DNA from: Limosilactobacillus coleohominis
Lineage (GTDB): Bacteria; Bacillota; Bacilli; Lactobacillales; Lactobacillaceae
Assembly: GCF_016901675.1 (NCBI RefSeq)
Contig: NZ_JACJKU010000001.1
Coordinates: 1-51,162 of the forward strand
Direction of reading: 5' to 3'
Length of the DNA: 51,162 nucleotides
This document shows positions 1-51,162 of this stretch, piece after piece; within the stretch, counting starts at the first letter, position 1, and every line of letters starts with the position of its first letter. A model generated the notes under the pieces. The model made no database searches and was not told the origin of the DNA. It saw nothing but the letters and a program-made list of their open reading frames with translations. Made by a program: the position numbers and the translations under genes.

Positions 1-333
1 GATGATACAGAAGATACTTTAGATTATATGGTTCATAAAGTTACTAATTTACGCGTGTTTGAAAGTGAACCTGGAAAAATGGATTTAGGATTAACCGATG
101 TTAATGGTGCTATTTTATCCATTTCTCAATTCACGTTATATGCGGATGTTAAGCATGGAAACCGGCCTGGCTTTTCAAAAGCCGCTAAGCCATCCTTGGC
201 AAAACCGCTTTATGAAAAGTTCAATCAAAAATTGGCGGCTACTGGAATTCATGTTGAAACGGGTGAATTCGGTGCTGATATGAAGGTTGATTTAGAAAAC
301 GATGGCCCTGTAACCATCCTTTATGAAAAATAA
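1..333 (+). CDS. dtd: D-aminoacyl-tRNA deacylase, 3' part (5' end outside window)
   Basis: This is the C-terminal 110 residues of Dtd, which hydrolyses D-amino acids wrongly attached to tRNA in the cytoplasm. The reading frame is open from base 1, so the gene is cut by the window edge and the ATG at 28 is internal. Visible family motifs are SQFTLYAD (the catalytic SQFTL block), NRPGFSKAA, and a C-terminal GEFGADM...NDGPVTI, which holds the Gly-cisPro-type block lining the active site. The frame ends normally at TAA. In lactobacilli dtd usually follows relA/rsh, which would lie just upstream. Identification is firm; only the start is missing. Confidence 0.96.
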
Positions 334-368
334 TTAATAGAATTATTAGAAAAAATGAAGATTTAGTA

Positions 369-397
369 TTGACATTTAGTAAGTAAAAACTTATAGT
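369..397 (+). promoter_or_regulatory. Sigma-A promoter of the Cys leader / ABC operon
   Basis: TTGACA at 369-374 and TATAGT at 392-397 are separated by exactly 17 bases, which is a near-consensus housekeeping promoter. Transcription should begin near 404, shortly before the leader peptide ribosome binding site. The -10 and the bases after it (TTATAGTATAAACA) are identical to the promoter of the lysine-riboswitch leader at 22729-22757. Confidence 0.85.
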
Positions 398-430
398 ATA
401 AACATACTTTATGAAGAGGAGGAATTAACC

Positions 431-517
431 ATGTCAAACTTTACTTGTTGTTGCTGTACTCACATTCTAAGTCGAGCTGACATGGCTTCAGTTGGACATC
501 TTTTTGGGGTACAGTAA
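431..517 (+). CDS. Cysteine-rich leader peptide (28 aa), predicted attenuator
   Basis: This short ORF has an excellent AGGAGG ribosome binding site at 417-422, eight bases before its ATG. The peptide begins MSNFTCCCCTHIL, with four consecutive Cys codons (TGT TGT TGC TGT, 446-457) at residues 6-9, and ends at TAA 515-517. A strong terminator follows, then an amino-acid ABC operon. This is the layout of a translation-coupled attenuator that senses charged tRNA-Cys. Bases 454-461, inside and just after the Cys codons, can pair with 507-514 near the stop codon, so a ribosome stalled on the Cys codons would open that helix. I infer a regulatory role; the peptide itself probably has no function of its own. 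Confidence 0.8.
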   Translation: MSNFTCCCCTHILSRADMASVGHLFGVQ

Positions 518-561
518 TAATGAATCTCTTAGAGATGGACAATTAATTCCTAACAAATGTT

Positions 562-598
562 AAGGATCACTAGTCATGGATAGCTAGTGATCCTTTTT
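562..598 (+). terminator. Rho-independent attenuator terminator of the Cys leader
   Basis: The arms AAGGATCACTAG (562-573) and CTAGTGATCCTT (584-595) form a perfect 12-bp stem with a 10-base loop and run into a T stretch. It lies between the leader peptide and the first permease gene. A competing hairpin, TCCTAACA (548-555) with TGTTAAGGA (558-566, one bulged A), overlaps the left arm and could act as an antiterminator. Confidence 0.85.
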
Positions 599-632
599 GT
601 TTGCCTTAGATTTGAAAGGATGGAGAAGAAAG

Positions 633-1292
633 ATGAGTTGGACAGTTATCCAACAAAGCCTACCGAATTTCGTGAAAGGATTCCAGTTGACTTTATGGTT
701 ATCTTTAATCGGAATTGTTGGATCGGTGATTGTTGGTATCATTACTAGTTTAATACGTTATTTTAAAGTTCCAATATTAGGAAAAATTTTGGGAGCATAT
801 GTTGAAATCGGAAGAAATACTCCGTTATTAATTCAATTATTCTTCTTGTACTATGGTTTTCCTGTATTAGGGATTAAACTTTCCGCTGAAACGAGCGGAA
901 TTATTGGTTTAATCTTTCTTGGAGGAGCCTATATGGCTGAAGGATTTACCGGTGGTTTTAATGGGATCAGCAAATCGCAAATTGATGCAGGAAAAGCTCT
1001 GGGAATGAGCCCTTGGCAAATGGCGCGCTATGTGGTCCTGCCTCAAGGTTTAACGCTGAGTGTACCAGCATTTTCCGCGAATGTGATTTTCTTAATTAAG
1101 GAGACGTCGATTTTCTCGGTGATTGCTATTCCTGAATTAACTAATACAGCACTAGATTTAATCGGAATGTACTACCGCTCAAATGAATATTTGTTGGTCT
1201 TAGTCATTGCGTACGCAATTATTTTAATTCCGTTGATTATCATTTTAGATTGGCTTGAAAGGAGGGTTCGATATGGCTCATTCGGGGATTAA
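633..1292 (+). CDS. Polar amino acid (probably cystine) ABC transporter permease
   Basis: This 219-residue inner-membrane permease belongs to the HisM/GlnP family. It has several hydrophobic segments, the family block EIGRNTPLLIQLFFLYYG near residue 75, and the EAA loop DAGKALGMSPWQMARYVVLPQG that docks on the ATPase. I chose ATG 633, which follows GGATGGAGAAGAAAG. The in-frame TTG at 597 lies inside the terminator and is not credible. It is the first gene of a permease-permease-ATPase-binding-protein operon and overlaps the next gene by 20 bases. Substrate is inferred from the Cys leader upstream and the BspA-like binding protein downstream. Confidence 0.9.
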   Translation: MSWTVIQQSLPNFVKGFQLTLWLSLIGIVGSVIVGIITSLIRYFKVPILGKILGAYVEIGRNTPLLIQLFFLYYGFPVLGIKLSAETSGIIGLIFLGGAYMAEGFTGGFNGISKSQIDAGKALGMSPWQMARYVVLPQGLTLSVPAFSANVIFLIKETSIFSVIAIPELTNTALDLIGMYYRSNEYLLVLVIAYAIILIPLIIILDWLERRVRYGSFGD

Positions 1293-1950
1293 TGTTTTAT
1301 TTGAAGGAAGTAATTTTGCACGATTAATGGGTGGCCTTTGGACTGCTGTATGGATTGCTGCAATTTCCCTAATAATTGGGTTGGCATTAGGGACAATCTT
1401 TGGGTTGTTGAGAACCCTAAAAAGTAGAATTATTCGTTTAATTTTATTGTTGTACTTGGAATTTTTCAGAATTGTTCCAACGATTGTGTTACTGTTCTTG
1501 GTTTACTACATTTTGCCACGTCAATTTAATGTCAATATGCCAGCTACTTGGATGGCCGTTCTAGCATTCTCATTATGGGTTGCTGCAGAGTTTAGTGATA
1601 TTGTCCGGGGAGCGTTAGAATCCGTTCCTAAACATCAACGAGAATCGGGTTTGGCATTAGGATTGGATCAATGGCAGTTGTTTAGATACGTATTGTTACC
1701 ACAAACGGTTCGACTGGAATTGCCAGCAACCATTAATTTAGCTACTCGGGTTATCAAAACCACATCATTATTAATGACCATCAGTATTATGGATGTTATT
1801 AATGTTGGTCAACAAATTGTTGAAGCTAATAATCAATCCCATCCGACTGGCGTGTTCTGGGTTTATGGATTAATTTTCATCCTATACTTTATTGTTGATT
1901 ATCCATTGTCACTATGGGCAAAACGCTTAACAGCAAAACAACATTATTAA
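1273..1950 (+). CDS. Second amino acid ABC transporter permease subunit
   Basis: This 225-residue HisM/GlnP-type permease is the likely heterodimer partner of the preceding gene. It carries the EAA loop ESGLALGLDQWQLFRYVLLPQ and hydrophobic segments near both ends. The start is ATG 1273, preceded by AAAGGAGGG at 1258-1266; the frame also extends up to a TTG at 1255 that would precede this ribosome binding site. The gene begins inside the 3' end of the first permease, so the two are translationally coupled. Both permeases having the full one-domain length suggests a two-permease transporter with a separate binding protein. Confidence 0.9.
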   Translation: MAHSGINVLFEGSNFARLMGGLWTAVWIAAISLIIGLALGTIFGLLRTLKSRIIRLILLLYLEFFRIVPTIVLLFLVYYILPRQFNVNMPATWMAVLAFSLWVAAEFSDIVRGALESVPKHQRESGLALGLDQWQLFRYVLLPQTVRLELPATINLATRVIKTTSLLMTISIMDVINVGQQIVEANNQSHPTGVFWVYGLIFILYFIVDYPLSLWAKRLTAKQHY

Positions 1951-1968
1951 TTTAAAACAGGTGATAAT

Positions 1969-2709
1969 ATGGCGGAAGAAATTTTAAAAGTCGAACATTT
2001 AAATAAATTTTATGGAGACTGGCAAGCCCTTCATGATATTAGTTTTGATTTAAAGAAGGGTGAAGTAGTGACCCTATTAGGACCTTCAGGTTCTGGGAAA
2101 AGTACATTGATTAGAACCTTGAACGGGCTAGAAGATTTTAAAGATGGCGCAATTTATTTCAAAGGTGAAAAAGTGGATCCATCGCCAAAGACGTGGCAAG
2201 GGTTACGCCAGAAAATTGGAATGGTTTTCCAAAGTTATGATTTATTTCCAAATTTAACGGTAATGGATAATATTCTGTTAGCGCCTACTAAGGTTCAAAA
2301 CCGACCACGAGAGGAGGTGAAGAAGGAAGCTATGGAACTGTTAGAGCGAGTTCAATTAGCCGACCAAGCCGATTCCTACCCAAGGCAGTTATCTGGTGGA
2401 CAGAAACAGCGAATTGCAATCGTTCGTGCATTAGCGATGCATCCTGAATTAATGCTTTTCGATGAAGTTACTGCATCATTAGACCCTGAAATGGTTCGTG
2501 GTGTTCTAAATATCGTTAAAGAATTATCAGATCGCGATCACATGACAATGATTATTGTGACTCATGAAATGAACTTTGCATCGCAAATTGCTGATAAAGT
2601 CTTATTTTTGGAAGACGGCAAGATCCTAGAACAAACTCCAGGGAAGCAGTTCTTCGAGCATCCTCAAACAGAACGTGCAAAAGAATTCTTATCAAGCATG
2701 GACTTTTAA
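1969..2709 (+). CDS. Amino acid ABC transporter ATP-binding protein
   Basis: This 246-residue cytoplasmic ATPase energises uptake by the two permeases. The Walker A motif GPSGSGKST is at residues 38-46, the Q-loop is in MVFQSYDLFPNLTVMDN near 86-101, the ABC signature LSGGQ is at 141-145, and Walker B LMLFDE is at 161-166. The H-loop lies in IIVTHEM near 200. Walker B is followed by VTASLDPEM, typical of the GlnQ/HisP polar amino acid subfamily. It lies 18 bases after the second permease and 18 bases before the binding protein, in one operon. Confidence 0.95.
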   Translation: MAEEILKVEHLNKFYGDWQALHDISFDLKKGEVVTLLGPSGSGKSTLIRTLNGLEDFKDGAIYFKGEKVDPSPKTWQGLRQKIGMVFQSYDLFPNLTVMDNILLAPTKVQNRPREEVKKEAMELLERVQLADQADSYPRQLSGGQKQRIAIVRALAMHPELMLFDEVTASLDPEMVRGVLNIVKELSDRDHMTMIIVTHEMNFASQIADKVLFLEDGKILEQTPGKQFFEHPQTERAKEFLSSMDF

Positions 2710-2727
2710 TATAAGGAGAAGATAAAT

Positions 2728-3582
2728 ATGAAATTTAATTGGAAAAAGATTATCACAGCAGCAGTTGCTGCAATGAGTGTCGCTGCTGTGGTGGCAACCG
2801 CCGCGGTACGTCCATCAACTGCTAACGCAGATTCAAATACAAGCTCAGTTAGCGCAATCAAGAAGCGTGGTACGCTTCGGGTAGCCGTTTTTGGTGATTT
2901 ACCTCCATATGGTTGGGTGAACAAAAATGGTAAGCGTGTTGGTTATGATGTTGCTTTAGCTCGTCAAATGGCGAAGGATATGGGAGTTAAGGTTAAGTTT
3001 GTTCAAGTTAATGCTAACAACCGGGTTGACACTTTAAACTCCAACAAAGCTGATATTGTTTTAGCTAACTTTACCCAAACTCCTGAACGTAAACAAGTGG
3101 TTGATTTTGCTAAACCTTACATGAAAGTTTCAGTTGGGGTTGTTTCTCCAAAGAAGAAGGCAATTACTAACGTTAACCAATTAAAGGGTAAGAAGGTAAT
3201 TGTTACCAAAGGTACTACTGCTGAAAACTACTTTACTAGTAAGCAAAAGGGCGTTTCACTTTTGAAGTTTGACTCTAAGACTCAACAATTCAACGCCTTA
3301 AAGAACAACCGTGCCGCAGCGTTAGCTGATGATAATTCTTATCTCTATGCATGGGTTAAGAATAATCCTAAGTACACTGTTGGTATTAAGAGCATTGGTC
3401 CTAAGCAATACATTGCCCCAGGTGTTAAGAAGGGTAACAAGTCATTGTTAAACTGGACTAATAAGGAAATTACCAAGTTAAACAAGCAAGACTTCTTTAC
3501 TAAAGATTACAACAGTGAATTGAAGCCATACTTTGGTAGTGAAGTTAAGCCTTCAGACATTGTAATTACCTCTGACAAGTAG
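2728..3582 (+). CDS. Extracellular solute-binding protein family 3, BspA/CnBP/MapA-like
   Basis: This 284-residue secreted binding protein captures substrate for the ABC transporter. Residues 1-34 form a classical signal peptide with a predicted cut after TANA. There is no cysteine near the cut, so it is not a lipoprotein. The mature part starts with SAIKKRGTLRVAVFGDLPPYG, the usual family 3 entry, and continues with ADIVLANFTQTPERKQVVDFAKPY, a ligand-site block. It is rich in Lys and strongly codon-biased, suggesting high expression and a basic surface. L. fermentum BspA (cystine uptake) and L. reuteri CnBP/MapA (collagen/mucus binding) are known proteins of this unusual non-lipoprotein type. 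I infer orthology from organisation and motifs. A cystine substrate fits the Cys leader upstream. Confidence 0.88.
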   Translation: MKFNWKKIITAAVAAMSVAAVVATAAVRPSTANADSNTSSVSAIKKRGTLRVAVFGDLPPYGWVNKNGKRVGYDVALARQMAKDMGVKVKFVQVNANNRVDTLNSNKADIVLANFTQTPERKQVVDFAKPYMKVSVGVVSPKKKAITNVNQLKGKKVIVTKGTTAENYFTSKQKGVSLLKFDSKTQQFNALKNNRAAALADDNSYLYAWVKNNPKYTVGIKSIGPKQYIAPGVKKGNKSLLNWTNKEITKLNKQDFFTKDYNSELKPYFGSEVKPSDIVITSDK

Positions 3583-3635
3583 TGTTAAAGAGATAATGAA
3601 TAACTCATAAACTCACCTTTCCATCCTTTGAGTAA

Positions 3636-3685
3636 AAAATTGACGCGAAGCATTCGGATAATCCGAGTGTTTCGCGTCATTTTTA
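3636..3685. terminator. Bidirectional terminator between the ABC operon and the minus-strand kinase gene
   Basis: GACGCGAAGCATTCGGAT (3642-3659) pairs with ATCCGAGTGTTTCGCGTC (3661-3678) to make a long hairpin. An A run lies on its left (3635-3640) and a T run on its right (3680-3684), so it can terminate transcription from both sides. Confidence 0.85.
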
Positions 3686-3692
3686 TATTAAA

Positions 3693-4532
3693 TTAGTATT
3701 TCGATAGAATATTGTCTACTGCAGGCCCATAAGTTTCTCCAAACAAAATTAAGTGCATACAAAGGTAATAAAATTGATACCACGGAAGACGATTTTCAAA
3801 ACCATCTTGTAGTGGGTACGTTGCATTATATGCTTGATAAAAATCAGGTGTAAACCCACCGAAAATAGTGGTCATAGCTAAATCGTACTCACGATCTCCA
3901 TAAAGAGCATCTGGGTCAATAAGAGTGGGGGTACCATCTTCTGTAAACATGTAATTACCTGCCCAAAGATCACCATGAAGCAAGCTTGCAGTAACAGGAT
4001 GCTTTGAATAATAGTGATCGAAAGCATTAACCATATTTTGAAAATGTTGATTGCGCCATTCTGACCAACGATGCTTTTGCTGAGCAACCTTGACTTCTGG
4101 AATTAAGCGCTGATTAATATAAAAATCACGCCAGCTGTTATTCCAAGAATTATCTTTGATTAACGATTTAGTATGGTGATTTGTATAGAAACCAAATTGG
4201 TCATGATGTTTTTGGTGCATTTTAGCTACTGTAGTACCCAAAGCACTTTGATTTTCTGGTCCTTCAGTTAACCAATTTAAAATTAAATAAGCATCATGAT
4301 CAATGTCACCTGAAGCGATTGGCGTTGGAGTGTTAATGACAGTTCCTAATTCTTGCAGGCCTCTTCTTTCATGGGCAAAGTATTCTTGCGATTGGTTAGG
4401 TTGAACCTTAATAAAATATGGAATACCGTCTGCTATGACTTGATATGCTTCGTTAATGTCACCACCGCTAACCGGTTGCCATGAAGAAATCGGTGCGATT
4501 GACAACGAATTAAACCATTCTTGATTTTGCAT
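3693..4532 (-). CDS. Fructosamine kinase family protein (FN3K-like)
   Basis: This 279-residue protein-kinase-fold enzyme is related to fructosamine/ribulosamine-3-kinases, which phosphorylate sugar adducts on protein amines so that they fall off. Visible features are the ATP-binding Lys in YFIKV (K42), the catalytic loop LLHGDLWAGN around residues 184-193, and the metal-binding block DPDALYGDREYDLA at 206-219, a clear FN3K signature. It starts 18 bases after the amidase gene on the same strand, so the two are probably co-transcribed, although no functional link is obvious. The family assignment is good; the true substrate (ribulosamine, erythrulosamine or a small molecule) cannot be read from sequence. 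Confidence 0.88.
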   Translation of the reverse strand: MQNQEWFNSLSIAPISSWQPVSGGDINEAYQVIADGIPYFIKVQPNQSQEYFAHERRGLQELGTVINTPTPIASGDIDHDAYLILNWLTEGPENQSALGTTVAKMHQKHHDQFGFYTNHHTKSLIKDNSWNNSWRDFYINQRLIPEVKVAQQKHRWSEWRNQHFQNMVNAFDHYYSKHPVTASLLHGDLWAGNYMFTEDGTPTLIDPDALYGDREYDLAMTTIFGGFTPDFYQAYNATYPLQDGFENRLPWYQFYYLCMHLILFGETYGPAVDNILSKY

Positions 4533-4550
4533 TGATAAAGCTTCTTTCTA

Positions 4551-5426
4551 TTATTGATTTGCTAGATACAAGTTAATTCCCTTAGCAATAGCATGGGCAG
4601 CCTTTTTCTGGAAACTTGATTGACGAATAAGTTTGAAGTCTTTGCTGGTATTTACATATCCAGTTTCACAAAGAATTGACGGTAATTTGGTATCCCGAAT
4701 TACTAGGAAGTCACCAAACTCTACCCCGCGATTACTAATTGGGAAATTCTTAAACTGGTGACTAACTTTTTTAGCTAACTGTTTTGATGGACCACGATGA
4801 TAATAGTACGTTGTAATTCCGGATCCCTCGTTTTGAGTAGGTGAGGAATTAAGATGGAGACTGACAAAACAATCTACATGATCATTTTCGGCAATTCGGA
4901 CCCGTTCTTTTAGACCAACGTCCTTATCCGTTGAACGTGTCATTACCACTTGTGCGCCAGAAGATTCTAATTGATGAGCTAATGATTGAGCTATTTTTAG
5001 GGTATAGGTCTTTTCCATGTATTTGCTTTTGTCGGAATCATCTTTATATTCGGCACCGCTATCGCTACCACCATGGCCAGGATCAATAGCAATGATTGCC
5101 CCAGCCAAATGATTTTGATTGTTCAAAGGGCGTTTGGAATGAATGAGCCAGCTTGGCACCCAAGCACTTTGGTGATCGCTGAGGCGAATCCGGTACCAGT
5201 TACGTCGCTCGCCAATAATGAAGACCCGCTTTTTTTGTTTCATATTTACACTTGAGTAATTAATACCAGGCCCGGACTTAATTGGGATAGTTGTTGGGTT
5301 GATGATAATCGTATCATGGTAGATTAGTGCACTAAGGATGAAGATTGCAAGGATAATAAAAGTGCATCCTACGAGTGCTGATTTATTTAGTGGTTTGCTT
5401 TTGATAAGAATGACCCCCGTTAACAA
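4551..5426 (-). CDS. N-acetylmuramoyl-L-alanine amidase with SH3b domain
   Basis: This 291-residue cell-wall hydrolase should cut the amide between N-acetylmuramic acid and the stem peptide. An N-terminal membrane anchor or uncleaved signal spans about residues 16-37. It is followed by a bacterial SH3 domain (about 48-97) and an Amidase_3 catalytic domain (about 110-290). The zinc ligands are H118 in IDPGHGG, E138 in YMEKTY and H191 in SLHLNSS, and the catalytic Glu is E254 in ILCETGYV. The start is uncertain: TTG 5426 gives the longest reading, but there is no strong ribosome binding site; a non-AUG start slightly downstream is possible. It heads a two-gene minus-strand operon with the FN3K-like gene. 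Confidence 0.88.
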   Translation of the reverse strand: MLTGVILIKSKPLNKSALVGCTFIILAIFILSALIYHDTIIINPTTIPIKSGPGINYSSVNMKQKKRVFIIGERRNWYRIRLSDHQSAWVPSWLIHSKRPLNNQNHLAGAIIAIDPGHGGSDSGAEYKDDSDKSKYMEKTYTLKIAQSLAHQLESSGAQVVMTRSTDKDVGLKERVRIAENDHVDCFVSLHLNSSPTQNEGSGITTYYYHRGPSKQLAKKVSHQFKNFPISNRGVEFGDFLVIRDTKLPSILCETGYVNTSKDFKLIRQSSFQKKAAHAIAKGINLYLANQ

Positions 5427-5539
5427 TCACTTTACTTCAGTTTAAAAATCCTTAAAAAGAAAAGCAAGGAAATATGGATGTTTTAGTGAAAAACATTGAC
5501 TATCGTTTCGATGACGAGTAACCTTATTAACGTAAATTA

Positions 5540-5737
5540 ATAATTAATGACCGATGAAAAAAGAGTGATTAATTACTGCTGATTAAGCGAGTAGGTGATG
5601 GTGAAAGACCTATTGAAGCGTAATTAAGTGACACTTTTGAGGCCCGGCAATGCCCGTCGCTAGTGCGACGTTATCCATGAGTGATACCAAGGTGGTACCG
5701 TGCTTTTGCACCCTTGTTTAGCAAGGGTGTTTTTTTG
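5540..5737 (+). promoter_or_regulatory. T-box riboswitch controlling hisS-aspS
   Basis: The T-box sequence AAGGTGGTACCGTG is at 5689-5702. Stem I is visible: TTAATTAC (5571-5578) pairs with GTAATTAA (5620-5627), a distal TAGGT/ACCTA hairpin lies at about 5592-5613, and the loop-E-like AGAGTGA is on the 5' side. The 3' side of the specifier loop reads GTGACA before the closing CTTTT. In the canonical register (codon followed by a purine) the specifier is GAC for Asp at 5630-5632. The His codon CAC (5632-5634) overlaps it. The terminator follows directly. The upstream TTGACT at 5496-5501 may be the -35, but no good -10 is evident. Confidence 0.9.
5709..5736 (+). terminator. T-box terminator before hisS
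   Basis: CACCCTTG (5709-5716) and CAAGGGTG (5722-5729) form an 8-bp stem followed by seven T. The left arm CACCCTTG can instead pair with CAAGG of the T-box element, which gives the usual antiterminator/terminator switch. Confidence 0.9.
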
Positions 5738-5765
5738 TTAATTGGTTAAATGAGGAGGAAGCAAA

Positions 5766-7058
5766 ATGCGCTATCAACGGCCAAAAGGGACAGCTGATAT
5801 TCTACCAGGGGATTCCGCACGGTGGGATTATGTAGAAAACTTAGCTCGTCAGGTTTTTCATAAATATGATTATCGTGGAATTCGAACACCAATGTTTGAA
5901 AGTTATGATATTTTTGCTCGTTCAGCAGGAGATACTTCAGACGTGGTGACTAAGGAAATGTATGACTTCCAAGATAAGGGAGATCGGCACATTGCATTGC
6001 GACCAGAAGGGACAGCAGGAGTAGTCCGTGCATTTAATGAAAATAAATTATATGGTCCCGAATATCAAAAGCCTTACAAGGTTTATTATATGGGACCAAT
6101 GTTCCGTTATGAACGTCCACAATCTGGTCGTCAACGTGAATTTCACCAAATTGGTGTGGAAGCGTTTGGAAGCGATAATCCAGCAACAGACGTTGAAGTT
6201 ATTGCAATGGCTTTACAGTTGTTCAAAAAGTTAGGCTTAAAGAATTTGCGGGTAGCCGTAAATACACTTGGTGACCAAAAGAGTCGGGATGACTACCGTA
6301 CTGCATTAATCAACTATTTAAAGCCACATTATGATGAATTAAGTGAAGATTCTCAAGAACGGTTAGAAAAGAATCCATTACGGGTACTTGATAGTAAGGA
6401 TCCACGTGATAAGCAATTCGTTGCTGATGCACCTTCAATTTTAGATTACCTAACACCAGAAGCACATGATCGGTTTGAAGAAGTTAAGAAAATGCTCGAC
6501 GTGCTAGACATTGATTATGTAATTGATCCGGACATGGTTCGTGGTTTAGATTATTATAATCACACGATTTTTGAAGTAATGGTTCAAGCTAAGTCACTTG
6601 GTAACGGCTACACAACTATTTGTGGTGGTGGTCGTTACAGTGGCTTGGTAGCTCAACTTGGTGGCCCAGAAATATCAGGTGTCGGCTTTGGAATCGGTGA
6701 AGAACGATTACTATTATTGCTACAAGATGAAGGTATTAAATTACCAACCAGTGATGATTTAGATATTTACGTTGTTGGAATTGGTCATGAAACTAATATT
6801 GAAAGCTTGCAACTAGTAGAAGCCGCACGTGAGGCAGGCTTATCTGCTGATCGTGATTATCTTGAACGAAAACCAAAAGCGCAGTTTAGAACAGCGGACC
6901 GTTTGAATGCCAAGGTTGTGTTGACAATTGGTAAGCAAGAGTTAGCAGAAGGCAATGTTCATTTAAAGGTGATGGCAACCGGGAAAGAAGTATCTGTTAA
7001 ACTTAATGACTTATTAGATAATTTTGCGGATGTTTATGCAAAACACATTGAGGGGTAA
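5766..7058 (+). CDS. hisS: Histidyl-tRNA synthetase
   Basis: This 430-residue class II aminoacyl-tRNA synthetase charges tRNA-His. Class II motif 2 is in [20 protein letters not shown], and the two histidine-specific blocks are [12 protein letters not shown] and GGGRYSGL. The C-terminal anticodon-binding domain covers roughly residues 330-430. The start ATG follows GAGGAGGAAG. The gene lies directly after the T-box terminator and 5 bases before aspS, so both synthetases share a single regulated transcript. Length is typical of the family. Confidence 0.97.
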
Positions 7059-7063
7059 TTAAA

Positions 7064-8833
7064 ATGAAAAGAACTAATTATGCAGGTCGAACCAGTGAGA
7101 GTCAAATTGGCGAAGAAGTTGTATTAAAAGGCTGGGTAGCTAAGCGACGGAATTTAGGCGGATTGATTTTTATCGATTTGCGTGACCGTGAAGGAATTGT
7201 TCAGTTAGTATTTGACGAAAAACAAGATCCTGAAGCATTTGAGGTTGCTAATGAATGTCGAAGTGAATACATTATTGAAGCGCGTGGTTTAGTTCGCCAA
7301 CGTTCAGAAATTAACCCAGATATTCCAACTGGAAAAATCGAAGTAGCTGTTCAGGAAGCACATATTTTAGCTAAGTCCCAAACTCCGCCTTTTGAAGTTA
7401 AGGATGACGTGGACGCTAGTGAAGATTTACGTCTTCAATATCGTTATATTGATTTACGACGTCCAGAAATGATGAAGAACATGAAGTTGCGGAGCAAAGT
7501 TGCTTCAATTATCCATAATTATTATGATAATCATGATTTTATGGATGTTGAAACACCAGACTTAACACGGTCAACTCCAGAAGGAGCACGTGACTTCTTA
7601 GTACCATCACGTTTATACCCAGGTCATTTTTATGCACTTCCTCAATCTCCACAGTTGTTTAAACAATTATTGATGGCTGCAGGGGTCGATCGTTATTACC
7701 AAATGGCACGTTGTTTCCGGGATGAAGACCTTCGTGGTGATCGTCAACCTGAATTTACGCAGGTTGATACTGAAATGAGCTTTGCGACTGCTCAAGACAT
7801 TCAGAATATGACAGAAGGCTTAATTAAACGAGTTATGAAAGAAGCTCTGGGAGTTGATGTTAAAACACCATTCCCACGGATGGAGTGGCAAGAAGCCATG
7901 GATAAGTATGGTTCTGATAAACCAGATACTCGTTTTGGCATGCTGATTAATGATTTATCCGACATTGTCAAGGATAGCAGTTTTAAGGTGTTCTCTGGAA
8001 CAGTTGCTGATGGTAACTATGTGCGGGCTATTTGTGTACCAAATGGGGCAGATCATTATTCACGCAAGGATATTTCTAAAAAAGAAGAATATATTAAACG
8101 TTATGGTGCTAAGGGGTTAGCATGGGTTAAAGTTACAGCGGATGGCTATAGTGGACCAATCGCTAAATTTATTAATGATCTAGCCGAACCAATTAATGAA
8201 CGTTTAGGTGCTCATGAAGGTGACTTAATTCTATTTGTTGCAGATAGCTTCCATGTGGTTGCTGATTCATTAGGATACCTCAGAGAAAAAATTGCCCAAG
8301 AAATGGATATGATTAAGCCAAATCAATGGAATTACCTCTGGGTTGTAAACTGGCCAATGTTTGAATATGATGAAGGCTTTGGTAAGTGGATTGCAGCTCA
8401 CCACCCATTTACCATGTTAAATGAGGAAGACTTGCATTACCTAGAAGATGGCGAAGACCCTCATAAGGCACACGCCCAAAGTTATGACATCATCTTGAAC
8501 GGTAATGAAATTGGTGGTGGTTCCATTAGAATTCATGATCCAAAAGTGCAAGAAAAAGTCTTTAAAGCATTAGGCTACACTAAAGAAGAAGCTCGTGCTC
8601 GTTTCAGCTTCTTGATTAAGGGATTGGAAAACGGGATGCCTCCTGAAGGTGGACTAGCATTTGGCTTTGATCGTTGGGTAATGTTATTAGCAGGAGCAGA
8701 TAACATTCGTGATGTCATTCCATTCCCTAAGAATTCTAAAGGGGTTGAACCTATGACGGCAGCACCAGGAACTGTTGATCAGGAACAATTGGATGAACTT
8801 CATGTTGACGTTCAAAAAGAAAATAAGGATTAA
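7064..8833 (+). CDS. aspS: Aspartyl-tRNA synthetase
   Basis: This 589-residue class II synthetase charges tRNA-Asp. It has an N-terminal OB-fold anticodon-binding domain (about residues 1-110), the catalytic core with motif 2 [21 protein letters not shown], an inserted GAD domain in the middle (about 285-420), and motif 3 [14 protein letters not shown] near the C-terminus. The long bacterial form with the GAD insertion is what is expected here. It is co-transcribed with hisS under the T-box leader. Whether the tRNA is discriminated (Asp only) depends on the rest of the genome (gatCAB), which is not in this window. Confidence 0.97.
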
Positions 8834-8861
8834 AATAATTCAAAAAAACGCAAATTTTTTA

Positions 8862-8890
8862 TTGACGCCGATTAAACGGTTGTCTATAAT
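8862..8890 (+). promoter_or_regulatory. Sigma-A promoter of rpsU
   Basis: TTGACG (8862-8867) and a perfect TATAAT (8885-8890) are 17 bases apart. The transcript would have a leader of about 70 bases before the very strong GGAGGGAGGGG ribosome binding site of rpsU. Confidence 0.9.
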
Positions 8891-8968
8891 AAACTGCGTA
8901 GTGTAAAGACAAGTTTAATTAAGTCGAAACACAGTACGATTTTAAGCTCGGAGGGAGGGGAATTTAAA

Positions 8969-9154
8969 ATGTCAAAGACAATCGTTCGTAAGAATGAATC
9001 TTTAGATGATGCTCTTCGGCGCTTTAAGCGTACGGTTTCACGGAACGGAACTCTTCAAGAATACCGTAAGCGTGAGTTCTATGAAAAGCCAAGCGTAAAA
9101 CGTAAGTTAAAATCTGAAGCGGCACGTAAGCGTAAAAACAAGCGTCGTCACTAA
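8969..9154 (+). CDS. rpsU: 30S ribosomal protein bS21
   Basis: This 61-residue highly basic protein of the small ribosomal subunit acts in initiation on the 30S platform. It begins [20 protein letters not shown], matching bS21, and has the family's Lys/Arg-rich tail [14 protein letters not shown]. It has its own strong promoter and a terminator just downstream. The rpsU-yqeY pairing is conserved in Firmicutes. In many bacteria rpsU precedes dnaG-rpoD; here it lies about 8 kb away from them. Confidence 0.97.
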
Positions 9155-9164
9155 AATATTTAAA

Positions 9165-9191
9165 GCTCCCGTTTCCTGACGGGAGTTTTTT
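9165..9191 (+). terminator. Terminator between rpsU and yqeY
   Basis: CTCCCGT (9166-9172) and ACGGGAG (9179-9185) form a hairpin followed by six T. yqeY begins 18 bases after the T run and shows no separate promoter, so partial read-through probably feeds it. Confidence 0.85.
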
Positions 9192-9209
9192 GTTAAAGGA
9201 GATTATAAA

Positions 9210-9659
9210 ATGAGTTTATTAGATACATTAAAAAAAGACATGATTTCAGCAATGAAGGCCAAGGATAAAGATACATTGAGTGTAGTCCGGATGTTAAAGG
9301 CTTCCGTTCAAAATGAACAAATTAAGGTAGGACATGACTTAACACCAGATGAAGAAAATGCATTAATGGCAAAGGAATACAAGCAACGAAAGGATTCATT
9401 AGCAGAATTTGAAAAAGGTGGTCGTCAAGACTTAGTTGATGCCACTCAAAAAGAAATGGCAGTAGTTGCTAAGTATATGCCAAAACAAATGACCGCTGAT
9501 GAAGTTCAGAAAGTTGTCGAGGAAACCATTAATGAAGTTAACGCCGAAAGTATGAAGGATTTCGGTAAGGTGATGGGTGCAATTATGCCAAAGGTTAAGG
9601 GTAAGGCTGATGGCAAGGTTGTTAATGAAACAGTGAAAAAGGTTTTACAAAGCAAGTAG
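9210..9659 (+). CDS. yqeY: GatB/YqeY domain-containing protein
   Basis: This 149-residue cytoplasmic protein consists of the helical YqeY domain also found at the tail of the GatB amidotransferase subunit, where it contacts tRNA. Typical blocks are MISAMKAKDKDTLSVVRMLK near the start and AVVAKYMPKQMTADEVQ in the middle. The ribosome binding site AAAGGAG is well spaced. It follows rpsU as in other Firmicutes. The stand-alone protein's function is not established; a role in tRNA metabolism is only suggested by the domain. Confidence 0.93.
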   Translation: MSLLDTLKKDMISAMKAKDKDTLSVVRMLKASVQNEQIKVGHDLTPDEENALMAKEYKQRKDSLAEFEKGGRQDLVDATQKEMAVVAKYMPKQMTADEVQKVVEETINEVNAESMKDFGKVMGAIMPKVKGKADGKVVNETVKKVLQSK

Positions 9660-9737
9660 TGAAGACCTAATTGCTTGAATGATTAGTGCTGACAAAATGC
9701 CAAGTTCAGTAGAATATACAACTTTTAAAACACAGGG

Positions 9738-9775
9738 AAACCGCTAGCATCTTGATTTCATTGTTAGCGGTTTTT
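9738..9775 (+). terminator. Terminator after yqeY
   Basis: AAACCGCTA (9738-9746) and TAGCGG plus the T run (9765-9775) form a stem with a large loop. The 235 bases from yqeY to phoH hold this terminator, no gene, and the phoH promoter. Confidence 0.8.
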
Positions 9776-9857
9776 CATATTGATGGAATGTGTGAAACGA
9801 TTCGAAGTTCTTGATTATGGATAGCTGTAAACTAGGTAAAATTACCGTAATAACGTA

Positions 9858-9866
9858 TGCTATAAT
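9858..9866 (+). promoter_or_regulatory. Extended -10 promoter of the phoH operon
   Basis: TGCTATAAT is a perfect -10 with a TGn extension; no good -35 is present. A transcript starting near 9873 would exclude the in-frame ATG codons at 9811 and 9817, supporting the phoH start chosen below. Confidence 0.7.
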
Positions 9867-9894
9867 GAGTAAAAAAAGTAAAGGAGAAATGTTT

Positions 9895-10875
9895 TTGGCA
9901 GCTGATGCAAAAGAAATTACCATGAGTTTTGAAATTGATAATCCGCAAGTAGAGGTTGGATTATTAGGAACTCAGGATAAATATGTTGCCCTCATTGAAG
10001 AAGGGATGAATGTTCAAGTTAATCCTTTTGGAACAGAGTTAAAAATCACTGGTGAACAAGAGGATGTCCATTTGACCATGGATGTTTTGCAGAGTTTAGT
10101 AGATCTGTTAACGCAAGGCATTATGATCAGTAGCACTGATATTGTGAGTGCGATGAAAATGTCTCATCGGGGAACATTAAAGTATTTTGCTGATCTTTAT
10201 AATGAAAAGATTATCAATGACCGGAAGGGGCGGCCAATTCGGGTTAAGAATTTTGGACAGCGTCAGTATGTTCATGCGATGAAAGATAATGATATTACTT
10301 TTGGCATTGGCCCGGCCGGAACTGGGAAGACGTATCTGGCTGTGGCGATGGCGATTGCGGCACTAAAGCGTGGAGAAGTGGAACGGATCGTTTTAACTCG
10401 TCCAGCCGTGGAAGCTGGGGAGAGTTTAGGTTTTCTACCTGGTGACCTTAAGGAAAAGGTTGATCCATATCTGCGTCCCATTTATGATGCCTTGAATGGC
10501 ATTTTTGGTGCTGATCATACTGAAAGACTAATGGAACGTGATGTTATTGAAATTGCCCCCTTGGCATATATGCGTGGTCGAACATTAGACAATGCATTCG
10601 TTATTTTGGATGAGGCCCAGAATACGACTAATGCTCAAATGAAAATGTTTCTAACTCGTCTAGGATTTGGCTCTAAGATGGTAGTTAACGGAGATGTTTC
10701 ACAGATTGATTTACCGCATGGTTCCCGAAGTGGTTTAATTAGTGCCCAAAAAATATTGGCTAATGTTCCATCAATCGAATTTGTTCATTTTAGTGCAGAA
10801 GACGTTGTTCGTCATCCGGTTGTGGCCAAGATTATTACTGCTTATGAGGAAAATGCTAATCAGGAGAAAGCATAA
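9895..10875 (+). CDS. phoH: PhoH-like P-loop ATPase
   Basis: This 326-residue cytoplasmic ATPase of the PhoH/YbeZ family is thought to act with YbeY in RNA metabolism. Walker A is GPAGTGKT and Walker B is FVILDEAQNTT, typical of the PhoH helicase-like core. The N-terminal part contains a small KH-like region. I chose TTG 9895, eight bases after AAGGAG (9881-9886). ATG 9889 is only two bases from that site, and ATG 9811 lies upstream of the promoter. Its stop codon overlaps the ybeY start (TAATG), so phoH-ybeY are translationally coupled, as in most bacteria. Confidence 0.93.
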   Translation: MAADAKEITMSFEIDNPQVEVGLLGTQDKYVALIEEGMNVQVNPFGTELKITGEQEDVHLTMDVLQSLVDLLTQGIMISSTDIVSAMKMSHRGTLKYFADLYNEKIINDRKGRPIRVKNFGQRQYVHAMKDNDITFGIGPAGTGKTYLAVAMAIAALKRGEVERIVLTRPAVEAGESLGFLPGDLKEKVDPYLRPIYDALNGIFGADHTERLMERDVIEIAPLAYMRGRTLDNAFVILDEAQNTTNAQMKMFLTRLGFGSKMVVNGDVSQIDLPHGSRSGLISAQKILANVPSIEFVHFSAEDVVRHPVVAKIITAYEENANQEKA

Positions 10876-11348
10876 TGGATTTAGAATTTTATGATCATAC
10901 CCAAGGTGAGTTGACAAGCCATCAACGTCAACTAGCTGAAAAATTGTTGGCTTTTGCAGCGGAACAGTTACAACTCAAAGATAATGATGAAATGTCGTTA
11001 ACGTTTGTTAAAAATCCTGAAATTAAAGAAATTAATGCTAAATACCGGGGAGTAGACCGTGCGACAGATGTGATTTCATTTGCAATTAACGATGACGATG
11101 AAAAGATTGTAATGGATGATGAAATGGCGGCAATGATTCCCAAAGATTTAGGAGATTTATTTATTTCGATCGATAAGGTGAAAGAACAGGCGTTATTTCT
11201 GGGACATTCTGAAGATCGTGAACTAGGCTTTCTGGTTGTCCATGGTTTCTTACATTTAAATGGTTATGATCATGAGGAGCCTGCAGACGAAGAAAAGATG
11301 TTTAGCTTACAGGAGAAAATTTTAGATGCGTATGGACTCAAAAGATAA
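10875..11348 (+). CDS. ybeY: Endoribonuclease YbeY (rRNA maturation / ribosome quality control)
   Basis: This 157-residue zinc-dependent endoribonuclease is involved in 16S rRNA 3'-end maturation and ribosome quality control. The zinc signature HGFLHLNGYDH supplies H123, H127 and H133. RGVDRATDVISFA near residue 58 is the other conserved block. The start overlaps the phoH stop by one base, and the end overlaps dgkA. Length and motifs match the family. Confidence 0.96.
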   Translation: MDLEFYDHTQGELTSHQRQLAEKLLAFAAEQLQLKDNDEMSLTFVKNPEIKEINAKYRGVDRATDVISFAINDDDEKIVMDDEMAAMIPKDLGDLFISIDKVKEQALFLGHSEDRELGFLVVHGFLHLNGYDHEEPADEEKMFSLQEKILDAYGLKR

Positions 11349-11730
11349 ACACCAAGTAACTAAAAACCACCGCTTAATACAGGCAATGAGTCATGCTAGT
11401 CAAGGTATTTGGATGGTGATTTCAAAAGAACGGAACATGCGCTACCATTTGGCCGCTAGTGTGATTGTCATTATTTGCGGACTATTGTTGAGGGTAGCAG
11501 CTTGGGAATGGTTATGGTTATTTTTGGCAATCTTTACGGTTTTTTCTGCTGAATTTATGAATACGGTGGCCGAATCATTTTGTGACTTGGTTGTTGGTCA
11601 CCAATTTGATTTTAATGTCAAAAAAATTAAGGATGTCTCAGCTGGTGGTGTTTTAATTGCTGCACTCTTTGCGGTAATTGTTGGTCTAATTATTTTTATA
11701 CCCCGGTTGATGGCAGTATTTGGAGGATAA
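11326..11730 (+). CDS. dgkA: Undecaprenol / diacylglycerol kinase (DgkA family)
   Basis: This 134-residue integral membrane lipid kinase, in Gram-positives probably an undecaprenol kinase, recycles the cell-wall carrier lipid. It has three hydrophobic helices. The family signature FSAEFMNTVAE is followed by the Asp/Lys-rich block FNVKKIKDVSAGGVL, which contributes to the active site. It begins inside ybeY, with ATG 11326 or 11332, and ends 3 bases before era. This phoH-ybeY-dgkA-era order is a standard Firmicutes operon. A cytidine deaminase gene that sits between dgkA and era in some relatives is absent. Confidence 0.94.
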   Translation: MRMDSKDKHQVTKNHRLIQAMSHASQGIWMVISKERNMRYHLAASVIVIICGLLLRVAAWEWLWLFLAIFTVFSAEFMNTVAESFCDLVVGHQFDFNVKKIKDVSAGGVLIAALFAVIVGLIIFIPRLMAVFGG

Positions 11731-11733
11731 AGA

Positions 11734-12639
11734 GTGGATAATCAAGAATTTCATTCAGGTTTTGTTGCCTTGATCGGGCGGCCTAACGTTGGTAAATCGA
11801 CATTACTTAACTATATTGTTGGTCAGAAAGTAGCAATTATGTCTAACGTTGCACAAACGACGCGTAACAAAATTCAAGGTATTTATACTACCAAAAATGC
11901 ACAAATTGTTTTTATTGATACACCTGGTGTTCATAAGCCAAAAACTAAGTTAGGCGATTTTATGGAACGGTCAACAATGTCTGCTCTATCAGAAGTGGAT
12001 GCCGTTTTATACGTAGTAGCGGCAGACGAAAAACGTGGCCCAGGTGATGATTTTATTATTAATCATCTGAAAGACATTAATCAGCCAATTTATTTAGTGG
12101 TAAATAAAATTGACACAGTTAATCCAAATGAATTACCAGATATTGTTGCACAATATAAAGATGCTTTGCCATTTAAGGATATTGTCCCAGTTTCTGCATT
12201 ACAAGGTAATAATGTGAATACGTTAATGAATGAACTAGTTCAAGAGTTACCAGTTGGTCCGCAATATTATCCTGATGACCAAATTTCGGACCATCCAGAA
12301 AGATTTGTAATCGCTGAAATGATTAGGGAAAAGGTCTTTCAATTAACGCGTGAAGAGGTTCCGCATTCGGTCGCAATTGATGTCACTTCAATTAAGCGGG
12401 AAGATAATGATACTGTGCATATTAGTGCCAATATTATTGTTGAGCGACCGGGACAAAAGGGAATTATTATTGGCAAAAAGGGCCAAATGTTGAAAAAAAT
12501 TGGTCAGCTAGCGCGTCAAGATATTGAACACTTGTTAGGTGATCACGTTTACCTTCAATTGTGGGTAAAGGTGGTTCCAGGTTGGCGTGATAAGTCTGCA
12601 ATGCTGAAAGACTACGGTTATCGTAAAACAGATTATTAA
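11734..12639 (+). CDS. era: GTPase Era
   Basis: This 301-residue GTPase binds the 3' end of 16S rRNA and checkpoints 30S assembly. G1 is GRPNVGKST at residues 15-23, G3 is DTPGVH, G4 is NKID, and a C-terminal KH domain holds the GxxG loop in [14 protein letters not shown]. The start is GTG 11734 after GGAGGATAAAG. It is the last gene of the phoH operon; the structured element 12648-12818 follows instead of an ordinary terminator. Confidence 0.97.
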
Positions 12640-12647
12640 TTTGCAAT

Positions 12648-12818
12648 GGAGCTGTGACATAATTAAGGCTTAAATTATTAAATACGAATAACGTAGTACA
12701 ACAATGGGACCTAGCACTCGGTAAACCGATCGCTGGGCCCCTATTGTTGCTTTCTACAGGCTAACTACGTGTCGACGGGGTGTGAAAACGAAGTCGCAAA
12801 CCACTTCTGTCACGCCCC
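12648..12818. other. Structured intergenic element between era and recO
   Basis: These roughly 170 bases are dominated by nested complementary segments. ACGTAGT (12691-12697) pairs with ACTACGT (12764-12770). Inside it, CAACAATGGG (12699-12708) pairs with CCCTATTGTTG, with GGTAAACC at the tip. A second hairpin pairs GGGGTGTGA (12777-12785) with TCACGCCCC (12810-12818), with GAAGT/ACTTC inside. GTGACA (12654-12659) also matches TGTCAC (12808-12813), which allows an alternative closing helix. No ORF or T run is obvious. It could be an untranslated structured RNA, a dispersed repeat or a complex terminator; I cannot decide. Confidence 0.6.
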
Positions 12819-12842
12819 AATTGTTCTTAGCGAGGTGAGTAG

Positions 12843-13625
12843 ATGACAAGAGTTAATGAACTATTTAATGGAGTGGTGATGCAGGTAAGAGATTACCGTG
12901 AGCATGACCAATTGATCAAGTTCCTAACTGATAAACAAGGACCAGCAATGTTTTTAGTACGGGGTGCCCGACGGAAAAACTTTAAGATGGCAAGTGATCT
13001 TTTGCCGTTTACTTATGGCCAATATGTTGGCTGGTTGTCTAAGGACCGCTTGAATTACATCATCAGCGTTCAAGAATCTAACCATTTAACTCACATTGCA
13101 ACCGATATTAATGCTAATGCTTATGCTACTTATCTTTTAGAATTAGTAGATCGCGCATTTGATGACGGAAAAAACATTGGCGGATGGTATGACCAAGTGA
13201 TGGCTGCTCTTCACTTGATTGAAAAGGGACGTGATCCGCAAATTGTAGTAAATGTCATTGAAGTACAACTATTAGGACGATTTGGGATACTACCTGAGTG
13301 GCGGCATTGCGTAATTTGTGGGCGTACAGAAAAGGTCATGGATTATTCTGAAGCTTATGGTGGATTAATTTGTATTAATCATTTTGATCAAGACCCGCAT
13401 CGCTTGCACTTAGACCCCAAAACAGTCAACTACTTACGCTTTTTTGCTACCTTGAATTTAAAAAAGGTTCATGAGATTAAAGTTGATCCACTAGTGAAAA
13501 GGAATTTACGATGGGCATTAGATAAAATTTATGGTGACCAGGTTGGATTGCGGTTAAAAAGTAAAAGATTCATTGACCAAATGGGTACTTGGACCGCTCA
13601 ATTAAAAAATTGGCGTGAAAAATAA
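12843..13625 (+). CDS. recO: DNA repair protein RecO
   Basis: This 260-residue protein works with RecF/RecR to load RecA on gapped DNA. The N-terminal OB-fold starts NGVVMQVRDYREHDQLIKFLT, and a conserved surface block FLVRGARRKNFKM follows near residue 40. A cysteine pair CVICG and a later CINH form the partial zinc site in the C-terminal domain. The start ATG follows GCGAGGTGAG. Position between era and glyQS is conserved in lactobacilli. Confidence 0.95.
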   Translation: MTRVNELFNGVVMQVRDYREHDQLIKFLTDKQGPAMFLVRGARRKNFKMASDLLPFTYGQYVGWLSKDRLNYIISVQESNHLTHIATDINANAYATYLLELVDRAFDDGKNIGGWYDQVMAALHLIEKGRDPQIVVNVIEVQLLGRFGILPEWRHCVICGRTEKVMDYSEAYGGLICINHFDQDPHRLHLDPKTVNYLRFFATLNLKKVHEIKVDPLVKRNLRWALDKIYGDQVGLRLKSKRFIDQMGTWTAQLKNWREK

Positions 13626-13644
13626 TCTTTTTTAGCATATCAAA

Positions 13645-13672
13645 TTGACTTTTTTTAACATGGTTGTATGAT
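13645..13672 (+). promoter_or_regulatory. Promoter of the glyQS T-box leader
   Basis: TTGACT (13645-13650) and TATGAT (13667-13672) are 16 bases apart, directly upstream of the T-box leader. Confidence 0.7.
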
Positions 13673-13679
13673 TATAAAG

Positions 13680-13894
13680 TGTAAATTAAATGAGTTTAAC
13701 GAAGACGGAGAGTTTCCTAAAAGTGATTTTGTCAGCGAGCAAGGAATGGTGTAAGCCTTGTAAATCTATTTAGTGAATGGCACTCTAGCAGTTAAGATGA
13801 ATTAAGCTGTTTCACAGAGATGTGAAAAAGCAGGGTGGAACCGCGATTCATTCGTCCCTGCAGTGGCCTTAGTGCCATTGCAGGGGCTTTTTTT
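13680..13894 (+). promoter_or_regulatory. Glycine T-box riboswitch controlling glyQS
   Basis: The T-box motif is AGGGTGGAACCGCG (13832-13845). Its TGGA is complementary to TCCA, which matches the U discriminator base of tRNA-Gly. The specifier region GAATGGCACT contains the Gly codon GGC (13779-13781) followed by A, as expected. The terminator stem CCCTGCAGTGGC (13856-13867) with GCCATTGCAGGG (13874-13885) ends in a T run at 13888-13894. All parts agree on uncharged tRNA-Gly as the ligand. Confidence 0.95.
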
Positions 13895-13911
13895 CTGAAA
13901 GGAGCACAATT

Positions 13912-14883
13912 ATGACAAAGAAGTTAACAGTGCAAGATATTATCTTTACTCTGGAAAAATACTGGGCAGATCAAGGATGTATGTTAATGCAGGCCTATGA
14001 CAACGAAAAAGGTGCCGGAACAATGAGTCCATACACTTTTTTACGGGCCATTGGTCCTGAACCATGGAACGTCGCATATGTTGAACCATCACGCCGTCCA
14101 GCTGATGGTCGATATGGTGAGAACCCAAACCGGTTATACCAGCACCACCAATTCCAAGTATTAATGAAGCCATCACCAGATAATATTCAAGAACTCTACT
14201 TGGGTAGTTTAAAGCAATTAGGGATTGATCCTCTAGAACATGATATCCGCTTTGTGGAAGACAACTGGGAGAATCCATCAATGGGTTGTGCCGGTGTTGG
14301 TTGGGAAGTATGGCTCGATGGGATGGAAGTCACTCAATTTACATACTTCCAAGTAGTGGGTGAATTAACTATGAATCCGGTCGCTTCAGAAGTTACCTAT
14401 GGTTTGGAACGACTTGCTGAATATATTCAAAATGTTGATTCAGTCTATGATTTGGAATGGGCAGATGGTGTTTTGTACGGTGACATCTTCAAAGAACCTG
14501 AATATGAACATTCTAAATATTCATTTGAAGAAAGTAATCAGGAGATGCTGCTAGAAGCCTTTAATAACTACGAATCAGAGGCTAAACGGTTAATTAAATT
14601 GGGACTAGTTCACCCGGCATATGATTATGTTTTAAAGTGTAGCCATACCTTTAACTTATTAGATGCTCGCGGTGCTGTTTCTGTTACTGAACGGGCCGGT
14701 TACTTACACAGAATTCGTATTATGGCAAAATCTATTGCCAAGGCCTTTGTTGAAGAACGTCGGAAACTTGGCTTCCCATTAATTCATGATGAAAAAGTTC
14801 GTCAACAAACGGTGGATGAATATACTAAGAAGGCTGAAAAAGCTAAGGAACGTGCTGCTAAGCAAGCTGCGAAAAAAGCCTAG
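13912..14883 (+). CDS. glyQ: Glycyl-tRNA synthetase alpha subunit
   Basis: This 323-residue catalytic subunit of the alpha2beta2 glycyl-tRNA synthetase carries the N-terminal block [18 protein letters not shown], the region [19 protein letters not shown] and a Lys/Ala-rich tail. The ATG follows GAAAGGAG. It is regulated by the Gly T-box and followed 25 bases later by glyS. Length is slightly above the usual 290-310 residues because of the basic C-terminal extension. Confidence 0.97.
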
Positions 14884-14908
14884 AAGGCACAAAAGGGGGA
14901 AAAGTAAC

Positions 14909-16981
14909 ATGGCTAATTCATACTTACTTGAAGTTGGGGTCGAAGAAATGCCCGCTCATGTTGTAACGCCAAGCATTAAGCAATTACACGAGCGTGTGGC
15001 AAAATATCTTAAGGAACAACGCATTACCTTTGATAGTATTCGAGAATATGCTACTCCACGGCGGATGGCATTATTAATTGAAGGATTGAGTGATAAACAA
15101 CCTGATATTGATGAGTCAGTAAAGGGACCAGCTAAGAAAATTGCCCAAGATCAAGATGGTAATTGGACTAAGGCAGCAATTGGTTTCACACGAGGCCAAG
15201 GAGCTACTGTTGATGATATTGAATTTAAGGATGTTAAAGGCACTGAATATGTTTTTGTTGAAAAGCATATTGCTGGAAAGAGCGTTGCTGAAGTATTACA
15301 AGGGTTACCAAAAGTTATTACGTCCATGAACTTCCCAACCCTTATGAAGTGGGGATATAATAACCTGCAATTTATTCGACCAATTAGGTGGTTAGTATCA
15401 TTGCTAAATGATGAAGTAGTGCCATTTAGCATTTTAGATGTCCATGCAGGTCGCCAGACTCAAGGTCATCGCTTCCTAGGGCACCCTGTTGAAATTGCTT
15501 CTGCTGAATCTTATGAACAAACCCTTCATGATGATTTTGTTATTGCTGATCAGGCGCAACGGAAGCAATTAATTAAAGAACAAATTAACAAGATTATCAA
15601 CGAACATGATTGGCAAATCGACTGGGATGCCGATTTGTTAGAAGAAGTTAATAACTTAGTTGAATGGCCAACAGCTTTTGCAGGTTCATTTGACAAGAAA
15701 TATTTAGCATTGCCAGATGCTGTTTTAATTACTTCTATGAAGGATAATCAACGATTCTTCTGTGTTCGTGATCATGATGGGAAACTTCTTCCACACTTTA
15801 TTTCAGTTCGGAACGGAAATACTAAATTCATCGAAAATGTCATTAAAGGTAATGAACGGGTACTGGTGCCTCGTTTGGAAGATGCTCAATTCTTCTATGA
15901 AGAGGACCAAAAACTTTCGATTGATCAATATGTTGAACGATTAAAGAAAGTTAGTTTCCATGATAAGATCAGTTCAATGTATGACAAGATGGCCCGCACT
16001 GCTGTAATTGCTCAAATTTTGGGCAAGAAATTAAATCTAAATGACGAGGAGCTAGCTGACCTAGATCGTGCAGCACACATTTATAAATTTGACTTAACTA
16101 CTCAAATGGTAGGAGAATTCGCTGAACTTCAAGGGATCATGGGCGAAATTTATGCCAAACTGTTTGGTGAAAAGGCGAGTGTTGCAGCTGCTATTCGGGA
16201 ACACTACATGCCGATTTCAGCAGAAGGAGATCTTCCAAGCACAAAGATTGGGACAGTTTTGGCAATTGCCGATAAACTTGACAGTATTATTAGTTTCTTT
16301 GCAACTGGTATGATTCCTTCAGGATCTAACGACCCATATGCACTACGGCGTCAGGCTTACGGTATTGTAAGAATGATGGCAGAGCAGGGATGGCATTTGC
16401 CACTACTAGACATGCAGTCAGAATTTGCGGATGCAATTCAAAAAGCTGGAATCGAAACTAAATTTGATTATCAAAAGAATGCTGGTCAAGTACGTGAATT
16501 CTTTATGGATCGTCTTAAACAATTCTTTAATGCAGAAAAAATGCGTCATGACATTGTTGATGCAGTTACCGATACGAATCAATATGATATCGTAAATATT
16601 TTGGCAGCTGCAAAATCCATTAATGAACAAAAAGATGATGACGGCTTTAAGGATGATATTGAGGCACTGACACGGGTACTTAGAATTGCTAAGAAAGGTC
16701 AGGGTCAAGATTCAAACATTAATTCACAATTATTCCAAAACCCTTCCGAAGAAAAGCTCTTCAATGCGGTAAATAATGTTGCAGATGATTTCTCTCAAGA
16801 AGATATGGATAAAGATCTTCGTAGTCTACGGTCATTGTCTTCAGTCATTACTGAATATTTTGATGAAAATATGATTATGGACAAGGATGAACAAATCAAG
16901 AATAATCGATTAGCTCAGTTGCAAGAAATCGCAAATATGACTAAGGAATTGGGTAATTTAGATTTATTAATTGTTAAATAA
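14909..16981 (+). CDS. glyS: Glycyl-tRNA synthetase beta subunit
   Basis: This 690-residue beta subunit supplies tRNA recognition. It begins MANSYLLEVGVEEMPAHVV, the conserved family start, and contains FPTLMKWGYNNLQFIRPIRW and an HD-like block including SNDPYALRRQAYGI. The real start is ATG 14909, eight bases or so after GGGGGAAAAG. The frame is open further upstream into glyQ, but that part overlaps glyQ and has no homology-like sequence. It is the last gene of the glyQS transcript. Confidence 0.97.
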   Translation: MANSYLLEVGVEEMPAHVVTPSIKQLHERVAKYLKEQRITFDSIREYATPRRMALLIEGLSDKQPDIDESVKGPAKKIAQDQDGNWTKAAIGFTRGQGATVDDIEFKDVKGTEYVFVEKHIAGKSVAEVLQGLPKVITSMNFPTLMKWGYNNLQFIRPIRWLVSLLNDEVVPFSILDVHAGRQTQGHRFLGHPVEIASAESYEQTLHDDFVIADQAQRKQLIKEQINKIINEHDWQIDWDADLLEEVNNLVEWPTAFAGSFDKKYLALPDAVLITSMKDNQRFFCVRDHDGKLLPHFISVRNGNTKFIENVIKGNERVLVPRLEDAQFFYEEDQKLSIDQYVERLKKVSFHDKISSMYDKMARTAVIAQILGKKLNLNDEELADLDRAAHIYKFDLTTQMVGEFAELQGIMGEIYAKLFGEKASVAAAIREHYMPISAEGDLPSTKIGTVLAIADKLDSIISFFATGMIPSGSNDPYALRRQAYGIVRMMAEQGWHLPLLDMQSEFADAIQKAGIETKFDYQKNAGQVREFFMDRLKQFFNAEKMRHDIVDAVTDTNQYDIVNILAAAKSINEQKDDDGFKDDIEALTRVLRIAKKGQGQDSNINSQLFQNPSEEKLFNAVNNVADDFSQEDMDKDLRSLRSLSSVITEYFDENMIMDKDEQIKNNRLAQLQEIANMTKELGNLDLLIVK

Positions 16982-16984
16982 CTA

Positions 16985-17013
16985 TTGGATTATTTAGTTA
17001 ATTGTGGTATCAT
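16985..17013 (+). promoter_or_regulatory. Promoter of dnaG-rpoD
   Basis: TTGGAT (16985-16990) and TATCAT (17008-17013) are 17 bases apart, and the -10 is preceded by a TGG extension. It starts directly after the glyS stop codon. Confidence 0.65.
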
Positions 17014-17042
17014 GTTAGTAAGTTAAATTAGGTATTGTTTAG

Positions 17043-17078
17043 GAAAGGTCGCAATCCGTTTTGGAAAGCGACCTTTCG
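17043..17078 (+). other. Leader hairpin upstream of dnaG
   Basis: GAAAGGTCGC (17043-17052) and GCGACCTTTC (17069-17078) form a perfect 10-bp stem with a 16-base loop. No T run follows directly, and it lies between the predicted promoter and the dnaG ribosome binding site. It may be a weak terminator for glyS or a 5' leader structure. Confidence 0.6.
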
Positions 17079-17108
17079 TAACTATTTTATATGACTGGAG
17101 GAGACGAT

Positions 17109-18992
17109 GTGGCAAGAATTCCAAATGAATTAATTGACCAAATTCGTGATTCAGTTAATATTGTGGATGTAATTAGCCAGGACGTTCAACTCAAGAAACA
17201 AGGCAAAAATTTAATGGGTCATTGCCCATTTCATCGAGATGATACACCGTCATTTGCCGTAAATGAGCAAAAGCAGTTTTTCTACTGTTTTAGCTGTCAC
17301 CGGAGTGGGAACGTTTTTGGCTTTCTTCAGCAACTTCATAATCTATCATTTCCAGAGGCAGTGCAAAAAGTTGCGGAAATGAGTAATATTAGTATCCCAA
17401 GCCAATATTCTTCACAATCGCAAACTAAGGTCGACACTAGCCCGCGGGGCCAATTAGTACAGCTCCATGATCAAGTGGCAAAGTTGTATCACCATATTCT
17501 TGTGAATACGGAAGCAGGGAGACCCGCTATGCAGTATTTGCTCCATCGTGGAATGAGCAGAGCACTAATTGATCAATTTAACTTAGGGTTTGCTCCGGAA
17601 AATAATGCTGATGGAGAAATTTTGCTCCAGTATACTCAAAATCAAGACATTGATTATCAGCTACTTCGTAAATCTGGATTATTTACTGAGGATCGCAATG
17701 GTGACTTACATGATCGTTTTCATGGTCGGGTAATGTACCCGATTATGAATGAAAACGGGCACGTTGTTGCCTTTTCCGGGCGAATTTTAGCTCCAAAAGG
17801 AAATGATAACGAGCCGAAATATATGAATAGTCCTGAGACTGAGATTTTTAATAAAAGTCGAACGTTATTTAACTTGAATGTTGCCAAAAAGGCAGCACGT
17901 CAAACGGAGTCATTGACCCTTTTTGAAGGGTTTATGGATGTGATTTCTGCTTATGGAGCGGGTGTTGAAAATGGGATTGCGTCGATGGGAACCAATTTAA
18001 CTGAGGACCAAATCAGAACGATTCAAAGAATAACAACCCATGTTAATATCTGCTACGATGGTGATGATCCAGGACAAAACGCAATTTATCGAGCAATTCA
18101 AATGTTTGAAAATAATGCTCCTCGTTTGTCACTTCAAATCATTCAACTTCCGGCCGGAATTGACCCTGACGAGTATGTACAGAAATATGGCGGCATTAAA
18201 TTTAAAGATTATCTGCAGAATTCACAAGAGAATCCCGTTGAATTTCATTTGCGTTATTTGCAACGGGGGTTAAATTTAAAAAATCAAGATGAGCTCTTAG
18301 GATACTTGAATGCAGCATTACGGGTAATTGGCCAAGTTTCTGAGCCAGTAGCACGTGATTTATATCTACAAAAATTAGCGGATGAATTTTCCTTAGATAA
18401 GGAGAGTTTAAAGAGACAGCTGGACGAGATTATTCCACATGTTCAAAGAACGTCCGCTACTTCAAAGAGGAAAAGTGTTCAGCAACGTGTAACGAGTAAT
18501 AGTTCATCAGCAATTTATGATCAAGGGCAAACTGCTACTGTAGTATCAAAATTAGAACGTGCAGAGCAGCGATTATTGAAGTATTATATCAATGATGAAG
18601 GGGTGCGGTTGTCACTCCAAAACAACAAATCTTTCAAATTTGTCGATGGTGATTATCAAGAGTTGTATACTAAGATACAGGAATATTTTGTTGATCATCA
18701 GGAATTTTCAACTGCTGCCTTGATGGATCGGGCAACAAATCAAAATCAACAACGAATTTTAACGCAGGTCGCAGAGCTATCTCTAGATGATAATATTAAT
18801 GATGATGCTGTGAACGACTGCATTCGGGTGATTATAAATGATGCACCATTAGAACAGCAGATTAAAGCAAAAAAAGCAGCTTTAAATGAAGCGGCAATGA
18901 TGAATGATCAAGAATTGACAACAAAATTGGCAAGTGAGTTGGTAACCCTCTACCAACACCAACAAAAAATAAAAACGGAGGAATTAAACTAA
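17109..18992 (+). CDS. dnaG: DNA primase
   Basis: This 627-residue primase makes RNA primers for replication. The N-terminal zinc finger has C39 and H42 in [12 protein letters not shown] and C60 and C63 in [10 protein letters not shown]. The TOPRIM core contains [11 protein letters not shown] and the acidic YDGDDPGQ. The C-terminal third is the helicase-interaction domain, with weaker conservation. I chose GTG 17109, seven bases after GGAGG (17097-17101); the in-frame ATG 17091 precedes that site. rpoD follows immediately, giving the dnaG-rpoD part of the macromolecular synthesis operon, while rpsU lies elsewhere. Confidence 0.96.
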
Positions 18993-18993
18993 T

Positions 18994-20139
18994 ATGGCAA
19001 ATGCAAAAAAACAACTTGTAATCTCTAATGATGAGAATTTTGACCAAAAAAAGTATGATCAAGCAGTCGGCAAGTTAATTCGCCAGTATAAAAAGGCTAA
19101 AAATATTAAATATGATGAATTAAGTGAACAAATCGCTGCTCCGTTTAAGTTAAATGCTGACGGCTTGGATAATTTAATGCAAAACATTGAAGATGCCGGA
19201 ATCAGTGTTGTGGATGACAATGGCGATCCAGACCCACGTGCTCTTAAGGCTACCGAAAAATTATCTCAAAAGGCGGTTAACGATCGTGACACTTCCGCAC
19301 CAACCGGGGTAAAAATTAATGATCCGGTTCGGATGTATTTAAAGGAAATTGGTCGAGTTAACTTATTAACCGCTGATCAAGAAGTTGAATTGGCATTGCG
19401 AATTGAGAAAGGGGACGAAACTGCCAAGCAAGAGCTTGCCGAAGCAAACCTCCGACTCGTGGTTTCCATTGCTAAGCGGTACGTTGGTCGTGGAATGCAG
19501 TTCTTAGACCTGATTCAAGAAGGTAATATGGGACTGATGAAGGCGGTTGAAAAATTCGACTACCGCAAAGGTTTTAAGTTTTCAACTTATGCTACATGGT
19601 GGATTCGTCAAGCGATTACCCGTGCCATTGCGGACCAAGCACGGACAATCCGGATTCCAGTACATATGGTTGAAACAATTAACAAGTTAATCCGGATTCA
19701 ACGTCAGTTACTTCAAGACTTAGGTCGTGAGCCATTACCAGAAGAAATTGGTGCTGAAATGGATATGCCAACTAAGAAGGTTAGGGATATCTTGAAGATC
19801 GCTCAAGAACCGGTTTCTTTGGAAACACCAATTGGTGAAGAGGACGATTCACATTTGGGTGATTTCATTGAGGACCACGATGCTACTAGTCCAGCTGATC
19901 ACGCAGCATATGAAATGATGAAGAAACAACTGGAAAATGTTTTGGATACGTTAACAGATCGTGAAGAAAATGTGTTGAGATTACGGTTTGGACTTGATGA
20001 TGGTCGGACACGCACTTTGGAAGAAGTGGGGAAAGTATTCGGCGTTACCCGTGAACGAATTCGGCAAATTGAAGCCAAAGCTTTACGGAAATTACGTCAT
20101 CCATCACGTTCAAAACAATTGAAAGACTTCTTGGAATAA
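18994..20139 (+). CDS. rpoD: Primary sigma factor RpoD (SigA)
   Basis: This 381-residue housekeeping sigma factor recognises the TTGACA/TATAAT promoters seen throughout the window. It has a short region 1, region 1.2 [15 protein letters not shown], region 2 [20 protein letters not shown] and [16 protein letters not shown], region 3 and region 4.2 [20 protein letters not shown]. Its start lies 2 bases after the dnaG stop, with CGGAGG as ribosome binding site. The length is typical of Firmicutes SigA, which lacks the long acidic insert of proteobacterial RpoD. Confidence 0.97.
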
Positions 20140-20147
20140 TAGGTGCT

Positions 20148-20187
20148 AAAAAAGAGGATTTGGTTTGTGATACCAAATCCTCTTTTT
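20148..20187. terminator. Bidirectional terminator between rpoD and dapF
   Basis: AAAGAGGATTTGGT (20151-20164) and ACCAAATCCTCTTT (20172-20185) form a perfect 14-bp stem. An A run lies on the left and a T run on the right, so it serves rpoD on the plus strand and dapF on the minus strand. Confidence 0.93.
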
Positions 20188-20200
20188 GTTAGTTAAGAAA

Positions 20201-21211
20201 CTATTCCTTAACATCAACTTGAACTGTCTTAGGTAGGGAATTTACCATTTGTTCGTAAGCTGATTGTTCTTCAGTTTTAGTGATTGTCGCATTTTGTACA
20301 GATACATCTGCATCATGTAATGCTTGTTCGTCAACATCAATCTTGTGTGTAACTGTAGCATTACCAATTAACTCAATCCAATATTGGTGATTATCAAAAT
20401 GAACAATTGTTTGTACCATTCCACCTGGATTGTAGACAGTGATTGGTGTGTTAAGATCGGCCATGTCGGGATGAGTTAATGCAAAAGCTAGCGATGTGGC
20501 TGACATTCCAGTACCACAAGCATTTGTATAACCAACACCCCGTTCGAATGTTCGAACAAATAACTTATTTTTACCAAGAATAGTAGCAAAGTTAACATTG
20601 ACGCCATCTGAATAGTATGGATTATCACTGTTTAGATAACTTCCCAGTTCACCAAGGAGCGGTCCAGTAATGGTCTCCTTATCCATGAATGCAATTAAAT
20701 GTGGATTGGGAACGGCAATTGAGGTGAACTTTAAACCAGGAGCTAATTCTGGTACATATTCATCAACAATCCTCTCACCACCTAAATTGTCGAAAGGCAG
20801 AGCTTTCTTATCAAAAGAAACTGGAGAAATTTCAGCTGCATAGGCAGGTACTCCATCTGCAAATGGTTGATGCTTAGCTACCTTTAAATCAGCTTTCATT
20901 GTTTCAATTTTAAATTCATTTTGATGTTCTTTTTCAGCAACGTACCGCGCCACTGTGCGAATACCATTACCACACATGGATGCTTCGCTACCATCCGCGT
21001 TAATAACCCGCATCTGAGCTGTTACTCCGGGATGATCGGAATGATTAACAACCAATAAACCATCAGCACCGTGAAGTAATCCTTTCTCTGGATCCGTAAT
21101 CTGTTTTGTTAGAGCAACTAGTTCAGGATCCGTTAATTGATGCTCAAGTGTAGTTTGATCTAAAATGAAAAACTTATTTTGGGAACCATGGACTTTTAAT
21201 AATTGAACCAT
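20201..21211 (-). CDS. dapF: Diaminopimelate epimerase
   Basis: This 336-residue cofactor-independent racemase converts LL- to meso-diaminopimelate, the precursor of lysine and of peptidoglycan cross-links. The two catalytic cysteines are seen in MCGNGIRTVARYV and YTNACGTGMSATS, the pair that swaps protons across the alpha carbon. The start is ATG 21211 with AAGGAGGAG just upstream; the frame runs further back into lysC but without a ribosome binding site. A tail of about 50 residues beyond the usual core carries no motif I recognise. It follows lysC by 13 bases in a two-gene minus-strand operon. Confidence 0.95.
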   Translation of the reverse strand: MVQLLKVHGSQNKFFILDQTTLEHQLTDPELVALTKQITDPEKGLLHGADGLLVVNHSDHPGVTAQMRVINADGSEASMCGNGIRTVARYVAEKEHQNEFKIETMKADLKVAKHQPFADGVPAYAAEISPVSFDKKALPFDNLGGERIVDEYVPELAPGLKFTSIAVPNPHLIAFMDKETITGPLLGELGSYLNSDNPYYSDGVNVNFATILGKNKLFVRTFERGVGYTNACGTGMSATSLAFALTHPDMADLNTPITVYNPGGMVQTIVHFDNHQYWIELIGNATVTHKIDVDEQALHDADVSVQNATITKTEEQSAYEQMVNSLPKTVQVDVKE

Positions 21212-21224
21212 CGCAAACTCCTCC

Positions 21225-22589
21225 TTAGTTATTTTTAGGGAAAAAGTGACGATAAATTGCACGAATTGCATTATCGGCATCTTTTTTATAAGTACCAATC
21301 ATGATAGAAATGCGGGAAGCACCTTGATTAATCATGGAAATACGAATGTTTTGTGCAGCTAATTCATCAAAAATACCTGCTGCCACACCAACCCGATTCA
21401 GCATTCCTTCACCGACAACCATAATAATGGCATAATCATCAATCCATTCAAGGCTATCTGGATTAACAGTTGCTTTGACTTCATCACAGATGGTTTGAAC
21501 CATGTCATCTGAGATTAATTTGCGGTCAAAAATAATTGTTATATCATCAATTCCCGATGGCATATGTTCATAAGGAACCCCATACTTATTTAAAATTTCT
21601 AGAATCTTTAGTGTAAATCCAGCTTCACGATTTAGCAAGTACTTGTGTAAGTAGAGAGCTGCATAGTGTTTACCGCCGGCAATACCTGTAACAATTTGTT
21701 GTGGTTTGAATCCTTGGTTAGGAACAATCAATGTACCAGGTTTTTCTGGAGCTTGGGTGTTCTTTACGTTAACAACGATGTTTCCTTGGATAGCAGGAAT
21801 TAAAGCCTCATCATGGAAAACAGAGAAACCAGCGTATGATAATTCACGCATTTCACGATAAGTCATCCGTTTAATAGGTTGAGGATGATCTACTAATGCA
21901 GGATTTGCAGAAAAAATTGCGTCCACATCAGTAAAGTTTTCGTAGAGATCGGCATTAAAGCCACGAGCTAAAATTGCGCCCGTAATGTCAGATCCACCAC
22001 GTGAGAAAGTAGCGATATTCCCATCAATCGTAAAACCAAAGAAACCTGGGAAAATAAGTTTTTCATCATTTTGATAATCAAAATGGGCAAGGTTTACGTA
22101 AGTTTGCGGATCTACAATAGCATTATTTGGTTCACCATCGACGATCAAACCAGCTTCTTTCGGGTCAACAAAACGTGCATTAATACCTTTCTTTTGTAAA
22201 ACCAGTGCCATTAAACGAGCATTTAATCGTTCACCATGAGCCTTGAATGCAGCCATTAGGTAATCATCGTTCGGATAATCTTTGTTTGGCAACTCTACAA
22301 TAATTTGATGAATGGTAGATAGAGCAGCTCGGTCGACACCGAAGTATTGGCCAATTTCTTCATAACGAGAAAAAATATCATTTTGAATGACACTATAGTC
22401 ATTATGTTTTAGGACTGCATTGGCATAGTTAATTAATAGATCGGTAACTTTAATATCATCTTTAAACCGTTTTCCAGGAGCTGAAGTAACCACAATTTGT
22501 CTTTCAGGCTGGGCATTAATAATCGAAATCGCATGTTCAAATGATTCACCGTTAGCTAATGAGCTACCACCGAATTTAACAACTTTCAT
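21225..22589 (-). CDS. lysC: Aspartate kinase (monofunctional, class III-like)
   Basis: This 454-residue enzyme phosphorylates aspartate, the first step to lysine, threonine and methionine. The kinase domain begins KVVKFGGSSLANG and contains the substrate block FSRGGSDITGAILARG. Two C-terminal ACT domains (about residues 300-454) provide allosteric control. Its length and single-chain layout resemble B. subtilis YclM/ThrD (aspartokinase III). I chose ATG 22589 with AAGAAGG before it. A longer reading to 22787 would run across its own promoter. No riboswitch lies in its short leader, unlike the divergent lysA operon, so feedback through the ACT domains may be the main control. Confidence 0.95.
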   Translation of the reverse strand: MKVVKFGGSSLANGESFEHAISIINAQPERQIVVTSAPGKRFKDDIKVTDLLINYANAVLKHNDYSVIQNDIFSRYEEIGQYFGVDRAALSTIHQIIVELPNKDYPNDDYLMAAFKAHGERLNARLMALVLQKKGINARFVDPKEAGLIVDGEPNNAIVDPQTYVNLAHFDYQNDEKLIFPGFFGFTIDGNIATFSRGGSDITGAILARGFNADLYENFTDVDAIFSANPALVDHPQPIKRMTYREMRELSYAGFSVFHDEALIPAIQGNIVVNVKNTQAPEKPGTLIVPNQGFKPQQIVTGIAGGKHYAALYLHKYLLNREAGFTLKILEILNKYGVPYEHMPSGIDDITIIFDRKLISDDMVQTICDEVKATVNPDSLEWIDDYAIIMVVGEGMLNRVGVAAGIFDELAAQNIRISMINQGASRISIMIGTYKKDADNAIRAIYRHFFPKNN

Positions 22590-22626
22590 CTTTTTACCTT
22601 CTTTAATTAAAAGTTTATTATCTAGG

Positions 22627-22654
22627 ATTTTACCATTAATAAGGGTGCTTGCAA
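22627..22654 (-). promoter_or_regulatory. Predicted promoter of lysC-dapF
   Basis: On the minus strand TTGCAA (22654-22649) and TAAAAT (22632-22627) are 16 bases apart, with TGG before the -10. The resulting leader is only about 30 bases, leaving no space for a riboswitch. Confidence 0.6.
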
Positions 22655-22728
22655 ACAAAACACTAGAGAAGTTAATATGACAATTGTTGAAAAATGTGAA
22701 AATGATGAGAATTTCTGTTGATTTACTA

Positions 22729-22757
22729 TTGACGGGGATATAGTTACGAATTATAGT
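22729..22757 (+). promoter_or_regulatory. Sigma-A promoter of the lysine riboswitch / lysA operon
   Basis: TTGACG (22729-22734) and TATAGT (22752-22757) are 17 bases apart. It is divergent from the lysC promoter, about 75 bases away. Start of transcription should be close to 22764. Confidence 0.85.
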
Positions 22758-22765
22758 ATAAACAA

Positions 22766-22943
22766 ATCGAAGAGGAGCGACCAACATAAGTAATGGTTAC
22801 GAGTTTTTACCTGATGATGACTAACTGTAAAAGGGGCGGTCGCCGAAGCGGTGATGATGGTAATAAGTCACTGAGCTGGGTCGTGGTTGAATAAACTACG
22901 GACTGTCGCAAGACAATATCAGCTTGCGGTGCGCTATCGACTA
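22766..22943 (+). promoter_or_regulatory. Lysine riboswitch (L-box)
   Basis: The core elements of the lysine aptamer are present in order: AGAGGAGCG, AAGTAATG, GGGGCGGTCGCCGAAGC (22834 region), GCTGGGTCGTGGTTGAATAA and GGACTGTC, and the closing GGTGCGCTATCGA that pairs with the 5' end to make P1. The match to the B. subtilis lysC leader is clear by eye, notably GTCGCCGAAGC and TTGAATAAA. A terminator follows at 22962-22997, so lysine binding should stop transcription of lysA and the DAP genes. Confidence 0.95.
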
Positions 22944-22961
22944 CTGGATAAATAATATGAA

Positions 22962-22997
22962 TGTCCCGGTATGCGCATTGTGTACCGGGATTTTTTT
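22962..22997 (+). terminator. Riboswitch-controlled terminator before lysA
   Basis: TCCCGGTA (22964-22971) and TACCGGGA (22983-22990) form a stem followed by seven T (22991-22997). It is the expression platform of the lysine riboswitch. Confidence 0.92.
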
Positions 22998-23036
22998 CTC
23001 TTCGAAATGGCAAATAGAGAGCTGGGTGAGAATTTA

Positions 23037-24347
23037 ATGAATGATCAAATTAAGGCAGCAGATATTAATTCGTCTGGTCATCTTCAGATTGGTGGAGTTG
23101 ATGCCCTAACATTAGCTGACAAATATGGAACACCGGTTTTAGTTTATGACGTTGCTAAAATTCGTGATCAAATTCATCGGTTTCGAAATGTCTTCGAACA
23201 AGAACATGTTGAATACGAAGTAAGTTATGCAAGTAAGGCGTTTGCTTCGGTTGCGATTTATCAAGTTATGAAGCAAGAACAAGCACATATTGATGTTGTT
23301 TCTGGTGGTGAACTGGCTACGGCAATCAAAGCCGATTTCCCGATGGAAAAAATTAGCTTCCATGGTAACAATAAGTCAGAAGCTGAACTATCAATGGCCT
23401 TGGAGCATGGCGTTGGTACGATCGTTGTAGATAATTTCCATGAAATTGATTTATTAAAGCAATTGATTGCTGATTCTTCAAAGCGAGTGAACGTTCAGTT
23501 ACGAATTACTCCTGGAATAGCGGCGCATACTAATTCGTATATTGCCACAGGACAAGTTGACAGCAAATTCGGGTTTGATGTTGACTCTGGCCAGGCAGAT
23601 AAAGCATTGCGTGAGCTAATGGCAATTTCGCAAATCAATGTTACTGGTATCCATGCTCATATTGGTTCACAAATTTTTGATGTGCAGGGATTTAAGGGTG
23701 TCGCTCACAAGTTAGTTCAAATTGCCGCAGATTGGCAAGAAAAGTATGATTTTCATACTAAGATTTTGAACGTTGGTGGCGGTTTTGGAATTAAATACTC
23801 TGCTGACGATCATCCAATTCATCCTGAAGATTTTGTACGGGCCATTATAGATGTAGTAAAAAAATCAGCTCAAGAATCAGGTATTGATATGCCGGCTATT
23901 TGGATTGAACCCGGTCGATCAATAGTTGGCCCAGCAGGATATACGTTATATACTATAGGTTCAAGGAAAGATATTCCGGGCCTCTTACCGTATGTAAGTG
24001 TTGATGGCGGAATGGGTGATAATATTCGCCCAGCACTTTATAATGCTAAGTATGAAGCGGTGCTGGCGCGTGACCCGCAAGCTCAAAATATCGAAGAAGT
24101 TCGCATTGCTGGGAAGTATTGTGAATCTGGAGATATTTTAAGTGATCGTCAACCACTGCCTGAAACACATCCAGGTGACGTGCTCGTGATGTTGGATACG
24201 GGTGCTTATGATTACGCGATGGCTTCAAACTATAACCGTAATCCACGCCCAGCTGTAGTATTTGTCGAAAATGGTCGTGATCAGTTAGTTATTAAGCGTG
24301 AAAGTTATGATGACTTAACTCATTTGGATCTAAACTACTCATTGTAA
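23037..24347 (+). CDS. lysA: Diaminopimelate decarboxylase
   Basis: This 436-residue PLP enzyme decarboxylates meso-DAP to lysine, the last step of the pathway. The PLP lysine lies in [11 protein letters not shown] (family motif YAxKA), with [21 protein letters not shown] and [10 protein letters not shown] following in the TIM barrel. The C-terminal beta domain has the substrate block [10 protein letters not shown]. The start is ATG 23037 after GGTGAG. The frame is open back to 22971, but those codons overlap the riboswitch terminator. It is the first gene behind the lysine riboswitch. Confidence 0.95.
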
Positions 24348-24367
24348 TAATAGAAAGAGGTATGAAA

Positions 24368-25081
24368 ATGGCAAAATTAGATGCGCAAAGTATTATTAAT
24401 TATATTGGAAATGCTCCCAAAAAGACTCCTGTAAAAGTATATCTTCGTGGAAAAGATTTATCCAAATTACAATTTCCTGCTGAAGCAGATGCATATGTTG
24501 AAGAACATACAGCTACAGTTTTTGGCGATTGGGAAGTTTTAAAGCCATTTTTAGATCAGCATAAGTCAGAATTTGATGGGATGCATGTTGAAAATGATGC
24601 CCGTAATTCTGCTGTACCATTGTTAGACTTGAAGAACATTAATGCTCGGATTGAACCTGGTGCAACCATCCGTGACCAAGTTGTAATTGGTGACAATGCA
24701 GTGGTTATGATGGGCGCTACAATTAATATTGGTGCAGAAATCGGTGAAGGAACCATGATTGATATGGGCACAATCCTTGGTGGTCGTGCCATTGTTGGAA
24801 AGCATTGTCATATTGGTGCCGGTACTGTATTAGCTGGAGTGATTGAACCTGCTTCTGCTGAACCAGTTCGGGTTGACGATAATGTTTTGATTGGTGCTAA
24901 CGCAGTGGTTCTTGAAGGGGTTCATATTGGTGAAGGTGCCGTTGTAGCAGCTGGTGCTGTTGTAACTCATGATGTTGAACCTCACACAGTTGTAGCCGGT
25001 GTTCCAGCCAAGTTTGTTAAGAATGTTGATGCGAAGACAGATAGCAAAACTGGTCTGGAAGATGATTTGAGAAAGTTATAA
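24368..25081 (+). CDS. dapH: Tetrahydrodipicolinate N-acetyltransferase
   Basis: This 237-residue enzyme acetylates tetrahydrodipicolinate, committing the DAP pathway to its acetylated branch. The C-terminal half (about residues 85-215) is a left-handed beta helix made of hexapeptide repeats, for example [21 protein letters not shown] prefer ATG 24368, seven bases after AGAGG; ATG 24362 is too close to it. Many databases call this gene dapD, but the neighbours (an acetyl-DAP deacetylase and PatA-like aminotransferase) argue for the acetyl rather than the succinyl branch, as in B. subtilis dapH (ykuQ). Confidence 0.94.
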
Positions 25082-25083
25082 TT

Positions 25084-26244
25084 ATGGCAGAATTAAAAGA
25101 AGAAGAATTAATCAAAATTCGTCGTCATTTACACCAAATTCCAGAATTGGCCTTACATGAAGTTGAGACACATGCTTACCTAATGAAGGTCATTCAAGCC
25201 ATGAATCAAGAACATCTGGAAGTTAAGGAATTTGAAGAATTGCCAACTGCTCTGATGGTTTTGATACATGGTAGTCAACCTGAAAGAACAATTGGCTACC
25301 GGACTGATATTGATGCGTTACCAGTTGAAGAAAAAACTGGTTTACCTTACAAGTCTACCCATCCTGGCGTGATGCACGCGTGTGGTCATGACATTCATAT
25401 GACGGTTGCCTTAGGAGTATTAAGCTACTTTAGTGAGCATCAGCCAAAGGATAATCTGCTATTCTTCTTCCAACCGGCGGAAGAAAGTGAAGCTGGTGGA
25501 AAAAGAGCTTATGAACTAGGACTATTTAAGGGACAATGGAAACCAGACGAGTTTTATGGATTGCATGATAATCCCGAACTTCCTGCAGGTGCTATTGGCT
25601 GTCGAATGGGGACGTTATTTGCCGGGACCACGGAAGTTAACATTGACATTGAAGGAAAGGGTGGTCATGCGGCCTTCCCTCAAGATGCTAATGATGCGGT
25701 TGTAGCTGCTGCCAATTTAATTGTACAGGTCCAAACGATTGTTTCACGAAGTATTGATCCCATTGACAGTGGTGTGATTACTTTAGGGAAAATCACTGCT
25801 GGGACCATTCGAAACGTGATTGCAGGCCATGCACGAATTGAGGGAACCATTCGTGGATTAACTCAAGACATGATTCTTTTAATTGACAAGCGTTTACAAG
25901 AAGTATGCAATGGTATTGAGGCCAGCTTTGGTGTTAAAGTTACATTAGGATTGAATCAGGGTGGTTATTGGCCAGTTGAGAACAATCCCAAGTTAACAAA
26001 ACGCTTTATTCAATACATGTCAGATGCAAAGAATGTCAACTTTATTGAAACGAAGCCCGCAATGACTGGTGAAGATTTTGGTTACCTATTAGCTAAATTT
26101 CCAGGCACAATGTTCTGGTTAGGGGTTGAGGATGATTCACAATTGCATTCCGCAACTTTGACTCCAAAAGAATCCTCGATTAAACGGGGCATTGATGCAA
26201 TTACTGGTTTCTTGGAATATCGTATGAATGCTAAGGAGGAATAA
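25084..26244 (+). CDS. dapL: N-acetyldiaminopimelate deacetylase
   Basis: This 386-residue M20-family metalloamidohydrolase removes the acetyl group from N-acetyl-LL-DAP. It shows the M20D blocks [41 protein letters not shown] (metal ligands) and [14 protein letters not shown], plus a dimerisation lid in the middle. It begins 2 bases after dapH. The family also includes aminoacylases, but its place next to dapH fixes the role; it corresponds to B. subtilis YkuR. Note that dapL is also used for an unrelated LL-DAP aminotransferase in other organisms. Confidence 0.92.
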
Positions 26245-26246
26245 TA

Positions 26247-27167
26247 ATGAAGTTAGCAGATGCTGATTTATTAACAGCGATTATTACACCTTTCAATGAT
26301 AACAATGAGATTGATTTTGATGCTTTAGAGAAATTAACTAATTATCTCATTGAACAAGGAAGCAATGGATTTGTTATTGGCGGAACTACCGGTGAAACAC
26401 CGGAGCTTTCCCATGATGAAAAGATTGAATTGTATACTAAGTTTGGTCAAATTGTTAATGGACGAGTACCAGTAATTGCTGGGACTGGAAGTAATAATAC
26501 AAAAGAAACGATTAGTTTCACAAATGAAGTTGGTAAAATTGATGGCATTGACTACGCATTGGTTGTTGTTCCACCTTATAACAAGCCAAATCAACGTGGG
26601 ATGAAGGCTCACTTCACTACTGTGGCTGACAACGTCAATATTCCAATCATTATTTATAACATTCCTGGTCGAACTGGATCAAAGATGTCTCAAGAAACCA
26701 TTTGTGAATTATCACACCATGATAATATCGCAGGGGTTAAGCAATGTGCTTCACTTGAGGAAATGGAATACGTTATTGACCATAAAGCTGATGACTTCTG
26801 TGTATTTTCTGGTGAAGATGCACAAGCATTAACGGCACGTGTATTGGGTGCAAATGGGGTTATCTCGGTGGCCTCACATTCCTACACACCACAAATGCGT
26901 GCAATGTATGATGCTCTGTATAAAGGAGATTATCAATCAGCAGCCAAATTGCAACGGTGGTTAACTCCTAAGATGGCAGCATTATTTATGTTCCCATCAC
27001 CATCACCAGTCAAGGCGTTATTAAATGCTCAAGGATTTAATGTCGGAGGTTGTCGAATGCCAATTATGACCCTAAATGATGATGAAAAAGCACAATTAGC
27101 AGTTGCGTTAGATCTGCCAAAAGATGCTTTCAATGGCAAGTTACCATTGAATTTGGAGGAAAATTAA
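26247..27167 (+). CDS. dapA: 4-hydroxy-tetrahydrodipicolinate synthase
   Basis: This 306-residue TIM-barrel aldolase condenses pyruvate with aspartate semialdehyde. The Schiff-base lysine is in [13 protein letters not shown], the catalytic tyrosine is in [10 protein letters not shown], and the pyruvate-binding GGTTGET is near residue 45. It starts 2 bases after dapL. The aspartate semialdehyde dehydrogenase gene (asd) that supplies its substrate is not in this window. Confidence 0.96.
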
Positions 27168-27168
27168 G

Positions 27169-27948
27169 ATGCAAAGAGTATTAGTTGCTGGTATTAATGG
27201 AGCGATGGGACAATATGCCACTAAGATGATTAATGATCTCGATGGCTTTGAAGTGTCTGCAGGTCTTGGCTTAGGAATTAAAGATGGCGACCAGGCTAAG
27301 TACCATGTTTCAGCAGATACTAAACTGTACGGTTCCTTAGACGAAATTGATGGTGATGTTGCTGATATTTGGTTGGACTTTACAGCACCAGTTGCGGTCT
27401 ATCCAGATGTTAAATTTGCTTTGAATCATGGAATTAGACCAGTTGTTGGTACAACAGGTTTAACAGATGATCAAGAAAAGGATTTACAGCAGTTAGCTAA
27501 AGATAAAGGTTTAGGTGGTTTGATTGCTCCTAACTTTGGTATGTCAGCAGTTTTGTTGATGAAATTTGCTAAGGAAGCTGCCAAATATTTCCCAGATGTT
27601 GAAATTATTGAAATGCATCATGAGGATAAGAAGGATGCTCCTTCTGGAACTGCTTTAAGCACAGCCAAATTAATTGCCGAAAATCGGGAACCTCATCAAA
27701 CCGCTCCTGACACAATTGAAACGTTGAAAGATGTTCGTGGTGGTGATTATGAAGGAATTAAGATTCATTCTGTACGTCTCCCAGGATATGTAGCTCACGA
27801 ACAAGTATTATTTGGTGGTAAAGGTGAAGCGTTGACTATTCGGCAAGATTCTTTTGATCGGAGTTCATTCATGAGCGGGGTCAAAGTTGCTTTACAAAAA
27901 GTCAATGATTTAAATGGATTAGTTATTGGTTTGGAAAACATTCTGTAG
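27169..27948 (+). CDS. dapB: 4-hydroxy-tetrahydrodipicolinate reductase
   Basis: This 259-residue NAD(P)H-dependent reductase makes tetrahydrodipicolinate, the substrate of DapH. The nucleotide-binding loop is VAGINGAMGQ at residues 6-15, and the catalytic block is EMHHEDKKDAPSGTAL in the middle. It begins 1 base after the dapA stop, with GAGGAAAA as ribosome binding site, so translation is coupled. Confidence 0.96.
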   Translation: MQRVLVAGINGAMGQYATKMINDLDGFEVSAGLGLGIKDGDQAKYHVSADTKLYGSLDEIDGDVADIWLDFTAPVAVYPDVKFALNHGIRPVVGTTGLTDDQEKDLQQLAKDKGLGGLIAPNFGMSAVLLMKFAKEAAKYFPDVEIIEMHHEDKKDAPSGTALSTAKLIAENREPHQTAPDTIETLKDVRGGDYEGIKIHSVRLPGYVAHEQVLFGGKGEALTIRQDSFDRSSFMSGVKVALQKVNDLNGLVIGLENIL

Positions 27949-27967
27949 AAAAGGAGAATGATGTATT

Positions 27968-29149
27968 ATGCCAGAACTTGCAAAGGGTATGGAAAACTAC
28001 GTAAACAATGATGTTAAGGCAATTCGTCCTTCAGCAATTCGTGATTTTGATATGAAGATTTCATCTATTCCTGGGTTAGTGAAGTTAACTCTGGGTGAAC
28101 CAGATTTTAACGTACCAGAACACGTTAAGGAAGCCGCCGTTCAAGGAATTAGAGACAATGATTCTCACTACGGACCTGCTGCTGGTAAGTTAGAATTACG
28201 GAAGGCAGTTGCTAAGTACTTAGCTGATACTCGGAATGTTGATTATAATCCAGAAGACGAAATTCTAATTACTAATGGGGGAACAGAGGCTTTAACGGCG
28301 ATTACCTTTAGTTTGTTAAATCCTGGAGACAAAGTTTTGGTACCTACTCCAGTATTCTCTTTATACTTCCCAATTATTACGCTAACTGGTGCTGAATGTA
28401 TTCAAGTTGATACATCTGATGATGGCTTTGTATTGACTCCAGAAAAGTTACAGAGCGAAATTGACAAGCATGGTGATGTTAAGATGATCCTCTTAAATTA
28501 CCCATGCAACCCTACTGGAAGGGCTTATCCAGAAGACTTATTACGTCGGTTAGGTAAGATCCTGCACGATAATAATATTTTGATTGTCGCTGACGAAATG
28601 TACAGTGAATTAACATATGATCAAGAACATTTTTCATTAGCAACAATTTATCCTGAACAAACATTGTTAGTATCTGGCTTATCGAAGTCACATGCTATGA
28701 CTGGATGGCGACTAGGTTATATTGCTGGCTCTGCACCACTGATTGGTGAAATCTATAAGATGCATGGATTCATGGTTACTTGTGTTAACGACATTGCACA
28801 AGACGCTGCTGTTGAAGCTTTAAACAATGGTCGTGAAGATCCAGTGGCTTTCCGGAAAGAATATCAAAAGCGTCGTGACTTTGTAGTTGACCGTATGGAA
28901 AAGATGGGCTTTGATATTGCTACGCCAGATGGAGCCTTTTACGTTTTTGCTAAGATTCCTGCTCAATTCGGTAAGGATGATTTCAACTTTGCACTTGATT
29001 TAGCTAAGAAGGCTAAGGTTGGTGTTATTCCAGGAAGTGCCTTTGGTGCCGGTGGTGAAGGCTACATTCGGATTTCATATGCGGCTTCTGATGAAAAGTT
29101 ACAAAAAGCAATGGATCAAATCAAGCAATACCTTGATACATTAGACTAG
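27968..29149 (+). CDS. patA: PLP aminotransferase, probable N-acetyl-LL-diaminopimelate aminotransferase
   Basis: This 393-residue class I aminotransferase shows KLTLGEPDFNVPEHV near the start, NYPCNPTGRAY, the PLP-phosphate block and the Schiff-base lysine in SGLSKSHAMTGWRLGY. It is the last gene of the lysA operon, which otherwise lacks the transamination step. Its assignment as the acetyl-DAP aminotransferase (B. subtilis PatA type) is therefore strong by context; sequence alone would also fit an aromatic or aspartate aminotransferase. A terminator follows. Confidence 0.9.
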   Translation: MPELAKGMENYVNNDVKAIRPSAIRDFDMKISSIPGLVKLTLGEPDFNVPEHVKEAAVQGIRDNDSHYGPAAGKLELRKAVAKYLADTRNVDYNPEDEILITNGGTEALTAITFSLLNPGDKVLVPTPVFSLYFPIITLTGAECIQVDTSDDGFVLTPEKLQSEIDKHGDVKMILLNYPCNPTGRAYPEDLLRRLGKILHDNNILIVADEMYSELTYDQEHFSLATIYPEQTLLVSGLSKSHAMTGWRLGYIAGSAPLIGEIYKMHGFMVTCVNDIAQDAAVEALNNGREDPVAFRKEYQKRRDFVVDRMEKMGFDIATPDGAFYVFAKIPAQFGKDDFNFALDLAKKAKVGVIPGSAFGAGGEGYIRISYAASDEKLQKAMDQIKQYLDTLD

Positions 29150-29154
29150 TAAAG

Positions 29155-29186
29155 AAAGCACGGAATTAAAAACCGTGCTTTTTTTG
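29155..29186 (+). terminator. Terminator of the lysA-patA operon
   Basis: AAAGCACGG (29155-29163) and CCGTGCTTT (29173-29181) form a 9-bp stem followed by a run of T. Confidence 0.92.
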
Positions 29187-29239
29187 ATGAAGTTATATAC
29201 AATAAAAGTATTGAATTTTTTGAAAAGGAATGATGCAAG

Positions 29240-29959
29240 ATGGATGCACACCATCTTTCAAAGCGGCTCACGGCGGTGGCACAATATGTCCCGCAAGGCG
29301 CCCGCTTAGCTGATATTGGATCGGACCATGCATATTTGCCAGCTTCGTTAATTATTAACCATCGCATTAACTTTGCAATTGCTGGAGAAGTTGCGAAGGG
29401 ACCATTTGAAAACGAAAAAAAAGAAATCAGACAGTTAGGATTAGAAAAAGTATTAATTCCAAGATTAGCCGATGGTTTAGCAGCAGTTACTGCGGATGAT
29501 GGCATTGATACAGTAACCATTGCTGGTATGGGTGGATCGTTAATTGCGAAAATTTTAGATGAAGGTCAAGATCGGTTATCTGGAGTGAAAAAATTGATCT
29601 TGCAACCAAACGTTGGTGAGAATCGGGTTCGTGAATGGTTGATGAGCCATCAATACCAAATTCAAAATGAACAAATTTTGGAAGAGGATCATCACATTTA
29701 TGAAATTATTGTTGCGGAACCTACTGTCTGCCCAGTTCGGTATGGAGAAAAGGAATTACTATTTGGACCATTGCTGTTGGAACAGACTTCAGCCATCTTT
29801 AATGCAAAATGGCAAGCGGAATTAAAACGTTGTGAAAAAACGGTAGTTCAAATGCGCCAAGCTAAGACGATTCCAGAAGATCATTTGATGACGATGCAAA
29901 AGAAAATTAACTTGATTAAGGAAGTGTTACCTGATGACGACCGGGACAGAAATAATTAA
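29240..29959 (+). CDS. trmK: tRNA (adenine(22)-N(1))-methyltransferase
   Basis: This 239-residue SAM-dependent enzyme methylates A22 of some tRNAs. The SAM-binding loop is LADIGSDHAYLP near residue 24, and the catalytic region includes TVTIAGMGGSLIAKIL and LILQPNVGENRVREWL; a helical C-terminal domain follows. The gene normally lies between rpoD and nif3 in Firmicutes. Here the whole lysine/DAP locus is inserted between rpoD and trmK. The end overlaps nif3 by 26 bases. Confidence 0.95.
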   Translation: MDAHHLSKRLTAVAQYVPQGARLADIGSDHAYLPASLIINHRINFAIAGEVAKGPFENEKKEIRQLGLEKVLIPRLADGLAAVTADDGIDTVTIAGMGGSLIAKILDEGQDRLSGVKKLILQPNVGENRVREWLMSHQYQIQNEQILEEDHHIYEIIVAEPTVCPVRYGEKELLFGPLLLEQTSAIFNAKWQAELKRCEKTVVQMRQAKTIPEDHLMTMQKKINLIKEVLPDDDRDRNN

Positions 29960-30755
29960 TCAATTTGAAAAGTTTTGTGACCCTAGTTTAGCCGAATCGT
30001 GGGATCATGTTGGCTTACAAATTGGAAACCCTGATAAACCAGTAACGCGCATTATGACGACTTTAGATGTACGGCCAGAGGTGGTAGACGAGGCAATCGA
30101 ACGGCAAGTTGACTTTATTTTTGCTCACCATCCTGTTATGTTTCACCCGGCTAAGGATCTAGATACAAGAAATCCACAGAATGCAATGTATGCCAAGATT
30201 CTAAATAATGGAATTACAGTATATGCAGCACATACAAATTTAGACAGTGTGAATGGTGGGATGAACGATTGGTTAGCAGACCAGTTGCAACTACAAGATA
30301 CGGTACCGTTAGTGGAAAAAGATATCGATCCTGCAACGGGAATTCCTCGTGGAATGGGTCGGATTGGACAATTGCAACATGCGATGAACGTTGATGAATT
30401 TGCTGACTATTGTTTAAAGGTTTTTAACATCAATGGATTACGTTTGATCGCCAAAAAAGGCGATACCCGTCAGATTAAACGGGTAGCAGTTTTAGGTGGT
30501 TCTGGATCAGAGTTTTATCAAACAGCTGTTGATAAACACGCTGATGCCTATGTAACTGGGGATGTTAGTTATCACGTTGCTCATGACATTCTCGCTAATG
30601 GTTTAGTTGTAGTTGATCCGGGTCACCACATTGAATGTGTAGCTGTTAAGGGACTTCATCAACTACTAGAGGAATGGAAGCAAAAGAATAATTGGTCAGT
30701 GGATATTATTGAAACGTCCATTAATACGGAACCATTTCGCTTTGTAACAAAATAG
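29934..30755 (+). CDS. Nif3-like dinuclear metal centre hexameric protein
   Basis: This 273-residue protein belongs to the NIF3/YqfO family, a dinuclear metal-binding fold whose biochemical role is not firmly known (GTP cyclohydrolase I type 2 is a common but weakly supported name). Metal-ligand blocks are IFAHHPVMFHPAKDL, AAHTNLDSVNGGMN and VDPGHHIECV. It is shorter than B. subtilis YqfO because it lacks the inserted PII-like domain. It starts inside trmK and is translationally coupled to it. Confidence 0.92.
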   Translation: MTTGTEIINQFEKFCDPSLAESWDHVGLQIGNPDKPVTRIMTTLDVRPEVVDEAIERQVDFIFAHHPVMFHPAKDLDTRNPQNAMYAKILNNGITVYAAHTNLDSVNGGMNDWLADQLQLQDTVPLVEKDIDPATGIPRGMGRIGQLQHAMNVDEFADYCLKVFNINGLRLIAKKGDTRQIKRVAVLGGSGSEFYQTAVDKHADAYVTGDVSYHVAHDILANGLVVVDPGHHIECVAVKGLHQLLEEWKQKNNWSVDIIETSINTEPFRFVTK

Positions 30756-30770
30756 ACGACATTTGTAATA

Positions 30771-30779
30771 TGATATAAT
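30771..30779 (+). promoter_or_regulatory. Extended -10 promoter of pepT
   Basis: TGATATAAT is a perfect -10 with a TGn extension, about 60 bases before pepT. No matching -35 is seen. Confidence 0.65.
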
Positions 30780-30837
30780 TATGACAAGCTGACATAGCAA
30801 TTAGCGGTCTGATATTAATTAAATGAGGTGTTAAATT

Positions 30838-32085
30838 ATGGCAAGTTTGAAATATGAAAACTTACTACCACGTTTTTTGAAGTATGTAAAAGTTGAAACA
30901 CGGTCAAATCCAAACAGTGATACTATTCCTTCTGATCCTAAGGAAATGGACTTTTTAAAGGAATTGGAAAAGGAATTAAAGGAAATTGGTTTATCTGATG
31001 TTCGCTTTAACAAAGCAGGAACATATTTACTAGCTACCTTGCCAAGCAACGTAGATCATGATGTTCCTACCATCGGTCTAATTGCGCACGTTGATACAGC
31101 TGACTTTAATGCTCATAACGTCAACCCACAAATTGTTGAAGATTATGATGGCTCATCTGACATTCAATTGGATCAAGATGGGGAATTTGTTTTAAGTCCA
31201 GGTGAATTTCCATCATTAAAGAAGTATCAAGGTGACACACTTGTAACAACAGATGGTTCTACATTATTAGGGGCTGATGATAAATCTGGAGTGGCAGAAA
31301 TTATTACTTTCTGCGAATATCTTATTAATCATCCTGAAATTAAGCACGGCACCATTCAAATTGGATTAGGCACTGACGAAGAAATTGGGATTGGTGCTGA
31401 ACATTTTGAACCAGAAGAATTCGGGGCTGATTTTGCATACACTGTCGATGGTGGACCTTTAGGCGAACTTGAATATGAAACTTTCAACGCAGCACATGCA
31501 GTAGTTGATATTAAAGGGAAAAATGTTCACACTGGTGTAGCCAAGGGCACAATGATCAATGCCTTACAATTGGGAATTGATTTTCATAATAGTTTGCCAG
31601 ATCATGATCGTGCTGAACGGACAGAAGGTCGGGAAGGATTCTTCCACTTATACAAGTTTAGCGGCGAAGTTGATAGCGCACAGATGGAATACTTGATTCG
31701 TGATCATGATAAGGACATTTTTAACGAACGTAAGCATGCATTGGAAGCCGTTGCCGACGATATTAATGCTCAATTAGGTGAGGATCGTGTTAAGGTTACC
31801 ATTAATGATCAATATTACAACTTGCGTGACGCTTTAAAAGATCATATGGAAGTCGTTGAACTTGCTAAGCAAGCAATGGAAGACCTAGATATTAAGCCAG
31901 ATATTTACCCAGTTCGTGGTGGTACAGATGGATCGACAATTTCATACAAGGGTCTGCCAACGCCAAACTTATTTGCTGGTGGTGAAAACATGCACAGTCG
32001 CTTTGAATATGTTTCGGCACAAACAATGGACCGTGTAATTGATGTTCTTTTGGAAATGAACAAGTTGAATGTTGAAAATAATTAG
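30838..32085 (+). CDS. pepT: Peptidase T (tripeptide aminopeptidase)
   Basis: This 415-residue M20B zinc exopeptidase removes the N-terminal residue from tripeptides, completing digestion of imported peptides in the cytoplasm. Metal-binding blocks are IGLIAHVDTADF, GSTLLGADDKSGVAEI, LGTDEEIGIGAEHF and YTVDGGPLGELE; a C-terminal His lies in GGENMHSRFEYVS. It has its own promoter and terminator. Length matches the family. Confidence 0.96.
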   Translation: MASLKYENLLPRFLKYVKVETRSNPNSDTIPSDPKEMDFLKELEKELKEIGLSDVRFNKAGTYLLATLPSNVDHDVPTIGLIAHVDTADFNAHNVNPQIVEDYDGSSDIQLDQDGEFVLSPGEFPSLKKYQGDTLVTTDGSTLLGADDKSGVAEIITFCEYLINHPEIKHGTIQIGLGTDEEIGIGAEHFEPEEFGADFAYTVDGGPLGELEYETFNAAHAVVDIKGKNVHTGVAKGTMINALQLGIDFHNSLPDHDRAERTEGREGFFHLYKFSGEVDSAQMEYLIRDHDKDIFNERKHALEAVADDINAQLGEDRVKVTINDQYYNLRDALKDHMEVVELAKQAMEDLDIKPDIYPVRGGTDGSTISYKGLPTPNLFAGGENMHSRFEYVSAQTMDRVIDVLLEMNKLNVENN

Positions 32086-32106
32086 AAAAGAATTCCTAAT
32101 TCAAAC

Positions 32107-32146
32107 AAAAGAGGCTCCGTTAGAAATGACGGAACCTCTTTTGTTT
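32107..32146. terminator. Bidirectional terminator between pepT and the DUF2929 gene
   Basis: AAAAGAGGCTCCGT (32107-32120) and ACGGAACCTCTTTT (32129-32142) form a long stem with one internal mismatch. A and T runs on opposite sides allow it to act on both strands. Confidence 0.88.
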
Positions 32147-32178
32147 AGTTAGCTTTAATAGATTGTTAACCAATTATT

Positions 32179-32382
32179 TTATTTGCTTTGTCGACGGGGA
32201 TTAGCCTTATCAGTTATTGTATAAACAATGTTGGCAGCAAGTACTGCGAACACCGCCCCAATGATTGCAGCATTCAAAAAACTAATTGGTGCCGCTTCTA
32301 GTTGACCACCAATGTAACCGAGAAGCATTCCTAGAATACCACCCCAAATAATGGCCATAATACTTCCAACAATTCGTCTCAC
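32179..32382 (-). CDS. DUF2929-like small membrane protein
   Basis: This 67-residue protein has two hydrophobic helices, at about 3-25 and 33-57, and a basic C-terminal tail ending in ANPRRQSK. The motif IIWGGILGMLLGYIGG in the first helix resembles DUF2929 proteins such as B. subtilis YjzD; their function is unknown. I chose GTG 32382, which follows AAAGGGGTG at a suitable distance. An in-frame GTG at 32406 lies before that site. It is divergent from dnaE, and its promoter region overlaps the dnaE leader. Confidence 0.75.
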   Translation of the reverse strand: MRRIVGSIMAIIWGGILGMLLGYIGGQLEAAPISFLNAAIIGAVFAVLAANIVYTITDKANPRRQSK

Positions 32383-32479
32383 GAGTATCACCCCTTTAAT
32401 AATCACAATTGTATTCTACCATATTTTGATGGAACTTACGATGACAATGAAAAAAAGAAATCCACCTAAAATCAAAGTT

Positions 32480-32488
32480 TGTTATAAT
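32480..32488 (+). promoter_or_regulatory. Extended -10 promoter of dnaE
   Basis: TGTTATAAT is a perfect -10 with a TGn extension, 28 bases before the dnaE start; no clear -35 is present. Confidence 0.6.
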
Positions 32489-32515
32489 TTTAAAAAGAAA
32501 GGTGAGGTGATAAAA

Positions 32516-35500
32516 ATGGCAGTGGTACCGCTTGATATTAATAGCACATACAGCCTGCTACAAAGCACTATTCGTCCAAAAGAATTAGCAGCGGCAGCTC
32601 GCCAACGTGGTTATTCCGCAATGGCCCTCACTGATAATGACGTATTATATGGGGCAGTTGATTTTTATAAAGCTGCACAAGAATCCCAAATTAGTCCTAT
32701 CATTGGCGCAAAATTTAACATATCGTTAAACGACATAGATGATCAGAAAATTAGTTTGACTGCTATTGCCAGTGATCTTCAGGGATATGAAAACTTGATG
32801 CAACTATCTACTATGAGAATGACCTCTGATGTTGATTTAACGAGGGAAGATTTATCTCATTATATAGAGCATTGTTTTATCATTGTTAATCCCACCCCGC
32901 CAATTTTGGGTGCGCAAGGGGATCAAGAAGCAGCGCAATTTTTAAAATGGTTAAGTATTCAGGACGTCCAGTCTTTTTTGGGAATTAACCTAACCCTTGA
33001 CGAAACGATGCGGCAGGTAGTTCAAGATTTGTCAAAGCAATATCGTCTGCCAACTATTGCTGACGAAAGAGTTGATTACCTAAACCCGGACCAATATTTT
33101 TCTACTCAAGTCTTACGTTCAATTAGTAGTGGTAATCAAATTCAAACTCCTTTAGAAGTTTCCTCAAAAAAGGGAGCTCATTATCTTAGGACTGCAGAAG
33201 AATTAACGAAGCTGTATAACGAAGCCGGGTTGCAAGAGGCCGTTAAGAATAATGAATTGTTAGTTCAGTCAAGCGGCTTTAAGATGAATTTTCAAAAACC
33301 AGTGTTACCACACTTTTCCGTTCCGGGTGGCGTTTCAAGCGCTGATTACTTAAGACAGTTATGCATTGACGGTTTGAAAAAACGTCAGTTAGCCCCTCAT
33401 ATGACCATTCAAGATTACAAAAAACGACTGGATCACGAATTAACGGTAATTCATCAAATGAACTTTGATGACTACTTTTTAATCGTTTGGGATGTAATGG
33501 ACTTTATTCACCGCTCAAAAATTATGACCGGTCCTGGTCGTGGTTCGGCAGCTGGGTCATTAGTGGCTTATGCATTAGCGATCACAGATGTGGACCCGCT
33601 TCAATACGGACTTTTATTTGAAAGGTTTTTAAATCCGGAACGAGCTCAAATGCCGGATATTGACCTGGACATTCCTGATAATCGTCGTCAACAGGTTCTT
33701 GGATATGTTCATAAGCGTTATGGGCATTCAAGAGTTGCACAGATTATTACATTTGGAACACTTGCTGCCCGTCAAGTTGTAAGGGATGTTGGAAGGGTTT
33801 TTGGAGTGCCCCAATATCAAATTGAGCAAATCATCGATATATTAAGACCTCTAACCCGTCATCGTAGTATTACATTGGCAGAAGCTGTTAAAGATTCGCA
33901 GCCATTAAGGAATTTGATAATCGATAACCCGATGAATCGACTAATTATCCAAACAGCACAGCAACTAGAAGGACTACCACGGCACTATTCGACACACGCT
34001 GCCGGAGTGGTCTTGTCAGCTTCTCCTTTAAGGACGATCGTGCCCTTGCAAAAGGGTAATGACGAAGAAGGGTTGTTAATGACCCAGTTTCCAAAAGAAA
34101 TTGTTGAATCTGTCGGACTTTTAAAGATGGACTTTCTAGGATTACGTAACTTGTCAATTATGGATAAGGCGATGCAATTAATCCGTCAAAAGGATCCGGA
34201 TTTTGATATCACTACTGTTCCGCTAAATGATCAGACAACAATTCAATTGTTTCAAAAAGGTGCTACGGATGGAATTTTTCAGTTTGAATCAACTGGAATT
34301 CGCCAAACGTTAATTAACCTGCAACCAGATTCGTTTGAAGACATTGTTGCGGTCAATGCTTTGTATCGTCCGGGACCACTAGAAAACATTCCCCATTTTA
34401 TTGCACGGAAACATGGTCAGGAAAAAATTGTATTGCCAGATGAAAGTTTGCAACCAATTTTAGGACCAACGTATGGAATTTTGGTTTACCAAGAGCAAGT
34501 TATGCAAGTAGCATCTAAGATGGCAGGATTTTCTTTAGGTCAAGCCGACTTGTTGCGTCGGGCAATGAGTAAGAAAAAACAAGCCACAATGGAGAGTATG
34601 CGCGGCCGGTTCATTAATGGGGCGGTTCAAAATGGTTACAGTAAACAGATTGCGACGCAGGTTTTTGATTATATCGACCAGTTTGCAAACTATGGATTTA
34701 ACCGTTCCCATGCGGTCGCTTACTCTAAGATGGCATATGAAATGGCATATTTGAAATGCCACTATCCTGCTGAATTTTTTACGGCTTTATTGTCGATCGA
34801 GCCAAATATTAATAAAGAACAACTCCATTTAGCAGATGCCAAAAAATTTGGTCTCAAAATTAAGGGGCCAGATATTAACCAAAGCCAGGAAAGTTTTTCT
34901 TTGATTAATGGCGATATTCAAATGGGCTTCACAATGATTAAAGGAATGCGTAGAGACTTCATTCAAGCAATAATGGATGAACGACAGCGTGGACCCTTTA
35001 AAAATCTGGGTGACTTTGTCCAGAGAATGGGAGACAAATGGCAAAAAGAAAACTTGATAAATCCTTTAATTTATAGCGGCGCGTTTGATCATTTAGGATA
35101 TAATCGTGCGGAAATGATAGAAGGTCTCTCGGGACTATTTGCCGGTAATGAATTCGCGTTTAAGAGCGCGGATTTGCAGCCGATGATGGAACGTCGAAAA
35201 GAATATCCTTTAACATACCGCTTGTTAAAAGAAAAAGAGTATCTTGGCGTTTATATTTCTGGCCACCCAGTTGCACAGTATCAGAAGGTCCGCGAAAGAA
35301 TACGAACACAGCGGGTATCTGATATTAAAGTCAATGAACATGTCAAAATGTTGGTGATGATTAATCAACTTCGGCAGATCAATACCAAAAAGACACACCA
35401 GCCAATGGCATTCGCAAGTGTTTCAGATGAAACCGGAAGCGTTGATGTTACTATTTTCCCTGACCAATATCAAAGGTATGTTGATATTGTCCAACCATCA

Positions 35501-35845
35501 AGGATTGTCCTCATCAATGGAACTGTGGAATTTCGTAATAACCGTCCTCAAGTAATTGCAAATGAAATCATCCCAGTTCAACGATTGATTACTACCAATT
35601 CCAAAAGTAATCAGCGATGGGTGGTAAGGATAGTGAAGGGACAATCACAATCAAAACTATTACACGCATTAAAGGAAAACAGCAGTGAAATTAGCGGCAG
35701 TGTTCCGGTGGTGGTATTTGATGAAGCTTCTAATAAGGCCAACTTGTTGGACAGATCTATGTGGCTTCAGAGTTCTAGCAAATCTCGTGAGTTATTGAAC
35801 AAGATTTTTGGAAGCGCAAACGTTGTATTACAGGCAATTGATTAG
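32516..35845 (+). CDS. dnaE: DNA polymerase III subunit alpha (DnaE)
   Basis: This 1109-residue replicative polymerase extends lagging-strand primers alongside PolC in Firmicutes. The catalytic palm has PGRGSAAGSLVAYAL and QMPDIDLDIPDNRRQQV, with D381 and D383 as metal ligands; a tandem helix-hairpin-helix region and a C-terminal OB fold (about 960-1030, MAFASVSDETGSVDVTIFPD) follow. The N-terminal PHP domain is degenerate: the usual HxHS is DINS at 7-10 and TDHG is TDND. I chose ATG 32516 with AAAGGTGAGGTG before it. The frame is open to 32351 on the other side of its promoter. pyk follows, with no pfkA between. Confidence 0.96.
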   Translation: MAVVPLDINSTYSLLQSTIRPKELAAAARQRGYSAMALTDNDVLYGAVDFYKAAQESQISPIIGAKFNISLNDIDDQKISLTAIASDLQGYENLMQLSTMRMTSDVDLTREDLSHYIEHCFIIVNPTPPILGAQGDQEAAQFLKWLSIQDVQSFLGINLTLDETMRQVVQDLSKQYRLPTIADERVDYLNPDQYFSTQVLRSISSGNQIQTPLEVSSKKGAHYLRTAEELTKLYNEAGLQEAVKNNELLVQSSGFKMNFQKPVLPHFSVPGGVSSADYLRQLCIDGLKKRQLAPHMTIQDYKKRLDHELTVIHQMNFDDYFLIVWDVMDFIHRSKIMTGPGRGSAAGSLVAYALAITDVDPLQYGLLFERFLNPERAQMPDIDLDIPDNRRQQVLGYVHKRYGHSRVAQIITFGTLAARQVVRDVGRVFGVPQYQIEQIIDILRPLTRHRSITLAEAVKDSQPLRNLIIDNPMNRLIIQTAQQLEGLPRHYSTHAAGVVLSASPLRTIVPLQKGNDEEGLLMTQFPKEIVESVGLLKMDFLGLRNLSIMDKAMQLIRQKDPDFDITTVPLNDQTTIQLFQKGATDGIFQFESTGIRQTLINLQPDSFEDIVAVNALYRPGPLENIPHFIARKHGQEKIVLPDESLQPILGPTYGILVYQEQVMQVASKMAGFSLGQADLLRRAMSKKKQATMESMRGRFINGAVQNGYSKQIATQVFDYIDQFANYGFNRSHAVAYSKMAYEMAYLKCHYPAEFFTALLSIEPNINKEQLHLADAKKFGLKIKGPDINQSQESFSLINGDIQMGFTMIKGMRRDFIQAIMDERQRGPFKNLGDFVQRMGDKWQKENLINPLIYSGAFDHLGYNRAEMIEGLSGLFAGNEFAFKSADLQPMMERRKEYPLTYRLLKEKEYLGVYISGHPVAQYQKVRERIRTQRVSDIKVNEHVKMLVMINQLRQINTKKTHQPMAFASVSDETGSVDVTIFPDQYQRYVDIVQPSRIVLINGTVEFRNNRPQVIANEIIPVQRLITTNSKSNQRWVVRIVKGQSQSKLLHALKENSSEISGSVPVVVFDEASNKANLLDRSMWLQSSSKSRELLNKIFGSANVVLQAID

Positions 35846-35857
35846 TAACCGCTTTCA
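35844..35857 (+). promoter_or_regulatory. Candidate cre site (CcpA) upstream of pyk
   Basis: AGTAACCGCTTTCA matches the cre consensus TGWAANCGNTNWCA at all fixed positions but the first. It overlaps the dnaE stop codon and lies about 75 bases before the likely pyk -10, a position compatible with activation by CcpA. Binding is inferred. Confidence 0.5.
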
Positions 35858-35880
35858 TAAGAAAGGTGCTAAAATGAAGC

Positions 35881-35894
35881 TTTTCACGTGAAAA
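35881..35894. other. 14-bp perfect palindrome upstream of pyk
   Basis: TTTTCACGTGAAAA is a perfect dyad between the cre-like site and the pyk promoter. It has no spacer, so it is unlikely to be an RNA hairpin and is more like a protein operator. The regulator is unknown. Confidence 0.6.
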
Positions 35895-35909
35895 AATGGC
35901 CTGAAGTTA

Positions 35910-35938
35910 CAGACACAAAAAATAAAACGTGTTATTAT
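35910..35938 (+). promoter_or_regulatory. Predicted pyk promoter
   Basis: CAGACA (35910-35915) and TATTAT (35933-35938) are 17 bases apart, and TGT precedes the -10. The leader would be about 60 bases long. Confidence 0.5.
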
Positions 35939-36007
35939 AGCACTGTACAATCAAAACTGCTAAGTGAGATTTGATTGGGGTAGTAATGCAAAGGAGAGAA
36001 TTTTGTT

Positions 36008-37429
36008 ATGAAGAAAACCAAGATTGTTAGTACCTTGGGTCCAGCAAGTACGGACGTAGATACAATTGTTAAGTTAATTAATGCGGGAGCTAATATTTTT
36101 CGTTTTAATTTTTCACATGGTGATCATCCAGAACACCTTGGTCGTTTAAACAACGTTCACAAAGCTGAAGAAATCACTGGTAAAAAAGTTGGTATTATGC
36201 TTGATACCAAAGGTGCTGAAATTCGGACTACTGTTCAAAAAGATGGTAAGATCGAATACAACATTGGTGACGAAGTACGGATTTCAATGGATGATAGCAT
36301 TGAAGGAACTCACGACAAGATTGCCGTTACTTATGAAGGCCTTTATGATGATGTTCATGAAGGTGGCCATGTTCTTTTCGATGATGGTTTAATTGACATG
36401 CTCGTTGAAAAGAAAGACGAAGCAAATAAGGAACTTGTATGTAAAGTTTTGAACCACGGTATTCTTGGTTCCCGGAAGGGTGTTAACGCCCCTGGTGTTT
36501 CCATTAACTTACCTGGAATTACTGAAAAGGACTCTAGTGATATTCGGTTCGGTTTGGATAATGGCATTAACTACATTTCTGCTTCCTTCGTACGGAAGGC
36601 ACAGGATGTTTTAGACATTCGTGAACTTTTGAAGGAAAAGAATATGGAAGATGTCCAAATTTTCCCTAAGATTGAATCACAAGAAGGAATTGACAACTTT
36701 GAAGAAATTATTCAAGTTGCTGATGGTTTAATGGTTCCTCGTGGTGACATGGGGGTTGAAATTCCTGCAGAAAACGTACCTTTGGTACAAAAGCGGATGA
36801 TTCGTCGTTGCAATGTTTTAGGTAAGCCTGTTATCACTGCAACTCAAATGCTTGATTCAATGCAAGAAAACCCACGTCCTACTCGTGCGGAAGTTTCAGA
36901 CGTTGCTAACGCCGTCTTTGATGGTACTGACGCAACAATGCTTTCTGGTGAAAGTGCTAATGGTGACTATCCTGTTGAATCAGTTGCTACAATGTCTCGG
37001 ATTGACGTTAAGGCTGAAAACAACTTAGACCAATTTGGTACTGAAACATTCAACTTTGACAAGTCCGACGTTACTGAAACCATTGGTTCAGCTGTTGCTA
37101 ACGCTGCCCGTGATCTTAACATTAAGACCATTGTTGCTGCTACTGCTTCTGGTTACACAGCACGGATGATTTCCAAGTATCGTCCTCATGCTGATATTGT
37201 TGCTTTAACATTTGATGAACGGACTCAAAAGGGTCTGATGATTAACTGGGGTGTTCAACCATACGTTGTTGAAAAGCCAGGTAACACTGATGAAATGTTC
37301 AAGTTAGCTAATGATGAAGTTAAGAAGCTTGGTTTCGCTAACGAAGGCGACAAGATTATCGTGATTGCTGGTTTACCTGTAGGTAACAAGGGTACTACCA
37401 ACATGATGCGGATCCAAACTGTTAAATAA
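36008..37429 (+). CDS. pyk: Pyruvate kinase
   Basis: This 473-residue glycolytic enzyme transfers phosphate from PEP to ADP. It begins MKKTKIVSTLGPAS and has the substrate blocks NFSHGDHPEHLGRL and MVPRGDMGVEIP, the catalytic lysine in IFPKIESQEGI and the K+ site in ATQMLDSMQENPRPTRAEVSDVANA. The C-terminal allosteric domain ends normally; the extra PEP-utiliser domain of B. subtilis Pyk is absent. Codon use is strongly biased, as expected for a highly expressed gene. In most lactobacilli pfkA lies just upstream, but not here. Confidence 0.97.
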   Translation: MKKTKIVSTLGPASTDVDTIVKLINAGANIFRFNFSHGDHPEHLGRLNNVHKAEEITGKKVGIMLDTKGAEIRTTVQKDGKIEYNIGDEVRISMDDSIEGTHDKIAVTYEGLYDDVHEGGHVLFDDGLIDMLVEKKDEANKELVCKVLNHGILGSRKGVNAPGVSINLPGITEKDSSDIRFGLDNGINYISASFVRKAQDVLDIRELLKEKNMEDVQIFPKIESQEGIDNFEEIIQVADGLMVPRGDMGVEIPAENVPLVQKRMIRRCNVLGKPVITATQMLDSMQENPRPTRAEVSDVANAVFDGTDATMLSGESANGDYPVESVATMSRIDVKAENNLDQFGTETFNFDKSDVTETIGSAVANAARDLNIKTIVAATASGYTARMISKYRPHADIVALTFDERTQKGLMINWGVQPYVVEKPGNTDEMFKLANDEVKKLGFANEGDKIIVIAGLPVGNKGTTNMMRIQTVK

Positions 37430-37449
37430 TAAATAGTTTGCCGTTATCT

Positions 37450-37483
37450 AAGAGAGGTTAGAAATTTTCTAGCCTCTCTTTTA
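37450..37483 (+). terminator. Terminator after pyk
   Basis: AAGAGAGG (37450-37457) and CCTCTCTT (37473-37480) form the base of a stem that continues with TTAGAAA/TTTCTAG, followed by T. Confidence 0.88.
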
Positions 37484-37484
37484 C

Positions 37485-37512
37485 TTTACATAAAATCTAT
37501 GTAAAATAGAAT
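37485..37512 (+). promoter_or_regulatory. Promoter of the cvfB operon, with overlapping inverted repeat
   Basis: TTTACA (37485-37490) and TAGAAT (37507-37512) are 16 bases apart. The inverted repeat TTTACATA-5-TATGTAAA (37485-37505) covers the -35 and spacer, a possible operator position. Confidence 0.6.
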
Positions 37513-37550
37513 AGTTAATGATTACGACGTCGTAAAGTGAGGGAAAGTCA

Positions 37551-38438
37551 ATGAATCAGAATTTAGGGCGAATTGTGAGCGCAGTAATGATTGATGAAAA
37601 TGATCACGATTACTTTGTGCAACCAGATCGGGATGGCCAGACTTACCGTCTTCCCAAAGAAGAATCTCCACAAGTATTGCACATTGGTGGTTCTGTTCAG
37701 GGATTCGTGTATGAAAACGAAAACCACCAGTTACAAATGACCTGTCAACATATTCCAACCATTCAAATTGACCATTATGATTTTGGCAAGGTTGTAAGTG
37801 TCCGCCGAGATTTGGGTGTCTTTGTGGACATTGGCTTACCTAATAAAGATATTGTGGTATCTTTAGATGACTTGCCAACGCTAAAAATTTTGTGGCCGCA
37901 GCCTGGTGATCAATTATTGATGGCATTGCAAGTAGATGACCATGATCGAATTTGGGGTAAGCTGGCTGATGAACAGATTTTTGAGACAATGGCAACTAAA
38001 GTTTCCCCAAAAATGAAAAATTTGAATGTTAACGCAACAGTTTATCGTTTGAAAATAACTGGTACTCTTGTGATTACAGATCGACTCCAGTTAGGTTTTA
38101 TCCATCCTTCTGAACGTGATCAGGAACCGCGACTTGGTCAACGGGTTCATGCCAGGGTGATTGGAATATCCAGTCATGGAAGCTTGAACTTATCTCTAAA
38201 GCCACGTGCATATGAGGCTATCGATGATGATGCAAAACAGATCTATCAAATGCTTTTCCATGCTCCTAATAAACAGTTGCCTTATACTGATAAGAGTTCC
38301 CCTGCAATGATTAAAGAGGTCTTTGGTATGAGTAAGGGACAGTTTAAACGTGCAATTGGTCATTTATTACGAGAACGCATTGTCAGCCAAGCCGGTGGTC
38401 AACTTATTTTGTTAAAGGAAGTTACAGCTCATGAGTAA
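37551..38438 (+). CDS. cvfB: S1-like RNA-binding protein CvfB
   Basis: This 295-residue protein resembles S. aureus CvfB and B. subtilis YitL, RNA-binding proteins built of several S1 domains with a C-terminal winged helix. Segments resembling S1 domains are YDFGKVVSVRRDLGVFVDIG and NATVYRLKITGTLVITDRLQ, then a last S1 ending in SSHGSLNLSLKPR. The tail from about 235 (MIKEVFGMSKGQFKRAIGHLL) is the winged helix. In S. aureus the protein affects virulence gene expression; its role here is unknown. It overlaps xerD by 8 bases. Confidence 0.9.
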   Translation: MNQNLGRIVSAVMIDENDHDYFVQPDRDGQTYRLPKEESPQVLHIGGSVQGFVYENENHQLQMTCQHIPTIQIDHYDFGKVVSVRRDLGVFVDIGLPNKDIVVSLDDLPTLKILWPQPGDQLLMALQVDDHDRIWGKLADEQIFETMATKVSPKMKNLNVNATVYRLKITGTLVITDRLQLGFIHPSERDQEPRLGQRVHARVIGISSHGSLNLSLKPRAYEAIDDDAKQIYQMLFHAPNKQLPYTDKSSPAMIKEVFGMSKGQFKRAIGHLLRERIVSQAGGQLILLKEVTAHE

Positions 38439-39336
38439 GGAGCAAATGCTGCAGGATGTGAAGGATTTTGGCCAATTCCTGTTAGTTGAGCGTGGTTTAA
38501 GTAATAATACTATTCAAAGTTATCAAAATGACCTCAAAAAGGCGGGCCAATATTTTAACAGTCAGCATTTAACAGACTGGCAACAAGTTGATCGATATGC
38601 AGTTTTAAATTTGTTGGCTCATTTAACTAACCTCGGCCAGAGTCGAACAACTATTGGCCGGCAAGTGTCCAGCTTAAGGCAGTTTTACCAGTATATGCTT
38701 CGTCAACACCGGGTTAATGATGACCCCATAGCTTTGGTGACCCTTCCTAAGGGACATCGTCATCTGCCAACTGTGTTGACTCAAGAAGAAGTCCAAGCAA
38801 TGTTGAAGGTTCCTGATACAAGTAAAAAAATGGGAATTCGCGATCGGGCAATTTTGGAAGTGATGTATGCTACCGGTATGCGGGTTAGTGAGTTAACTGG
38901 TTTACGTTTAAATGATCTCCATTTAGACGTTCATTTAGTTCAACCGCGTGGTAAAGGTGATAAGGAGCGGATTATTCCGATTGGCGAAGTTGCTGAATAC
39001 TGGTTGAATAAGTATTTAAACGAAGTTCGACAACCGCAACTGGTCAATCATCCAGCAAGTGAGTTCGTTTTTTTGAATGCGCGGGCCAAACCATTAACGC
39101 GCCAGGCAATTTGGCAATTAATCAAAAAAACCGCTCAGCAAGCAAACATTGATAAAGATGTAACGCCACATACGTTAAGGCATAGTTTTGCTACCCATTT
39201 GTTAGGAAATGGTGCAGATTTAAGAATTGTCCAAGAACTATTAGGTCATAGTGATATTACGACTACGCAAATCTATACCCATGTTTCTCAAAAACGACTA
39301 TTAGCTGTTTATAAGGATACTCATCCGCGAGCATAA
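38431..39336 (+). CDS. xerD: Site-specific tyrosine recombinase XerD
   Basis: This 301-residue recombinase resolves chromosome dimers at dif, together with a second Xer protein. The N-terminal core-binding domain (about 1-90) is followed by the catalytic domain with Arg in ATGMRVSELTGL, Lys in RGKGDKERIIP, and His-Arg in HTLRHSFATHL; the last His is in LLGHSDITTT and the nucleophilic Tyr is in QIYTHVS. It starts inside cvfB. XerD rather than XerC is favoured by the cvfB-xerD-ribT-scpA order seen in related genomes. Confidence 0.93.
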   Translation: MSKEQMLQDVKDFGQFLLVERGLSNNTIQSYQNDLKKAGQYFNSQHLTDWQQVDRYAVLNLLAHLTNLGQSRTTIGRQVSSLRQFYQYMLRQHRVNDDPIALVTLPKGHRHLPTVLTQEEVQAMLKVPDTSKKMGIRDRAILEVMYATGMRVSELTGLRLNDLHLDVHLVQPRGKGDKERIIPIGEVAEYWLNKYLNEVRQPQLVNHPASEFVFLNARAKPLTRQAIWQLIKKTAQQANIDKDVTPHTLRHSFATHLLGNGADLRIVQELLGHSDITTTQIYTHVSQKRLLAVYKDTHPRA

Positions 39337-39348
39337 AGGAAGTATTAG

Positions 39349-39714
39349 ATGTTAGTAAATTATCGGAAAGATTATCAAAAAATTGTGATGGGGTTGTTAT
39401 CCTTTATCCCTGATTTAGATGAATATGATCGGTTAGATGAAGAAATTGAATGGGGAACTGAACCACCACGAAGAATTGTTTTATGGAAAAATACCAAAAT
39501 TGATCAATTTGGTGGGGTGGCCATTATTGAATCTGGTGCTGACTATATTTTAATTCGGCGGATGTCATTCACTCCTAGTGAACGCTCTGGAAGAAACATG
39601 TATTTATTTTTATCCGCCATTGCAGAACAAGAATCAGATAAGCGGGTAATTGGTACTTTGAAAACCCAGTCGTTAGTTACTAATTGGCGACATAGCAACC
39701 AATATGATAATTAG
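39349..39714 (+). CDS. ribT: RibT-like GNAT family protein
   Basis: This 121-residue protein resembles B. subtilis RibT, the last gene of its riboflavin operon, through the start MLVNYRKDYQKIVMGLLSFIP. RibT is an acetyltransferase-fold protein with no proven reaction. The beta strands around residues 40-75 (RIVLWKNTKIDQFGGVAIIE, then YILIRRMSF) fit a GNAT core, although the acetyl-CoA loop here (PSERSGRNMY) is not canonical. It sits between xerD and scpA with no riboflavin synthesis gene nearby, so it is a remnant of the ancestral rib-scp order. Confidence 0.82.
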   Translation: MLVNYRKDYQKIVMGLLSFIPDLDEYDRLDEEIEWGTEPPRRIVLWKNTKIDQFGGVAIIESGADYILIRRMSFTPSERSGRNMYLFLSAIAEQESDKRVIGTLKTQSLVTNWRHSNQYDN

Positions 39715-39728
39715 TTAAAGGGGGATTA

Positions 39729-40520
39729 ATGGTGGCCACAAAAGAATTAAGCAAGTTACCATATCAGCCAACGCTAAAATTAAATGAATTTGAGGGCCCA
39801 CTAGATCTGTTGTTACACCTGATTCGCCAATCTAAAATGGATATCTATGATATTAAAATTGCGGAAATTACGGACCAATACATGAATTATTTGGCGGAAA
39901 ATAAAAAGCATCAGCTAGAAATAGCTGGTGAATATTTTGTAATGGCTGCTACTTTAATGGCTATTAAAAGTCAGATGCTTTTACCGACTCCACCAACCGA
40001 TGAAGAAAATGAACAATCAGAAGAAGATGATCCCCGCAGTGAGTTGGTTGAACAATTGTTAGAATATCAACGTTATAAGCAGGCAGCGGAAGATTTAAAA
40101 GATAAGGAAGAGAATCGGCAAACAGAATATACGCGAGAAGCAATGGCGGTTCCTGAAGGGCTGGTTCATTTGCAGGTGGCTCCTGGAGTAACGATTGACG
40201 AATTGCAAAATGCATTTGCTAAAATTGTGGAGCGGCACCGTTTTAAAGAACCGGAAATTGAGAATGTTCGTCCTGAAAGAGTAACGGTGGCACAACGAAT
40301 TAAATCAGTGGTAGAGCAAGTAACTAGGCCAACGCGATTTGTGGATTTGTTTCAGGACGATGTTACTCGTGACAACTTAGTTACCACTTTCATGGCGGTT
40401 TTAGAATTAACTCGTCATGAAATTGTGCAGATTAACCAATCACAAATGTTTGGACCATTAATTGTGATCCCTGGTCCCAAGATGAAGGAGTATCGTAATG
40501 AGCAATTTGGCAAAAATTGA
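39729..40520 (+). CDS. scpA: Segregation and condensation protein A
   Basis: This 263-residue kleisin subunit bridges the SMC dimer in the chromosome-condensing SMC-ScpAB complex. The N-terminal SMC-neck-binding block is KLNEFEGPLDLLLHLIRQSKMDIYDI and the C-terminal winged helix is around LVTTFMAVLELTRHEIVQINQ. An acidic linker (about 92-105) lies between them. The start is ATG 39729, after AAAGGGGG. Its 3' end overlaps scpB by 23 bases. Confidence 0.96.
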   Translation: MVATKELSKLPYQPTLKLNEFEGPLDLLLHLIRQSKMDIYDIKIAEITDQYMNYLAENKKHQLEIAGEYFVMAATLMAIKSQMLLPTPPTDEENEQSEEDDPRSELVEQLLEYQRYKQAAEDLKDKEENRQTEYTREAMAVPEGLVHLQVAPGVTIDELQNAFAKIVERHRFKEPEIENVRPERVTVAQRIKSVVEQVTRPTRFVDLFQDDVTRDNLVTTFMAVLELTRHEIVQINQSQMFGPLIVIPGPKMKEYRNEQFGKN

Positions 40521-41061
40521 AGGACTGTTATTTATCAGTGGCGATGAGGGAATTACGGTCACTGATCTTAGCAATATTACTGGCTTTATGAAACCGGCCG
40601 TGTTGGGCTTATTAAATAAATTAGGACAACAATATGCCGAAAATGATGATTGTGCTTTAACACTGCTCCAGAGCGATGAAACGTATCGATTAGCAACCAA
40701 ATCATCATTATCTGACGTAATGAAAGCTTATTTTAAAAAGCCTCTAACAACACCGTTAACCCAGGCCTTATTAGAAGTGTTAGCTATCATTGCCTATCGT
40801 CAGCCAATCACTCGAATTGAAATTGACGCACTACGTGGGGTACAAAGTTCGGGATCAATTCAAAAACTAATTGCCAGAGGATTGATTGAAACCCATGGCC
40901 GATTGAACGTTCCGGGACGACCATTTAGGTATGTTACAACCAATGCTTTTTTAGATTATTTTGGTTTGCAAACATTGAAAGATTTACCACCTTTAACAAA
41001 ACAAATGTCGCTAGAAGATATGGATAGTGATATTTTCTTGAGAGCATTACAATCGCGTTAG
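40498..41061 (+). CDS. scpB: Segregation and condensation protein B
   Basis: This 187-residue tandem winged-helix protein dimerises and wraps the ScpA centre. Typical blocks are AKIEGLLFISGDEGITVTDL at the start and ALLEVLAIIAYRQPITRIEI with GLIETHGRLNVPGRPFRYV in the second winged helix. It is translationally coupled to scpA. Length is normal. Confidence 0.96.
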   Translation: MSNLAKIEGLLFISGDEGITVTDLSNITGFMKPAVLGLLNKLGQQYAENDDCALTLLQSDETYRLATKSSLSDVMKAYFKKPLTTPLTQALLEVLAIIAYRQPITRIEIDALRGVQSSGSIQKLIARGLIETHGRLNVPGRPFRYVTTNAFLDYFGLQTLKDLPPLTKQMSLEDMDSDIFLRALQSR

Positions 41062-41093
41062 GATAAACTGAATCAGAAAGGAAAATAATAAGA

Positions 41094-41816
41094 ATGGAAC
41101 GTCTTCAAAAAGTAATGGCAGAGGCAGGAGTTGCTTCACGACGGGCCTCAGAAAAATTAATTGCGGCCGGACATGTAGCTGTTAATGGGAAAATTGTTAC
41201 TCAACAGGGAGTAAAGGTCACCAAAGCGGATCAGGTGACGGTTGATGGTGTTCCTATTAAACATGAACCATTGAAATATTATTTGCTGAATAAACCGCGT
41301 GGGGTTATTTCATCAGCCCATGACGAAAAGGGTCGACGGACTGTGGTAGATATTTTGAAAGAAGACGGAATAGAAGAGCGAATATATCCAGTTGGTCGGC
41401 TTGATTATGATACAACCGGGATCTTACTGTTAACAAATGATGGTGACTTGGCAAATAAGCTGATGCATCCTAAGTTTGAGGTTCAAAAAACTTATGTTGC
41501 AAAGGTTAAAGGCGTCATTACCAATGCTGAGATGAAACAGTTACGACTGGGAGTTATGGTAGATGGACGGAAGACTAAGGAAGCGCGGGTTAAACTGTTA
41601 GAAGTAGCCGATAATCATCAATCCAGCAGGGTTCGTTTAACCATTCATGAAGGACGCTATCATCAAGTTAAGCGGATGTTGAAGGCTGTTAATCATCCGG
41701 TTATGAAGTTGCATCGTGAAACGTATGACTCACTAAACCTGGCGGGCTTGCCAAGTGGTGGTCAATGGAGAGAATTGCGCCCAAACGAAGTCAAAAAACT
41801 AAAAAAACTGGTTTAA
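41094..41816 (+). CDS. rluB: 23S rRNA pseudouridine synthase RluB family
   Basis: This 240-residue enzyme makes pseudouridine in 23S rRNA. It has an N-terminal S4 RNA-binding domain (MERLQKVMAEAGVASRRASE, about 1-60) and the catalytic RsuA-type domain with the Asp in GRLDYDTTGILLLTNDG. The nearby blocks YLLNKPRGVISS and EGRYHQVKRML are typical. It follows scpB, as in other Firmicutes. The exact uridine is assumed from the family (RluB-type, 2605 in E. coli numbering). Confidence 0.94.
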   Translation: MERLQKVMAEAGVASRRASEKLIAAGHVAVNGKIVTQQGVKVTKADQVTVDGVPIKHEPLKYYLLNKPRGVISSAHDEKGRRTVVDILKEDGIEERIYPVGRLDYDTTGILLLTNDGDLANKLMHPKFEVQKTYVAKVKGVITNAEMKQLRLGVMVDGRKTKEARVKLLEVADNHQSSRVRLTIHEGRYHQVKRMLKAVNHPVMKLHRETYDSLNLAGLPSGGQWRELRPNEVKKLKKLV

Positions 41817-41842
41817 TTCTGTACTATTGTTCGTAAAACCAG

Positions 41843-41848
41843 TATAAT
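41843..41848 (+). promoter_or_regulatory. Candidate -10 of the ribU leader promoter
   Basis: TATAAT lies about 32 bases before the FMN aptamer. The -35 at about 41820-41825 (TGTACT) is weak; a second TACAAT at 41856-41861 is an alternative. Confidence 0.5.
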
Positions 41849-41873
41849 ATTCTTGTACAATAAAATGATGGTT

Positions 41874-41992
41874 TGTCTTCAAGGCAGGGTGTAATTCCCG
41901 ACCGGCGGTAAAGCCCGCAACCCGCTTAGCGGTGGAATCTGGCGAAATTCCAGATGCCGACAGTATAGTCTGGTAGATAGAAGATTATGCTT
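41874..41992 (+). promoter_or_regulatory. FMN riboswitch
   Basis: The RFN-element core is unmistakable: CTTCAAGGCAGGGTGTAATT, then CCCGACCGGCGGTAAAGCCC, GCAACCCGCTTAGCGG, and GGCGAAATTCCAGATGCCGACAG in pieces, closing with TAGAAGATTATG. FMN binding should favour the terminator at 42015-42041 and turn off the riboflavin transporter gene. Confidence 0.97.
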
Positions 41993-42014
41993 TCCAATAT
42001 TGGAAGGTAATTTT

Positions 42015-42041
42015 GAGGGCAAATGGTGTGCCCTCTTTTTT
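42015..42041 (+). terminator. FMN riboswitch terminator
   Basis: GAGGGC (42015-42020) and GCCCTC (42030-42035) form a stem followed by at least six T. Confidence 0.88.
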
Positions 42042-42088
42042 ATACCTATAATTTAAGAAGATGACCTCAATCAATGGAGGTTTGATTT

Positions 42089-42667
42089 ATGTACAGTACT
42101 TACAATAGAACACGGCGGTTTACAATGACTGCTTGTTTAGCTGCGTTGGCATTTCTTTTGATGTTTATTGAGTTTCCATTAATTCCTGTGGCATCATACT
42201 TAAAACTGGACTTTTCTGACATTCCGGTTTTACTAGGAACAGCAATATATGGTCCGTGGACGGGGATACTGATTGCAATTATCAAGTGTCTTTTACACGG
42301 ATTAGTACGTGGCTTTTCGCCAGTTGAGCTGTTAGGATTATTTGCTAATTTATGTACGTCCGTAGCTTTATTGCTTCCGTTTGACTGGTGCATTCGTCAT
42401 ACAAAGTGGTCGCAAAAAAAGCAGTTGTTAGTAGGCGGGATTTCAGCAACGTTAATAATGACAATTGTGATGACCGCCTTTAATTATTACGTGCTCACAC
42501 CTGCATATATGCGCATGTTTAATTGGCATCCAACATTACCGATTAATGAATTAATGTTGGTAGGAGTTGCTCCTTTTAACTTGATTAAGGGGATCCTCGT
42601 TAGTCTTCTATTTGGGATTATTATGCTGCATTTAAAATGGTGGGTGCAAAAACATCAAGAAAAATAA
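42089..42667 (+). CDS. ribU: Riboflavin ECF transporter S component RibU
   Basis: This 192-residue membrane protein has about six hydrophobic helices and binds riboflavin for the energy-coupling-factor transporter; the shared ECF ATPases and T component are encoded elsewhere. The start RRFTMTACLAALAFLLMFIE and the conserved KLDFSDIPVLLGTAIYGPW block are typical of RibU. The FMN riboswitch directly upstream confirms the substrate. The ribosome binding site TGGAGG (42075-42080) can pair with ACCTC at 42064-42068. Confidence 0.95.
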   Translation: MYSTYNRTRRFTMTACLAALAFLLMFIEFPLIPVASYLKLDFSDIPVLLGTAIYGPWTGILIAIIKCLLHGLVRGFSPVELLGLFANLCTSVALLLPFDWCIRHTKWSQKKQLLVGGISATLIMTIVMTAFNYYVLTPAYMRMFNWHPTLPINELMLVGVAPFNLIKGILVSLLFGIIMLHLKWWVQKHQEK

Positions 42668-42678
42668 TTAAATTAAGA

Positions 42679-42705
42679 AGTTGGGTGTAAGCTCGACTTT
42701 TTTTA
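42679..42705 (+). terminator. Terminator after ribU
   Basis: AGTTGGGT (42679-42686) and GCTCGACT (42691-42698) pair with several G-T wobbles, followed by a T run. Confidence 0.7.
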
Positions 42706-42749
42706 TTAGATAATATAACTTAGAACTTATTCTAGGAATGGAGAAAACG

Positions 42750-43778
42750 ATGAATAACTACTTATTCATGTTATTTACGGAGCACCCTCGCCGGTATCGA
42801 GTTATTGAAAATACAATTCGTAATAAAAGAACGCAGGCCACCTTATTTTGGGCATTGAATTATCAGATATTAAATTGGCTCGGCAGTGCAGATCACATGA
42901 CACGGAATGAATTTGACGCATGGATGCATCATCAACAGGAACAGGGCTTATTGATGGTGCAGGATGACTGTGCCTGGTTAACAAAAAGTGGTGTCCATCA
43001 TAAACAACGAATTTTAAAAAATTATTATCAGCCACGGTTTGACCGGTGGACATGGCTGGTCAACACAAAAAAATATTCGGAAAGGTTTCTGCTAGCAATA
43101 CAGGCAATATCTGAACTGTCATTTTATAATCGTAATTATGTTCCATTAGGAATTTCAATAACAGAAATGAGTGTTGTACGAAATTGGTTAACCCGTCCTG
43201 GCTTAATCAGTACAGTTCACAAAGAATTATTGTCAATTGGTGAATATCTGAGTAGCACTGATAACCAATTAGCAGTATTATTCGCCCATACTTTATTAGG
43301 TCATGAGATGAGCGGATGGACAGATACCCAAGCAGCTAATGAACTGGAAGTTACTAGCGAAGAAGTAATGATCATGCTACGTGATATTTGGTTGGGAATT
43401 GCTAGTTACTTAGCTGGACACCCACAGTCCAATCTGGGGCAATTAATGAATTCGTTACTTAATTCAACACCGATCAGTAATAGTGCTTGGCGAACAGTTC
43501 GCGAATTTCAAAGGGGAGTTCCAATTCCTAAAATTTCTCATGTTCGTCATCTCAAGATTAGTACGGTTCGTGAACATCTTTTGGAAGCTGCCATTATTAT
43601 TCCGCAATCGATCGACTGGCAACGATTGCTAACTGCAAATAAAATTAAAGCAGTTCAATCACACCATCGTGGGCCTGTTAGTGAATGGCAATTTACACGT
43701 AGTACTAATCAACCAGCGGATGATTTCTTTTACTTTAGATTAGTCCAGATTTGGGAGTTACATCACCAACATGAATAA
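42750..43778 (+). CDS. Helix-turn-helix protein of the YpbB type, RecQ partner gene
   Basis: This 342-residue protein resembles B. subtilis YpbB, whose gene also precedes a short recQ (recS). The central helices and the region near 195-225 (SGWTDTQAANELEVTSEEVM) look like the HTH_40 DNA-binding motif; no enzyme motif is visible. I chose ATG 42750, six bases after GGAG; ATG 42738 itself contains part of this site. It overlaps recQ by 8 bases, so the two are translationally coupled and probably work on the same DNA substrate. Function is not established. Confidence 0.78.
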   Translation: MNNYLFMLFTEHPRRYRVIENTIRNKRTQATLFWALNYQILNWLGSADHMTRNEFDAWMHHQQEQGLLMVQDDCAWLTKSGVHHKQRILKNYYQPRFDRWTWLVNTKKYSERFLLAIQAISELSFYNRNYVPLGISITEMSVVRNWLTRPGLISTVHKELLSIGEYLSSTDNQLAVLFAHTLLGHEMSGWTDTQAANELEVTSEEVMIMLRDIWLGIASYLAGHPQSNLGQLMNSLLNSTPISNSAWRTVREFQRGVPIPKISHVRHLKISTVREHLLEAAIIIPQSIDWQRLLTANKIKAVQSHHRGPVSEWQFTRSTNQPADDFFYFRLVQIWELHHQHE

Positions 43779-45222
43779 TATCAGCTTAACTTTACATAAT
43801 ATTTTACATGACAAGTATAATTTTAAAACTTTCCGTCCAGGTCAAGAAGAAACTTTAATGAGCGTACTAAGTGGCCATCCAACATTATCAATTTTGCCAA
43901 CAGGTTCCGGGAAAAGTTTGTTGTATCAGCTGCCTGCTCACCTTACGAATGGATTAATTGTGGTGATCTCACCGTTAATTTCTTTAATGCAGGATCAGGT
44001 TGATCGGATTCGCCAGCAAAATCAGTTCAAGGTAGCGATGCTAAATTCCAATTTAGATTTCCGTGAACAAACGCAGATTTTAAAGACGATGCAACAATAT
44101 CGCTTCTTGTTTACTTCTCCTGAAACATTGGTCAAGCCGGCAGTTCAGCAGAAATTAGCGAATTTGGATATTAGCATGCTGGTAGTTGATGAAGCCCACT
44201 GTATATCACAATGGGGACCAAATTTTCGACCAGAGTACTTATTGATTAAAGATGTTATTAGGAGGATTGCCCCTCAGCGACTATTGATGTTAACTGCTAC
44301 GGCAACTCCTTCAGTAACTAAAGATATCATCACCAAAATGGGATTAGATCCAAATGCGGTAAAAATAATTCGCCAACCTGTAGACAGGAAGAATATTTTT
44401 CTAGCTGTTCATCGATTGCCGGATGAACATACTAAACAGGAAAATTTAATTGAAATGATTAATAAGTTGGGACCGGGTGGCGTAACATATTTTTCTAGTA
44501 AAAAGGTTACTAATCAGGTTGCAGAACTCATTACTAAAAAGACAGACTTAAGGGTTGGAATATATCATGCTGGTTTATCAAGGATTGAACGTTATCAGGT
44601 TCAACAGCAATTTATGCACAATCAATTAGATTTGATTTGTGCAACTAGTGCTTTTGGAATGGGAATTAATAAGAACGACATTAGATATGTTATCCATTAC
44701 CACATGCCCGGTAGTATTGAAAGTTATGTCCAGGAATTTGGTAGAGCGGGGCGTGATGGACTAGCAGCGCTCTCACTAATTCTTTATGCACCCGGTGATG
44801 AATTTATCCAAGATAATCTCGTGCAGACAGCTGTACCATCTGTAGAATCGTTAGAAGCAGTTCTGCAAAAAAGATTGCCATTAAATGTTTTTGGAGAAGA
44901 GCAAGATTTAATTGATTTTTACCTTCAACATCACTATTCGCCTCAGCAAATTTGCCAAATTTTAGATGAACAAAACTTGTTAAGTAAGAAACGAGTTCGA
45001 ACAATGTTGAATTATATTGCTGGTGATCATTGCTATCGTGAAGTCATAAACGCTTATTTTGGTCAGGATGATTTTCAAAAGCCGCAAATGTGTTGCTCTT
45101 ATGATCAACCAGACTGGCAAGTTGATGATCTTGATTTACCGGCAGTTAAACAACAAGTGCAAGTAAAATCAACAGATTGGCAAACAATCATTGATAATTT
45201 ATTTCATGATGGATCAATCTAG
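43771..45222 (+). CDS. recQ: Short RecQ-family DNA helicase (RecS-like)
   Basis: This 483-residue superfamily 2 helicase unwinds DNA in the 3'-5' direction in recombination and repair. It has motif I LPTGSGKSLLYQLP, motif II VVDEAHCISQWG, motif III MLTATATPS, and motif VI QEFGRAGRDG. The HRDC domain is missing, as in B. subtilis RecS. The usual zinc site is reduced: only HCYREVINAYFG and CCSYDQP remain, without the last two cysteines of the CxxCxxC cluster. It is coupled to the YpbB-like gene. Confidence 0.92.
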   Translation: MNNISLTLHNILHDKYNFKTFRPGQEETLMSVLSGHPTLSILPTGSGKSLLYQLPAHLTNGLIVVISPLISLMQDQVDRIRQQNQFKVAMLNSNLDFREQTQILKTMQQYRFLFTSPETLVKPAVQQKLANLDISMLVVDEAHCISQWGPNFRPEYLLIKDVIRRIAPQRLLMLTATATPSVTKDIITKMGLDPNAVKIIRQPVDRKNIFLAVHRLPDEHTKQENLIEMINKLGPGGVTYFSSKKVTNQVAELITKKTDLRVGIYHAGLSRIERYQVQQQFMHNQLDLICATSAFGMGINKNDIRYVIHYHMPGSIESYVQEFGRAGRDGLAALSLILYAPGDEFIQDNLVQTAVPSVESLEAVLQKRLPLNVFGEEQDLIDFYLQHHYSPQQICQILDEQNLLSKKRVRTMLNYIAGDHCYREVINAYFGQDDFQKPQMCCSYDQPDWQVDDLDLPAVKQQVQVKSTDWQTIIDNLFHDGSI

Positions 45223-45249
45223 ACAGTATCTATATAAATGCGCTACAAT
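45220..45249 (+). promoter_or_regulatory. Promoter of the lysM-cmk genes
   Basis: TAGACA (45220-45225) and TACAAT (45244-45249) are 18 bases apart, just after the recQ stop codon. Confidence 0.55.
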
Positions 45250-45280
45250 TTTATGTATGTAAATCAAGGAGGGTTAATTC

Positions 45281-45862
45281 ATGAGTGAAAAGCGTGAAGA
45301 CCAGCGCCCAGAAAATGAAAAACTATGGGATAAGACTTTTGAAGACGACGAAGATGTAGATTCAAAAGGTAATCTCTCTCGAGTTAAGCGTCGTAAACAG
45401 GATTCCCATAATTCGCGGATTACCACTATTTTGGTGGTTTTAATTATTATTTTGGCTGCGGCGCCGATTATATACTGGGTTCGTCATGAACAGGCTTTTG
45501 ACCACCCGGTACGGCATGAAAGGGTTGCGCAAAGCGCCAAAGTTACTAAGAAAAAAAGTGCTACTGAAAAGTCAAGCCATCATAAAAGACATCCGAGTAG
45601 TTCCAGTTCTATAGACAGTAGCCAAGACTATTCAACTACTAATAATAGTAGTACGGAAATGGCAGCTTCATCAGCAATTAGTAGCTCAAGGGCAAGTAGC
45701 AGTTCAACTGAGTCCAGCAACCGGTATGCAACAGTTCAATCTGGTCAGGGAATATACCGGATTGCTGCTAATAACGGTTTAACAGTAGATCAGTTAGCGC
45801 GTATGAATAATATATCACCTAATACAGCATTGCACCCTGGACAACGACTGCGAGTTAAGTAA
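45281..45862 (+). CDS. Membrane-anchored LysM domain protein
   Basis: This 193-residue protein has a charged cytoplasmic segment (about 1-47), one membrane helix (about 48-67, TILVVLIIILAAAPIIYWV), a Lys- and then Ser/Thr-rich linker (about 85-145) and a C-terminal LysM peptidoglycan-binding domain (YATVQSGQGIYRIAANNG to the end). It should be tethered to the membrane and bind the wall. B. subtilis YpbE has the same layout and neighbourhood near recQ and cmk. No catalytic domain is present; the function is unknown. Confidence 0.9.
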   Translation: MSEKREDQRPENEKLWDKTFEDDEDVDSKGNLSRVKRRKQDSHNSRITTILVVLIIILAAAPIIYWVRHEQAFDHPVRHERVAQSAKVTKKKSATEKSSHHKRHPSSSSSIDSSQDYSTTNNSSTEMAASSAISSSRASSSSTESSNRYATVQSGQGIYRIAANNGLTVDQLARMNNISPNTALHPGQRLRVK

Positions 45863-45879
45863 AGGAGAGGTTATTAAGA

Positions 45880-46560
45880 ATGGCAAAAGGATTGCAAGTA
45901 GCAATTGATGGACCAGCTTCGGCAGGAAAGAGTACTGTAGCAAAGAAAGTGGCAAAAAAGTTTGGTTATGTTTATTGCGATACTGGAGCAATGTATCGAT
46001 CAGTAACCTGGGCTGCTTTACAAGCAAACTTATCAATGGACGACAAGGAAGCGATTGTTGAACTGGCACAAAAAATCAATATCAGTTTTCAACCGGGAGA
46101 TCCTGAGCAACGGGTGTTTGTTGATAATCATGAAGTAACGAAAGAGATTCGCTCTAATGAAGTAGCCGAAAATGTCTCTGCAGTGGCTGCCATTCCTGAA
46201 GTAAGGTCAGAAATGGTGCAGGAACAACGTAAGATTGCCGGCCAAGGCGGGATCGTCATGGATGGTAGAGATATTGGAACAACCGTTTTACCAAATGCAC
46301 CTGTTAAAATTTTCTTGGTAGCAAGTGCTTATGAACGGGCAAGACGCAGATTTGAGGAAAACAAGGCCAAGGGAATTGCTACTAGTACTTTAGAGGAATT
46401 GCAAAAAGCCATTGAATTACGTGATCAAAAGGACTCGACTCGTAAGGTTTCACCATTAACAAAGGCAAGTGATGCAATCGAAATCGATAGTACTCATTTA
46501 ACAATCAATGAAGTCGTTGATGAGATTTCAAAAATTATTGAAAAAAAGGATAACAATTAA
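45880..46560 (+). CDS. cmk: Cytidylate kinase
   Basis: This 226-residue NMP kinase phosphorylates CMP and dCMP. The P-loop is IDGPASAGKSTVAK at residues 8-21, followed by YCDTGAMYRSVTW. The CMP site includes GIVMDGRDIGTTVLPNA and the lid is around ASAYERARRR. The ribosome binding site is AAAGGAGAGG. It starts 17 bases after the LysM gene and precedes rpsA, a conserved cmk-rpsA-der order. Confidence 0.97.
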   Translation: MAKGLQVAIDGPASAGKSTVAKKVAKKFGYVYCDTGAMYRSVTWAALQANLSMDDKEAIVELAQKINISFQPGDPEQRVFVDNHEVTKEIRSNEVAENVSAVAAIPEVRSEMVQEQRKIAGQGGIVMDGRDIGTTVLPNAPVKIFLVASAYERARRRFEENKAKGIATSTLEELQKAIELRDQKDSTRKVSPLTKASDAIEIDSTHLTINEVVDEISKIIEKKDNN

Positions 46561-46637
46561 AGTTAACACTGGTAAATTGCGATTAAATCTAGTAAAATAG
46601 TAGCCAGAGTTGATTGTTGCAAGGAGGATTTTTTTAG

Positions 46638-47873
46638 ATGGCTGAAAATGAAAACAATAACGCTATGTTAGAAGCGCTTGACAGCATCAAGCAAGTTAAA
46701 GTTGGGGATGTTGTTAAGGGTAAGGTACTGCAAATTGATGACGATCGCCAAGCAATCGTTGGGATCGAAGACGCTGGGGTAGAAGGTGTGGTTCCAGCAA
46801 ACCAACTTACTACTAAACCAGTTGACGACATCAATGATGTTGTTAAGGTTGGCGATGTCTTAGATTTAGTTGTAATTTCTAAGATTGGTTCCGACAAGGA
46901 AAACGGCAGTTACTTACTTTCACATCGGCGTTTGGAAGCCATGAAGGTATGGGACGACATTCAAAAGAAGTTCGATGCCGGCGAAACCATTACTGCTAAG
47001 GTAACCCAATCTGTTAAGGGTGGTTTAGTAGTAGATGCTGGTGTACGTGGATTCGTTCCAGCATCAATGATTACTGATCATTATGTAGAAGACTTGAACC
47101 AATTCAAGGGTCAAGAACTTGAATTTAAGATTATTGAAATTGAACCTAGTGAAAATCGTTTGATCCTTTCTCACAAGGAAATTGTTAAGAAGGAACACGA
47201 AGAAGCTGCCAAGAAGATCTTCTCTGAATTGGCTGCTGGTGATGTCGTTGACGGTAAGGTTGCTCGTATGACTAACTTTGGTGCCTTCATTGACCTCGGT
47301 GGTGTTGATGGCTTAGTTCACGTTTCTGAAATTTCTTATGACCACGTTGACAAGCCTTCAGACGTATTGAAGGTTGGTCAAGATGTTAAGGTTAAGGTAT
47401 TAAGCGTTGACCCTGAACGTGAACGGATTTCACTTTCAATTAAGCAAACATTACCTGGACCATGGGATGACATTGAAGAAAAGGCCGCTGTTGATACTGT
47501 CTTAACTGGTACTGTTAAGCGTTTAACTAGCTTTGGTGCTTTTGTTGAGGTATTCCCTGGTGTTGAAGGGTTAGTTCACATTTCACAAATTTCACACAAG
47601 CACATTGCAACTCCTGCTGATGTGCTTAAGCCTGGCCAAGAAGTTAAGGTTAAGGTTATTAATGTTGATCCAGAACATCAACGTTTAGGTCTTTCTATCA
47701 AAGCGTTAGAAGAAAAGCCTGCTGACAGTGACGATGATAACCACAAGCGTAACAACAACCGTGGTAACCGTCGTCCTCGTCGCAACAACTTTGCTGCTGA
47801 TGCACCAGAAGAAGAAAATGGCTTTACTCTGGGTGATTTGATCGGTGATGAACTGAAGAACGCTGGTAAGTAA
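46638..47873 (+). CDS. rpsA: 30S ribosomal protein bS1 (four S1 domains)
   Basis: This 411-residue RNA-binding ribosomal protein has four S1 domains, at about 17-90, 108-173, 193-262 and 279-347. The last two carry the best motifs (MTNFGAFIDLGGVDGLVHVSE and LTSFGAFVEVFPGVEGLVHIS). Firmicutes S1 is shorter than the six-domain E. coli protein and its essentiality varies. A tail near 360-385 is rich in Asn and Arg (HKRNNNRGNRRPRRNN), which looks like an extra RNA-binding strand. The ribosome binding site is AAGGAGG. Codon bias is high. Confidence 0.95.
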   Translation: MAENENNNAMLEALDSIKQVKVGDVVKGKVLQIDDDRQAIVGIEDAGVEGVVPANQLTTKPVDDINDVVKVGDVLDLVVISKIGSDKENGSYLLSHRRLEAMKVWDDIQKKFDAGETITAKVTQSVKGGLVVDAGVRGFVPASMITDHYVEDLNQFKGQELEFKIIEIEPSENRLILSHKEIVKKEHEEAAKKIFSELAAGDVVDGKVARMTNFGAFIDLGGVDGLVHVSEISYDHVDKPSDVLKVGQDVKVKVLSVDPERERISLSIKQTLPGPWDDIEEKAAVDTVLTGTVKRLTSFGAFVEVFPGVEGLVHISQISHKHIATPADVLKPGQEVKVKVINVDPEHQRLGLSIKALEEKPADSDDDNHKRNNNRGNRRPRRNNFAADAPEEENGFTLGDLIGDELKNAGK

Positions 47874-47891
47874 GCTTTCAAATATTTTGAA

Positions 47892-47930
47892 TGAGGCTGA
47901 GGAGATTAGGTTCTTCACAGCCTTATTTTT
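47892..47930 (+). terminator. Probable terminator after rpsA
   Basis: AGGCTG (47894-47899) and CAGCCT (47918-47923) form the base of an imperfect hairpin followed by TATTTTTG. Confidence 0.6.
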
Positions 47931-47964
47931 GTTTATTATCAATTACAATTAAAGGAGGGATATT

Positions 47965-49275
47965 ATGGCAAACACAATTGTTGCAATTGTTGGTCGACCG
48001 AACGTTGGTAAATCGACTTTATTTAACCGAATTGCTGGAGAACGAATTTCAATTGTTGAAGATACACCTGGCGTCACTCGTGACCGGATATACACTCATG
48101 CAGAATGGTTAGGGAAGAATTTTAACTTAATTGATACCGGTGGGATTGAAATGTCTGACCAGCCGCTTTCTACACAAATTCGAGAACAGGCTGAAATTGC
48201 CATTGATGAAGCTGACGTAATTATCTTAGTGGTTGATGTACAAAATGGCATCACTGATGCTGACGAAAAAGTTGCTCAACTACTTTATCGTTCAAATAAG
48301 CCAGTTGTTCTGGCAGTAAATAAAGTTGATAATCCAGAGCGGCGTACTGATATTTATGACTTTTATTCACTTGGCTTAGGTGAACCATATCCCGTTTCAA
48401 GTGTCCATGGTGTTGGACTTGGTGATCTACTGGATGCAGTGATTAAGAATTTCCCTGAAACAGCTGAGAATGGTACTGACGACAGTATTCGGTTTAGTTT
48501 GATTGGTCGACCAAATGTTGGTAAATCTTCGTTAGTAAATGCAATTTTAGGTCAACAACGAGTAATTGTTTCTAATATTGCAGGGACTACCAGAGATGCT
48601 ATTAATACTAAATTTGTTGCTGATCATCGTGAGTTTACAATGGTTGATACTGCAGGGATTAAGAAGAAGGGGAAGCTTTACGAAAATACTGAAAGATATG
48701 CCTTAATGCGATCAATGAAAGCCATTGACGATAGTGATGTAGTCTTAGTAGTATTGAATGCTGACGAGGGTATTCGGGAGCTGGACAAGCATATTGCCGG
48801 ATATGCTCATGAAGCTGGCAAAGCTGTGATCATTGTCGTTAATAAATGGGATTTAATTAAGAATCGCGACCATCGTACGATGACAGATTTTACTAATTTA
48901 ATTCGTAATGAATTTCAATACTTAAGTTATGCCCCAATTATCTTTGTTTCTGCCATTACAAAGCAACGTCTAATTAAGATTCCAAAGTTAATTGAAGAAG
49001 TTTATGATCATGCGCGCCGTCGTATCAAGTCATCTACTTTAAATGATGTTTTAATGGATGCAATTGCTGCTAATCCAACGCCAAGTACCAACGGAAAACG
49101 ACTTCGTGTTTACTATGGAACACAGGTGGCCGTTGAACCGCCAACTTTTGTGATTTTTGTAAATGATCCTGATCTGATGCATTTCTCATACGAGCGATAT
49201 TTAGAAAATCAGATTCGGCAAGCCTTTGATTTTACTGGAACGCCAATTCACTTAATAAAACGACGCCGCAAGTAG
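47965..49275 (+). CDS. der: Ribosome biogenesis GTPase Der (EngA)
   Basis: This 436-residue double GTPase is needed for 50S subunit assembly. The first G domain has [12 protein letters not shown] (about 9-20) and DTGGIE; the second has [12 protein letters not shown] (about 179-190) and DTAGIKKKG, and a C-terminal KH-like domain ends in IHLIKRRRK. The start ATG follows AAAGGAGGG. Length is typical. Confidence 0.97.
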
Positions 49276-49410
49276 TTTAAAGCGCAAAAAATCACCGAAG
49301 TTGTTAAATAATCGCAAAATGACGGGATTTTATAAGCAAAACGCCTTGCCAACGGGGTTTCACTATGCTAATCTTAAATCTGAAATGATACGTTGTTGCG
49401 TTATTATTTC

Positions 49411-49467
49411 GTTAATTTTGGACCACTCAAAATTAACAACGCTTGATGTAATGTTTAATTGCATCAA
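49411..49467 (+). promoter_or_regulatory. Two inverted repeats in the hup upstream region
   Basis: GTTAATTTT (49411-49419) and AAAATTAAC (49429-49437) are perfect 9-base arms. TTGATGTAAT (49443-49452) and ATTGCATCAA (49458-49467) are 10-base arms with one G-T pair, ending just before the GGGAGG ribosome binding site. The 211-base gap 49276-49486 holds these and no gene; a weak TTGCCA-17-TAATCT promoter may be at 49346-49374. Confidence 0.55.
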
Positions 49468-49486
49468 AGTGGGAGGTGAAAATGAC

Positions 49487-49762
49487 ATGGCAAACAAGGC
49501 TGAATTAGTAAGCAATGTTGCTAGCGCAACTGGCTTAACCAAGAAAGACGCTACTGCTGCTGTAGATGCAGTATTTAGCTCAATCCAAGCATCTTTAGCA
49601 AAGGGTGAAAAGGTTCAATTGATTGGTTTTGGTAACTTTGAAGTACGTCAACGTGCTGCTCGTAAGGGTCGTAACCCACAAACTGGTCAAGAAATCCAAA
49701 TTCCTGCAAGCAAAGTACCTGCTTTCAAGCCAGGTAAGGCTTTAAAGGATGCTGTTAAGTAA
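49487..49762 (+). CDS. hup: DNA-binding protein HU
   Basis: This 91-residue nucleoid protein bends and compacts DNA as a dimer. It begins [20 protein letters not shown], and the beta-arm block [20 protein letters not shown] inserts into the minor groove. The true start is ATG 49487 with GGGAGGTGA before it; the same frame is open 62 codons further upstream, but that part has no ribosome binding site and covers the inverted repeats. Codon bias is very strong. Confidence 0.97.
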
Positions 49763-49785
49763 TTTTTTAGAAATTACTCAATAAC

Positions 49786-49819
49786 ATAAGAGGTTTGAGT
49801 TTTACTCAACCTCTTTTTA
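49786..49819 (+). terminator. Terminator after hup
   Basis: AAGAGGTTTGAGT (49788-49800) and ACTCAACCTCTT (49804-49815) form a long stem with one bulged T, followed by a T run. Confidence 0.9.
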
Positions 49820-49852
49820 TTTTCAAACGTGCATTTGAATGGGAGGTTATTA

Positions 49853-51115
49853 ATGAGCTATTCTGAGAAAATGTTGGATCAGTTAGAAGCTGGTCAAATG
49901 GAAGCTGCTAAGAAATCATTTGCCTGGGCATTGCGAAAGGATGAAGACGATACACTTTTCAATTTAGCTGAGCAGTTGTATGGCTTAGGCTTTCTTCACC
50001 AAGCTCAACGGATATACCTCAAGTTACTTGATAAGTATCCTGACGAAGATGAAATTAAAACTTCATTGGCCGAAATTGCGATTGATGGTGGCCACAATGA
50101 TGAAGCATTGGCTTATTTGTCACAGGTTCCTTCAAGTTCACCAGCCTATTTACAATCACTTTTAGTGGCTGCTGATTTGTATCAAACTGAAGAGCAATTT
50201 GAAGTAACAGAAGAAAAATTGCGTGAAGCATATGAAATTGCCCCAACGGAACCTGCAGTGTTGTTTGCACTTGGTGAGTTTTACTATCTAGTCGCTAAAT
50301 ATGATCAAGCTATTCCCCTATATATTGCTTTGATTAAACAAGGATACACTGAGTTTGCCAAGGTTGATATTGCTGGCCGTTTGGGAATGGCTTACGCACA
50401 AAGCGGCAAGTTTACGCAAGCGTTGGGGTATTTGGAGCAGGTTGATCCTCAATATCAAACTAGTGATATTCGTTTTCAAACTGGTTTAACCCAACTGCAT
50501 TTAGGAAAGCTGACAGATGCAATTGAAACGCTGAAAGATTTAATCGATTATGATGATCAATACGCTTCTGCATATCCTGCCTTAGCAAGTGCTTATGCAC
50601 AAAATAATCAATTTAAGCAAGCTTTGACAACTGCTCAGGAAGGATTAGGTGTTGATCAATATAATGAGCAACTATTTGCTCAGGCTGCTGATATTGCCAG
50701 TCACTTAGGTGATTATAAATTAATGGATAAGTACTTAAAGGCTGCTCATGAGCTTGATCCGGAAAATATGACGATTGCCTTACAGTACAGTAACTTCCTT
50801 TTGCAACAACAACGTTATCAAGACAACATTGATTTATTATCACCATTTATTAAAGAGCATGAAGTGGATCCACAACTAGAATGGAATTTGGCCCAATCGT
50901 ATATGAAGTTGGAGCAATTTGATAAAGCAGGTAAGGCTTTTGAAACTGCTTTGCCAACATATCAAGATAACCCTGAATTCCTGCGTCAGTTGATTGATTA
51001 TTATCAAGAAACAGGTCAACACGATCAATTGGTTGATGAATTAGAGCATTATGTTGAATTAGTACCGACTGATACTGAAATGATTGACTTATTGGATTCA
51101 TATCAGAACTATTGA
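49853..51115 (+). CDS. Tetratricopeptide repeat protein (YpiA-like)
   Basis: This 420-residue soluble protein is made almost wholly of about a dozen helical TPR units, for example LAEQLYGLGFLHQAQRIYLK and LAQSYMKLEQFDKAGKAFET. No signal peptide or enzyme motif is seen. I chose ATG 49853 with GGGAGG upstream; an in-frame start at 49829 lies before that site. B. subtilis YpiA has similar size and architecture, and TPR genes next to hup occur in lactobacilli. It probably acts as a protein-protein scaffold; the partner is unknown. Confidence 0.88.
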   Translation: MSYSEKMLDQLEAGQMEAAKKSFAWALRKDEDDTLFNLAEQLYGLGFLHQAQRIYLKLLDKYPDEDEIKTSLAEIAIDGGHNDEALAYLSQVPSSSPAYLQSLLVAADLYQTEEQFEVTEEKLREAYEIAPTEPAVLFALGEFYYLVAKYDQAIPLYIALIKQGYTEFAKVDIAGRLGMAYAQSGKFTQALGYLEQVDPQYQTSDIRFQTGLTQLHLGKLTDAIETLKDLIDYDDQYASAYPALASAYAQNNQFKQALTTAQEGLGVDQYNEQLFAQAADIASHLGDYKLMDKYLKAAHELDPENMTIALQYSNFLLQQQRYQDNIDLLSPFIKEHEVDPQLEWNLAQSYMKLEQFDKAGKAFETALPTYQDNPEFLRQLIDYYQETGQHDQLVDELEHYVELVPTDTEMIDLLDSYQNY

Positions 51116-51162
51116 TTAAATTAATTGATTATATAAAATGGGCTTCATTCGTTCAAACATTG

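Follow-up and report, generated by a model that had tools for sequence, protein, structure and literature searches.

The leader of an amino acid ABC transporter operon near the start of the analyzed window, a stretch of 51,162 nucleotides from Limosilactobacillus coleohominis, very probably (about 85%) controls an importer for cysteine, a sulfur amino acid, through ribosome-mediated transcription attenuation in response to charged tRNA-Cys. A short ORF with a run of Cys codons lies upstream of an intrinsic terminator, the Cys cluster is shared with relatives, and mutually exclusive RNA pairings are kept in the leaders of sister species. The leader thus points to cysteine as the likely substrate of a transporter that is left open by family models.

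Leader ORF, terminator and importer operon

The original prediction described a 28-residue ORF with four consecutive Cys codons, followed by a terminator and an ABC operon, and all of these elements are present on the forward strand of the window:

369-397, + strand: sigma-70-type promoter TTGACA-17-TATAGT, matching 11 of 12 consensus bases
416-422, + strand: Shine-Dalgarno (SD) sequence GAGGAGG of the leader ORF
431-517, + strand: leader peptide ORF, MSNFTCCCCTHILSRADMASVGHLFGVQ, 28 codons and 28 amino acids
446-457, + strand: putative sensor, four consecutive Cys codons (TGT TGT TGC TGT), a Cys cluster common to relatives
515-517, + strand: stop codon TAA of the leader ORF, followed by TAA and TGA to give three consecutive stops
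562-595, + strand: intrinsic terminator (region 3 with region 4), 13 pairs and then a U-tract
633-1292, + strand: amino acid ABC transporter permease 1
1273-1950, + strand: amino acid ABC transporter permease 2
1969-2709, + strand: amino acid ABC transporter ATPase
2728-3582, + strand: substrate-binding protein (SBP), closest solved relatives 2yjp and 1xt8
3641-3679, + strand: terminator-like hairpin 3' of the operon (633-3582)

The ORF at 431-517 thus combines a short reading frame and a strong SD with clustered codons of the amino acid that would be regulated. It ends 115 nt before the first operon gene and contains a single Met codon after the start codon, outside the Cys run. As bare DNA, the TGYTGYTGYTGY run is not rare in the genome, where it matches 13 times and the reversed pattern 6 times; across relatives, the feature that stands out from chance is the shared, in-frame and SD-preceded Cys cluster. 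The motif AGTAAG directly follows the -35 element of the promoter, and the -35, the AGTAAG and the -10 are identical in the nearest relatives of the window (L031, L032 and L036). The promoter scan as a whole returned fewer promoter-like sites than shuffled sequences (9 against 13.8, sd 3.6), so the assignment of 369-397 is based on its 11/12 match and on its occurrence in relatives. The terminator, situated between the leader and the first structural gene, folds with -18.7 kcal/mol (z -6.46), which none of 200 shuffles equaled, and terminator-like sites are in excess over the whole scan (7 against 2.2 in shuffles).

The NCBIfam equivalog models score below their cut-offs, and therefore the family alone does not settle the substrate of the operon. 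In comparison with solved structures, the SBP is closest to 2yjp (E 1.7e-79) and 1xt8 (E 1.7e-77), with the next best match far behind (1.3e-40). The latter of the two structures is presumably CjaA of Campylobacter jejuni. The former is described as an L-cysteine binding protein of Neisseria gonorrhoeae (PMC7170509), and for C. jejuni CjaA the binding of cysteine is reported, with its role in import given as unproven (PMC4178425). The original prediction named cystine as the substrate; on the strength of these two relatives, L-cysteine is more likely. Furthermore, a permease 1 with 77.5% identity is encoded in the same four-gene order on plasmid NC_008502.1 of L. paracasei ATCC 334. The orthologous L. 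paracasei operon glnP2-glnM2-artM2-glnH4 is reported to be preceded by a Cys T-box (TGC), with expression in cysteine-deficient medium exceeding that in methionine-deficient medium by 2.5-2.9 log2 (PMC6004538). The identity of the leader codons hence fits the function of the operon, given cysteine binding by the SBP relatives and the response of the L. paracasei ortholog. The cysteine synthase family TIGR01136 has no match at E 0.001 in the genome of the window (99.66% complete), while all 14 control genomes match. Cysteine uptake is therefore likely to matter to the organism, with TIGR01136 being the one cysteine route covered by this search.

Cys leaders and alternative pairings in relatives

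A DNA-level search with the leader retrieved only three clear relatives (L002-L004), as these leaders diverge fast, and the comparison was therefore made via the permease. Permease 1 was found in 24 of 50 genomes of the genus (E up to 1e-60) and in 87 of 396 genomes of the family (E up to 1e-80). A short upstream ORF with closely spaced Cys codons precedes it in all 24 genus genomes, window included, and the rest of the peptide diverges, which bears out the expectation of conserved Cys runs. SBP-bearing loci from named genomes (the best 80 of 214) have the same gene order throughout. For loci that are incomplete after the permease start, identities were computed over the available part.

All fetched loci together gave 143 unique upstream regions (L098, too short, was left out beforehand), 39 with a T-box motif and 104 without. 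For a leader call, an ORF of 8-65 codons had to follow an SD and to contain two or more Cys within five residues; ten rounds of dinucleotide shuffling served as baseline. By this definition, 50 of the 104 regions without a T-box have a Cys leader, against a shuffle mean of 5.3 (maximum 9); with at least three Cys in five residues the count is 37 against 0.3 (maximum 2). The two-in-five definition is satisfied by 1 of the 39 T-box regions and by none of the 104 reverse complements. Met clusters are also enriched (20/104 against a shuffle mean of 0.6), and His and Trp clusters are not, with one each in the 104 regions. Common residues often pass the weaker definition (Leu 34, Val 24 and Ser 23, as raw counts without a shuffle baseline), but no residue other than Cys exceeds 7 under the three-in-five definition. 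The leader sequences are not independent of one another, amounting to 43 distinct peptides when three doubtful ORFs are left out. These include 27 representatives below a string-similarity ratio of 0.6, such as MVWDSQMQMMTMPCCCSNNRLFGHPQISAFRRDH, MRNLNNVKQMQACCCVVMMQNTLLYYFSMPNTTLN and MTQFINVMQNMMCMCCSCMVKNTCLFAFSKLSFKTRSLGL, and the peptides differ widely outside the Cys/Met cluster, with variable Cys spacing. Mixed clusters of Met and Cys codons are seen in the leaders of L106, L132, L074, L045 and L055.

After exclusion of the doubtful ORFs (L148, L158 and L210), 46 of 47 leaders, window included, are separated from the operon by a hairpin with a T run; it is weak in three of these (L051, L054 and L129), and none was found in L126. 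These four are L. mucosae-type leaders with a different layout, which the ribosome simulation does not fit; they end in ...ACC-stop, so that their Cys codons abut the stop codon. L126 was omitted from folding for want of a hairpin, and all four from the shuffle control.

Among the 54 non-T-box regions without a leader call, the 25 with a permease 1 of at least 62% identity were read by eye. Three of them, all from Lactobacillus (L056, L. helsingborgensis; L058; L080), have a terminator without a Cys leader. Four (L066, L087, L089 and L090) retain a leader in which the Cys codons are isolated and number just one or two; the leader of L085, obscured by N, resembles that of L091; and no recognisable leader was found in the remaining 17. 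The pattern that the original prediction regarded as contrary to attenuation, a terminator kept while the Cys codons vary freely, hence does occur in a small Lactobacillus group, as a terminator without a Cys leader, with the Cys codons retained in each of the 24 genus genomes that have permease 1. Inspection of the other 29 regions, with a permease 1 below 62% identity, covered L107, L109 and L110. In L107 (Fructobacillus tropaeoli), a short SD-preceded ORF beginning MRMCMQR, noted by eye, lies 5' of permease 1, and its SD region GAGGACCA matches TGGTCCTC just past its stop, an arrangement that is possibly a related switch.

A separate observation concerns the motif TTGAC-N3-7-AGTAAG at the start of the promoter spacer (369-385 in the window). 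It occurs in 27 of the 143 unique regions, in 19 of the 50 Cys-leader regions, in none of the 39 T-box regions and nowhere in reversed sequence; in L041 and L074 the match sits elsewhere. The motif may serve as an operator through which the operon is controlled at a second level.

The alternative pairings were followed in an alignment (A2) of 16 sister Limosilactobacillus leaders, in which L034 and L038 are out of register over the region 1 strand. Pairing of the SD/start region with the stop region (R1:R2) is possible in 87.3% of the cells, that of the stop region with the 5' arm of the terminator (R2:R3) in 92.5%, and the terminator itself (R3:R4) in 96.6%, compared to 22 to 50% in slid controls. 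The covariation scores of the three pairings are above most shuffles, with 7, 1 and 0 of 500 as high, respectively, while double-sided pair changes are ordinary for R1:R2 (89/500 as high) and R2:R3 (410/500), the sequences being related. At one position, coordinated changes run through all four strands (columns 21, 117, 189 and 206). Columns 21-117 form A-U in 7 and G-C in 6 sequences and are unpaired in 3; columns 117-189 form U-A in 8 and C-G in 8; and columns 189-206 form A-U in 8, G-C in 5 and G-U in 3. By their sequences, the sister leaders are of the classical 1:2, 2:3, 3:4 design. The mutually exclusive pairings anticipated for related leaders are thus kept in these 16, with some covariation, and together with the Cys leaders in 24 of 24 genus genomes they support the proposal of a ribosome-stalling Cys attenuator.

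The window belongs to a clade with a distinct leader sequence (alignment A1; tree), together with L031 (L. coleohominis), L032 (excrementigallinarum) and L036 (caecicola). Another 8 of the 28 unique Limosilactobacillus regions (L045, L051, L054, L074, L075, L126, L129 and L132) are in neither alignment. When the four leaders of the window clade are aligned with MAFFT, the central hairpin described below is misplaced, so that pair counts are uninformative on that hairpin; for the stalled fold, the sequences were folded singly, with all of the RNA through the first Cys codon and a further 12 nt masked. In this fold, region 2, which in the window clade lies within codons for Asp-Met-(Ala/Val), pairs with the distal 5' arm of the terminator in all four members. 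Pair 486:573 is C-G in the window and U-A in L031/L032, and the pair that 573 forms in the terminator is G-C in the window and A-U in these two relatives, so that the change involves three strands at once. The adjacent pair, 487:572, is disrupted in all three nearest relatives in this alignment.

Folding of 43 loci gave a mean sequestration of the terminator 5' arm of 0.64 with a stalled ribosome, 0.31 without a ribosome and 0.17 with a ribosome at the stop codon, compared to 0.50, 0.48 and 0.31 for shuffles. The difference between stalled and free states is matched by at most 1 of 25 shuffles in 25 of the 43 loci, the window (0.24) not being among them. Moving the ribosome from the stop to the Cys codons raises sequestration by more than 0.1 in 42 of 46 loci and lowers it in 2, part of this rise being expected since less RNA is masked at the Cys position. 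A mutually exclusive antiterminator pairing is thus supported in the 16 sister leaders and, by folding, over the 43 loci, and weakly in the window.

Predicted switch in the window RNA and competing explanations

The RNA elements considered for the predicted switch of the window, in addition to the terminator, are:

429-436, + strand: region 1 (CCATGTCA), a potential partner of 478-485 that overlaps with the leader start codon
447-461 with 507-521, + strand: helix between Cys codons and stop region, 15 contiguous pairs including G-U
475-493, + strand: hairpin that presents region 2 (CATGGCT) in its loop when no ribosome is placed on the RNA, probability 0.98
481-487, + strand: region 2 (CATGGCT), proposed 5' strand of the antiterminator; pairs with 572-578 in the stalled-ribosome fold
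497-537, + strand: central hairpin (497-503 with 531-537), forming when the Cys codons are covered
548-566, + strand: mini-hairpin of the original prediction, no better than chance
572-578, + strand: region 3 (AGTCATG), proposed 3' strand of the antiterminator, in the 5' arm and loop of the terminator

The original prediction noted a helix of eight pairs (454-461 with 507-514), which is real but was understated, as it extends to 15 pairs (447-461 with 507-521). Both the Cys codons and the first two of the three stops are buried in this helix, which has a probability of 0.99 without a ribosome, and no shuffle out of 200 folds as well as segment 445-521 (z -5.32). The mini-hairpin at 548-566 was also part of that prediction and can indeed form, but not above chance: segment 527-580 has a z of +0.42, and 123 of 200 shuffles fold as well. 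It was rejected as the main antiterminator, also because moving the ribosome between Cys and stop makes no difference to its presence in the minimum-energy fold.

Without a stalled ribosome, 447-461 would pair with 507-521, region 2 would be held in a hairpin loop, and the terminator at 562-595 would halt transcription. When Cys-tRNA is short, the ribosome is predicted to stall at the first Cys codon and to cover the Cys codons and region 1; since the first Cys is only the sixth codon, a ribosome stalled there would cover region 1 as well. The central hairpin (497-537) could then form, region 2 (481-487) would pair with 572-578, and RNA polymerase would read into the transporter genes. With ample cysteine, the ribosome would reach the stop codon and block the central hairpin, and the terminator would form.

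Folding agrees with this scheme to different degrees. The probability of the central hairpin is 0.99 in the stalled state and 0.0 both in the free state and with the ribosome at the stop, where the helix between Cys codons and stop region, the central hairpin and R2:R3 are all absent. For the RNA of the stalled state (461-580), 199 of 200 shuffles fold less well (z -2.45). With the footprint on the first Cys codon, R2:R3 (481-487 with 572-578) reaches a probability of only 0.34. With the ribosome on the fourth instead of the first Cys codon, R1:R2 returns at 0.97, compared to 0.0 without a ribosome, and defeats R2:R3; the CCATGT:ACATGG core of R1:R2 is invariant in all four window-clade members. 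In the window alone, sequestration of the terminator 5' arm is 0.53 in the stalled state against a shuffle mean of 0.61, and 0.47 at the stop. The completed terminator is favored in every state (0.97) and, since it wins thermodynamically throughout, antitermination would have to be kinetic. The pairing of 481-487 with 572-578 is likely the antiterminator of the window leader, according to these folds, and this antiterminator is the weakest link in the case for attenuation.

The enrichment of Met clusters in upstream ORFs (20 of 104 against 0.6) and the ATG specifier context of the T-boxes in L079, L084, L093 and L109 raise the question whether the leader senses methionine, alongside or in place of cysteine. 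This is rather unlikely, as the window has one Met codon past the start, outside the Cys run, the TGC context is found in 18 of 24 named T-box loci against 4 with ATG, and the best solved SBP relatives bind cysteine. Control by a T-box or a metabolite riboswitch, with the ORF being incidental, would be in keeping with the use of T-boxes by this organism, whose genome has 24 matches at E up to 0.001, 10 of them over the family cut-off, so that both systems are evidently in use. Such control is barely conceivable here, because 360-640 holds no Rfam family at gathering score, the T-box leader (RF00230) included, and the T-box matches of the contig at E up to 0.001 are those at 5545-5718 and 13693-13862 only.

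Two further explanations assign the leader a different role. The leader could act through translation, by nascent-peptide arrest or general translation speed rather than by tRNA-Cys-dependent transcription attenuation, and cysteine genes of M. smegmatis are described as being under translation attenuation (PMC13236596). Yet a hairpin with a T run separates leader and operon in 46 of 47 cases, three of them weak, the leader ends 115 nt 5' of the first gene, and the peptide sequence is free apart from Cys/Met, which argues against an arrest peptide; this explanation is therefore very unlikely. A small Cys-rich protein acting in trans, for example in metal or redox binding, would likewise have a strong SD and its own promoter-like sequence, and the terminator would belong to it. 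However, the peptides differ widely outside the Cys/Met cluster (27 representatives below 0.6) with varying Cys spacing, the leader RNA of sister species pairs with its start region and with the terminator, and a T-box replaces the leader in sister genera, all of which make a protein function highly improbable. Transcription attenuation through charged tRNA-Cys accordingly remains the preferred reading.

Possible exchange of sensors, and known systems

In Lentilactobacillus, Secundilactobacillus, Lactiplantibacillus and Loigolactobacillus, the operon has a T-box ahead of it; in Enterococcus alishanensis, a T-box precedes a more distant homolog, whose permease 1 shows 49% identity. The T-box counts are lower bounds, resting on a short regular expression for a T-box sequence motif; Rfam at gathering score missed the T-boxes over 12 loci, and a relaxed threshold gave sub-gathering matches in L079 and L057. 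The specifier context in the 24 named T-box loci, read by regular expressions and seen in an Rfam alignment for L079 and L057 only, is TGC in 18 and ATG in the four mentioned above, with L088 and L097 unread. In the window itself, the T-box matches at 5545-5718 (53.7 bits) and 13693-13862 (62.8 bits) are below the gathering score and precede hisS-aspS and glyQ-glyS, and Rfam places a lysine riboswitch at 22762-22945 and an FMN riboswitch at 41871-41989.

A tree of both permeases with 79 rows (39 Cys leader, including four with isolated Cys codons; 24 T-box, the L109 label assigned by hand because the regular expression missed it; 16 neither) requires 8 label changes and is unrooted. The Companilactobacillus leaders adjoin the T-box genera at a weakly supported fork. 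It may tentatively be proposed that the importer operon swapped its sensor at least once, possibly twice (in Companilactobacillus and in the Limosilactobacillus-Lactobacillus-Ligilactobacillus clade), with a tRNA-binding T-box (Cys or Met) and a translated leader as the alternatives, and that some mixed Met/Cys leaders are combined sulfur amino acid sensors, although this stands at clearly less than even odds. With some genera using a T-box and their sister genera a leader peptide for one operon, the group offers a natural experiment on the replacement of RNA sensors.

The importer permease is also found on 12 plasmid records (8 Lactiplantibacillus, 3 Lacticaseibacillus and 1 Lactobacillus), 4 of which are predicted to be mobilizable. 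On the L. paracasei plasmid (L229, NC_008502.1, 14617-17557), the operon and a nitroreductase gene are flanked by insertion sequences. In L. paracasei, the cysK2-ctl1-cysE2 operon is described as having a terminator and high 5'-UTR coverage, with no T-box reported, and as more highly expressed in cysteine-deficient than in methionine-deficient medium (PMC6004538). A Cys leader may be hidden ahead of this operon as well, which is not among the listed genes of plasmid NC_008502.1.

In the trp/his-type attenuators of enterobacteria, regulatory codons in a leader ORF are combined with alternative pairings and an intrinsic terminator. A Leu-rich leader attenuator is described for the ilv-leu operon of Staphylococcus aureus (PMC5794164). 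The window leader resembles both in its regulatory codons and intrinsic terminator and in its predicted alternative pairings, and differs in that it would sense cysteine and in that its region 1 is the leader's own start region. His leader peptides, reported ahead of hisZ and of a hisS copy in bacilli (PMC2965389), are a further instance of a leader peptide instead of a T-box in Bacillota, for another amino acid and another gene. Cys leader peptides are reported for cys operons of Mycobacterium and Propionibacterium and for cbs of Bifidobacterium (PMC1262725; Canestrari 2020 as cited in PMC13236596). As in the window, a short ORF containing Cys codon runs precedes genes for sulfur amino acids, but these leaders are described as having no obvious terminators and in terms of Rho-dependent or translational models, whereas the window has a clear intrinsic terminator and so does not fall within this actinobacterial type of polycysteine uORF.

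A close match in design is the uORFC-8-2 motif, a predicted ribosome-mediated transcription attenuator 5' of cysS in Rhodobacterales, in which a uORF has tandem Cys codons held in the first stem and a U run is regarded as an intrinsic terminator (PMC8632094). That motif belongs to Alphaproteobacteria and to a cysteinyl-tRNA synthetase, in contrast to the Bacillota and the ABC importer of the window, and the match is one of design. In mechanism, the window leader is therefore known in kind, Cys leaders with a terminator having already been proposed for cysS (PMC8632094). No report of a Cys leader attenuator for an importer operon in lactobacilli was found in the open-licence literature, among the matches listed. 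The Cys T-box of the orthologous L. paracasei operon glnP2-glnM2-artM2-glnH4 responds to the same signal, the charging of tRNA-Cys, but does so by direct binding of the tRNA (PMC6004538), as opposed to the translated leader of the window. The window leader would thus add a Cys-specific leader-peptide attenuator to the Bacillota, in which T-boxes are the usual expectation.
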